Part shown: positions 1-33,286 of the stretch, one piece after another
Position numbering within the stretch: position 1 is the stretch's first letter
Layout of the letters: every line of letters starts with the position of its first letter
Virus record (IMG/VR): IMGVR_UViG_3300033141_006319
Coordinates: 1-33,286 of that record
Origin: a virus
Length of the DNA stretch: 33,286 nt
Reading direction: 5' to 3' (one strand)
Notes under the pieces: generated by a model
What the model was told of the DNA's origin: nothing
What the model saw: only the letters and a program-made list of their open reading frames with translations
The model's database searches: none
Made by a program: the position numbers and the translations under genes

Positions 1-402
1 CAACTCATCGGCGGCAACCTGAACGATGACCCGTGGATCGACATCCTCGATTACGCCATCTTCACCTGGCAGTTGGGTGTCAACTACGGCTCGGGCAACA
101 CCAACTGCTCGACGCCGTATCCGCACGCGGACATCAACGGTGATGGCATCGTCGATATTCTGGAGTTCAGTTTCATCTCGGACAACTACCTGATGGGGAG
201 CGAACCCAACTGCTGCGGCATGCCCGGCTTCCTCCTCGGAGGTCCCGTGCCAGTTACGCAGTCGGCCGGCCCCGTCACGCGCATCAGTGTCGAAGAGCTG
301 AAGCGACGCGGCCTGGGTCACCTGGCCGTCGGCGATCTGAACGGCGACGGCTGGCTGGATGAGATCGATATGGTCCTCTTCATTCAGGGAGTGCGCCCAT
401 GA
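1..402 (+). CDS. Host secreted protein, C-terminal part (dockerin-like Ca-binding repeats)
   Basis: The reading frame is open from base 1, so the gene starts upstream of the window. Its last 133 residues hold calcium-loop repeats of dockerin/EF-hand type: one reading NLNDDPWIDILDYA, one DINGDGIVDILEFSFI and a final DLNGDGWLDEIDMVLFI. A PNCCG motif sits between them. Such C-termini are common in large extracellular proteins of Planctomycetes, where they are thought to mediate attachment or sorting; the catalytic or adhesive part is not visible here. A terminator follows the stop, so this is the last gene of its unit. It is chromosomal, lying outside the prophage on the far side of the tRNA. 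The dockerin-like call is secure as a motif; the function of the whole protein is unknown. Confidence 0.8.
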   Translation, partial: QLIGGNLNDDPWIDILDYAIFTWQLGVNYGSGNTNCSTPYPHADINGDGIVDILEFSFISDNYLMGSEPNCCGMPGFLLGGPVPVTQSAGPVTRISVEELKRRGLGHLAVGDLNGDGWLDEIDMVLFIQGVRP

Positions 403-461
403 GTCATAAAGCGCTCGCATGATTGTGCCAGCGCACATTGGTTCTCCTTCATATGGGAGTG

Positions 462-496
462 GGGCCTGCGGTTTAACCGGATCGCAGGCCCTTTTT
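462..496 (+). terminator. Rho-independent terminator
   Basis: A perfect 9-bp stem (GGGCCTGCG with CGCAGGCCC) around a 12-nt loop is followed by five T residues. It lies 60 bases after the dockerin-like gene and would end its transcript before the tRNA. Confidence 0.9.
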
Positions 497-818
497 CGGC
501 TCCGGAGCGCGCCGGCGCGCAGGCCCGGCCTGGCCGGCGGAGGGCGATCATCCCCGGGCCGGCGAGCCGAGTTTCCGAGTTGGAGGCGATGTCGCCCGCG
601 GGCGGTCCCACGCCGGCGGGATCGGCCAGAAGCAGTCGTCGGCCGAAAAGACGGGGCGTGAGCGGGGCGTGGCGAACGGTCTTCAGTCTGGCCGCGGCAG
701 GGTTCTCCGCGCCCCCATCGCCGCCGCGTGTGGACTGTCGGCGAGCGCCGGGCCATCGGTTCTCTGTGCTTCTCGGGACGACCGAAGAGCAGGCGTCCGA
801 TATGATGGGAGCATCACC

Positions 819-892
819 GCCCCGATAGCTCAGGCGGACAGAGCAGCGGTCTTCTAAACCGCAGGTCGCAGGTTCGAATCCTGCTCGGGGCG
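819..892 (+). tRNA. tRNA-Arg (anticodon TCT)
   Basis: A complete cloverleaf is readable: acceptor GCCCCGA pairing with TCGGGGC, D-stem GCTC/GAGC, anticodon stem GCGGT/ACCGC around loop CTTCTAA with anticodon TCT at 853-855, and T-arm GCAGG-TTCGAAT-CCTGC. The discriminator base is G892 and no CCA is encoded. It reads AGA codons. The phage integrase gene begins 116 bases downstream in the same orientation, the usual arrangement when a prophage uses a tRNA 3' end as its target. Confidence 0.96.
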
Positions 893-895
893 CTT
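858..895. other. Probable left attachment site (attL) in the tRNA-Arg 3' half
   Basis: Tyrosine integrases of temperate phages commonly recombine within the anticodon or T-arm of a tRNA and restore its 3' end. Here a tRNA is followed directly by the integrase gene and then by phage genes only. The exact core cannot be set because the matching right-hand copy is not in the window, which still reads phage late genes at its end. The position is inferred from context. Confidence 0.5.
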
Positions 896-912
896 TGCAC
901 AAGCCTCGCTGA

Positions 913-988
913 CTGCGCGAGTTGCGCAGACCCGCCAGAAGGCGGAGCGGCCGTAACCAAGGCTCAAAGTCGGGTAGTCCTACCCGAC
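913..988. promoter_or_regulatory. Cluster of three short inverted repeats upstream of the integrase
   Basis: Three inverted repeats stand in a row between the tRNA and the integrase: CTGCGC/GCGCAG at 913-929 (5-nt spacer), CCGCC/GGCGG at 932-945 (4-nt spacer) and GTCGGGTAG/CTACCCGAC at 969-988 (2-nt spacer). The last ends seven bases before the AAGGAG ribosome-binding site of the integrase. They could be arm-type integrase or excisionase sites, or an operator or RNA hairpin limiting integrase expression. The repeats are seen directly; the role is inferred. Confidence 0.55.
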
Positions 989-1007
989 GGAACCAAGGAG
1001 ACGGCCG

Positions 1008-2189
1008 ATGTCCGTTCGTTCATCCGTCAAAGTGCCGCCGTACCGCATCCACAAAGGCAGCGGCCAGGGGTATGTCAACGTTGAAGGCAGGCGCATCTAC
1101 CTTGGTCTCGACGGAAAGCCCGAGACGACTCAGCGCTACCACCAGTTCATCGCGGAATGGATGGCGGCCGGCTGTCAACCTCGCATCGCGCCCAACGAGA
1201 TCACCGTCAAAGAAGTGATCGCCCGGTACTGGATCTACGCCAACCAGTACTACCGCAACGCCGATGGTTCGGTATCCACTGAGATCAAGAATGTCCGACT
1301 CGCGCTGCGCCCAGTCAACGAACTCTATTCCATGACGAAGGCCACACAGTTCGGGCCGGTCGCGCTGCGTGCGGTGCGCCAGAAGATGATCGAGCGCGGT
1401 ATGTGTCGTGGAAGCATCAACAGGCAGATCGGCCGTGTGAAGCGTGTCTTCAAATGGGCCGTCAGCGAGGAGCTCATCCCGGGTGAGGTCTACCACGCGC
1501 TCCAGGCGGTGCCCGGCCTGCGGCGCGGACGATGCGAAGCCCGCGAGAGCGATCCGATCAAGCCCGTCCCTGACGAGCACATCAATGCGATCCGACCGTT
1601 CGTCGGTAAACAGGTCTGGGCGATCATTCAACTCCAGCTTCTGACCGCGGCCCGCGCCGGCGAGATCACGACGATCCGCCCCATCGACATCGACACCAGC
1701 GGCAACATCTGGGTCTACCAGCCCGAGTCGCACAAGACCGCACACCACGGGCATGAGCGGAACATCTATATCGGGCCGCGAGCGCAGGAGGTGCTCCGGC
1801 CCTTCCTGCTGCGCCGGGTCGATGCATTCTGCTTCTCACCCGCAGAGGCGGACGCCGAGCGCCGTGCCATCCTGGCCGAGCAGCGCACGACGCCACTGTC
1901 GTGCGGCAACCGTGCGGGCACGAACCGCAAGGCGAAGCCGAAGCGCACGCCCGGCGCCGTCTACAGCGTGGATGCCTACCGTCGGGCCATCGCCCGGGCC
2001 TGCGATCGCGCCGGCGTACCGCGCTGGCATCCGCATCGACTGCGGCACAACGCCGCCACGCATCTCCGCAAGGAGTTCGGCTTGGAAACCGCGCGCATCA
2101 TCCTGGGCCACCGCAGCGTCGCGATCACCACGATCTACGCCGAAGCCGATCAGCAGAAGGCGATCGACGCGATGACGAAGGTCGGCTGA
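1008..2189 (+). CDS. int: Phage tyrosine integrase
   Basis: A 393-residue tyrosine recombinase that would insert and excise the prophage. The N-terminus (about residues 10-60) is an arm-type DNA-binding region with IHKGSGQGYV and GRRIYLG, followed by a core-binding SAM-like domain (about 65-170) and the catalytic domain. The catalytic set is visible: Arg near 216 in AARAGEI, HRLRH at 343-347, the His of LGHRS, and the nucleophile Tyr near 377 in TTIYAEAD. Length and layout are normal for the family, with no sign of damage. ATG 1008 is preceded by AAGGAG at 995-1000. It lies directly beside tRNA-Arg, the presumed target, and the small HTH protein behind it is a candidate directionality factor. 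Confidence 0.95.
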   Translation: MSVRSSVKVPPYRIHKGSGQGYVNVEGRRIYLGLDGKPETTQRYHQFIAEWMAAGCQPRIAPNEITVKEVIARYWIYANQYYRNADGSVSTEIKNVRLALRPVNELYSMTKATQFGPVALRAVRQKMIERGMCRGSINRQIGRVKRVFKWAVSEELIPGEVYHALQAVPGLRRGRCEARESDPIKPVPDEHINAIRPFVGKQVWAIIQLQLLTAARAGEITTIRPIDIDTSGNIWVYQPESHKTAHHGHERNIYIGPRAQEVLRPFLLRRVDAFCFSPAEADAERRAILAEQRTTPLSCGNRAGTNRKAKPKRTPGAVYSVDAYRRAIARACDRAGVPRWHPHRLRHNAATHLRKEFGLETARIILGHRSVAITTIYAEADQQKAIDAMTKVG

Positions 2190-2195
2190 CCTTAA

Positions 2196-2225
2196 GCGCC
2201 CCTTGCGCGCCCCTTGCGCGCCCCC
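2196..2225. repeat. Short tandem repeat, 11-bp unit
   Basis: GCGCCCCTTGC occurs twice head to tail (2196-2206 and 2207-2217) and a third partial copy follows. It fills part of the 90-base gap between the integrase and the next gene. It may be slippage, or a binding site for integrase or excisionase. Confidence 0.7.
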
Positions 2226-2279
2226 AACCACTCGAATGCCACGGGATAGTTGCTCCACAGCAGAACGGAGCAGCTCTCC

Positions 2280-2615
2280 ATGGCAATCGACATCCAAAAC
2301 GAAACGATCCTCAGCCTCACCGAGGCCACCAAGGTGCTGCCTCGGGTCAACGGCAAACGCCCCGCGGTCTCGACGCTCTGGCGTTGGTGCCGCAAGGGGC
2401 TTCGAGGTGTCCAGCTCGAGTACATCCGCATGGGGCGGAACATCGCCACGAGCCGCGAAGCCCTCAATCGCTTCTTCACCGCGCTGGCCGACGCAGACGA
2501 ACCCGTTGAGCAGAACCTGGCTGGCACGCGCAGGCGCACACGACCGACGCCAACCGCCGCCCGGCAGCGCGCTCTCGACACTGCCGACCGCATTCTCAGC
2601 GAGGCGGGAATCTGA
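2280..2615 (+). CDS. DUF1580-like small HTH protein (possible excisionase or regulator)
   Basis: A 111-residue protein with the pattern of the planctomycete family DUF1580: an N-terminal ETILSLTEATKVLP followed by STLWRWCRKGLRGVQLEYIRMG and a TSREALNRFF segment. This resembles the winged-helix layout of MerR-like and excisionase proteins: a helix that picks a binding mode, a W-rich recognition helix and a wing. The C-terminal third is Arg/Ala-rich and probably disordered. ATG 2280 was chosen because an upstream TTG would add unconserved residues and CGGAG lies just before the ATG. It is coupled to the next gene through TGATG at 2613-2617. Placement beside the integrase suggests excisionase or early regulation, but the family has no proven function. 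Confidence 0.75.
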   Translation: MAIDIQNETILSLTEATKVLPRVNGKRPAVSTLWRWCRKGLRGVQLEYIRMGRNIATSREALNRFFTALADADEPVEQNLAGTRRRTRPTPTAARQRALDTADRILSEAGI

Positions 2616-3583
2616 TGGCGAGGCGATCTGACAAGTCACAGCGTCGAACGGACACCGCAGGCGTACCCCTCGTTCGGCTCGGACAGGGCGACTACCAACG
2701 CGACATCCATCCCGAGGATCTTCTTCGGCCCCGGAAGACTCGGCCCGGCGCCGATGCGACGCTTGATCTGAGCTTCCTCATCCGCGAGCCGGCGGACGTC
2801 TATCACGCGAAGGCCAACCGGAACCTCAGCTCGCACGCGCTGGCCGACTTCCGGCGGTGCCCGCTGCTCTACCACAACAAGAAGCTCGGCCTGATCCGGG
2901 ACGGTGACGGCGCGGCACTGCTGCTTGGTCGTGCGACGCACACACTGGTCCTGGAAGGCCGCTGCCGGTACGAGGCCGACTTCGCGGTTGGCGGCCCAAT
3001 CAATCCGAAGACCGGTCAGCCGTACGGCGATCGGACGAAGGCGTTCGCCGAATGGGCCGATCGCATCGGAAAGCCGGTCCTGTCTGACGGGTTCGCTGCG
3101 CTCGTCGAGATGATGGCGGCATCGGTCAAGTCGCATCTCTTTGCTCAGGAGTTGCTCGCTGACGGCGTGGCCGAAGGCGTCATGCGATGCGCCTACCACG
3201 GACACCCGTGCCAGGTGCGCTGCGACTGGATCAACCCGATTCGTGGGCGCGGGCTCGTTGATCTGAAGACGTGCGAGAACATCGACCGCTTCGAGCAGGA
3301 CTTCGAGCGATTCGGATATGCCCACCAACTCGCCTTCTATCGCGCTGTGATTCAGCGCGTGGCCGGTGTGCAACTGCCGGTCCACGTCATCGCCGTGGAG
3401 TCACACAAGGAGGAGTTCTGGCTTCAGGGTTGGCACCGATGCGGCGTGTGGGCGATCGATGGCGCATTGCTCGATCGCGCGCAGGCTGAGAACGAAGCCG
3501 CGATGGACGAGCTCGCCCGCTGTAACGACACGGGCATCTGGCCAACTCGCTTCGAATCGATTCTCAGGATTCCACCACCGTGA
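2615..3583 (+). CDS. PD-(D/E)XK nuclease (DUF3799 / exonuclease VIII-like)
   Basis: A 322-residue nuclease of the RecB/exonuclease VIII fold. Seen: SSHALADFRRCPLLYHNKK, typical of the N-terminal helix of DUF3799 proteins; LLLGRATHTLVLEG; catalytic-type acidic residues Glu187 (in VAEGVMR), Asp204 (CDW) and the D216-L-K218-T core; then a QLAFYR helix carrying the family Gln and Tyr. In phages this family resects double-strand ends to make single-stranded DNA for annealing. Followed by a Sak4-like ATPase, DUF669 and RusA-like genes, it fits a recombination module. The first about 45 residues are basic and unconserved. Start overlaps the previous stop by one base. A copy of the dispersed ACCCCCGGAA motif begins at its stop codon. 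Confidence 0.85.
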   Translation: MARRSDKSQRRTDTAGVPLVRLGQGDYQRDIHPEDLLRPRKTRPGADATLDLSFLIREPADVYHAKANRNLSSHALADFRRCPLLYHNKKLGLIRDGDGAALLLGRATHTLVLEGRCRYEADFAVGGPINPKTGQPYGDRTKAFAEWADRIGKPVLSDGFAALVEMMAASVKSHLFAQELLADGVAEGVMRCAYHGHPCQVRCDWINPIRGRGLVDLKTCENIDRFEQDFERFGYAHQLAFYRAVIQRVAGVQLPVHVIAVESHKEEFWLQGWHRCGVWAIDGALLDRAQAENEAAMDELARCNDTGIWPTRFESILRIPPP

Positions 3584-3592
3584 CCCCCGGAA
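3581..3592 (+). repeat. Dispersed motif TGACCCCCGGAA, copy at a stop codon
   Basis: The first three bases are the stop codon of the preceding nuclease gene. The same 12-mer recurs at 21107 and 26123, where it follows the A of an ATG. The 111 bases from here to the next gene contain only the AGGAG ribosome-binding site as a recognisable element. Confidence 0.7.
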
Positions 3593-3703
3593 CCCTGATC
3601 GTGCAGGCGGGACGGCGTCGGCATGGAAGCCGTGGACTCCCTATGCCCGCCCGCACTTTCTGTCACCTGAATCAACACACCAACTCATCAGGAGATCCAA
3701 CGC

Positions 3704-4513
3704 ATGAAACTGCTTGAACAGATCGAACGAGGCAGGACGCAGCGCCCGCGACGGGTGATGCTCTACGGCACGCACGGCATCGGGAAGTCCACGTTCGGTT
3801 CGATGGCTGAGAATCCAGTCTTCATCGCAACCGAAGACGGGCTCGGCGAGATCGAATGCGACAAGTTCCCGCTTGCCACAACGTACGGAGATGTGCTCGC
3901 GGCATTGTCCGAGCTCTACACCGAAGAGCACGAGTACGACACGGTCGTCATTGACTCACTCGACTGGCTCGAACGCCTGATCTTCGCAGAAGTCTGCGCG
4001 AAGCGCGGCGTCGAGTCGATCGAGGACATCGGCTACGCGAAGGGCTACACGTTCGCGCTCACGCAGTGGCGCGAAGTGCTCGAAGGCCTTGATGCGCTTC
4101 GGAACGACCAGTGCATGCAGGTGATCCTGATCGCGCATGCCCGCATCGAGAAGTTCGACAACCCCGAAACCGACAGCTACGACCGGTATGTTCCGCGCCT
4201 GAACAAGCACGCATCAGCGCTGATCCAGGAATGGTGCGACGAGGTCCTCTTCGCGACCTACCGCGTGCACACGAAGCACACCGACGAAGGATTCAACCGC
4301 AAGCGCACGCAGGGCATCGGCACCGGCGAGCGGATCATTCGCACGACCGAGCGGCCGGCCCACATGGCGAAGAACCGGCTGAACCTCCCGGACGAGATCC
4401 CGCTCGACTACCGCGTCTACGCCGCGCTGGCGCGAGGTGAAGACCCGCTCGCCAGTGCTGCGGCTGATCCGGGCGCATCCACCACCACAGAACCCCAGAC
4501 ACAAGGAGCCTGA
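3704..4513 (+). CDS. Phage RecA-fold ATPase, Sak4-like (AAA_24)
   Basis: A 269-residue P-loop protein of the phage nucleotide-binding (AAA_24) group that includes Sak4, a short RecA-like recombinase. Walker A is GTHGIGKST at about residues 23-31, Walker B is TVVIDSLDWLE at about 82-92, and a later strand reads MQVILIAHARIEKF, typical of the RecA-core sensor strand. The C-terminus is short and low-complexity (ADPGASTTTEPQTQGA). Sak4-type proteins work with single-stranded DNA in annealing or strand exchange, matching the nuclease upstream and the DUF669 protein three bases downstream. ATG 3704 has AGGAG 12 bases before it. The ATPase call is sure; the Sak4 role follows from family and context. 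Confidence 0.85.
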   Translation: MKLLEQIERGRTQRPRRVMLYGTHGIGKSTFGSMAENPVFIATEDGLGEIECDKFPLATTYGDVLAALSELYTEEHEYDTVVIDSLDWLERLIFAEVCAKRGVESIEDIGYAKGYTFALTQWREVLEGLDALRNDQCMQVILIAHARIEKFDNPETDSYDRYVPRLNKHASALIQEWCDEVLFATYRVHTKHTDEGFNRKRTQGIGTGERIIRTTERPAHMAKNRLNLPDEIPLDYRVYAALARGEDPLASAAADPGASTTTEPQTQGA

Positions 4514-4516
4514 TCC

Positions 4517-4999
4517 ATGGCAGACCTGAACGGATTCAATGCGCACGAAGTCGATCCCGCGGTCGGCTTCGATCCCGTCCCTGCGGGCAAGTACCTGGCG
4601 ATCATCACCGAGTCGGAGATGAAACCGACGAAGGCCGGCACCGGCCGATACCTGCAGCTCACGTTCCAGATCATCGACGGCGCGTACAAGGGCCGCCTGG
4701 TCTGGGCGCGGCTCAATCTCGACAACCCCAACGCGATGGCCGTCAAGATCGCTCGAGGCGAACTCTCCAGCATCTGCAGGTCGGTCGGCGTGATGCAGCC
4801 GCGTGATTCGGTGGAACTGCACAACCTGCCGTTGGTCATCAGCGTCGGCTGCAAGAAGCGCGATGACACCGGTGACATCGCCAACGAGATCAAGGGCTAC
4901 GACGCGAAGCAGCATGTCACTCCGGTTCCGGTGGCATCTCCGGGAGCGCCGGCAGCGAGTGCCGCAGTCGAAGGGAGTACGCCGCCGTGGAAGCGTTGA
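4517..4999 (+). CDS. DUF669 family protein (probable single-strand DNA-binding partner)
   Basis: A 160-residue protein with the DUF669 pattern: FDPVPAGKYLAIITESEMKPTKAGTGRYLQLTFQIIDGAYKGRLVWARLNL split over a beta-rich fold, then an alpha region with ARGELSSICRSVGV and a final strand set with CKKRDDTGDIANEIKGY. The tail is Ala/Pro-rich and ends PPWKR. DUF669 genes lie next to Sak4-like ATPases in many phages and are thought to act as or with a single-strand DNA-binding protein; that is inferred from gene order. AAGGAG precedes ATG 4517. Its end overlaps the resolvase start by 13 bases, showing translational coupling. Confidence 0.85.
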   Translation: MADLNGFNAHEVDPAVGFDPVPAGKYLAIITESEMKPTKAGTGRYLQLTFQIIDGAYKGRLVWARLNLDNPNAMAVKIARGELSSICRSVGVMQPRDSVELHNLPLVISVGCKKRDDTGDIANEIKGYDAKQHVTPVPVASPGAPAASAAVEGSTPPWKR

Positions 5000-5415
5000 G
5001 GATCACCCTGCCGTGGCCACCGAGCATCAATCACTACTGGCGATCGATCCCAATCAATCGCACCGCGTGCGCCCGGTGCGGCTCGCGCGTCGTGCTGAGC
5101 AAGGCAGGTCGAGCGTACCGCGAAGAGGTGCGCGCGACATGGCTTTCAGAAGAACCCTCGGACTGGCGCGGCGCACTCGACGGCCGGTTGCACGTCAAGG
5201 TCATCCTGCATCCTCCGACGCGCCGGAAGCTTGACATCGACAACCGAATCAAGGCCTTGCTCGATGCGCTGCAGCACGCGGATGTCTTTGTCGACGACGA
5301 GCAGATTGACCACCTTGAGATCGAGCGCTGGGAAGTGTTCCCGCGCGGCGCTGCCGTCGTCGAGATCAGAGAAATGCAGGCCCGTCCAGGAAGGAAGAAC
5401 AACCATGACCACTGA
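4987..5415 (+). CDS. rusA: RusA-like Holliday junction resolvase
   Basis: A 142-residue protein matching RusA endonucleases. The N-terminus LPWPPSINHYWR is the family hallmark. The acidic cluster KLDIDNRIKALLDAL (Asp83, Asp85, with the nearby Lys) and FVDDEQID (about 99-106) supply the metal-binding residues seen in RusA. A CxxC pair (CARCGS, about residue 28) is inserted after the first strand and occurs in many phage versions. The enzyme would cut four-way junctions made during recombination or replication and so leave linear or branch-free DNA for packaging. It starts with GTG 4987 inside the end of the DUF669 gene. The C-terminal PGRKNNHDH tail overlaps the next gene's start. Confidence 0.9.
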   Translation: MEALRITLPWPPSINHYWRSIPINRTACARCGSRVVLSKAGRAYREEVRATWLSEEPSDWRGALDGRLHVKVILHPPTRRKLDIDNRIKALLDALQHADVFVDDEQIDHLEIERWEVFPRGAAVVEIREMQARPGRKNNHDH

Positions 5416-6157
5416 ACAACTGCAACTGAAGGATCTGAAGATCGACGGCGGCACGCAGCCGCGTCAGGCGATCAGCGAACAGACGGTCGCCGAGTACGCC
5501 GAGGCGATCCGCGCTGGTGACACGTTCCCGCCCGTCGTCGTGTTCCATGACGGCGCAACGTACTGGCTGGTGGACGGCTTCCACCGATACCACGCGCATC
5601 GGCTGGTGGGCAGGGACACGATCGAAGCCACCGTGCATCAGGGCACGTTGCGCGATGCGATTCTGCACTCACTGACCGCGAACGTTGACCACGGCCTGCG
5701 CCGGACCAACGCCGACAAGCGCAAGGCCGTGTTGACCATGCTCACGAACGAGCTGGTGGCGACGGACGGGGACGGGAATCCGTGGTCGGACAACGAGATT
5801 GCCCGGCGCTGCGCGGTCAGCCATGGCGTAGTGACGCGGGTCCGTTCCTCACTTTCACAAAACGAAAGTGACCGCCCCGCGCGAGGTCGGTCGTTCACGA
5901 CCAAGCACGGTACGAGAGCGGTCATGAAGACCGGCAACATCGGCCGCAGCCGGTCGCGGCGACGCAAGCCGGGCGGCCTGGCAAAGAACGCCATGAAGCC
6001 GGTCCGCGGCCACTCGACGCCCAAACGAAAGACGGCGCTGGAACTGCCGCACGATCCGCATTGGGCGGCGCGCGGTCTCCTCAGCGCCCTCGGGCCGGAC
6101 TTCGTTCGCGCCCTCATCACCGAACTCACCAACTGCCTGGAAGGACACCGCGCATGA
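5405..6157 (+). CDS. ParB-like nuclease-domain protein with HTH
   Basis: A 250-residue protein. Residues 1-90 form a ParB/Srx fold: GGTQPRQAISEQTVAEYAEAI, then FPPVVVFHDGATYWLVDGFHRYHAH, where DGFHR equals the GxxR-type box of ParB. A helix-turn-helix follows (NEIARRCAVSHGVVTRVRSSL, about 135-155), then an Arg/Lys-rich linker. ParB-fold proteins bind DNA and CTP or cut DNA; in phages they are often regulators. The long frame open from 5231 is antecedent shadow of the resolvase gene; ATG 5405 has AGGAAGGAAG before it. Coupled to the next gene by ATGA. A perfect 8-bp inverted repeat lies inside the gene at 5849-5871. Confidence 0.82.
   Translation: MTTEQLQLKDLKIDGGTQPRQAISEQTVAEYAEAIRAGDTFPPVVVFHDGATYWLVDGFHRYHAHRLVGRDTIEATVHQGTLRDAILHSLTANVDHGLRRTNADKRKAVLTMLTNELVATDGDGNPWSDNEIARRCAVSHGVVTRVRSSLSQNESDRPARGRSFTTKHGTRAVMKTGNIGRSRSRRRKPGGLAKNAMKPVRGHSTPKRKTALELPHDPHWAARGLLSALGPDFVRALITELTNCLEGHRA
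5849..5871. promoter_or_regulatory. Inverted repeat TCACTTTC/GAAAGTGA inside the ParB-like gene
   Basis: Two perfect 8-bp arms flank a 7-nt spacer, ACAAAAC, in an AT-rich island within GC-rich coding DNA, just after the HTH-coding part. Its shape suits a dimeric repressor site, perhaps for the encoded protein itself, or an internal hairpin. Only the repeat is seen. Confidence 0.45.
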
Positions 6158-7035
6158 CCACGCTCGGAATCGCAACTGACCGCACGCCCACGAACCAGGA
6201 TCGCATGGATGCGACCGACGGCGTGCCCGCGCCCACCGGGCCCATGCCGAGCGTCACGCGCATGACCGTCACGCCCGCCATGGCGCTGAACTGGCTCGAC
6301 AACGCCAACACAAACAACCGCACGGTCAATGATGCGCATGTGCAGCGCCTTGCCCGTGACATGAAGCAGGGCAAATGGATCCTCACCCACGAGGGGATCG
6401 CCTTCGATCGGAATGGAATCCTGCTCGACGGGCAACACCGCCTCTGGGCGATCGTCGAGGCCGACGCACCGATCGAGATGCACATCTGGCGTGATGTGAC
6501 GCGCGATGCCCTCATGGCGATCGACTGCGGCAAGTCGCGGTCCATCAAGGATGTCATCCGGCTCAGCGGCGATCACGGACAGGTGCACCACTCCGAGATT
6601 GCGGTCCTGCGTGCCATGCTCGGCGGATTCTCGGCGGCCGTTTCGCTCACGGCATCAGAAGCATCCAAGGCGCTCGACCTGCACGGCGAGGCCATCGCGT
6701 TTGCGATCGAGGTGCTGCCGTACACGCGGCGCATTTCGACTGCGATCACGCGTGCCGTCATCGCCCGGGCGTACTACTCAGTCGACCATGAGAAGCTCCG
6801 CTCGTTCGGCCGCATGCTCGCCAGCGGCGTGGTGCCCGATGCCGGGGCGATCAGCATCGTGCTGCTGCGTCAGTTCCTCGCCGAACGCGCGGGCGCGTCG
6901 CGGAGCGAGCGTCTGGCGCGATATGCCAAGACGCAGCGGGCGCTTGTTGCATTCCTGAGCGGTGAGCAGATCGGCCGGCTGCATGCCGCGAGTCGTGAGC
7001 ACTTCCCGCTTCCGGAGGAGGTCGACCAGGCATGA
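6154..7035 (+). CDS. Second ParB-fold phage protein (DGQHRL family)
   Basis: A 293-residue protein of a phage family carrying a ParB-type core: NNRTVNDAHVQRLARDMKQG, then KWILTHEGIAFDRNGILLDGQHRLWAIVEA at about residues 70-100, with DGQHRL as the GxxxR equivalent. The rest is helical and holds no known domain; similar regions in relatives are unassigned. The upstream extension from 6061 is shadow of the previous gene; ATG 6154 overlaps that gene's stop in ATGA and has GGAAGG nearby. It stands directly behind another ParB-like gene, making a tandem pair, and is coupled by ATGA to the helicase. A DNA-binding or regulatory role in early replication is inferred. Confidence 0.75.
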   Translation: MTTLGIATDRTPTNQDRMDATDGVPAPTGPMPSVTRMTVTPAMALNWLDNANTNNRTVNDAHVQRLARDMKQGKWILTHEGIAFDRNGILLDGQHRLWAIVEADAPIEMHIWRDVTRDALMAIDCGKSRSIKDVIRLSGDHGQVHHSEIAVLRAMLGGFSAAVSLTASEASKALDLHGEAIAFAIEVLPYTRRISTAITRAVIARAYYSVDHEKLRSFGRMLASGVVPDAGAISIVLLRQFLAERAGASRSERLARYAKTQRALVAFLSGEQIGRLHAASREHFPLPEEVDQA

Positions 7036-8756
7036 CGGCCGCGCCGAGCACGACCAACGCGACCGGTACGCGCATGACGCTGCGTCCGTACCAGCAGGAA
7101 GCGGTCAACGCGGTCTACGAGTTCCTTCGCACGCGCGATGAGAACCCATGCGTCGTGATACCGACCGCCGGCGGCAAGACGCCGATCATGGCAACGATCT
7201 GCCGCGACGCGGTGCAGACGTGGAATGGCCGCGTGCTGATCCTGGCCCACGTGCGGGAGCTGCTCGAGCAGGCAGCGGACAAGCTGCGGTTGATCGCGCC
7301 GGATCTGCCCGTCGGCGTCTACTCGGCGGGTCTCAAGCGCCGGGATCTCGGCTATGCCGTGACGATCGCAGGCATCCAGTCGGTCTATCGCCGCGCCGAG
7401 CAACTGGGCGCGTTCGACCTTGTGCTCGTGGATGAAGCCCATCTGATTCCGCCGGGAGACTCCAGGGGCGGCGAGGGCATGTATCGACAGTTCCTGGCGG
7501 ATGCGAAGGCAGTCAACCCGGAGATGCGTGTCATCGGCCTGACCGCGACGCCGTTCCGCATGAAGTCGGGAACGATCTGCGGTCCGCCCCCGGAACACAT
7601 CCTGAACGAGATCTGCTACGAGGTCGGCGTCAAGGAACTCATCGTCCAGGGCTATCTCTGCCCGCTGCGCACGAAGGCCGGCCGCGCGAAGGCGGACTTC
7701 GGTGGACTCCATGTGCGCGCGGGTGAGTTCGTTGCCGGCGAGGTCGAGGACCTCATGGATGAAGACCGGCTCGTCGAGTCAGCGTGCGCGGAGATCATCG
7801 AGCACTCGCGCGATCGGCACGCCGTCCTGATCTTCGCGTCCGGCATCGCCCACGGTCGGCACATCTGCCGGGTGCTGAGGCAGCGGCACGGTGTTGAATG
7901 CGGATTCGTGTGCGGCGAGTCGCTGCCGTACGAGCGAGATGAGCTGCTCGGTCGGTTCAAACGTGGAGAGCTGAAATACCTGTGCAACGTCAACGTACTG
8001 ACGACCGGATTCGATGCGCCGAGCATCGATTGCGTGGCGATGCTCCGCCCGACGATGTCGCCGGGGCTCTACTACCAGATGGTCGGGAGAGGGTTCCGGC
8101 TGCATCCGGACAAGGACGACTGTCTCGTACTCGACTTCGGTGGCAACGTCCTGCGGCACGGGCCGGTTGATGCGGTTCAGGTCGATGCGCCGGCGACGAA
8201 GGGCACGGGTGAGGCGCCGGCGAAGGAGTGCCCCGATTGTCACGAGTTGATCCACGCGGCGTACGCGATCTGCCCTGAGTGCGGCCACGCATTCCCGCCA
8301 CCGGACCGCAAGCGGCACGAGGCAACTGCAGCGAACAATGGCATCCTCAGCGGCCAGGTGACGCGCACCGTCGAGCGCGTCATCGAGACCACGTACGCCG
8401 TCCACGAGAAACGCGATGCACAGCCGGACGCGCCGCGCTCGATGCGCGTCGAGTATCGCATCGGGTTCAACCGCTACATCTCCGAGTGGGTCTGTGTCGA
8501 ACACACCGGCTACGCGCGGATGAAGGCCGAGCAATGGTGGCGGGCCCGTTCGCGTGAGCCAGTTCCGGACACAGCCGAGCGAGCCGTCCTGCTGGCAGAA
8601 GAGGGCGCCATTGCGCAGACGTTCTCGATCACCGTCGCGCACACCACCGGTGAGAAGTACGACCGCGTCGTGGATCACGAGTTGGGCTCGATCCCGCCGC
8701 TGCTTACCGAGGAGCCGGAGTACGTCGGCATTCCCGAGGACGAGATTCCCTTCTGA
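7032..8756 (+). CDS. SF2 DEAH helicase with C-terminal zinc ribbon
   Basis: A 574-residue helicase of the type III restriction-subunit/RecG-like superfamily 2. Seen in order: Q-like motif LRPYQQEAV; Walker A PTAGGKT with Lys49; DEAH at 134-137; motif III GLTATPFR; motif V TTGFDAPSIDCVAMLRPT; motif VI YYQMVGRGFRLHPDKDDCLVLDFGGN. A four-cysteine zinc ribbon follows (CPDCHELI and CPECGHAF, about residues 400-418) and then a region of unknown fold ending in acidic residues. It probably unwinds DNA during phage replication or recombination. ATGA and TGATG junctions tie it to both neighbours. Complete, with all ATPase motifs intact. Confidence 0.93.
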   Translation: MTAAPSTTNATGTRMTLRPYQQEAVNAVYEFLRTRDENPCVVIPTAGGKTPIMATICRDAVQTWNGRVLILAHVRELLEQAADKLRLIAPDLPVGVYSAGLKRRDLGYAVTIAGIQSVYRRAEQLGAFDLVLVDEAHLIPPGDSRGGEGMYRQFLADAKAVNPEMRVIGLTATPFRMKSGTICGPPPEHILNEICYEVGVKELIVQGYLCPLRTKAGRAKADFGGLHVRAGEFVAGEVEDLMDEDRLVESACAEIIEHSRDRHAVLIFASGIAHGRHICRVLRQRHGVECGFVCGESLPYERDELLGRFKRGELKYLCNVNVLTTGFDAPSIDCVAMLRPTMSPGLYYQMVGRGFRLHPDKDDCLVLDFGGNVLRHGPVDAVQVDAPATKGTGEAPAKECPDCHELIHAAYAICPECGHAFPPPDRKRHEATAANNGILSGQVTRTVERVIETTYAVHEKRDAQPDAPRSMRVEYRIGFNRYISEWVCVEHTGYARMKAEQWWRARSREPVPDTAERAVLLAEEGAIAQTFSITVAHTTGEKYDRVVDHELGSIPPLLTEEPEYVGIPEDEIPF

Positions 8757-11002
8757 TGTCGAACGACGCGCGCGAATCCATCCATCGCTTCCTGACGCTC
8801 CTCTTTGATCCCGAAGACGTGCTCGAGGTGCGCGCCCCCAAGGCCAGGCAGCGACCGAACGCCTCGTACACGAGCACCGTCTCGGGCTACTTCACCGGTG
8901 CGTCGATCGACCAGGCAGCGGATGAGATCACGCTGCTCGACGAGGCAGCGCTCGCGCCCGGAATCTACGTCACGCTCAATCCGGTCCGTGCGGATCTGCT
9001 CGCTCGTGCTGCCAATCGACTCACGCACCGCGCCTCTGTCACCACGACCGATACCGAGATCGTTCGCCGCCGGTGGCTGCTCGTCGATGTCGATCCGGTT
9101 CGACCCGCCGGCGTGAGCGCGACAGACGATGAGCTGGCTGCCGCGATCACGAGGGCCGCTGGCATCCGTGACTATCTGGCGTCCCTCGATTGGCCGGCGC
9201 CGATCGAAGTCGAGTCAGGCAACGGCGCGCACCTGCTCTATCACATCGACCTGCCGCGTGATGATGGCGGTCTTGTGCAGCGCGCACTCGTAGTGCTGGC
9301 GGACCAGTTCGATGACGACGAAGTCAGCGTCGATCGCTCTGTCTTCAACCCCGCTCGAATCGTGAAGATCGCCGGGACGACGGCGCGCAAGGGCGATGAT
9401 CTCCGGGATGTTGCGGGCGTGATTGATCGGCCGCACCGTCGATCGCGTGTCACCCGAGTGCCAGACACGATCGATGTCGTACCGACTGCACTGCTCGAGG
9501 CACTTGCCGCACCGACTCCGACACTGGCGCCGCGTCCATCGATCAGCATCGCAAAGGGCGAGCGCTTCCCGACAACGCCCGACGGCGTGCGTGCCTGGCT
9601 TGAAGCACGCGGCGTCGCGGTCAAGGGCCAGCGTCTCAACGGCACGAAGACGATGCTGCTGCTCGAGCGCTGCCCGGTCAACCCGGAGATCGTCTCCACG
9701 GGCAACTCCGACATCGCGGTGCTCGTCGGTGATGACGGCAAGCTCGCCTACTGCAACAAGCACAACCGAGGCCAGGACTTCACCTGGCACGATCTGCGGC
9801 GCGCAATTGACCCCGACTACGACGGCCCCGCCCACCGGACCCCCGGAAGCACCCCCGGAAGTACGAACGACCTCGGCGGCGTCGATCTCTCGCAGTTCAT
9901 GGTCGGCCCGGTGCGCGAGGGTTGTGTCAGTTCTGTCAGTGTCAGCCAGCCGGGTGACGCATGCCTGCCCGACCTGCGAAGCGTCAAGCAGCTGACGAGC
10001 GAATACCCAAGGCTGCGACCGCCTGTCATCCACGGCCTGCTGCGCGAAGGCGAGACAATGAACGTGATCGCCTCGCCGAAAACCGGGAAGAGCTGGCTTG
10101 TGCTCGACCTCGCGATCGCTGTCGCCACCGGACGCCCATGGCTCGGCATCTACACGACGGTGCCGGGCGAAGTCCTGATCATCGACAACGAACTGCACCG
10201 CGAGACGTCGGCGCACCGCATCCCGCGCGTCGCCGAAGCCCGCGGCGTGCGCTTGAGCGCCATCGACGAGGTGATCCACATCGAGAATCTCCGTGGCCGG
10301 CTGCAGGACATCCACAAGCTCGGACCGTACTTCGAAGCGCTGGAGCCCGGCCGATTCAAACTCATCGTGCTCGACGCGTTCTACCGCTTCATGCCGCAAG
10401 GCGGTGACGAGAACGACAACGCCACGATGGCGAACATCTACAACCGGATCGATTCGTTCGCCGATCGCCTGCGCTGCTGCTTCGTCCTCATCCACCACTC
10501 GACGAAGGGAAGCCAGTCATCCAAGGCGGTGACAGATGTCGGGGCCGGAGCAGGCAGCCAGAGCCGGGCGACCGACACCCATCTCGTCCTTCGTCCCCAC
10601 GAGGAGGACGGTGTCGTCGTGCTGGACGCTGCCGTGCGGTCGTGGCCGCCGATCGAGCCAGTATGCCTCCGTTGGGATTTCCCGGTCTGGCACCCCGCGC
10701 CCGAACTCGATCCGGCCGACCTGCGGAACGAGCGATCGAAGAAGAAGCGGAAGGACGAGCCCGAGCAACCCGTGGAACCGCCGTGGGATGTGCTGCGGTT
10801 TGTCATGACGTTCATCACCGTCGAGCCCCGAACGAGGGGCGAGATCCGTGCGGCTGCGAAGGCGGAAGCAGGTCTCTCAGTCCGTGCATGTGACGACCTT
10901 CTGGCAACGGCCGAAGCCAAGGGTCTGGTCCATCGCTGGGCGTTCAGTCGACGCCGACCGTTGATGTTCGCCACCCAACCCCAGCCGGAGGAGGAGTCAT
11001 GA
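8756..11002 (+). CDS. Primase-polymerase (AEP) fused to RepA-like AAA helicase
   Basis: A 748-residue two-part replication protein. The N-terminal half carries archaeo-eukaryotic primase motifs: LLVDVDPVR with Asp111 and Asp113, SGNGAHLLY with His159, and DRSVFNPARIVKIAGT, the third motif with its PAR...GT box. A Cys/His segment follows (CPVNPE, CNKHNRGQDFTWHDL, about 300-350). A linker then contains two ACCCCCGGAA copies read as TPGSTPGST. The C-terminal half is a RepA/DnaB-like ATPase: Walker A ASPKTGKSW with Lys445, Walker B LIVLDAFYRF with Asp540, and FVLIHHSTKG. The last part resembles a winged helix. Such fusions prime and unwind at their own origin. The repeat-rich block directly downstream may be that origin. 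Confidence 0.88.
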   Translation: MSNDARESIHRFLTLLFDPEDVLEVRAPKARQRPNASYTSTVSGYFTGASIDQAADEITLLDEAALAPGIYVTLNPVRADLLARAANRLTHRASVTTTDTEIVRRRWLLVDVDPVRPAGVSATDDELAAAITRAAGIRDYLASLDWPAPIEVESGNGAHLLYHIDLPRDDGGLVQRALVVLADQFDDDEVSVDRSVFNPARIVKIAGTTARKGDDLRDVAGVIDRPHRRSRVTRVPDTIDVVPTALLEALAAPTPTLAPRPSISIAKGERFPTTPDGVRAWLEARGVAVKGQRLNGTKTMLLLERCPVNPEIVSTGNSDIAVLVGDDGKLAYCNKHNRGQDFTWHDLRRAIDPDYDGPAHRTPGSTPGSTNDLGGVDLSQFMVGPVREGCVSSVSVSQPGDACLPDLRSVKQLTSEYPRLRPPVIHGLLREGETMNVIASPKTGKSWLVLDLAIAVATGRPWLGIYTTVPGEVLIIDNELHRETSAHRIPRVAEARGVRLSAIDEVIHIENLRGRLQDIHKLGPYFEALEPGRFKLIVLDAFYRFMPQGGDENDNATMANIYNRIDSFADRLRCCFVLIHHSTKGSQSSKAVTDVGAGAGSQSRATDTHLVLRPHEEDGVVVLDAAVRSWPPIEPVCLRWDFPVWHPAPELDPADLRNERSKKKRKDEPEQPVEPPWDVLRFVMTFITVEPRTRGEIRAAAKAEAGLSVRACDDLLATAEAKGLVHRWAFSRRRPLMFATQPQPEEES
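9839..9862 (+). repeat. Doubled dispersed motif inside the primase-helicase linker
   Basis: ACCCCCGGAA occurs at 9839-9848 and 9851-9860, twelve bases apart, and is translated as TPGS repeats between the primase and helicase domains. A shorter doubled copy lies at 23169-23190 before the tRNA, so the double form looks like one unit. Confidence 0.7.
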
Positions 11003-11026
11003 GCGTCCTACTGACCACAGGGAGCC

Positions 11027-11212
11027 GAGTCCGCGCGCGCAGTGTTCAGTCGCGCGCGTGGACTCAGAATCCGAGTTCGCGCGCGCGCCAAAACGGGCGC
11101 GCGCATGGACTCGAGTATGTTCGCGCGCGCACCCCCCATACCCCCCGCGTGTGCGTGAACGCACTCGCGGGGGTGAGTAAGCGCGCGCGCATTGACTCGC
11201 GCGCGCTTACTC
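11027..11212. repeat. Array of four hairpins made of CG tracts framed by GAGT/ACTC
   Basis: Four inverted repeats stand end to end. 11027-11065: GAGTCC and GGACTC around two alternating CG tracts. 11073-11112: GAGT/ACTC outside, GCGCGCGCC/GGCGCGCGC inside, spacer AAAACG. 11142-11173: CCCCCGCG/CGCGGGGG, one T-T mismatch, then GTGCG/CGCAC with loop TGAA. 11175-11212: perfect 15-bp GAGTAAGCGCGCGCG and complement, 8-nt spacer. The GAGT-then-CG-tract unit also occurs at 11113. The block begins 25 bases after the primase-helicase stop. Alternating CG tracts can form Z-DNA or cruciforms. Together with the repeats at 11290-11430 this suggests a replication origin or partition-type site; terminator or regulatory roles are possible. 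Confidence 0.8.
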
Positions 11213-11289
11213 GGGGAGGGTCGCGCAGGATCTGCCGATTCGGTGGTGGCGATGGGTCCTCCCCGGCGAGGGAACGCACGAGAGGCCCG

Positions 11290-11321
11290 CGGGAACAGCA
11301 GCCAACGGGAACAGCAGCCAA
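11290..11321. repeat. 16-bp tandem repeat
   Basis: CGGGAACAGCAGCCAA occurs twice with no gap, both copies identical. It lies between the hairpin array and the TGTCCA repeats in a stretch with no convincing gene. Confidence 0.85.
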
Positions 11322-11386
11322 GGGAGACAGACTTTCTTTCGGCTGTCCGGTCCGGTTTCGCGGCTCGCCGGGGCCATACCACATCA

Positions 11387-11430
11387 CTGTCCATTCGCTG
11401 TCCAACCTGCGTCCATTCTCTGTCCAATTT
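11387..11430. repeat. Iteron-like TGTCCA repeats
   Basis: Four adjacent 10- to 12-base units share (C)TGTCCA or CGTCCA: 11387-11397, 11398-11409, 11410-11419 and 11420-11430. A related CTGTCC lies at 11343. Spacing near one helical turn puts all copies on one DNA face, as in initiator-binding iterons. From here to 11587 nothing else is recognised apart from the start of the convergent gene region. Confidence 0.65.
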
Positions 11431-11587
11431 CAAGCTCAACCCACGGGCCGCGACGTTCGCCCGTGTCGCGGCCGGCCCCGGCTTGGCCACCGCTCCCAAC
11501 GCCCGAAACCTCGGCCACACGGGCCAACGTCGCCCAATGGAGGCAAAATGTGCGTATCGGCAGCGTGGACGCGGTGGAACGGGGCGA

Positions 11588-12205
11588 CTACGTCGCCATG
11601 CGCTCCGGCATGCCAACAAACCGGTCGTGGTCCTCGAATGTGAACTCGACGGACGGTTCGTCGTCGTCCCGGTACTCGTAGTGGATCTGTTCATGAAACG
11701 TGCCAACGGGTGCTGGCTGCGACATCAGTGCTCGCGCGATTGCACCCTCAACCAATCTTCGAGTCCGGCGCTCAACGTCGGTTGGGATGAGCCACAGACG
11801 GATAGCTTGGACATTGGCCATGAGTTCGGGGATGAGCTCCGCATGGCGAGCGAGGAATTCTTCGGCTCGGCAGGCTTCGTTCCATCGGAGCATCCCCTCC
11901 CAAATCCGCACGAGACGTCCGGATGCGAAACTCACTCCGTCATAGATGCTGTACGTTCCGTTCAGGTAGAGAAACAGATGCTCCCTGAGGCGCTCGCGGA
12001 ACTCGCGGCCCGTCTCGCCGACGTAGTGCACCAGCTCCTTGCCGTCGGATTCGACGGTGAACAGGTAAATGCCACTCTGCTTCGCTTCTTCGGCCTCGAG
12101 CACATAAGGGGTTCGGCCGTTGGCGAGAAATCCGAACGGTCCGCTTGCCCGCAGACACAACGCGGCACCGGTGGCCGGCACACTCGAGTGATTCGCATCC
12201 GTCAT
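11588..12205 (-). CDS. GIY-YIG nuclease-domain protein
   Basis: A 205-residue protein on the minus strand, alone against the rightward early genes. The GIY-YIG core is clear: SGIYLFTV with GIY at 45-47, HYVGETG at 60-66, and the helix REFRERLREH with the catalytic-type Arg (about 68-76). A Glu in RIWEGM and an Asn-containing segment lie downstream, as expected for the metal site. The C-terminal half (about 100-205) is not recognised; its end is acidic with FTFEDHD. GIY-YIG domains occur in homing endonucleases, restriction enzymes and UvrC-like repair proteins. Position beside a methyltransferase and a repeat block allows a homing or restriction-like role. Start ATG 12205 lacks a strong ribosome-binding site. 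Confidence 0.8.
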   Translation of the reverse strand: MTDANHSSVPATGAALCLRASGPFGFLANGRTPYVLEAEEAKQSGIYLFTVESDGKELVHYVGETGREFRERLREHLFLYLNGTYSIYDGVSFASGRLVRIWEGMLRWNEACRAEEFLARHAELIPELMANVQAIRLWLIPTDVERRTRRLVEGAIARALMSQPAPVGTFHEQIHYEYRDDDEPSVEFTFEDHDRFVGMPERMAT

Positions 12206-12279
12206 TGCCTGAGTTTATCGATTTCGATCACGGTTCGCCTGCCATCTCATCTCCGTACTCGCCCGTCATGGAGGACAAC

Positions 12280-12975
12280 ATGATGAAGATCGACTCTCGA
12301 CCCATCGACGCGATCAAGCCCTACGAGAAGAACCCGCGTCAGAACGATGACGCCGTGGAGGCCGTCGCCGCTTCGATCCGCGAGTTCGGCTTCCGCCAGC
12401 CGATCGTGGTGGATGCCGACGGCGTCATCATCTGCGGGCACACCCGGTTCAAGGCCGCTCAGCAGCTCGAACTGGCGAAAGTGCCGGTCCATGTGGCTAC
12501 GGACCTCACGCCGGACCAGATCCGGGCGTACCGCATCGCCGACAACAAGACCGGCGAGCTGGCGACCTGGGACATGGAGCTGTTGCCGATCGAGATCGCC
12601 GAGTTGCAGAGCGCCGGTATCGACTGGTCGCTGCTCGGCTTCGACGCGGACGACCTCGCGAAGCTGCTCGCTGGCGATGTGGGGGTGTCCGAAGGCCTGA
12701 CCGATCCCGATGCGGTGCCGGAACCGCCGGACGATCCCGTCACACAGCCCGGCGATCTCTGGGTGCTCGGCAATCACCGTCTGCTGTGCGGTGACAGTTC
12801 AAGCGAGGCGGATCTGGATCGACTCCTCGACGGGGTATCGATCGATCTTGTCAACACCGATCCGCCGTATGGAGTCTGCGTCGAACCGCGGAGCAACAGG
12901 CGCGTCAGGGTGAGAAGAAGGCGACGACGAAGAAGATGCGAGCCAAAGATCGGCCACTGGTCAACGACTTCGTGA
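12280..12975 (+). CDS. ParB domain plus N-terminal part of DNA methyltransferase (frameshifted, 5' fragment)
   Basis: Residues 1-90 are a ParB domain: IKPYEKNPRQNDDAVEAVAASIREFGFRQPIVV and IICGHTRFKAAQQL appear in order. A linker follows, then PGDLWVLGNHRLLCGDSS and the catalytic TDPPYGV (DPPY at 194-197) of amino-methyltransferases with circular order IV then I. After EPRSN the frame turns into an Arg run (RRRRRRRR) and stops at 12975, while the expected sequence resumes one base back in the overlapping frame. The join needed is -1. GGAGG at 12270-12274 supports ATG 12280 or 12283. As it stands this fragment lacks the SAM-binding motif. Broken gene, recoded gene or sequence error are all possible. 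Confidence 0.75.
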   Translation: MMKIDSRPIDAIKPYEKNPRQNDDAVEAVAASIREFGFRQPIVVDADGVIICGHTRFKAAQQLELAKVPVHVATDLTPDQIRAYRIADNKTGELATWDMELLPIEIAELQSAGIDWSLLGFDADDLAKLLAGDVGVSEGLTDPDAVPEPPDDPVTQPGDLWVLGNHRLLCGDSSSEADLDRLLDGVSIDLVNTDPPYGVCVEPRSNRRVRVRRRRRRRRCEPKIGHWSTTS

Positions 12976-13583
12976 CGGATGAGGCGTTCGACGAGATGCT
13001 GCTTGCCTGGTTCGGCAACATCGCGCGCGTGCTCAAGCCCGGCGGCTCGTTTTACATCTGGGGCGGCTACGCGAACCTCGGGAACTATCCGGCGCCGCTG
13101 GCCGCGTCCGGGCTGTACTTCAGCCAGGGCATCGTCTGGGACAAGCAGCATCCGGTGCTGACGCGCAAGGACTTCATGGGCGCGTTCGAGATCTGCTTCT
13201 ACGGCTGGCGTGAGGGCGCGGGGCACCACTTCTTCGGCCCCAACAACGCGACCGACCTTTGGCACGTCAAGAAGGTCAACCCGCAATCGATGGTGCATCT
13301 CACCGAGAAGCCCGTCGAGCTGGCGGTGCGGGCGATCCAGTATTCATCGCGCCCGGGTGAGCATGTCCTCGACCTCTTCGGTGGATCCGGCTCGACGCTC
13401 ATCGCTTGCGAGCAGACGGATCGGCATGCGTACCTGATGGAGATCGATCCGGCGTATTGCGATGTCATCGTGCAGCGCTGGGAGGAGTTCACCGGTCGGA
13501 AGGCAGAGCGCATCGCGGCCGATGCTGACGCCGGAGAGAAAGCCTCGACCGCGGCCGAGGCTGAAGTGGAGGCGGAGGAATGA
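12936..13583 (+). CDS. C-terminal part of DNA N4/N6-adenine or cytosine methyltransferase (3' fragment)
   Basis: This 215-residue frame continues the methyltransferase: NDFVTDEAFDEMLLAWFGNIARVLKPGGSFYIWGG is the segment after the DPPY motif, KPVELAVRAIQYSSRPGEHVLDLFGGSGST holds the target-recognition end and SAM-binding motif I (FGGSGS from about residue 148), and TGRKAERI closes the family core. A Glu/Ala-rich tail follows. The frame is open upstream of ATG 12936 and reads EQQARQGEKKATTKKM, so the ATG is probably internal to the ancestral protein. Whether a separate product is made is unknown; no ribosome-binding site is obvious. It ends five bases from the convergent leftward gene. Confidence 0.75.
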   Translation: MRAKDRPLVNDFVTDEAFDEMLLAWFGNIARVLKPGGSFYIWGGYANLGNYPAPLAASGLYFSQGIVWDKQHPVLTRKDFMGAFEICFYGWREGAGHHFFGPNNATDLWHVKKVNPQSMVHLTEKPVELAVRAIQYSSRPGEHVLDLFGGSGSTLIACEQTDRHAYLMEIDPAYCDVIVQRWEEFTGRKAERIAADADAGEKASTAAEAEVEAEE

Positions 13584-13588
13584 ACCGG

Positions 13589-13960
13589 CTACTCCGGTCC
13601 CTTCTCGCGGAGGGCATGGAACTCGATCATCGCGTCCTCGAAGAGGCAGCAGCCCGCGGCGTAGTTGCGCCGGTAGCGCGTCACGACACACCCACGCTCT
13701 TTCATGAACGCGAGCGCGACGGCGGTCTGTGTGCTGGGCGTGCCCGCTGCCGCGGCGAGTTCCTCGAGCGTGAAGCCGGGGTCGCCCGTCTGCGTGCTGA
13801 AGAGCTCAGCGGCGTGCGCGATCGCTTCGTAGGACGTTCGTGGGCATCGATGCTCGTACGGTTCGCCGCGCCCCCGGATGGGCACGACCGAGCGAACGAG
13901 ATGGTCGTCGGCGACCGTAAATGTTTCGATGCGATTTCCGGGGGCAGGTGCGCTGTTCAT
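13589..13960 (-). CDS. Small predicted winged-helix protein
   Basis: A 123-residue protein, last in the leftward block. The middle reads FTLEELAAAAGTPSTQTAVALAFMKERGCV, which has the helix-turn-helix and wing pattern of small DNA-binding regulators; the C-terminus (YRRNYAAGCCLFEDAMIEFHAL) is helical. I do not recognise a named family. ATG 13960 is three bases after the stop of the HARE-HTH gene and follows a GGAAGGGAG ribosome-binding site. A minus-strand copy of the CCCCCGGAA motif lies in its eighth to tenth codons (13936-13944). It converges with the methyltransferase fragment. A regulatory role is a guess from fold and position. Confidence 0.72.
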   Translation of the reverse strand: MNSAPAPGNRIETFTVADDHLVRSVVPIRGRGEPYEHRCPRTSYEAIAHAAELFSTQTGDPGFTLEELAAAAGTPSTQTAVALAFMKERGCVVTRYRRNYAAGCCLFEDAMIEFHALREKGPE

Positions 13961-13963
13961 CGG

Positions 13964-14635
13964 TCACGCTCCCTTCCGGATCTGGAAACGGCCACGATCG
14001 ACCTTCTCGAACCGGGCGTCCTTCCCCTTCTTCGAGATCTCGCGCGTGATCGCGGCGTAGAGCGTGGCTTGCGGCGTGCGGCCGTTGGTCTTCCACGCGC
14101 CCGATTCGATCGCCGTCTCCACGATCGCCTTGCATCCCATCGGCTCCTTCGCCTTGGCCAGGATCTGCGCCGCGGCGTCGAGGATGCCTGTGCGTTTCTT
14201 GGCCGTGTCGGCAGTGGCTTCGCGCTTGGCACGTGTCGCGGCCTTCGTGGTCCTGGCCGCGGTGTCCGTCTTCGGCTTGCTCTTCGCGGGAGTCGCCGCC
14301 GTCCTGGCCTGTGGGGCCTTCTTCGTCTTGGTGGTCTGGCTCATCGCCCGCTCGCCCCCGGAAGTGGCGGTCTGGCCGCTCTTGCTCGTGGTGCGCTCAT
14401 CGCGCAGACGCGCGTTGTTCCGAGGGTCCTGATCGGCAGCAGCGACCGCCTTCATGTTCTCGCGGTACTCGCTGCGGAGCTTCGCGGCGCTCTTGATGCG
14501 GACCTTCTTCTTGGTGACCAGGTTCGTCGCGTCCCAACCGCCATGCCGGTTCTCCGCATCGATGCGGACCGGGACCACACGGTTCGTGATCTTGGCGGTG
14601 TAGGTCGTTCCGATCTTGATGTCGTTCTTCTTCAT
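13964..14635 (-). CDS. HARE-HTH domain protein
   Basis: A 223-residue protein in three parts. Residues 1-55 form a small beta-rich domain (KIGTTYTAKITNRVVPVRIDAENRHGGWDATNL...KKVRIKSAAKLR) found in planctomycete proteins. Residues about 60-150 are a Lys/Ala/Thr-rich, histone-H1-like linker. Residues about 150-222 are a HARE-HTH (ASXL) domain: GILDAAAQILAKAKEPMGCKAIVETAIESGAWKTNGRTPQATLYAAI. HARE-HTH domains are linked with restriction enzymes, RNA polymerase delta and chromatin proteins, and have been proposed to read DNA or its modification. The methyltransferase fragments lie next door. AAAGGA precedes ATG 14635. The opposite-strand frame over this region (13580-15817) is a composition effect. 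Confidence 0.82.
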   Translation of the reverse strand: MKKNDIKIGTTYTAKITNRVVPVRIDAENRHGGWDATNLVTKKKVRIKSAAKLRSEYRENMKAVAAADQDPRNNARLRDERTTSKSGQTATSGGERAMSQTTKTKKAPQARTAATPAKSKPKTDTAARTTKAATRAKREATADTAKKRTGILDAAAQILAKAKEPMGCKAIVETAIESGAWKTNGRTPQATLYAAITREISKKGKDARFEKVDRGRFQIRKGA

Positions 14636-14668
14636 GGCATGTCCTTTCGGGTTGAAGGGGTGAAATGG

Positions 14669-14995
14669 CTACGGGCGGTTCTCAACGAGCGCCCAGGTGG
14701 ATCGAATCGGGTCGTACGGAGTCGGGAACATGCGGTGTCCGCGACGCTCGATGGCGTCGATCAGGCGGCTGTTCAATTCGCCGGTGTTGACGCGGTACTC
14801 GGTGAATGCCGCAGCGACATCCGCGGCGCTGACCGGGTTGCGCCGGCGTGTGATCGCATCTTCGAGTTCGTTGGCCTTGTCGCTCATCGCGACCTCGAGC
14901 TCGCGGACCTTCCGGCCCGCGGCGTCGAGGAGGTCAGCGATTTGGCGCTGCAGGTATGCGATCTCGCGTGCGTGTTCGTTGGCGTTGATGGTCAT
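14669..14995 (-). CDS. Small coiled-coil protein, unknown function
   Basis: A 108-residue protein. Residues 5-50 form a predicted coiled coil (AREIAYLQRQIADLLDAAGRKVRELEVAM with regular Leu/Ile spacing), followed by ITRRRNPVSAADVAAAFTEYRVNTGELNSRLIDAIERRG. No family is recognised. CGGAGA stands before ATG 14995. It is one of five leftward genes, 33 bases from its downstream neighbour, and probably shares their transcript. Heptad pattern and size suggest a small partner or regulator, but this is only a guess. Confidence 0.68.
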   Translation of the reverse strand: MTINANEHAREIAYLQRQIADLLDAAGRKVRELEVAMSDKANELEDAITRRRNPVSAADVAAAFTEYRVNTGELNSRLIDAIERRGHRMFPTPYDPIRSTWALVENRP

Positions 14996-15043
14996 GGGTA
15001 TCTCCGATCTGTTGTGGTGCGATTCGAAAGCGCACGCTCACCG

Positions 15044-15280
15044 TCAGGCGAGCGGGCGCGGAGCGGTCCAGGCGGAATGCTCACGAAGCCAGCGCTCGGC
15101 CTCGTGCCTGGTGTGGAAGTACTGCTCGTAGGTGAAACGCTCGTGCTGGTATTCGTCGCGGACACGGACGGCCCAGCGGTGGCCATAGAGCGGGCGGATG
15201 ACGTAGGGCTCCGAAAGAACGGTGAGGCCCAGGTAGTTGCCGAGCCCGGCGTTGGGGATGTTCGTGTCGGTCGCTGGCAT
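15044..15280 (-). CDS. Small hypothetical protein
   Basis: A 78-residue protein with an aromatic-rich centre: YVIRPLYGHRWAVRVRDEYQHERFTYEQYFHTRHEAERWLREH. The alternating pattern suggests a small alpha-beta fold of two or three strands followed by a helix. AAGGAGG precedes ATG 15280, a strong ribosome-binding site. It belongs to the leftward block. No family was recognised and no function can be offered. Confidence 0.68.
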   Translation of the reverse strand: MPATDTNIPNAGLGNYLGLTVLSEPYVIRPLYGHRWAVRVRDEYQHERFTYEQYFHTRHEAERWLREHSAWTAPRPLA

Positions 15281-15319
15281 GGTGTGCCTCCTTGTTGGGT
15301 ACGTGCGCGTGCGTTGGCG

Positions 15320-15667
15320 TCAGTCGAGTTGAGTGACGACGTAGCTCGTGCCGCACTTCTGGCAGGCGACGCTCTCGCCGTCCTCGTCGCAGATGAGTTG
15401 GTCCATGTCGCGCTGGCCGCAGCCGGGGCAGGCGAAGTTCGGCGGGACCAGGTTCGATTCGTCCTGCTTGTCGTGCGCTTCGCGGTCCGTGACGGCCTGC
15501 TCGTAGCCCGCGCTGTACGCCTTGGCCAGCGCTGCCTTCAGCCGCCAGACGGCGACCTCGTAGAAGTCGAGGCGGTCGATGCCTCGGCGCTCGAGCGTGC
15601 GGATGCCGAGTTGCGTGTGGGCGATGAATTCGAGTGCGCGGTCGCGTTGGTCGGTGGTGTTGGTCAT
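15320..15667 (-). CDS. Small zinc-ribbon protein
   Basis: A 115-residue protein. The N-terminal two thirds are helical (ALEFIAHTQLGIRTLERRG, AVWRLKAALAKAYSAGYEQAV). The C-terminus is a zinc ribbon: CPGCG and CQKCG about 25 residues apart. ATG 15667 was chosen over an upstream one at 15700 because AAAGGAG lies just before it. It is the first gene of the leftward block, reading away from the terminase operon, and may be the product whose promoter lies in the 15701-15816 spacer. Nucleic-acid or protein binding through the ribbon is likely; the target is unknown. Confidence 0.72.
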   Translation of the reverse strand: MTNTTDQRDRALEFIAHTQLGIRTLERRGIDRLDFYEVAVWRLKAALAKAYSAGYEQAVTDREAHDKQDESNLVPPNFACPGCGQRDMDQLICDEDGESVACQKCGTSYVVTQLD

Positions 15668-15766
15668 GGCGATGTGCTCCTTTCGAGCACACAAGGGCAT
15701 GACGTGGCGAGGACATCAAGGCGACTTCGCGAGGATTCGCCAGATGTGGGCAAGTTCTCGCAGAAA

Positions 15767-15779
15767 GTGGGTAACCCAC
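15767..15779. promoter_or_regulatory. Palindrome in the divergent spacer
   Basis: GTGGGT and ACCCAC flank a single A, a 6-bp palindrome, in the 149-base spacer between the leftward block and the rightward late operon. A second GTGGG lies 21 bases upstream at 15746. The place is right for an operator of an early/late switch; no clear -35/-10 pair was found. Confidence 0.4.
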
Positions 15780-15816
15780 GGAACATTCCCCGGAAATGCG
15801 CGCGGAGGGCGGCGTG

Positions 15817-16065
15817 ATGGCGGGCCCAAACCAAGACCAGCCTGTCAAACAGGGGCAACTGAATCCGTCAGCGCTCACGCCGGCGGACCTGGCCCGTCTG
15901 CTCACGTCGGCCGGCGGCGTGCGCATCGAGGCCGCGCAGATCAAGGCCGACATCGAAGCCGGCGCGCCGGCGAACGCGGACGGCACGCTGAACCTTGTGC
16001 ACTTTGCCGCCTGGCTCGTGAAACAGATGGCAACGCCGGGAAGCGAGCGACATGGCGGCACGTGA
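15817..16065 (+). CDS. Small pre-terminase protein (possible small terminase subunit)
   Basis: An 82-residue protein immediately before the large terminase, overlapping its start by 14 bases, which is the usual place of a small terminase subunit. Its core LTPADLARLLTSAGG...LNLVHFAAWLVKQM matches the start of the large terminase (LRPSELCQLLNSTALG...VDLLRYVAWLVHERH), so both seem to share one small HTH-like domain. GGAGG before ATG 15817 decides the start; an upstream ATG at 15796 is less likely. The N-terminal tail is Gln/Pro-rich. Small terminases bind the pac or cos site; the assignment here is by position and domain only. Confidence 0.65.
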   Translation: MAGPNQDQPVKQGQLNPSALTPADLARLLTSAGGVRIEAAQIKADIEAGAPANADGTLNLVHFAAWLVKQMATPGSERHGGT

Positions 16066-18334
16066 CCCTCGGAACCTCCGACCGAGTGAGCTGTGCCAAC
16101 TGCTCAACTCGACGGCGCTGGGTGAGGTGATTGGCGAGCGGCAGCTCCGCCGCCATCGCACGCGCGCCGGGCTGCGCATCGCCTCGGGCAGCGATCCGAA
16201 CCGCGTGGATCTGCTTCGGTATGTCGCATGGCTCGTCCACGAACGTCACCGTCCATCGCCGGAGCCGACTGGCGACGAGTTGGCCGGCTACGACGCCCAG
16301 CGTGAACGCGCCCGCGCACGGGGCATGGCGCTGTCCCTCTCCGGCCGTGACATCGGGCCGTTACCCGAAGTCATCGATCCGGGGCGCAGGCAGTCGTGCG
16401 AGCGCAACTTCCGCAGGTTCTGCGACCAGTACTTCCCGCAGACGTTCACGCTCGCCTGGTCGGATGATCACCTCAAGGTCATCACGAAGATCGAGCAGGC
16501 AGTTCTCGAAGGCGGGTTGTTTGCGATGGCCATGCCGCGCGGCAGCGGGAAGACGACCCTGTGCGAGATCGCGTGCCTCTGGGCGATGCTCTACGGGCAC
16601 CGCGAGTTCATTGCACTGGTCGGCGCTGACGAAGAGCACGCGGCGAACATGCTCGACTCGATCAAGGCCGAACTCGAGAACAACGAACTTCTCCTCGCGG
16701 ACTTCCCGGAAGTCGTGTATCCGATCCACTGCCTTGAAGGCATCCACCAGCGGGCAGGTGGCCAGCTCTTCGAAGGCAAGCAGACGCACATCGGGTGGAC
16801 CGCGCGCGAGATTGTGTTACCAACGATGCCCGGAAGCACAGCGTCCGGTGCGATCATCCGCGTGGCTGGCATCACCGGTCGCATTCGCGGCATGAAGCAC
16901 AAGCGCCCGGATGGTCACTCTGTACGCCCGTCGCTCGTCCTCATCGATGACCCGCAGACGGATGAGTCAGCGCGGAGCCCAAGCCAATGCGCCACGCGCG
17001 AGCGGATCCTCGCGGGCGCGATCCTCGGCCTCGCCGGGCCGGGGAAGAAGATCGCCGGTCTCATGACGATCACCGTCGTCAGGCCTGACGACATGGCCGA
17101 CCGGCTACTGGACCGCGAAAAGCACCCCCAATGGCAAGGTGAACGGACGCGGATGGTCTACGAGTTCCCGACCAACGAAGCGCTGTGGGCCAGGTACTCG
17201 GAGATCCGTGCCGACGGGCTGCGGAGCGATGCCGGGATCGTGGCGGCAACGACGTTTTACCGCCAGCATCGGGCGGAGATGGACGAAGGCGCGGTCATTG
17301 CGTGGCCCGCGCGGTTCAATCACGACGAACTGAGCGCCATCCAGCACGCGATGAACCTCAAGCTCCAGGACGAGGCCGCGTTCTGGGCCGAGTACCAGAA
17401 CGAACCACTGCCGGAGGATGAGCCCGACGATGAGTTGCTCACCGCCGATCAGATCGCATCCAAGACGAACGGCCTCAAACGCGGTGCGGTCCCCATCGGC
17501 TGTTCGCATCTGACGATGTTCATCGACGTGCAGGGCAAGGCACTGTTCTGGCTCGTTGCCGCCTGGTCGGATGACTTCACCGGATACGTCATCGATTACG
17601 GCACCGAGCCCGATCAAATGCAGGCGTACTTCACGCTCCGGGACATCACCCGCACGCTGGGGCGGGCGGCGCCTCGCGCCGGTCAGGAAGGTGCGATCTA
17701 CGCCGGGCTCGAGCGGCTGGCCAGCACCATGCTGAGCCGCGAATGGCGGCGTGACGACGGCGCGGTCGTACGGATCGATCGCTGCCTCATCGACGCCAAC
17801 TGGGGTGCATCGACGGATGTGGTCTATCAGTTCTGCCGGCAGTCATCCTTCGCCGGTGTGCTGATCCCGTCGCACGGCCGCTACGTCGGCGCTTCGAGCA
17901 TCCCGTTCAGTGAGTACAAGCGCAAGCGCGGTGACCGCGTCGGCCACAACTGGCGCATTCCGAACGTGGCTGGCAAGCGCGCGGTGCGGCACGTTGTGTT
18001 CGATACGAACTACTGGAAGTCGTTCATCCAGTCTCGGCTGGCGGTCCCCATGGGTGATCCGGGCTGCCTGTCGCTCTTTGGAGGCAAACCGGTCGCTCAT
18101 CGACTGATCGCCGAACATCTCGCCGCAGAGTACCGCGTGAAGACCGAAGGACGGGGCCGAACCGTCGATGAATGGAAGCTCCGTGCATCGGGCCTCGACA
18201 ACCACTGGCTCGATTGCCTGGTTGGCGCAGCTGTCGCGGCGTCGATTCAAGGTGCGAGCTTGTTCGCGGCGGAATCCCGACCGGCGCCGCGCCGGCGCAT
18301 CCGTCTCTCCGAACTGCAGAAGGGGCGACGGTGA
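16052..18334 (+). CDS. terL: Terminase large subunit, GpA-like
   Basis: A 760-residue packaging motor. Residues 8-65 repeat the small domain seen in the preceding protein. Next comes the ATPase: FAMAMPRGSGKTT with Walker A Lys167, and Walker B SLVLIDDPQTDE (about 295). The nuclease half begins near residue 485: TMFIDVQG supplies the first acidic residue, CLIDANWGASTDVVYQF the second and LDNHWLDCLVGAAVAAS the last. This order fits the lambda GpA-like terminase family, which cuts concatemers and pumps DNA into the prohead through the portal. It is longer than many TerL proteins because of the N-terminal domain. ATG 16052; the end overlaps the next gene in GTGA. Confidence 0.93.
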   Translation: MAARDPRNLRPSELCQLLNSTALGEVIGERQLRRHRTRAGLRIASGSDPNRVDLLRYVAWLVHERHRPSPEPTGDELAGYDAQRERARARGMALSLSGRDIGPLPEVIDPGRRQSCERNFRRFCDQYFPQTFTLAWSDDHLKVITKIEQAVLEGGLFAMAMPRGSGKTTLCEIACLWAMLYGHREFIALVGADEEHAANMLDSIKAELENNELLLADFPEVVYPIHCLEGIHQRAGGQLFEGKQTHIGWTAREIVLPTMPGSTASGAIIRVAGITGRIRGMKHKRPDGHSVRPSLVLIDDPQTDESARSPSQCATRERILAGAILGLAGPGKKIAGLMTITVVRPDDMADRLLDREKHPQWQGERTRMVYEFPTNEALWARYSEIRADGLRSDAGIVAATTFYRQHRAEMDEGAVIAWPARFNHDELSAIQHAMNLKLQDEAAFWAEYQNEPLPEDEPDDELLTADQIASKTNGLKRGAVPIGCSHLTMFIDVQGKALFWLVAAWSDDFTGYVIDYGTEPDQMQAYFTLRDITRTLGRAAPRAGQEGAIYAGLERLASTMLSREWRRDDGAVVRIDRCLIDANWGASTDVVYQFCRQSSFAGVLIPSHGRYVGASSIPFSEYKRKRGDRVGHNWRIPNVAGKRAVRHVVFDTNYWKSFIQSRLAVPMGDPGCLSLFGGKPVAHRLIAEHLAAEYRVKTEGRGRTVDEWKLRASGLDNHWLDCLVGAAVAASIQGASLFAAESRPAPRRRIRLSELQKGRR

Positions 18335-18507
18335 ACCGACAGACCACCTCCAACTCGAAACAACCGGAGGAACGTGGGCTGTCATGCCCGAAGTGCGGAT
18401 GCCGCCACCTTCCCGTGCGCTACACACGGCAACGAACGGGTTTCATCCAGCGCATCCGCGAGTGCCGTCACTGCGGTCGGCGCGTCATTACGCGAGAACG
18501 AGCATGA
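18331..18507 (+). CDS. Small zinc-ribbon protein
   Basis: A 58-residue protein with a four-cysteine zinc ribbon: CPKCGCRH and CRHCGRR, about 25 residues apart, followed by a basic tail. It resembles the Ogr-like and NrdR-type ribbons of phage and planctomycete genomes, which can act in transcription. It starts with GTG 18331 inside the terminase stop (GTGA), after AAGGGG. The frame open from 18172 is terminase shadow. Position next to terL makes a late-gene activator possible; this is not shown. Confidence 0.75.
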   Translation: MNRQTTSNSKQPEERGLSCPKCGCRHLPVRYTRQRTGFIQRIRECRHCGRRVITRERA

Positions 18508-18531
18508 GACGCGGGCGTCGTGCGCGACATT

Positions 18532-18547
18532 CGTACACATCTGTACG
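18532..18547. promoter_or_regulatory. Short palindrome CGTACA-CATC-TGTACG
   Basis: Two 6-bp arms around a 4-base spacer lie in the only sizeable gap (103 bases) of the first late genes, upstream of the small gene at 18611. It could be an operator or a small hairpin. Confidence 0.4.
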
Positions 18548-18610
18548 GACTTTCGCGCCAGCGAGCTGCAGTCATCAACTTTGACCCATCCCCGCGCACG
18601 TACATGGTGG

Positions 18611-18835
18611 ATGAGCATCGCACTTCCGCCATCTGCCGCGTCACCGCAGCTCGCGCTTGAGCTGCGTTTCGTTCGCGCTGCCGAGCGCGACGATGCTGCG
18701 CAGGAGGCATGGGTCGCGCACCTTGAGGGCCGTGACCCTGCGAAGGCGGTGAGCAGATTCCGACATCGTGAACGCCGGCGGCGCATGCGGGAGATCGCCG
18801 TCGGATCGCCATTCGATTCCGACAGGAGTGTCTGA
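18611..18835 (+). CDS. Small hypothetical protein with sigma-factor-like segment
   Basis: A 74-residue protein. The stretch LALELRFVRAAERDDAAQEAWVAHLEGRDPAKAVSRFRHRERRRRM resembles the short region 2 pattern of ECF sigma factors (AERDDAAQEAWV), but no region 4 follows, so the likeness may be only that of an acidic/aromatic helix. The end is strongly basic. ATG 18611 follows GGTGG; an upstream frame from 18374 is shadow of the zinc-ribbon gene. Its stop is shared with the next start (TGATG). Similar small proteins stand between terL and portal in planctomycete prophages as I recall. Function unknown. Confidence 0.65.
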   Translation: MSIALPPSAASPQLALELRFVRAAERDDAAQEAWVAHLEGRDPAKAVSRFRHRERRRRMREIAVGSPFDSDRSV

Positions 18836-19308
18836 TGCCCACCAGCGTCGCCAATTTCGACATCGCCGGAGCCGCCGATCGGCTCGTCACCTTCGCCAAC
18901 GAGATCATCGCCTCGCAGTCGGCTCGCCAGGCCGAGTTCAACGAGCATGATCGGGAACGTGCGCTGGCCTACCTCGACCGACTCGAGTCCTACGTCGAGG
19001 TCATCTCGAACCCCGCCAATCCGCTCGACCTTCCGAAGACGCATCCGACGGCCTATCCGATCGCCGCATTCCCGGATGACGAACAGATCAACGGCATCGA
19101 GAACGCTGAAGTGCGCGATCTCACGCGGCGCTTCAAGGCCGCACACGTCGAGCTGACCAACAGCCAGTCGAAGGACCGGGCGACCGGAATCTTCGACGCG
19201 GACAAGGTCCGGCTCGAGGCGCTCATCGAGAACGCCCGCGGCATCATCGAGTTCGGTGAGACGTCGGTTGACCTCCCGGAGAACCAGGCCGACGTGCCGG
19301 CGGTGTGA
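18835..19308 (+). CDS. Conserved phage protein of unknown function
   Basis: A 157-residue, mainly helical protein. The N-terminus (GAADRLVTFANEIIASQSARQAEFNEHDRERALAYLDRLESYV) has a long amphipathic helix, and the middle reads LPKTHPTAYPIAAFPDDEQINGIENAEVRDLTRRF. No motif of a known enzyme is seen. It lies between terminase and portal and starts on the previous stop. The position suggests a head or packaging role, for example an accessory of the portal, but this is inferred. Confidence 0.7.
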   Translation: MPTSVANFDIAGAADRLVTFANEIIASQSARQAEFNEHDRERALAYLDRLESYVEVISNPANPLDLPKTHPTAYPIAAFPDDEQINGIENAEVRDLTRRFKAAHVELTNSQSKDRATGIFDADKVRLEALIENARGIIEFGETSVDLPENQADVPAV

Positions 19309-19318
19309 TTGGGGATTG

Positions 19319-19400
19319 AGGCTTCAGGGGTCAGGGGTCAGGCCTCCGATTCTGAAGCTCGAAGCCTGGACTGGAGCCTGAAGACTGACCCCTGAAGCCT
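19319..19400. repeat. Intergenic inverted-repeat element
   Basis: Perfect 16-bp arms, AGGCTTCAGGGGTCAG and its complement, flank a 50-base centre that itself holds GGGTCAGG, TCTGAAGC and AGCCTGAAG copies. It lies between the previous gene's stop and ATG 19406. The form (terminal inverted repeat, short, non-coding, built of TGACCCC/TGAAGCC words) is that of a REP or MITE-like repeat of the host. It could also fold into a hairpin controlling the next gene, which lacks a clear ribosome-binding site. Confidence 0.75.
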
Positions 19401-19405
19401 GCACC

Positions 19406-19603
19406 ATGGCCGAACCGCTCGACGACACCATCCGCGAGAACGCCCAAGGCCCCAAGCGGGCCTCGGGTGATGCTGGCAGCGTGGAACAACACGATCTGAA
19501 GGACCAGATCGAGGCGGACCGCTACCTGAACTCGAAGGAGGCGGCCAAGAAGAAGGGGATCGGAATCAAGATCACCCGGGCCATCCCCCACGGAACGGTC
19601 TGA
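19406..19603 (+). CDS. Small conserved protein before the portal gene
   Basis: A 65-residue protein ending in DQIEADRYLNSKEAAKKKGIGIKITRAIPHGTV. The last 30 residues form one basic helix plus strand and look like the conserved part. A lambda gpW-like head-joining role is possible by size and by place between terminase and portal, but the sequence is not convincing. ATG 19406 has no good ribosome-binding site because the inverted repeat ends six bases before it. It is followed by AGGCAGGAG of the portal gene. Confidence 0.65.
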   Translation: MAEPLDDTIRENAQGPKRASGDAGSVEQHDLKDQIEADRYLNSKEAAKKKGIGIKITRAIPHGTV

Positions 19604-19616
19604 GGCAGGAGCACGG

Positions 19617-21125
19617 ATGCTCAAGCGACTGATGGACAATCTGGCTGTACGCACGCAGCGTCATGGCACCGGCAAACGAGTCGCCGACGGTGCGCGCGTA
19701 CAGACGCCGGTATTTAGTCTCCGACCTCTCCGTGCCCGCTACGACGCCGCGGCGACCACGGACGGGAACCGTCGCCACTGGGCGAATGCGGACGGCCTCA
19801 GCGCCGACGCGGCCGCGAATCCCGACGTTCGGCGTGTGCTCCGCAACCGGGCCCGCTACGAGGTCGCCAACAACAGCTACGCCCGCGGGATCGTCTGCAC
19901 ACTGGCCAACGACGTCGTCGGGACCGGACCCCGCCTCCAGATGCTGACCGGTGATCCGGATGCCGACCGGCGGATCGAGATGGCCTTCGCTGACTGGGCA
20001 CGCACCGTCGGTCTCGCCGCCAAACTCCGCACCATGCGGATGGCGAGAGCGGAGTCAGGTGAGTGCTTCGCACTGCTCGCGCGCAATCCGCGCCATGGCT
20101 CCGCAGTCCAGCTTGATGTCCGACTGATCGAGGCTGATCAGGTTGCAACGCCTGACCTTCGCACCAACGAGCCGAAGGCGATCGATGGAATCGTCTTCGA
20201 CGAGTTCGGCAATCCGACCGAGTATCACGTGCTCAAACAGCACCCTGGCGACACGCGGTGGATGGCGCACCTGGAGTACGACCGGATCGACGCGGCGGTG
20301 ATGATCCACTACTTCCGCGCTGACCGCCCCGGCCTGAGTCGCGGCATTCCAGACATTACACCGGCGCTGCCGTTGTTCGCGCAGCTCCGCCGGTTCACAC
20401 TTGCCGTGATCAGTGCGGCCGAGACAGCCGCCGACTTCGCGGGCGTGCTCTACACCGATGCACCCGCCAACGGCGAAGCTGACGACGTCGAACCGATGGA
20501 TGCCATCGAACTCGAGCAGCGCATGCTGCTGACGATGCCGGGCGGCTGGAAGATGGCGCAGCTCAAGGCCGAGCAGCCGGCGACCACGTACGGCGACTTC
20601 AAGCACGAGATCCTCAACGAGATCGCCCGGTGCCTGAACATGCCGTTCAACGTCGCTGCGGGCAACTCATCGGGCTACAACTACGCCTCCGGTCGGCTCG
20701 ACCACCAGACGTACTTCAAGAGCATCCGAATCGAGCAGGCGCACATCGAGCGTGTCGTGCTCGATCGGATCTTTGACGCGTGGCTCGATGAAGCCGTGCT
20801 CGTTGAGCGTCTGCTGCCGCAATCAATGCGCATGCGCGGCGCCGATGTCCGGGGGCGGAAGCACCAGTGGTTCTGGGATGGCAACGAGCACGTCGATCCG
20901 GCGAAGGAGGCGAACGCGCAAGCAACCCGGCTCGACAGCCGGACGACATCACTCGCGCGTGAATACGCCCGCCAGGGACTCGACTGGGAAGCCGAGCTTC
21001 GACAGATCGCCAAGGAACGCGAGTTGATGAACACGCTCGGCATCCAGCCCACGGAAGGCTCCACCCCCGAAGGTGCCGTCCCTGTTGGAACAAAGGACGA
21101 AGACGATGACCCCCGGAACGACTGA
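19617..21125 (+). CDS. Portal protein, lambda family
   Basis: A 502-residue portal of the lambda gpB group (Phage_portal_2). Signals: LRNRARYEVANNSYARGIVCTLANDVVGTGPRLQML near residues 70-110, FADWARTVGLAAKL, SGECFALLARNP, the clip/stem region DRIDAAVMIHYFRADRPGLSRGIPDITPAL, and GGWKMAQLKAEQPATTYGDFKHEILNEIARCLNMPFNVAAGNSSGYNYASGR, the best conserved block. The protein would form the dodecameric ring through which DNA is packed and to which the neck binds. Ends with ERELMNTLGIQPTE and a polar tail. GGCAGGAG precedes ATG 19617. Its stop codon lies inside the next gene, a 20-base overlap. Confidence 0.93.
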   Translation: MLKRLMDNLAVRTQRHGTGKRVADGARVQTPVFSLRPLRARYDAAATTDGNRRHWANADGLSADAAANPDVRRVLRNRARYEVANNSYARGIVCTLANDVVGTGPRLQMLTGDPDADRRIEMAFADWARTVGLAAKLRTMRMARAESGECFALLARNPRHGSAVQLDVRLIEADQVATPDLRTNEPKAIDGIVFDEFGNPTEYHVLKQHPGDTRWMAHLEYDRIDAAVMIHYFRADRPGLSRGIPDITPALPLFAQLRRFTLAVISAAETAADFAGVLYTDAPANGEADDVEPMDAIELEQRMLLTMPGGWKMAQLKAEQPATTYGDFKHEILNEIARCLNMPFNVAAGNSSGYNYASGRLDHQTYFKSIRIEQAHIERVVLDRIFDAWLDEAVLVERLLPQSMRMRGADVRGRKHQWFWDGNEHVDPAKEANAQATRLDSRTTSLAREYARQGLDWEAELRQIAKERELMNTLGIQPTEGSTPEGAVPVGTKDEDDDPRND

Positions 21126-23169
21126 GACGCCTGACATCCTGGCGATCAACTGTGAAGTCGCGATCGAGGCTGCCGCATCCCCGAACGGTGATGGCGGCGG
21201 CGATGCACTTCCGAAGTTCTCGATGGTCGCCTACACCGGCGGTCCCATTCGCACACTCGGTTTCGCGTATCCGGTCGTCGTGAATCTCGACGGGATGAAG
21301 ATCCCCACCCAGCGCCGGCCGGTGCGATTCCAGCATTCCGCGTTCGAGGGCGTCGGACACACCGAGCGGATTGCAATCGAGGACGGCAAGCTCATCGCCG
21401 AGGGAGTCGTCTCGCGCGATACCGCGGCAGCGCAGGAGATCGTCGCCAGCGGGAAGAAGGGGTTCCCCTGGCAGGCCTCGATCGGCGCTTCAGTGGATGA
21501 GCTCGAGTTCATCAAGCGCGACGTCGCCGTGACGGTGAACGGCCGGAAGTTCACCGGCCCGATCTACATCGCCCACAAGACCACACTCAACGAAATCAGC
21601 TTCGTCGATCTCGGCGCCGATCAGAAGACGCGAGCCCGAATCGCAGCGCAGCATCATGAGGAGACACAGGCCATGCCTGAGCACCAGAAGGATCAGGACA
21701 ACGTGGCGGCGACCGACGACACGTCGAAGAACGATGCCGCCGAGATCGAGGCAAGCCAGCCGACCCCGGCACGTCGCACCAGTCACATCCACGCCACCGA
21801 CCCCGCCGCCGAGATCGATCAGATCACGGCACGCGCCCGGGCCGAATCCGAGCGCCGCCAGCGCATCCAGGAGATGACGGCCGAGGTCCTCGCGCAGCGC
21901 CCGGAGCTGGCCGACGATCTGGGCAAGCTGGCCCACGCCGCGCTCGAGGCGGGCTGGAAGCCGGACAAGTACCAACTCGAGGTCATGCGCCTCAGCCGGT
22001 CGTACAACGGTATCGGTGGTCCGCGGTCGCAGAGCGATCGAATCGAGGGATCGATCATCGAAGCTGCGCTGTGCATCGCGGGCGGGCTCGACTCCGACGT
22101 GCTCGAAGCGCAGTTCAACGAGCGAACGCTGGACGCGGCCAACCGGCAGTATCGCCACGGGCTGGGCCTCTGTGACACACTGCTGATCTTCGCGCAGGCC
22201 AATGGCTATCGTGGCATCAGCCGCGGCAATCTGAAGGACCTGCTTCAGTTCGCGTTCTCCGATGTCCAGGCATCCGGCTTCAGCACGCTGAGCCTTCCGG
22301 GCATTCTGAGCAACGTCGCCAATAAGTTCCTCCGCGCCGGCTTCGATGCGGTCGAATCGACCTGGCGTGACATCGCTGCGATCCGCTCGGTGCGTGACTT
22401 CAAGCAGGTCTCCAGCTACTCGCTCACCGGCGGCTTCGTCTACGAGGAGATCCCGCCCGGTGGTGAGCTCAAGCACGCAACGGTGGGCGAGACGGCGTAC
22501 ACGAACCAGGCCAAGACCTACGGCCGGATGTTCGGCATCGATCGTCGCGATCTCATCAACGACGATCTTGATGCGCTGACGGCCGTCCCGCGTCGCCTCG
22601 GTCGCGGCGGAGCGCTCAAGCTCAACGAGGTCTTCTGGAGCACGTTCCTCAACAACGCGACCTTCTTCACCGCGGCCAACAACAACTACGCCGAGGGTGT
22701 GGACACCGCGCTGGGCATCGATGCGCTCACGCAGGCTGAGACGATGTTCCTCGATCAGACCGACCCCGACGGCCATCCGCTTGCGGTGGCGCCGGTGATC
22801 CTGCTCGTGCCGAACGCGCTGTACGTGCCGGCGACGCAGATCATGAACTCGACGGAGCTGCGCGACCCGGCTTCCACGAAGAAGACGCCCGTCGCCAACC
22901 CGCACGCGGGGAAGTTCCGGCCGGTCCGCTCGAGCTACCTGAGCAACCCCAAGTACACCGGCAACTCCACGAAGGCGTGGTACGTCCTCGCGGACCCGAG
23001 CGACATGCCCGTCATCGAGGTCGCGTTCCTCAACGGCCAGCAGCAGCCGACCGTCGAAAGTGCCGACGCCGACTTCAACAACCTCGGCATCCAGATGCGC
23101 GGCTACCACGACTTCGGATGTGCACTTCAGGAACCCCGCGGTGGCGTCCGCATGAAGGGAGAAGCGTAA
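21106..23169 (+). CDS. Prohead protease fused to major capsid protein (Mu gpT-like)
   Basis: A 687-residue fusion. Residues about 25-190 are a prohead protease of the S78 type: RPVRFQHSAFEGVGHTERIAI, then ATG...GFPWQASIGASVDELEF with the catalytic-type Ser, and the typical end NEISFVDLGADQKTRARI. A scaffold-like, charged region follows (about 195-300, EAQAMPEHQKDQDNV to EMTAEVLAQRPEL). Residues about 370-687 are the shell domain related to Mu gpT: VYEEIPPGGELKHATVGETAYTNQAKTYGRMFGIDRRDLINDDL and FWSTFLNN. So protease, scaffold and capsid come from one polypeptide, presumably cut by the protease. ATG 21106 is in TGACCCCCGGAA; AAAGGA precedes it. TAA at 23167. Confidence 0.88.
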   Translation: MTPGTTETPDILAINCEVAIEAAASPNGDGGGDALPKFSMVAYTGGPIRTLGFAYPVVVNLDGMKIPTQRRPVRFQHSAFEGVGHTERIAIEDGKLIAEGVVSRDTAAAQEIVASGKKGFPWQASIGASVDELEFIKRDVAVTVNGRKFTGPIYIAHKTTLNEISFVDLGADQKTRARIAAQHHEETQAMPEHQKDQDNVAATDDTSKNDAAEIEASQPTPARRTSHIHATDPAAEIDQITARARAESERRQRIQEMTAEVLAQRPELADDLGKLAHAALEAGWKPDKYQLEVMRLSRSYNGIGGPRSQSDRIEGSIIEAALCIAGGLDSDVLEAQFNERTLDAANRQYRHGLGLCDTLLIFAQANGYRGISRGNLKDLLQFAFSDVQASGFSTLSLPGILSNVANKFLRAGFDAVESTWRDIAAIRSVRDFKQVSSYSLTGGFVYEEIPPGGELKHATVGETAYTNQAKTYGRMFGIDRRDLINDDLDALTAVPRRLGRGGALKLNEVFWSTFLNNATFFTAANNNYAEGVDTALGIDALTQAETMFLDQTDPDGHPLAVAPVILLVPNALYVPATQIMNSTELRDPASTKKTPVANPHAGKFRPVRSSYLSNPKYTGNSTKAWYVLADPSDMPVIEVAFLNGQQQPTVESADADFNNLGIQMRGYHDFGCALQEPRGGVRMKGEA
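21107..21118 (+). repeat. Dispersed motif TGACCCCCGGAA at a start codon
   Basis: Starts at the T of ATG 21106 and encodes T-P-G-T of the protease-capsid N-terminus. The identical 12-mer is found at 3581 as a stop codon and at 26123 as a start. Confidence 0.7.
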
Positions 23170-23190
23170 CCCCCGGAAACACCCGGAAGT
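23169..23190 (+). repeat. Doubled dispersed motif after the capsid stop
   Basis: ACCCCCGGAAACACC followed by CGGAAGT, beginning with the last base of the capsid TAA and ending eight bases before the tRNA. The 15-mer ACCCCCGGAAACACC is repeated exactly at 29483-29497. Confidence 0.75.
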
Positions 23191-23197
23191 GAACTGA

Positions 23198-23270
23198 CGC
23201 GGGCGGCAGGGCCTGGTGGTCCGGTTGGGCTCATATCCCAGCGTTGAGGGTTCGATTCCCTCGCCCGCAA
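23198..23270 (+). tRNA. Phage tRNA with CAT anticodon, initiator (fMet)-like
   Basis: A cloverleaf of 73 bases: acceptor CGCGGGC against GCCCGCA, anticodon stem TTGGG/CCCAG around CTCATAT with CAT at 23232-23234, T-arm GAGGG-TTCGATT-CCCTC, discriminator A23270, no CCA. Two initiator marks are present: the first base pair is C-A mismatched, and the anticodon stem has three G-C pairs stacked next to the loop. The D-arm region follows the fMet pattern (CCTGGT) with A11 opposite C24, which does not pair. Position 8 is G instead of U, and the variable loop is four bases. So it is probably a diverged initiator tRNA; an elongator Met or Ile2 tRNA is the alternative. Confidence 0.8.
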
Positions 23271-23298
23271 TTCCCGAACCGAATCAGGAGAACCATCA

Positions 23299-23637
23299 AT
23301 GGCAACGTACATCCATGAAGGCAGCGCGATCGACTACACGCCCACCGCAGACGTGAGCGCGGGCGACGTGATCGTGCAGAACGAACTCGTCGGCGTCGCC
23401 AAGCTCGACATCCCGGCGGGCACGCTCGGTGCCCTGAGCGTCGCGGGCGTCTTCGACTTCCCGAAGGCGACCGGCGTCGGCACGGCGATCGACGCCGGGC
23501 TGGACCTGTATTGGGATGCCGCGGCCCTGGAAGCGACGACCGATCCGGGCTCCGGTTCGGTCAACAAGGCAATCGGCCGCAGCGTCGCCGATGCCGGCGA
23601 CAACGACGCAACCGTACGCGTGCGGATGGACCAGTAG
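23299..23637 (+). CDS. DUF2190-type capsid cement protein
   Basis: A 112-residue protein with the DUF2190 pattern: AIDYTPTADVSAGDVIVQNELVGVAKLDIPAGTLGALSVAGVFDFPKA, then GLDLYWDAAALEATTD and GRSVADAGDNDATVRVRMDQ. This family is placed beside capsid genes in many siphoviruses and was shown in some to stabilise the shell as a cement or decoration protein. It is small, beta-rich and without Cys. CAGGAG precedes ATG 23299. It comes directly after the tRNA, so transcription through the tRNA must continue into it or restart. Confidence 0.85.
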   Translation: MATYIHEGSAIDYTPTADVSAGDVIVQNELVGVAKLDIPAGTLGALSVAGVFDFPKATGVGTAIDAGLDLYWDAAALEATTDPGSGSVNKAIGRSVADAGDNDATVRVRMDQ

Positions 23638-23647
23638 CGAGAGATCG

Positions 23648-24031
23648 ATGGCCGACCTGCTCGAACAAGGCGCGCAGTTCCTCGATGACCAGCGTCATGC
23701 GCACATGACGCGGATGGTCGTGTACGAACGCGACACTGCCACGGTCGAGGTCCAAGCCACGATCGGGCAGACGGTTTTCGAGCAGGCGGACGAGTTCGGC
23801 GTGATCCAGAGGACCGAGTCGCGTGACTTCCTGATCCGCACCGCCGACCTGATCCTCGATGGCACGCCCGTGATCCCCAAAGTCGGTGATCGCATCCGCG
23901 ACACGAGCGGCACCAAGGTCTTCATCTACGAGGTTCTCGCGCCCGGGACTGAACCGCCGTTTCGGTACAGCGACCCGTACCGCAAGGCGCTGCGCATCCA
24001 CACCAAGCACATCGCGACGGAGGACGTATGA
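23648..24031 (+). CDS. Probable head-tail joining protein
   Basis: A 127-residue protein. Pattern: MTRMVVYERDTATVEVQATIGQTVFEQADEF, then SRDFLIRTADLILDGTPVIPKVGDRIRDTSGTKVFIYEVLAPGTEPPFRYSDPYRKALRIHTKHI. The last part resembles phage neck and head-completion proteins of about this size that work between portal and tail tube, but no firm family could be named. ATG 23648 is preceded by CGAGAG. It follows cement and precedes a membrane protein and a tail-terminator candidate, the usual place of connector genes. Function inferred from order. Confidence 0.7.
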   Translation: MADLLEQGAQFLDDQRHAHMTRMVVYERDTATVEVQATIGQTVFEQADEFGVIQRTESRDFLIRTADLILDGTPVIPKVGDRIRDTSGTKVFIYEVLAPGTEPPFRYSDPYRKALRIHTKHIATEDV

Positions 24032-24276
24032 CGGAGACCACTCGACAACCCAGAACGAACGGTGTGCCTCGCTGGGCCAGTGTGGTCATCCCCGTTGTGT
24101 TCGCGGTTCTCGCAGTGACCGTGCAATGGGGCGTGGTCACGACCAAGCTCGATCACGTCGAGCAGCGGCTCGATGAACTCATCGTCGAGGCGAGGGCTCT
24201 GCGCAGCGAGTACCAGAGCATCGAGCGGCGCGTGGCGTTTCTCGAAGGCAGGCTGAATGGACGGAACACACCATGA
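24028..24276 (+). CDS. Small single-span membrane protein with coiled coil
   Basis: An 82-residue protein: a polar N-terminus, one membrane segment (WASVVIPVVFAVLAVTVQWGVVTT, about residues 16-39), and a C-terminal coiled coil (LDHVEQRLDELIVEARALRSEYQSIERRVAFLEGRL). ATG 24028 overlaps the previous stop (ATGA) and its own end overlaps the next start. Its form recalls Rz-like or membrane-anchoring proteins, but it sits among neck genes, so a lysis role is not assured. A spanin pair candidate appears later at 26330-26669. Confidence 0.72.
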   Translation: MTETTRQPRTNGVPRWASVVIPVVFAVLAVTVQWGVVTTKLDHVEQRLDELIVEARALRSEYQSIERRVAFLEGRLNGRNTP

Positions 24277-24698
24277 GCGTACTCACCGATATTGCTGATG
24301 CTGTAACCGCATCACTGAACGTTGGGACGTTTGGCATGGAGTTCACGGCCGAGCGTCTGCATCAGCCGTCCTTCGATCTGCCCGAGTTGGACACGTTGCA
24401 CGTCAGTGTGGTCCCGAAGTCGCTCACGATCACGAATGCTACGCGCCAGCACTCGTACTTCGACTGCGCCATCGACGTCGGCATTCAGCAGCGAGTCAAT
24501 GGTGATGGCGAGGTGGATGCGCTGCTCGATCTGGCGCAGGAGATTGCGGATCACCTGCGTCTGCAGGGGCTCGCCATTCCAGGCGCTCAGGCGACCTGGC
24601 TCTCCATCGAGCATGACCCCGTCGTGGCGTCAGAACATCTGGACCAGAACCGTCAGCTCACCAGCGTACTGACCGTGACCTATCGGGTGAAACGATGA
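24273..24698 (+). CDS. Putative tail terminator/completion protein
   Basis: A 141-residue protein with MSVLTDIADAVTASLNVGTFGMEFTAERLHQPSFDLPELDTLHVSVVP and a C-terminal QLTSVLTVTYRVKR. The long central helix (LLDLAQEIADHLRLQGL) plus flanking strands is the fold of tail-terminator proteins that cap the tail tube and bind the neck. The family cannot be named with certainty. Overlaps both neighbours in ATGA junctions, typical of tail operons. Confidence 0.7.
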   Translation: MSVLTDIADAVTASLNVGTFGMEFTAERLHQPSFDLPELDTLHVSVVPKSLTITNATRQHSYFDCAIDVGIQQRVNGDGEVDALLDLAQEIADHLRLQGLAIPGAQATWLSIEHDPVVASEHLDQNRQLTSVLTVTYRVKR

Positions 24699-24952
24699 AC
24701 ACACCGATCATTCGCAAGATCACTCTTGGTGCCGTGTTCCAGCCGCTCACATCGCAGCCCACGGTCGGCACGTTCACGATCCGCAACCCGTCCGCTGGCA
24801 ACGCCGTGTTGCTCTCTGACGACGGTTCGACCGAGCTGGCTCTGGATCGGGGCCAGGAGTTCACACTCGAGGGCGTGGACCTGTCAGAGATTCGAGCCAA
24901 GGGCGGTCTTGGCGACTTCCTCATTGTGATCGGCGCGACGCGCACGGTGTAA
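24695..24952 (+). CDS. Small tail-region protein, unknown
   Basis: An 85-residue beta-rich protein: MNTPIIRKITLGAVFQPLTSQPTVGTFTIRNPSAGNAVLLSDDGSTELALDRGQEFTLEGVDLSEIRAKG. The pattern is that of small structural beta-sandwich proteins; a decoration or tail-tube-associated role is possible. ATG 24695 overlaps the previous gene. I do not recognise a family. Confidence 0.68.
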   Translation: MNTPIIRKITLGAVFQPLTSQPTVGTFTIRNPSAGNAVLLSDDGSTELALDRGQEFTLEGVDLSEIRAKGGLGDFLIVIGATRTV

Positions 24953-24965
24953 GGAGGCACAGACC

Positions 24966-25394
24966 ATGGCCATCAAACTCGGCATGGAAGCCACGCTCAA
25001 CTACAAGGTCGGTGGCCAGGGCGGCGCCGGCGCGTGGTTGGAGCTGACGAACACGAAGGATGTCACCCTCTCGCTCGAAGCCGGCGAGGCGGACGTGACC
25101 ACGCGCGCCAACTCCGGTTGGCGGGCGACCGTTGCGACATTGAAGGAAGCGAGCGTCGAGTTCGACATGGTGTGGGACACCGCCGACGCTGGTTTCGACG
25201 CGATCAAGGACGCCTACCTCACGAACGACATCATCGGGTTCCAGGTCCTCGACGGCGACACCGGCGAAGGGCTCCAGGCGGACTTCATGATCACGTCGTT
25301 CTCGCGCAGCGAGGCGCTCGAGGAAGCGATCACCGTGTCGGTTACCGCCAAGGTGACCTACTCCACGACGCCCCCGAGCTGGATCGGAGCGTGA
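24966..25394 (+). CDS. Major tail tube protein
   Basis: A 142-residue protein with the tail-tube pattern of TP901-1/lambda-like phages: LGMEATLNYKV, WLELTNTKDVTLSLEAGEADVTTRANSGWRATVATLKEASVEFDMVW, then a C-terminal ITSFSRSEALEEAITVSVTAKVTYSTTPPSW. The alternating hydrophobic strands with a conserved loop before EADVTTR are typical. It would polymerise around the tape measure. AAGGAG precedes ATG 24966. It lies just before the chaperone genes, as in other siphoviruses. Confidence 0.85.
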   Translation: MAIKLGMEATLNYKVGGQGGAGAWLELTNTKDVTLSLEAGEADVTTRANSGWRATVATLKEASVEFDMVWDTADAGFDAIKDAYLTNDIIGFQVLDGDTGEGLQADFMITSFSRSEALEEAITVSVTAKVTYSTTPPSWIGA

Positions 25395-25397
25395 TCC

Positions 25398-25889
25398 ATG
25401 AAGACCTTCAAGGACAACGTCGATCGATCATGGGATGTCTCAATCAACGTCGCGGCCGTCAAGCGGGTGCGTGACTTGGTCGGCGTCGATCTTCTTGAGA
25501 TCGTCGAAGGCACACTGATCGAGAAGCTCATCCGTGATCCGATTCTGCTCTGCGACATCGTCTACGCGGTGTGCAAGCCCCAGGCGGACGAGCGCGAGCC
25601 CCCGGTCAGCGACGAGGAATTCGGTCGGGCGATGGCGGGCGATGCCATCGAGCACGCCACAACCGCTCTGCTGGAGGACCTGGTGTCTTTCTGCCCGAGC
25701 CCGAGGGACCGGAAGAACCTCGGGCGCGTCCTCGAAGCGACGAGTCGGGTGATGGACAAGGCCCGCGACCTGATCGAGCAGAAGCTCGACAGTGGCGAAC
25801 TGGAGCGGATCGCGGAGCAGGCGCTTGTGATTGTTGGCGACTCATCTGGCAGTGCGCCGGCATCGTCGGAATCGATCCGGGCTCCCTGA
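25398..25889 (+). CDS. Tail assembly chaperone, gpG-like
   Basis: A 163-residue mostly helical protein between tail tube and tape-measure region, the position of lambda gpG. Core: WDVSINVAAVKRVRDLVGVDLLEIVEGTLIEKLIRDPILLCDIVYAVCKP, then ATTALLEDLVSF and a long helix AT...VMDKARDLIEQKLDSGELERIAEQALVIV. The last about 20 residues (GDSSGSAPASSESIRAP) are read in the frame opposite to conserved sequence, suggesting that the natural product of some ribosomes changes frame here. ATG 25398 follows GGATCGGAGCG. Chaperones of this type coat the tape measure before tube assembly. Confidence 0.75.
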   Translation: MKTFKDNVDRSWDVSINVAAVKRVRDLVGVDLLEIVEGTLIEKLIRDPILLCDIVYAVCKPQADEREPPVSDEEFGRAMAGDAIEHATTALLEDLVSFCPSPRDRKNLGRVLEATSRVMDKARDLIEQKLDSGELERIAEQALVIVGDSSGSAPASSESIRAP

Positions 25890-26125
25890 CCTTGCGCGAG
25901 TTGCTGGCGATGGCCGATGGCCGCCGGCGCTCGGATTGGTCGCGCACGAGTGCGCTGATGGCGTTGATCGCCAACACGCAGCGCGACCCGAAGAAGACCC
26001 GCGCATTCCGGCCGTCCGACTTCGACCCGTTCGCCCGTGAAGCGCCGGCAGCGAAGGCAGACATCGGAGTGCTGAAGACTGTGTTCATCGATCAACGTGT
26101 GCCCAAGGAGGTACTCAAGCAATGA
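25835..26125 (+). CDS. Tail chaperone GT-like extension, read in the -1 frame
   Basis: This frame carries sequence that looks protein-like from about 25835: WRLIWQCAGIVGIDPGSLTLREL, then WSRTSALMALIANTQRDPKKTRAFRPSDFDPF and a basic end. No ATG, GTG or TTG stands at a fitting place before the conserved part; the first later starts are TTG 25892 and ATG 25910. The simplest reading is a -1 frame change from the gpG-like gene making a GT-type fusion, as in many tail operons. No standard slippery heptamer was found in the overlap, so re-initiation or a damaged gene remain possible. Start given is where the conserved sequence begins, not a codon. Confidence 0.6.
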   Translation, partial: WRLIWQCAGIVGIDPGSLTLRELLAMADGRRRSDWSRTSALMALIANTQRDPKKTRAFRPSDFDPFAREAPAAKADIGVLKTVFIDQRVPKEVLKQ

Positions 26126-26328
26126 CCCCCGGAAAATCATGGAAGACCACCGTGGCAGGGATTGCCGCGATCGTGGCTGCGATCGCGCTCGCCATCGCCC
26201 ACCAGTTCGACAGCGACCCGACGACCGTGGCCGACTGGAGCGCGGTCATCACGGCGCTGACGGCTGGGATCGGCCTCGTGCTGGCCCGCGACAACGACAA
26301 GAGCAGCGAACAGGTGGGAGCAAAGTGA
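26122..26328 (+). CDS. Small two-helix membrane protein, holin-like
   Basis: A 68-residue protein with two predicted membrane segments: VAGIAAIVAAIALAIAHQF and SAVITALTAGIGLVLARDN, both of about 17-20 residues, and a short polar tail. Size and topology suit a class II-type holin, and the two following genes look like a spanin pair. No endolysin is seen close by, so the call is by topology only. ATG 26122 overlaps the preceding stop and carries the TGACCCCCGGAA motif. Confidence 0.7.
   Translation: MTPGKSWKTTVAGIAAIVAAIALAIAHQFDSDPTTVADWSAVITALTAGIGLVLARDNDKSSEQVGAK
26123..26134 (+). repeat. Dispersed motif TGACCCCCGGAA at a start codon
   Basis: Starts at the T of ATG 26122 and encodes T-P-G-K. 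Its first bases also hold the stop of the preceding frame, so this copy is both stop and start context. Confidence 0.7.
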
Positions 26329-26329
26329 A

Positions 26330-26560
26330 GTGCGGATCGTCGTCCAGATCGTCGCCGCTCTCGCACTCTCGCTCTTCAAATGGCTCGAGGCTCGCCACGA
26401 GAAGGCGAAGACCGCTCAGGTGGCCGAACGCCATGCTGCTGCTCTTCGTCGTATTGGCGATCGGGTGCGCGCCTGGGAGAACCGTGCTCGTGACGGACGA
26501 CTCTCCGCTTCGGATCGGCCCGGAGACGACGGGCCAGGTGTACCGCCTGATCGACGGTGA
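26330..26560 (+). CDS. Rz-like inner-membrane spanin candidate
   Basis: A 76-residue protein: GTG 26330 start, then RIVVQIVAALALSLFKWL as a membrane segment and EARHEKAKTAQVAERHAAALRRIGDRVRAWENRARDGR as a coiled-coil-like helix. This is the form of an inner-membrane spanin of phage lysis, although short. GGGAG stands 10 bases before the start. A lipoprotein gene begins inside it in another frame. The C-terminal 20 residues, read over that overlap, are low-complexity (SASDRPGDDGPGVPPDRR), as usual for nested pairs. Confidence 0.6.
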   Translation: MRIVVQIVAALALSLFKWLEARHEKAKTAQVAERHAAALRRIGDRVRAWENRARDGRLSASDRPGDDGPGVPPDRR

Positions 26561-26669
26561 ATGGGTGCTGTCGGACGACCGCGTCCAGTTGCCGGAGGGT
26601 TGGTACGCGGTGCCGCCGCGATTCGTCCGTCCGGATGATCTCGTATCCGGGGGCGGGGGGACGCCATGA
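26433..26669 (+). CDS. Small lipoprotein, Rz1-like, nested in the previous gene
   Basis: A 78-residue protein with a lipoprotein signal: LLLFVVLAIGC, where the lipobox is LAIGC and the cysteine is residue 12. The mature part reads RIGPETTGQVYRLIDGEWVLSDDRVQLPEGWYAVPPRFVRPDD, a pattern seen in small lipoproteins of many phages. It begins inside the Rz-like gene in a different frame, as Rz1 does. Together with the preceding gene and a holin-like protein it forms a candidate lysis cassette. Its stop overlaps the start of the next gene. Confidence 0.7.
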   Translation: MLLLFVVLAIGCAPGRTVLVTDDSPLRIGPETTGQVYRLIDGEWVLSDDRVQLPEGWYAVPPRFVRPDDLVSGGGGTP

Positions 26670-27121
26670 TCGACATGCGGATCAAGGCGATGTTCTTCGA
26701 TCGGCCGAAGGTCACACGGGCGGTCGATCATGCGAAGCGCCGAGTCTTGTCGAAGGCCGGTGCCTTCATCCGGCAGCGCGCCCGAACCTCGATCCGCAAG
26801 CGGAAGAGAACCAGCCGACCGGGTGAGCCACCGTCCAGCCATGCCGGGCATCTGCGCCGGTTGCTTCTCTTCGGCTACGACCGCCAACGAGAATCCGTCG
26901 TCGTCGGCCCGGTCGGGTTCCGGCGCTCCACAGCGCCGCGTGTCCTTGAAGTAGGCGGCCGGACGACAGTCGAGTCTGGCGGAGGCTCGCGGAGAGGTGG
27001 TCGCAGGAAGAAGAAGCGGACCGTTCGCATCGCCGCCCGGCCGTACATGGCTCCTGCGCTGGAGAAGGAACGCTCCAACCTACCCAAGGTCTGGCGCAAC
27101 AGCATTCGGAACGGAGGATGA
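26666..27121 (+). CDS. HK97 gp10-like/phage morphogenesis protein
   Basis: A 151-residue strongly basic protein: AKRRVLSKAGAFIRQRARTSIRKRKRTSRPGEPPSSHAGHLRRLLLFGYDRQRESVVVGPVGF, then VLEVGGRTTV and RTVRIAARPYMAPALEKERSNLPKVWRN. The end, RPYMAPAL, matches the C-terminal signature (RPFMxPAL) of the gp10/tail-completion family of siphoviruses, where proteins act at the head-tail junction or tail terminator. It lies next to the tape measure. ATG 26666 overlaps the lipoprotein stop. Confidence 0.78.
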   Translation: MIDMRIKAMFFDRPKVTRAVDHAKRRVLSKAGAFIRQRARTSIRKRKRTSRPGEPPSSHAGHLRRLLLFGYDRQRESVVVGPVGFRRSTAPRVLEVGGRTTVESGGGSRRGGRRKKKRTVRIAARPYMAPALEKERSNLPKVWRNSIRNGG

Positions 27122-27124
27122 CCC

Positions 27125-29473
27125 GTGGCCAACACCAGCGGCATTCGCGCCGGGCGCGCCTTCGTCGAACTCGGGGTCAGCGACAAGCTGACGGCCGGGC
27201 TGAAGCGCGCACAGCGACGGCTGCGGGCCTTCGGCGACAGCGTTCGCTCGATTGGCATGCGACTGGCCGGCATCAGCGCCGTCGTCGGTGCTGGCTTTGC
27301 CATCTCCACGCGTGTGTTCGCTGGCTTCGACGATCGCATGCGCGTCGTCCGCGCCGTGACGGGCGCGACCGAGCAGCAGTTCGCGTCGCTGCGTGAGGAG
27401 GCCAAGCGACTCGGGCGGACGACCTCATTCACTGCTGGCCAGGTCGCTGAGGCGATGACCGAACTCGGCCGCGCTGGATTCCGGCCGCAGGCGATCCTCG
27501 ACAGCACCGAGGCCGTCCTCGCCCTGGCCCGCGCGACGAGCACCGAACTCCCGCGCGCGACGGAGATCGCCGGGGCCGCATTGCGGGGCTTCAACCTTCC
27601 GGCAACTGAGATGGGCCGCGTCTCGGACGTTCTCACGGCAACGGCGAACAAGAGCGCCCAGACGCTCGAGGATCTGTCCGAGGCCTTCAAGCCCGTCGCG
27701 CCGCTCGCCGTCGAAACCGGCGAGAGCATTGAGAACGTGGCCGCCGCGATCGGCGTCCTCGCCAACAACGGCATCAAAGGCAGCCTCGCCGGCAATGCCC
27801 TCGCCCGGGCATACAAGAACCTGTCCAACGCATCCCGGCAGGCCGAGCTGCGCAAGATCGGTGTCGATGCCGTCGATGCTTCCGGCAACCTCCGCCCGCT
27901 GGCCGACATCCTGAACGACCTGGCCAAGGCGACCAAGGGACTCGGCTCGGCCGAGCGCCTGGCCATCTTCGAGACCTTGTTCGGCCGCGGTCAGGCGGCC
28001 GCGCTCAAGTTGGCGTCGTCGGCACAGGCCTTCGAGGTACTCCGCGATGAGATCCGCCGGTCGGCTGGCATCGCCGTCCAGACTGCCGAGCAGATGGACG
28101 CTGGGATCGGCGGCGCCTTCCGGCGACTGCTCTCGGCGGTCGAAGGCATCGCCATCGCCATCGGCGAAGCGATCGAGCAGCCCGTGCGCCGGGCTGCCGA
28201 CGCGCTGGCGAAGATCGCGGGCTGGATCACCAAGGTCGTGAATCGGAACCGCGAGCTCATCGCGACGATCGCCAAGGTGACCGCGATCGTCCTCGGCGTG
28301 GGCATCGCTCTCATCGTTGCCGGCGCGGCGATCGTCGGGCTCGGGGCTGTGTTCGGGTCGCTGGCGTCAATCGTTGCTGCCGCCGGGGCAGCGCTCGGCG
28401 TGGTCGGGTCGGCCATCGCGGCACTGCTTTCACCCATCGGTCTGGTCGTTGCCGCGGTCGTCGGGCTCGGCGGTGCGCTGCTCATCTCGACGGGCGTAGC
28501 TGGGGATGCACTCGACTGGCTCGGTGAGCAGTTCGGGCGTCTCCGTGACGGGGCGACGAAGGTGGTCCAAGGGATCGCCGATGCTCTGGCTGCTGGCGAC
28601 GTCGCGCTCGCTGCGGAGATCCTCTGGCTGTCGCTCAAGCTCATCTGGCAGAAGGGCGTGGCCGCGCTCAACTCTGTCTGGCTGACCGCACGGAACTTCT
28701 TCATCACAACCGCGCAGAAGATGTGGTTCGGGGCACTCGCCGCGGCGCAGATCGTCTGGCATGCGCTCGAGGTCGGTTGGATCGAGACGACCGCGTTCCT
28801 CTCCAAGACCTGGACGCGGTTCGTGACCGGCTTCCAGAAGATCTGGGAGTCAGCCACGTCGTTCGTCGCCAAACGGCTGCTGGAGATCCAGGGGCTGTTC
28901 GATTCATCGCTCGACGTGGATGCCGCGAAACAGGGCATCGATGATCAACTCGAGTCTCGCCTGTCCGCGCTCGACGCCGAGGGTCAACGCCGCCTCGACG
29001 AGCGCGAGCAACGACGGCAGCGTCAGCGCGAACAGTCGGCCGAGTTGAACGACGCCACCCTTGCCGAGATCGGGCGCCAGTTCGAGGAGGCCCAGGAGAA
29101 GCTACGTCAGGCCACGGGTGACAAGATCGCAGAGACACAGCGCGAGCTCGACGCGGCCCGAGCCAAGCTGGATGAAGCGATCGAGCGGGCACGCCAGCAG
29201 CGCGAGGAACAGGACGCAGAACCCGGCGCAAGTCCGGGGGCGCGGCGCACACCGCAGGATCTGCTCGACGAGTTCCAGCAGCGCATCGCCGGTCTTGGAC
29301 AATCGATCGCGCGTGGCGTCACCGTGCGCGGCACGTTCAACGCTGCCGCCGCCCAAGGCCTGCTCGGGTCGGCCGATGCGCAGGAACGCACCGCCAGCGC
29401 CACCGAGCAGACCGCACGCAACACCAAGCGGCTCGTTGATGCCGCACGTACAGGAGGGCTTACCTTCGCGTAG
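27125..29473 (+). CDS. Tail tape measure protein, TP901 family
   Basis: A 782-residue tape measure. Residues about 60-290 match the conserved core: FDDRMRVVRAVTGATEQQFASLREEAKRLG, FTAGQVAEAMTELGRAGF, ALARATSTELPRATEIAGAALRGFNLP and NVAAAIGVLANNGIKGSLAGNALARAYKNLSN. A hydrophobic stretch follows at about 375-455 (GVGIALIVAGAAIVGLGAVFG to VVAAVVGLGGALLIS) with several possible membrane spans, then helices and a coiled coil of Glu/Arg/Gln-rich repeats from about 590 to 700. It sets tail length and guides DNA injection. GTG 27125, with GGAGG ten bases before it. By the usual rule of about 1.5 angstrom per residue the tail is near 120 nm, an inference. Confidence 0.9.
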   Translation: MANTSGIRAGRAFVELGVSDKLTAGLKRAQRRLRAFGDSVRSIGMRLAGISAVVGAGFAISTRVFAGFDDRMRVVRAVTGATEQQFASLREEAKRLGRTTSFTAGQVAEAMTELGRAGFRPQAILDSTEAVLALARATSTELPRATEIAGAALRGFNLPATEMGRVSDVLTATANKSAQTLEDLSEAFKPVAPLAVETGESIENVAAAIGVLANNGIKGSLAGNALARAYKNLSNASRQAELRKIGVDAVDASGNLRPLADILNDLAKATKGLGSAERLAIFETLFGRGQAAALKLASSAQAFEVLRDEIRRSAGIAVQTAEQMDAGIGGAFRRLLSAVEGIAIAIGEAIEQPVRRAADALAKIAGWITKVVNRNRELIATIAKVTAIVLGVGIALIVAGAAIVGLGAVFGSLASIVAAAGAALGVVGSAIAALLSPIGLVVAAVVGLGGALLISTGVAGDALDWLGEQFGRLRDGATKVVQGIADALAAGDVALAAEILWLSLKLIWQKGVAALNSVWLTARNFFITTAQKMWFGALAAAQIVWHALEVGWIETTAFLSKTWTRFVTGFQKIWESATSFVAKRLLEIQGLFDSSLDVDAAKQGIDDQLESRLSALDAEGQRRLDEREQRRQRQREQSAELNDATLAEIGRQFEEAQEKLRQATGDKIAETQRELDAARAKLDEAIERARQQREEQDAEPGASPGARRTPQDLLDEFQQRIAGLGQSIARGVTVRGTFNAAAAQGLLGSADAQERTASATEQTARNTKRLVDAARTGGLTFA

Positions 29474-29474
29474 C

Positions 29475-29497
29475 GCCCCCGGACCCCCGGAAACACC
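29475..29497 (+). repeat. Dispersed motif between tape measure and next gene
   Basis: GCCCCCGGA is followed by ACCCCCGGAAACACC, filling almost the entire 24-base gap between the tape measure stop and ATG 29498. The 15-mer is identical to the one at 23169-23183. Confidence 0.75.
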
Positions 29498-30304
29498 ATG
29501 CCAGTCGTCATCGAAGAGAAGTTCGACAGCCGCCTCTCCGTCGCCGGTGACAATCCGAGCGTCGAGCTGCGGTACATCGTCTTCGGGACGAGTGATGACC
29601 TCGAGGCCAAGAGCGAACTGACCACGGCATCGCCCGACACTTACGACGGGCTACCTCGCCAGACGATTCAGATCGAGCCGCTCGCCAATGACGTGTGGGA
29701 GGGCGCGGTCCGCTACGGGCTCACGGAGACGAACGACCCGCCGCAAACCGGTGAATCCTCGTTCGCCTTCGACACTGGCGGCGGCACTCAGCACCTCACG
29801 CAGAGCCGCGCGACGATCAACAGTTACGCCCCAGCCGGTGAGACGGCACCCGACTTCCAGGGCGCGATCGGCGTTACCGAAAACGGCGTCGAGGGCGTGG
29901 ACATCACCGTTCCCGTCTACCACTTCTCGGAGACTCACTATCTCGACGACGCCGTCGTGACGCCCGCCTACAAGGGCACGCTCTTTGCCCTCACGGGCAC
30001 CGTCAACAGCAGTTCCTTCAAGGGTCTGGCGGCGGGCGAGTGTCTGTTCCTCGGCGCGTCCGGCTCCAAACGTGGGTTCGGCGACTGGGAGATCACGTTC
30101 CGATTCGCTGGGAGCCCGAATGTGACGGGCCTCTCAGTCGGCCCGATCACCGGGATCAGCAAGAAGGGGTGGGAGTACCTCTGGGTGCGGTACGCCGAGG
30201 TTGAGGACGAGGGCGCACAGGTGCTCGTCAAGCGTCCTGTCGCAGCCTACGTCGAACGCGTCTACGACTCCGGCAACTTCTCAGCACTGGGGATCGGAAC
30301 ATGA
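29498..30304 (+). CDS. Distal tail or tail-tip protein, unknown family
   Basis: A 268-residue beta-rich protein. Features: ERYVFGTSDDL-like start (RYIVFGTSDDLEAKSEL), QTIQIEPLANDVWEGAVRYGL, GAIGVTENGVEGVDITVPVYHFSETHYL and a C-terminal GKKGWEYLWVRYAEVEDE-type strand set (SKKGWEYLWVRYAEVE). The order directly after the tape measure is that of the distal-tail protein. I do not recognise a named family. The gene ends in ATGA overlapping a possible plus-strand frame, but the real next gene is probably on the minus strand. Confidence 0.72.
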   Translation: MPVVIEEKFDSRLSVAGDNPSVELRYIVFGTSDDLEAKSELTTASPDTYDGLPRQTIQIEPLANDVWEGAVRYGLTETNDPPQTGESSFAFDTGGGTQHLTQSRATINSYAPAGETAPDFQGAIGVTENGVEGVDITVPVYHFSETHYLDDAVVTPAYKGTLFALTGTVNSSSFKGLAAGECLFLGASGSKRGFGDWEITFRFAGSPNVTGLSVGPITGISKKGWEYLWVRYAEVEDEGAQVLVKRPVAAYVERVYDSGNFSALGIGT

Positions 30305-30339
30305 AGAGCGACCGGTCCATTGCTCGACGACCGACGACG

Positions 30340-30846
30340 TCAGAACACGACTTGGTGATGCCTTTCGGCACACCCATGGCAGCACTGATTCTCGTCGATG
30401 GTCAGCGAACGTTCGGGCGGGACTCGACTGCCGCAGTGGCAGCAGATGATCATCGCTTCTCTCAACGCCGCCCTCGCTTCATCGATAAGCATGCAGAGGC
30501 CGTCGGCAGACGTTTCGTCGTTCAGCTCAACCCGACGCCAGAACACGCTGGATGCTCTGGGGGTGTGCGGACCGATCCAGTCGGTTTGCGGCAATCGAAT
30601 CTCGACTGCGTCTGGCGTGAGAAGAAGGATGCACCCATCATCATCGCCGAAGCTGAGCGTGATCTGAATCGCGTCGCGTGTCCGTTCGCAGTCGCACGCA
30701 TCGATGACTTGATCAGCGAAATGCGCCGTTACCTTCGTGGCCAGGCACTCGAACTCGCAACGTTCGTCTTCAGGTGGGAAGAGCTCGTCAGGATCATGTT
30801 GATGCAACGGTCGGCGCTCCAAGATTCTGCTACGGCAGTCAATCAT
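30340..30846 (-). CDS. Minus-strand zinc-ribbon protein (moron-like)
   Basis: A 168-residue protein on the minus strand inside the rightward tail operon. Its middle is acidic (CERTRDAIQITLSFGDDDGCILLLTPDAVEIRLP) and its end holds a zinc ribbon, CCHCGSRV and CCHGCAERH about 18 residues apart. Single genes against the operon are often cargo (morons) of temperate phages. ATG 30846 is chosen; the frame open to 30954 would overlap the next plus gene and its first part is Arg-rich shadow. No strong ribosome-binding site is seen. The rival plus frame 30301-30864 has ATGA and GTGA junctions on both sides, so the choice of strand is not certain. Confidence 0.58.
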   Translation of the reverse strand: MIDCRSRILERRPLHQHDPDELFPPEDERCEFECLATKVTAHFADQVIDACDCERTRDAIQITLSFGDDDGCILLLTPDAVEIRLPQTDWIGPHTPRASSVFWRRVELNDETSADGLCMLIDEARAALREAMIICCHCGSRVPPERSLTIDENQCCHGCAERHHQVVF

Positions 30847-30860
30847 AGGAGTGACCACGG

Positions 30861-31874
30861 GTGACCGGCGATCTCCGCAAAGTCCGAACCGGCGATCCGC
30901 TCCGCATCCCCGCACGGGCGTACAACGCCTTCGTCGATGCAGCCCACCTCGCACGTCGCATCGACGCCGGCGCCGAGGCTGGAACTGCCGTTCCGGGAGC
31001 GGGCACGCAGGAGCATCTCGTCCTCGTCCGCAACGAGTCCGGAGCCGACCTGCCGCGCTTCGGCATCCTCGGGATCGACCGCCCCATCATCGAGCCGGGA
31101 ATCGAAGGCAACACCGACGAGTTCAAACGACGCGCGGCACTGATCGGTGCAGCGATCACGACGACGGACGAGTACGTCGGCCGGTTCGTCGTCGCACGTG
31201 AACCCATCGCCTCGGGCAAGATCGGCTGGGCGGTAATTCGCGGCGTGACGCCCGCGACCGTCAACGTGATCGACGAAGAACACGCGCACGCCGACACCTA
31301 TCCGAGCGAGCAGGTGCTCCGCAGCGGATTCACCGGTGCCGCCCGCATCCTGTGGAAGGAGCCCGGCACCGGCGAACTGCTGGCCCTCATCGAGATGGGC
31401 CCGGCGGATCGCGACCGAGTCGCTGCGCAGCTGGGCACGGCGACACTGATCGATGGCAGGACGTTCGGCTGGCTCTATGAATGGGAAGAGGTCCGCCTCG
31501 ATGCCGACCCCTTCAGCTCCACGTTCGGCCAGTACATCAGACCGGGTGGTTCGGCCGCCGAGGGCTGGCTTGCCTCGGAAGGTGATCCGACCAAGCTCGC
31601 GTTCAACCGCTACGAGGCGCACCTTTCTCTGGTCCACGCGCAAGGTGGCGGCACCGAGGGCTTTGCTGACGGTGGCGCGTGCCTGATTCCGGGAGCGCTG
31701 GAGAACTGCCCGCCTCGCCGCGCGGCTGTTCCGATGCTGCATCCGATTCCCGAAGACGTCGTGGTCGAGCTGCGTGCCGAACGCACCTTCCAGGGCGAGA
31801 CTCGGTTCGTGTTCGAGGCGCTCAACCCGATCGTGCTCTGTGACATGGATGTTCCGGAGTGGTGGTATGCCTGA
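30861..31874 (+). CDS. Conserved tail-region structural protein
   Basis: A 337-residue protein. The first 40 residues read VRTGDPLRIPARAYNAFVDAAHLARRID, a pattern I know from planctomycete prophage proteins placed after the tape measure. The middle is beta-rich (HLVLVRNESGADLPRFGILGIDRP; AALIGAAITTTDEYVGRFVVAREPIASGKIGWAVIRGV), perhaps a jelly-roll or carbohydrate-binding module, and the end contains CPPRRAAVPML. A tail-tip or baseplate role is inferred. GTG 30861 with AGGAG before it is the start. Its stop overlaps the methyltransferase start by 8 bases. Confidence 0.72.
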   Translation: MTGDLRKVRTGDPLRIPARAYNAFVDAAHLARRIDAGAEAGTAVPGAGTQEHLVLVRNESGADLPRFGILGIDRPIIEPGIEGNTDEFKRRAALIGAAITTTDEYVGRFVVAREPIASGKIGWAVIRGVTPATVNVIDEEHAHADTYPSEQVLRSGFTGAARILWKEPGTGELLALIEMGPADRDRVAAQLGTATLIDGRTFGWLYEWEEVRLDADPFSSTFGQYIRPGGSAAEGWLASEGDPTKLAFNRYEAHLSLVHAQGGGTEGFADGGACLIPGALENCPPRRAAVPMLHPIPEDVVVELRAERTFQGETRFVFEALNPIVLCDMDVPEWWYA

Positions 31875-32427
31875 CCCCCGTGAAGTGACAATCCCCATCG
31901 AACGACGCCGTGACGCTGAGCGCCGCAAGTACCTCAAGCTGTCGCCGAAGGGATACGGCAGCACCAACCACGGTCGGCACGCCTACGCGACGGTGATCGC
32001 GTGGCAGCCGCGCTTCGTCGTGGACTTCGGCAGCGGCAACAACGCATTCATCCGCGAGCTGCGCCGGCGCGGCATCGACGGACTCGGACTCGACTTCGCC
32101 AATGAGGAAGCGGACATCGCCGCGCCGATGCACTGCGTACCGCTCGCCGCTGGCATCGCGGACGTCGTGACGTCGTTCGACGCACTCGAGCATCTGTTGC
32201 CGGACGACGTCGATCCGGTCCTGGCGGAGATGCGGCGAATCAGCCGCGCAGGCGGGCGCTTCATCTTCTCGATCTGCACGCGGCCCAGCCGCATTACGGT
32301 GGATGGGCAGAACCTCCACCCGACCGTCCAGCCGCTGGATTGGTGGATCGAACGGATCGCCCGGGTCGGCGTGGTCGAATCGGCCGGAACATCCGGGGGC
32401 TATGTCACGGGGGTGTTCCATGCGTGA
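31867..32427 (+). CDS. Class I SAM-dependent methyltransferase
   Basis: A 186-residue Rossmann-fold methyltransferase of the Methyltransf_11 kind. Motif I is VVDFGSGNNAF (about 57-67), motif II ends with GLGLDF, the acidic motif is IADVVTSFDALEHL and motif IV GGRFIFSICTRP. The protein is small and lacks DPPY or other nucleobase motifs, so it probably methylates a small molecule, sugar or protein rather than DNA. It starts within the end of the preceding gene (ATG 31867) and overlaps the DUF115-like gene by 8 bases, so the two are co-translated. Why a late phage operon carries it is unknown. Confidence 0.82.
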   Translation: MPDPREVTIPIERRRDAERRKYLKLSPKGYGSTNHGRHAYATVIAWQPRFVVDFGSGNNAFIRELRRRGIDGLGLDFANEEADIAAPMHCVPLAAGIADVVTSFDALEHLLPDDVDPVLAEMRRISRAGGRFIFSICTRPSRITVDGQNLHPTVQPLDWWIERIARVGVVESAGTSGGYVTGVFHA

Positions 32428-33286
32428 CCACGATGGCGACATCGCAGCACTCCAGGCGGGGCTTCATCTACGGCGGCCAGCCAGAAACGGGCTGCGCCTC
32501 TACACGACAGACTTCGACAGCGTCTCGTTGGCAGACTTCTACCGCGGCCGCCAGGCATTCCTCGTCTTGTCCGGACCGTCACTCGCGGAGCTTGACCTCA
32601 CGAAGCTCAACACACGCGGCATCGTCACGATGGGCGTGAACAACTCCTGGTCGGTCCATCGCCCGCATCTGTGGACGTGCGTCGATTCGCCCGGCCGCTT
32701 CATCGACACGGGATGGAAAGATCCCGGCATCCTGAAGTTCGTGCCGATGTCGAGCTGGAACGGCCGGCTCCGAATCCAGAAACCCAACGGCACGATGAAG
32801 CCGAGCGCGTTCCGGGTGAAGCAGATGCCGTCGGTCCTGCTCTACCGTCGAAGCGAGCACTTCGATCATCGCAGATTCCTTGACGAGGACGCGATCTGCT
32901 GGGGGAACAACTGCGCCACGAAGGACTCGCTGGGGATCAAGGGCAAGCGATCCGTCATGCTCGTGGCGCTGCGTCTCCTGCACTACTTGGGGTTCCGCAC
33001 GGTGTATCTGGTCGGCGCAGATTTCAAGATGGCCGACGACCAGCGATACGCGTTCGACGAATCCCGTAGCGCCGCGGCGATCCGCCACAACAACGTGCTC
33101 TACGAGTCGCTCAACCAGCGATTCGAGGCTATGCGCGACTACTTCAAGCGGTCGCGTTTCACCGTCTGGAACTGCACGTCGGACAGCGGCCTCACGGCGT
33201 TCGAGCACATGCCGTTCGAGGACGCGATCCGAAAGGCGTCGGCCGAGTGCGGCAAGAAGGTCAACACGAACGGCTGGTACTCATGA
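32420..33286 (+). CDS. DUF115-like protein (glycosyltransferase-related fold)
   Basis: A 288-residue complete protein ending at the last base of the window. Motifs: FLVLSGPSLAELDLTKLNTRG, IVTMGVNNSW, HLWTCVDSPGRFIDTGWKDPGILKFVPM, CWGNNCATKDSLGIKGKRSVMLVALRLLHYLGFRTVYLVGADFKM and FTVWNCTSDSGLTAFEHMPF. The G-x-G-P-S-L start and GADF segment are the pattern of DUF115/MptE-like proteins, including flagellin-modifying and sialyltransferase-like enzymes. The same family is frequent in planctomycete prophages in my memory. Substrate unknown. ATG 32420 was preferred over the frame open from 32303. Pairing with a methyltransferase suggests surface or virion modification, an inference. Confidence 0.8.
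   Translation: MRDHDGDIAALQAGLHLRRPARNGLRLYTTDFDSVSLADFYRGRQAFLVLSGPSLAELDLTKLNTRGIVTMGVNNSWSVHRPHLWTCVDSPGRFIDTGWKDPGILKFVPMSSWNGRLRIQKPNGTMKPSAFRVKQMPSVLLYRRSEHFDHRRFLDEDAICWGNNCATKDSLGIKGKRSVMLVALRLLHYLGFRTVYLVGADFKMADDQRYAFDESRSAAAIRHNNVLYESLNQRFEAMRDYFKRSRFTVWNCTSDSGLTAFEHMPFEDAIRKASAECGKKVNTNGWYS

Follow-up and report, generated by a model that had tools for sequence, protein, structure and literature searches.

A candidate replication origin with phage-specific repeated words beside a RepA-like primase-helicase gene in a virus of planctomycete bacteria

A 186-bp array of short repeated units (positions 11027-11212) was found in an IMG/VR virus record of 33,286 bases; this whole stretch is called the window herein. 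Sequence comparison indicates that the array is most likely the site at which DNA replication begins in this virus, whose hosts are planctomycete bacteria. It is highly probable that the array is a replication origin, in which iterons of GAGT and a CG tract would be bound by the C-terminal winged helix-turn-helix (wHTH) of the helicase encoded just upstream, the core would be opened, and priming would occur at a hairpin. The conserved position, the architecture that is kept while the repeated word changes, and the agreement of the word with the recognition helix in relatives with two HTHs are shown by computation. We infer from these data that GAGT is bound by the wHTH of the window protein itself, that opening and priming at the hairpin follow from this binding, and that the array is the start point of replication.

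The array and its gene in the window

The replication genes of the window lie on the + strand in the order integrase, PD-(D/E)XK protein, AAA_24, DUF669, RusA, ParB-like protein, SF2 helicase and AAA_25 protein. A tRNA-Arg (819-893) is followed by a tyrosine integrase (1008-2189), a region that is a probable prophage attachment site. A tRNA-Met (CAT) was also detected by ARAGORN at 23199-23269 inside the structural genes, with no Rfam match at the gathering score. The array stands directly 3' of the AEP/RepA-like primase-helicase gene (Table 1). The RepA-like RecA-fold helicase domain (AAA_25) covers residues 417-586 of this protein; its top four Foldseek matches are RSF1010 RepA structures, and a profile search gave RepA 1g8y at E 2.4e-11. 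The N-terminus is weakly like pRN1 ORF904 (E 0.015) and is presumably AEP-like. Pfam gave no match for this part of the window protein; the N-terminus is Prim-Pol in many relatives (for example L012, L066 and L085), and RepB_primase was scored at 0.16 in L018. The C-terminal wHTH, at residues about 679-739, was modelled at pLDDT 83. The model is closest to winged helices of the Fur/PerR/BlaI type with high probability, but with no match at E<=0.001. From the model and the sequence comparisons, this domain is proposed as the reader of the array. Some relatives carry a second HTH at the extreme C-terminus (HTH_23 8.6e-8 in L018), which the window protein does not have.

Table 1 Coordinates of the primase-helicase gene, the array units, the core and the neighbouring block in the window.
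Feature	Position	Strand	Remark
Primase-helicase gene, 748 aa	8756-11002	+	Pfam AAA_25 5.5e-31
DNA of C-terminal wHTH (recognition helix residues 709-721, wing 726-739)	10790-10972	+	Model
Iteron 1, GAGTCCGCGCGCGC	11027-11040	+	GAGT pattern
Iteron 2, inverted	11051-11065	-	GAGT pattern
Iteron 3	11073-11088	+	GAGT pattern
Iteron 4, inverted	11097-11112	-	GAGT pattern
Iteron 5, adjoins core	11113-11130	+	GAGT pattern
Conserved core GCGCGCA-CCCCCC-ATA-CCCCCC	11124-11146	+	Kept in relatives
Core hairpin, GC arms, 13 pairs, loop TGAA	11142-11173	+	Same place in 54 core-bearing loci
Iteron 6	11175-11190	+	GAGT pattern
Iteron 7, inverted	11181-11198	-	GAGT pattern; CG tract common to iterons 6 and 7
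Iteron 8, inverted	11198-11212	-	GAGT pattern
Conserved block GGTCCTCC...CGGGAAC	11255-11296	+	Similar block after helicase in relatives

The unit GAGT-N(2-5)-(CG)n is present in eight copies, four in each orientation. The units pair to form hairpins at 11027-11065, 11072-11113 and 11175-11212 (perfect 15-bp arms). They flank the core and its GC hairpin, which sit between iterons 5 and 6. Within the core, the sequence CCCCCCATACCCCCC at 11132-11146 runs into the hairpin; it was overlooked by the first-pass annotation and is present in none of the window shuffles.

The first-pass annotation had described four consecutive hairpins made of GAGT and CG units in both orientations, right after the primase-helicase gene. 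The coordinates and the fold and repeat statistics confirm this description. The DNA fold of 11020-11220 is 7.6 SD more stable than its own shuffles, and its level was reached by 0 of 200. Over the first 300 nt past the helicase stop, repeated 8-mers form 71 pairs vs a maximum of 20 in 300 shuffles, and this level was matched by none of 216 windows of the same size elsewhere in the record. Taken alone, the loose pattern GAGT-N1-5-(CG/GC)3 is no rarity in such a GC-rich record (10 matches vs a mean of 5 and a maximum of 10 in 60 shuffles). The rare part is the clustering, with 8 of these 10 matches lying within 186 bp. Three open reading frames overlap the array, and their tblastn matches in relatives come mostly from parts outside it, in agreement with the earlier remark that the array is not coding noise. 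For the frame at 10999-11643, the array part is residues 10-71, and matches in relatives were found for residues 98 and above only.

Conservation after the helicase gene in relatives

Relatives were collected with the helicase as query, which gave 30 viral loci (from 33 pattern-matching stretches) and 44 genome loci (from 135), mostly from Planctomycetota. Further scans gave 80 kept of 173, 80 kept of 210 (mostly the same contigs) and 20 of 21, and a one-phylum scan found a helicase match in 22 of 392 genomes. For the statistics, 113 distinct loci chosen by helicase homology only were used; loci from pattern scans, loci with less than 300 nt after the stop and near-duplicates were left out. 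Repeats around the helicase stop exceeded all 100 shuffles in 92 of the 113 loci, and the stop region was the best repeat window of its own locus in 85. The first-pass annotation had suggested searching relatives for the array beside the helicase gene, with its absence as the refuting outcome; repeats and/or the core were found after the helicase stop in 105 of the 113 loci. Neither was found in the remaining 8 (L010, L021, L038, L064, L126, L160, L305 and L306).

The C-run core was found in 59 of the 113 loci at <=330 nt from the stop, 7 of them on the other strand, with only 6 further occurrences in 1.13 Mb of these loci outside that interval. Its orientation is inverted relative to the helicase gene in L054, L057, L058 and L297. 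The core hairpin beats all 100 shuffles in stability at 40 of the 54 core loci, and 38 different inner arms were observed. This indicates that the sequence of the hairpin is free while its structure is kept, whereas the array writes one word many times.

Conversely, a blind scan of viral contigs for GCGC-N(0-3)-CCCCCCATACCCCCC returned 27 stretches. In 20 of them, the core is preceded at a distance of 36-169 nt by a helicase of this family that points the same way; L083 and L085, whose helicases are only 29% identical to the query, are among these. A helicase relative was absent from the examined stretches of the other seven (L079, L081, L084, L086, L087, L090 and L100), and some of these matches are probably due to chance. 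Among them, L079 (core 6007-6027, -) and L090 (core 5039-5059, +) carry repeated GCGTAACG words inside an open frame, where the core may mark another initiator family using the same core. Repeated AACAGGTGCC words stand ahead of the core of L087 (11735-11754, -).

Read on the - strand, TAT-GGGGGG-TG comes after the core hairpin and places a GTG 3' of the hairpin stem. GTG is the reported or expected start motif of such primases and has this position in the ssi hairpins of RSF1010. The CA that gives GTG on the opposite strand is present beside only 34 of 52 cores, and the motif is therefore taken as a lead only.

Seven named records were also examined for repeats after the primase-helicase gene, with 300 shuffles and control windows. 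The repeats of Enterococcus EFC-1, Faecalibacterium Lugh and Streptococcus Javan273 exceeded all 300 shuffles and all control windows. Those of Castelnaud exceeded the shuffles but were equalled by 1 of 39 control windows. No repeat signal was given by Mycobacterium Fang, Gordonia LittleMunchkin and the Shewanella plasmid in the same test. The gaps after the primase-helicase genes of EFC-1 (L314 4209-4453), FP_Lugh (L315 4224-4491) and Javan273 (L318 3754-4095) were observed as unannotated stretches of repeats plus hairpin.

Z-form DNA had been suggested for the CG tracts. As a mechanism it is not borne out, since relatives such as L066 and L067 keep words and hairpins without an alternating CG tract after the helicase gene.

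Further elements were observed to the right of the array. A wider block at 11255-11350 reads GGTCCTCC...CGGGAACAGC...GACAGACTTTCTTTCGGCTGTCCGG, and resembles a cos site. In 60 of 114 loci, its conserved part is present no more than 600 nt beyond the helicase stop, vs 32 copies elsewhere in 1.17 Mb, and it is clearly associated with the array. A second repeated motif around TTGGCCCACGTGGC / CGTTGGCCCGTGTGGCG is seen downstream of the array in L077, L020, L030 and L167, and at about 11451-11530 in the window.

The repeated word and the recognition helix

The repeated word differs from phage to phage, and the architecture of core and hairpin stays. The word is GAGT in the window, TCGCTC in L033, CTCGAAG in L012, AACTAAC in L009, CGTTTTGTG in L020, CTGTGTG in L071, GCGGAAC in L018 and ATGAAAC in L017. 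Natural pairs illustrate the change of word. The helicases of L017 and L018 are near-identical (about 90% alike), the recognition helix and the whole left array differ, and the two loci match almost exactly once more from the core onward. To the right of its core, L018 has retained the other, old word, and for this reason the right-hand words may not be needed. The same pattern is given by L180 and L018, with MRYVQ/GCGAAC vs PRYVR/CGGAAC. L294 and L295, which belong to the class of the window, are identical through the recognition helix; wing and array then diverge together, the loci are similar again at the core, and they differ beyond the hairpin.

Alignment of the second HTH in the two-HTH relatives prompted a code between the recognition helix and a word of the form NNNAAC. 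The choice of NNNAAC was made after the data were seen, and the code was checked on new loci and by partial correlation. Among 25 two-HTH loci, R before the aromatic residue went with G at word position 3 in 17 of 17, and Q went with another base in 7 of 7. For the second position, Q two places after the aromatic residue went with C in 4 of 5. The sole exception is L016, where two words were observed in 9263-9600, AGTGCGC inside the end of the gene and CGGAAC farther along. The frozen rule was applied with the same script to 6 new loci from the 392 genomes and held for R with G in 3 of 3 and for Q with a base other than G in 3 of 3. L285 and L306, missed by the pattern of the script, have R and CGGAAC; L290 (ERHVRR) has CGGACA, exactly as L023 (ERHLRR). 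The pooled pairs are R-G 24 (24 of 24), Q-A 7 and Q-C 3 (A or C in 10 of 10), and S-G 1, which gives a Fisher value of 7.6e-9 for R/Q against the position-3 base, ignoring relatedness. This count omits L160 (word count <4) and L082 (a single-wHTH false match) and accepts CGGACA for the two H-type helices. For L307, the best AAC word was AAAAAC, which probably is a poly-A artefact of its TGTCAAC word; each of the two is scored as a base other than G.

The match of residue and word is not explained by inheritance. On the helicase-core tree, 11 changes of the residue and 10 of the base were counted, against 9.7 and 9.4 with shuffled labels, so that switches are no rarer than under shuffling. The tip of the gene and the array are neighbours and could travel together without any binding. 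Joint travel alone is disfavoured because identity of the recognition-helix octamer predicts word similarity with scaffold and helicase core held constant (partial r 0.387, reached in 0 of 1000 permutations; L082 and L160 left out). The HTH scaffold does not predict the word (0.092, 63 of 1000 permutations), and a weaker independent contribution comes from the helicase core (0.183, 2 of 1000).

A global Mantel-type test on 50 loci gave correlations of word similarity with the helicase body of 0.31 and with the wHTH of 0.25. It did not single out the wHTH, and finer tests were thus needed. In a sliding scan of 64 single-wHTH loci, the top partial correlations were found at the wing (724-735, 0.27) and the recognition-helix region (700-715, 0.245). 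Residues 428-447 near Walker A come close at 0.23, and the scan is for this reason taken as supporting only. The clean code is seen for the second HTH, absent from the window protein; for the single-wHTH class, the link suggested by the scan is weak.

Proposed function and comparison with known systems

The proposed steps are as follows. The repeated word, GAGT with its CG tract in the window, would be the iteron. The C-terminal wHTH of the primase-helicase would bind the iterons and gather the helicase there. The helicase would then assemble at the neighbouring C6-ATA-C6 core and open it, which would expose the core hairpin as a single strand, and the N-terminal primase domain of the same protein would start a primer at this hairpin. 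Binding of the repeats by the initiator is suggested by covariation, and the last steps are proposed by analogy with RSF1010 and pRN1. The first-pass annotation had named an origin among its suggestions. The position of the array after the helicase in most relatives, and the covariation of the word with the DNA-reading residues of the helicase, argue strongly for this suggestion. Nothing points to a replication terminus, which had been named beside it.

The covariation that speaks for binding does not itself say what the binding does. The wHTH might bind the array as an operator that represses or times the downstream genes, with replication starting elsewhere. We consider this improbable. A simple scan found no promoter-like site in 10900-11600, although organisms with other promoters are not covered by it; an arrangement of at least 8 sites about a stable core hairpin is origin-like; and in pRN1 the origin occupies the same position, immediately 3' of the primase-helicase gene.

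The strong folding of the array, with a hairpin that is kept while its arms change, would also suit a structured RNA or a terminator acting in the transcript of the replication operon. The tRNA was the sole Rfam match in the whole window, however, and the same simple scan found no terminator-like site. Many word copies in both orientations that follow a DNA-binding helix are not required by RNA pairing, and the core is inverted relative to the gene in the four loci named above. An RNA role is quite unlikely.

A packaging or cos site, or part of one, is a slighter prospect again. The cos-like block is the ground for it, but it is missing near the gene in 54 of the 114 loci, there are arrays that have no such block, and the word tracks the helicase and not a terminase. 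The least credible reading is the partition array bound by a ParB-fold protein of the phage, which had been raised from the ParB-like genes that the window carries. The ParB-methyltransferase protein has a homolog in 17 of 26 long loci, yet the protein of 5231-6157 has a homolog in 0 of the 26 loci of >=15 kb, and 7 of the 26 have array or core with no homolog of either ParB-like protein in about 8 kb on each side, so that presence of the array does not track these proteins.

An origin beside its initiator gene is known from other systems; as far as we found, this element and the matching of residue to word are new. No description of the array or of the code was recognised in the open-licence literature, nor was the literal core sequence found in its papers, and a search of the array DNA against named phages gave no match. 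Streptococcus thermophilus phages such as Sfi21 and 7201 have a repeat-rich non-coding origin after the primase gene, as here, with a helicase of a different family. To our knowledge, no matching of word to helix is known for these origins.

The origin oriV of RSF1010 (IncQ), with RepA, RepB' and RepC, resembles the proposed origin in its RepA-fold hexameric helicase (Foldseek ranks 1-4) and, according to the excerpts of two papers (PMC4234260, PMC4434180), in iterons beside hairpins, an AEP-type primase and winged-helix recognition of the iterons, the last two being presumed features of the window protein. In RSF1010, three proteins share the work of binding the iterons, unwinding the DNA and priming next to small hairpins (PMC4234260, PMC4434180). 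RSF1010 has a separate iteron-binding RepC, whereas a single protein would combine helicase, primase-like part and DNA reader in the window; the units here are short, of mixed orientation and phage-specific, and one central hairpin stands in place of ssiA/ssiB. The pRN1 ORF904/stem-loop origin and phage BIP-1 resemble the proposed system in an AEP primase-helicase (the AEP part being presumed in the window) with a C-terminal winged helix and an origin directly downstream of the gene, with a stem-loop of kept structure and changing sequence, as described in the excerpt of PMC4234260. That excerpt gives pRN1 an SF3 helicase and no iterons, in contrast to the RecA/RepA-type (AAA_25) helicase and dense iteron array here (PMC4234260). 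The alpha/ori system of phage P4 joins primase, helicase and a repeat-binding C-terminal winged helix in one protein, as proposed for the window, but with a Toprim-type primase and another helicase family and repeats, in the same excerpt (PMC4234260). Pfam gave no Toprim match here, and relatives have Prim-Pol. The RepA_N of the PLE satellite is a phage-related initiator with matched iterons and, in the excerpt of that report, without helicase and primase (PMC7145576). An exchange of the wHTH in the replication initiator was reported for Gordonia phages, with no mention of the origin in the excerpt of that paper (PMC10684548).

The tip of the helicase and the array could together be an exchangeable specificity cassette, in which a few residues of the recognition helix or wing switch the word while the core hairpin stays fixed; we give this idea an even chance. 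Such switching would perhaps avoid cross-firing with related prophages or attack directed at the origin. If the cassette is true, rules from residue to base would let origin words be read from the protein sequence alone. With this proposal, a large set of uncultured planctomycete phages and of phages related to them would gain an origin, and in outline the element also seems to reach named phages of Enterococcus, Faecalibacterium and Streptococcus. The natural series of initiator-origin pairs would offer a readable and testable protein-DNA code, and it would illustrate how every copy of an origin word can be altered with the core left in place.

Follow-up and report, generated by a model that had tools for sequence, protein, structure and literature searches.

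An initiator-type tRNA between the capsid and cement genes of a virus of Planctomycetota

Introduction

A tRNA gene with the marks of an initiator, set among the head genes of a virus, raises the question of what kind of tRNA it is and whether it is likely to work as one. We address this for positions 23198-23270 of a single virus record of 33,286 bases, the whole of which is referred to here as the window.

Results

Anatomy and genomic position of the element

ARAGORN reported two tRNAs in the window, tRNA-Arg(TCT) at 819-893 and tRNA-Met(CAT) at 23199-23269; one base was added on each side of the latter, which restored positions 1 and 73. The element and its neighbors are as follows.

21073-23169, + strand: gene of a fused head maturation protease/major capsid protein (698 aa; PHROG 4523/133, PF25209), its stop 28 nt before the tRNA
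23198-23270, + strand: initiator-type tRNA(CAU), positions 1-73; acceptor 23198-23204/23263-23269, C1/A72 unpaired, discriminator A at 23270
23209-23222, + strand: reduced D-arm (predicted fold); 5-bp stem GGGCC/GGUCC, 4-nt loop UGGU, G18G19 kept, no U8
23225-23241, + strand: anticodon arm UUGGG-CUCAUAU-CCCAG with three G-C pairs; CAU at 23232-23234; A37 and U38 (A37 and A38 in hosts)
23246-23262, + strand: T-arm GAGGG-UUCGAUU-CCCUC; stem 23246-23250/23258-23262
23286-23290, + strand: Shine-Dalgarno-like AGGAG of the cement gene (from sequence), past the end of the tRNA and ahead of the ATG
23299-23637, + strand: gene of a head decoration (cement) protein (PHROG 122, PF09956), its ATG 28 nt past the tRNA

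A preliminary description of this DNA had called the element a tRNA with anticodon CAT, a C1-A72 mismatch, and three G-C pairs in the anticodon stem, and both ARAGORN and pairing by hand agree with it: the stem holds G29G30G31:C39C40C41, and U33, CAU, and A73 are present. As it also held, the T-arm fixes the 3′ acceptor strand, so that CGCGGGC (23198-23204) faces GCCCGCA (23263-23269) over 6 bp (2:71 to 7:66) with C1/A72 unpaired. The strands of the predicted D-stem are 23209-23213 and 23218-23222, the variable loop is 4 nt, and CCA is not encoded after 23270, as is likewise the case for host initiators. A chance fold was rejected on the basis of the folding energy (−37.7 kcal/mol compared with a shuffle mean of −30, z −2.3), the initiator covariance score, and the 72/73 identity with the phage contig L083 (see below). 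The described placement between the capsid and cement genes was borne out by the PHROG and Pfam matches and the 28-nt gap on either side; no promoter was found near the tRNA. The dispersed motif said to stand in front of the tRNA could not be substantiated, as neither CCCGGAAGTGAACTGA nor CGGAAACACCCGGAA has another copy beyond what chance would give.

The element scores as an initiator

Using Planctomycetota genomes, we built two covariance models, one from eight distinct host initiators and one from eight distinct host elongator CAU tRNAs. The host initiator model scored the window element at 45.9 bits (E 1e-8) with ends exactly at 23198-23270, and the elongator model scored it at 25 bits (default) to 28.5 bits (filters off), a lead of about 17-20 bits, of which only the direction and size count because both models are small. 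The control tRNA-Arg behaved in the opposite manner (58 bits with the initiator model and 81 with the elongator model), and 20 of the 21 other phage elements scored by both models were higher as initiators, the exception being L041. Host initiators carry U1/U72 (13/14) or C/C (1/14), whereas the host elongators in the same alignment output are all paired at 1:72. We thus rejected elongator tRNA-Met and tRNA-Ile2, given the unpaired 1:72 and the lower elongator score, and the initiator type proposed in the preliminary description held; no host elongator was closer as a source.

An open 1:72 position followed by G2-C71, C3-G70, and G4-C69 constitutes the determinants for methionyl-tRNA formyltransferase, CAU and A73 serve MetRS, and the G-C pairs of the anticodon stem serve selection in the P site. 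Host tRNA-fMet of Planctomycetota resembles the window element in all of these features, as well as in the missing CCA, and differs from it in having U1/U72, the loop CUCAUAA, and a normal D-arm, compared with C1/A72, CUCAUAU, G8, and a 4-nt D-loop in the window.

The D-arm is rebuilt rather than damaged

With the Rfam tRNA model (RF00005), the window element scored 21.4 bits and did not reach the gathering score of 29, whereas relatives such as L050 reach 60.8 bits. Its best Rfam match was tRNA-Sec, at 39.3 bits compared with a gathering score of 47; we rejected this assignment, as there is no long variable arm, the anticodon is CAU and not UCA, and the likeness is limited to the D-arm. These scores indicate that the element is diverged, as the preliminary description had thought possible. 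It had also pointed to G8 and a broken A11-C24 pair. The former is real, and U8 is absent; the latter arises from forcing a normal D-stem on an arm of 5 bp, since a canonical D-stem with a purine 11:pyrimidine 24 pair was not found and A11 is unpaired in the predicted fold. The same 5-bp D-stem, with covarying pairs (AGGCC/GGUCU and AGGCC/GGCCU), occurs in initiator-type tRNAs of two planctomycete arrays (L216 and L217), and D-arms are also shortened in the phage relatives L048, L049, and L065. The predicted arm is therefore rebuilt rather than damaged, and the rebuilt arm, which is like that of tRNA-Sec, and the missing U8 explain why the scores fall below threshold and why tRNA-Sec is the best match.

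A near-identical copy in L083 and a second site in related phages

We gathered relatives with the capsid protein of the window, obtaining 80 viral loci and 80 loci in bacterial assemblies, most of the latter labeled Planctomycetota and many of those Phycisphaerae; the window belongs to a virus of Planctomycetota bacteria. Among these relatives, the capsid-cement gap holds a tRNA in the window and L083 only, and a pattern search for the window element likewise found L083 only. The L083 tRNA has the same flanking genes and is identical at 72 of 73 positions, the sole change (A72 to T72) leaving 1:72 mismatched, whereas identity is 87% over the final 880 nt of the capsid gene, 79% in the cement gene, and 43% and 57% in the two spacers. 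Such identity would result if selection is strong or if the tRNA was exchanged recently, and both explanations argue against a decaying relic. A further initiator tRNA in L083, of host type, lies 2 kb upstream of the phage copy and ~1.1 kb before the truncated capsid gene. The capsid genes of L012, L020, and L083 break off, or have a replaced C terminus, where they join unrelated sequence, which could reflect a chimaera, a rearrangement, or a decayed prophage. The capsid-cement gap of some relatives holds other palindromic repeats.

A tRNA-like element was found between the terminase and portal genes, ~3.6-4.5 kb before the end of the capsid gene, in 28 of the 119 related phages and prophages covering that site, one in each. 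Most of these elements directly precede a conserved gene of ~65 aa without a PHROG match, and their 3′ ends lie mostly 13-17 nt (range 3 to 73 nt) from the next start codon. The carriers are scattered over the capsid (MCP) tree, and gain and loss are therefore frequent. The nearest relatives of the window have no such tRNA in the flanks examined; in the window itself, the terminase-portal gap (19309-19410) contains no tRNA and is occupied by an inverted repeat at 19319-19400 with 25-nt arms (AGGCTTCAGGGGTCAGGGGTCAGGC).

Initiator determinants persist in otherwise diverged bodies

To describe what is conserved, we surveyed 28 distinct elements, which fall into 11 sequence groups at 80% identity. 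Pairs 2:71 to 6:67 are formed in 140 of 140 cases, and 1:72 is unpaired in 25 of the 28 elements through six different mismatches (G/A, A/G, C/U, C/A, A/A, and C/C). A73 and U33 are each present in 26/28, as is an intact CAU, a count to be read with the bias of the survey model (R1), which was trained on CAU elements; ARAGORN, which is free of this bias, gave CAU for all its upstream-site tRNAs but that of L054 (its hits in L106 and L157 lie elsewhere). The two CAU exceptions are L054, in which the loop is replaced, and L065, in which CAU is one base out of register in the alignment. In the relatives, 31:39 is G-C or C-G and 29:41 is sometimes U-A. CAU and the open 1:72 persist in the structurally reduced copies L048, L049, L082/L131, and L120, of which L082/L131 and L120 have altered T-loops (UGCAACU and UACGACA, respectively). 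In a single case (L157:6225-6290), there is apparently no D-arm and the discriminator is G, with CAU, a GCGGG acceptor, and the T-arm kept. Further, L044:4016-4094 and L054:520-601 are copies broken by palindromic insertions in the T-arm and the anticodon loop, respectively, which indicates that the tRNA is dispensable at least sometimes. Overall, change has reached the D-arm, position 8, and even the T-loop but has spared the initiator determinants, as would be expected of a working initiator.

A structured RNA precedes many of the upstream-site elements

A conserved domain of ~120 nt lies ahead of the upstream site in 15 of the 28 carriers and 3 of the 91 non-carriers:

L050, 838-961: structured RNA in a carrier; equivalents in the carriers L037, L038, L041, L047, L049, L065, L080, L082, L100, L103, L114, L120, L131, and L157
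L094, L108, and L113: structured RNA, no tRNA

Its 5′ GACAACC pairs with GGUUGUC just before the tRNA, and it further contains a hairpin with a CUGAUCC loop and a terminator-like hairpin with a U-run. Some of its pairs covary: in 12 of the 25 consensus pairs, both partners have changed. The domain has no match in Rfam, is absent from the window, and may act as an attenuator of the phage head genes.

Origin and nearest known systems

Among 294 planctomycete genomes, we found two close matches to the window tRNA, L216 and L217, both in arrays of 17 tRNAs. The window tRNA is 74-75% identical to these and 68% or less (about 63-68%) to host initiators, from which we infer an origin on a mobile element. 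The array tRNAs share with the window tRNA the short D-arm, the acceptor GCGGG(C/U), and CAU, and differ from it in their array setting, their encoded CCA, and their A37A38. L191, L216, and L217 contain dense arrays of many divergent tRNAs, some with unusual T-loops (GGTGCGA). tRNA arrays on mobile elements have been discussed as putatively antidefensive (PMC12803027).

The preliminary description was fair in stating that most tRNAs encoded by phages are elongators, but 345-400 phage records contain matches to initiator-like tRNA-Met, and the class is therefore not new. Phage tRNA-Met or tRNA-fMet genes (e.g. in Caulobacter, Streptomyces, and Mycobacterium phages) have initiator-like sequences, as in the window; the two Streptomyces phage cases we examined lie within tRNA clusters, in contrast to the lone tRNA in the head-gene operon of the window. 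Erythrobacter phage ZS04 (PV416405.1 8406-8482; L210:4001-4077) offers a partial parallel in a different phage, with an unannotated, CCA-encoding initiator-like tRNA in the gap between the terminase large subunit and portal genes. In the open-access literature, we came across no account of an initiator tRNA standing alone within the head-gene operon of a phage. The new features here are the fixed sites in the late operon, the reduced forms, and the structured, terminator-bearing RNA beside many of them.

Discussion

The evidence suggests that the virus brings its own initiator tRNA for late infection. Judged from sequence, the element looks more like a working initiator than like a relic, an attachment site, or a pure processing signal. 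Building on its anatomy, its initiator-type scores, the conservation of determinants across relatives, and its genomic position, we consider that it is probably, if with no great assurance, a working, diverged initiator tRNA that is cut from the late capsid mRNA, charged, formylated, and supplied to initiation. Because no promoter of its own was seen, the tRNA would be transcribed as part of the late capsid mRNA. Host enzymes would then excise it, RNase P at 23197/23198 and tRNase Z after 23270, leaving both reading frames and the Shine-Dalgarno sequence of the cement gene intact. After addition of CCA, the tRNA would be charged with methionine via the CAU anticodon and A73 and, because 1:72 is open, could be formylated. 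The supply of initiator tRNA would thereby keep in step with capsid mRNA. Weighing against this reading are the missing U8 and nonstandard D-arm of the window copy, its sub-threshold Rfam tRNA score, the patchy carriage among relatives, and the broken copies.

The tRNA fold might instead serve as punctuation, i.e. as a cleavage signal that separates the capsid and cement (or terminase and portal) messages and sets up a short leader, and is never charged. The 28-nt gaps on both sides with a Shine-Dalgarno sequence in the 3′ one, the short distance at which a start codon follows the 3′ end in relatives (13-17 nt in most, as little as 3 nt), the persistence of elbow and acceptor as the D-arm shrinks, and L054, which has kept its acceptor, D-, and T-arms around a rebuilt anticodon loop, would all fit such a signal. 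However, cleavage requires neither CAU and U33 nor an open 1:72, and CAU is kept in 26/28 elements and the 1:72 mismatch in 25/28, which leads us to regard punctuation as unlikely. We think it somewhat less likely again that the tRNA is selfish or neutral cargo from mobile tRNA arrays, drifting among tolerated intergenic sites without benefit. Its patchy, scattered carriage on the MCP tree, the two different sites, the broken copies in L044 and L054, and the array-type relatives are in keeping with cargo; the 72/73 identity compared with the diverged spacers, and the retention, time and again, of initiator determinants in elements that have otherwise diverged, are not.

A further proposal, that the unexcised element acts in cis by drawing the initiation machinery to the next start codon, draws on how close that codon is (3-28 nt in many cases), but that distance is not constant (3 to 73 nt) and an ordinary Shine-Dalgarno sequence accompanies most copies; we know of no phage precedent for such a mimic and consider it very improbable. 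The least probable of these readings is that the element is an integration site, duplicating host tRNA-fMet in the manner of an attP. Attachment at tRNA genes is common, usually with the tRNA directly before the integrase, and L083 has a host-type initiator tRNA as well. In the window, however, the integrase (1008-2189) adjoins the tRNA-Arg (819-892 or 819-893), and the Met element lies amid capsid genes 21 kb away, is just 63% identical to host initiators, and ends in a 3′ sequence that is not repeated elsewhere in the window. The integration role raised in the preliminary description is thus not upheld.

If the element is indeed a working initiator tRNA, its loop may bear on host defense. 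In enteric bacteria, VapC cleaves initiator tRNA at the A38-C39 junction (PMC4105405), and the loops of phage tRNAs are often altered close to where nucleases cut (PMC10264068). Every host initiator has an A at position 38 (A37A38), compared with C in 18, U in 2, and A in 6 of the 28 phage elements. Taken together, these observations make it plausible that the altered loop (37/38) evades nucleases, and the change at position 38 (U in the window, mostly C in the other phages) would make the tRNA insensitive to VapC-type cuts after A38. The window tRNA resembles nuclease-evading phage tRNAs (PMC10264068) in that its loop departs from that of the host tRNA close to the cleavage site. Contrary to the evasion prediction, L050 and L048 keep the host-like loop CUCAUAA. 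Further, one study found that phages as a rule refrain from encoding tRNA-fMet, which VapC-LT2 targets (PMC10264068), whereas initiators are encoded here. Counts of PIN domains, 2-34 in seven hosts of tRNA-carrying prophages compared with 0-2 in five hosts whose prophages have none, were given no weight, as genome size and phylogeny are uncontrolled and PIN is far broader than VapC.

A bolder and rather doubtful extension is that phages of planctomycetes have time after time placed one structurally reduced initiator tRNA at set positions in the late operon to serve as a dedicated anti-defense initiator, in some lineages under an upstream, terminator-bearing RNA switch. If this were true, the reduced D-arms, the altered T-loops, and the seemingly D-armless copy would amount to the most minimal of all initiator tRNAs known from bacteria or phages. 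If these tRNAs are functional, phages would supply initiation, the step on which all translation depends, from within their capsid mRNA; this would provide direct evidence that phage and host contend for initiator tRNA as a resource, and the reduced copies that keep their determinants would be natural tests of the minimum that an initiator tRNA needs.
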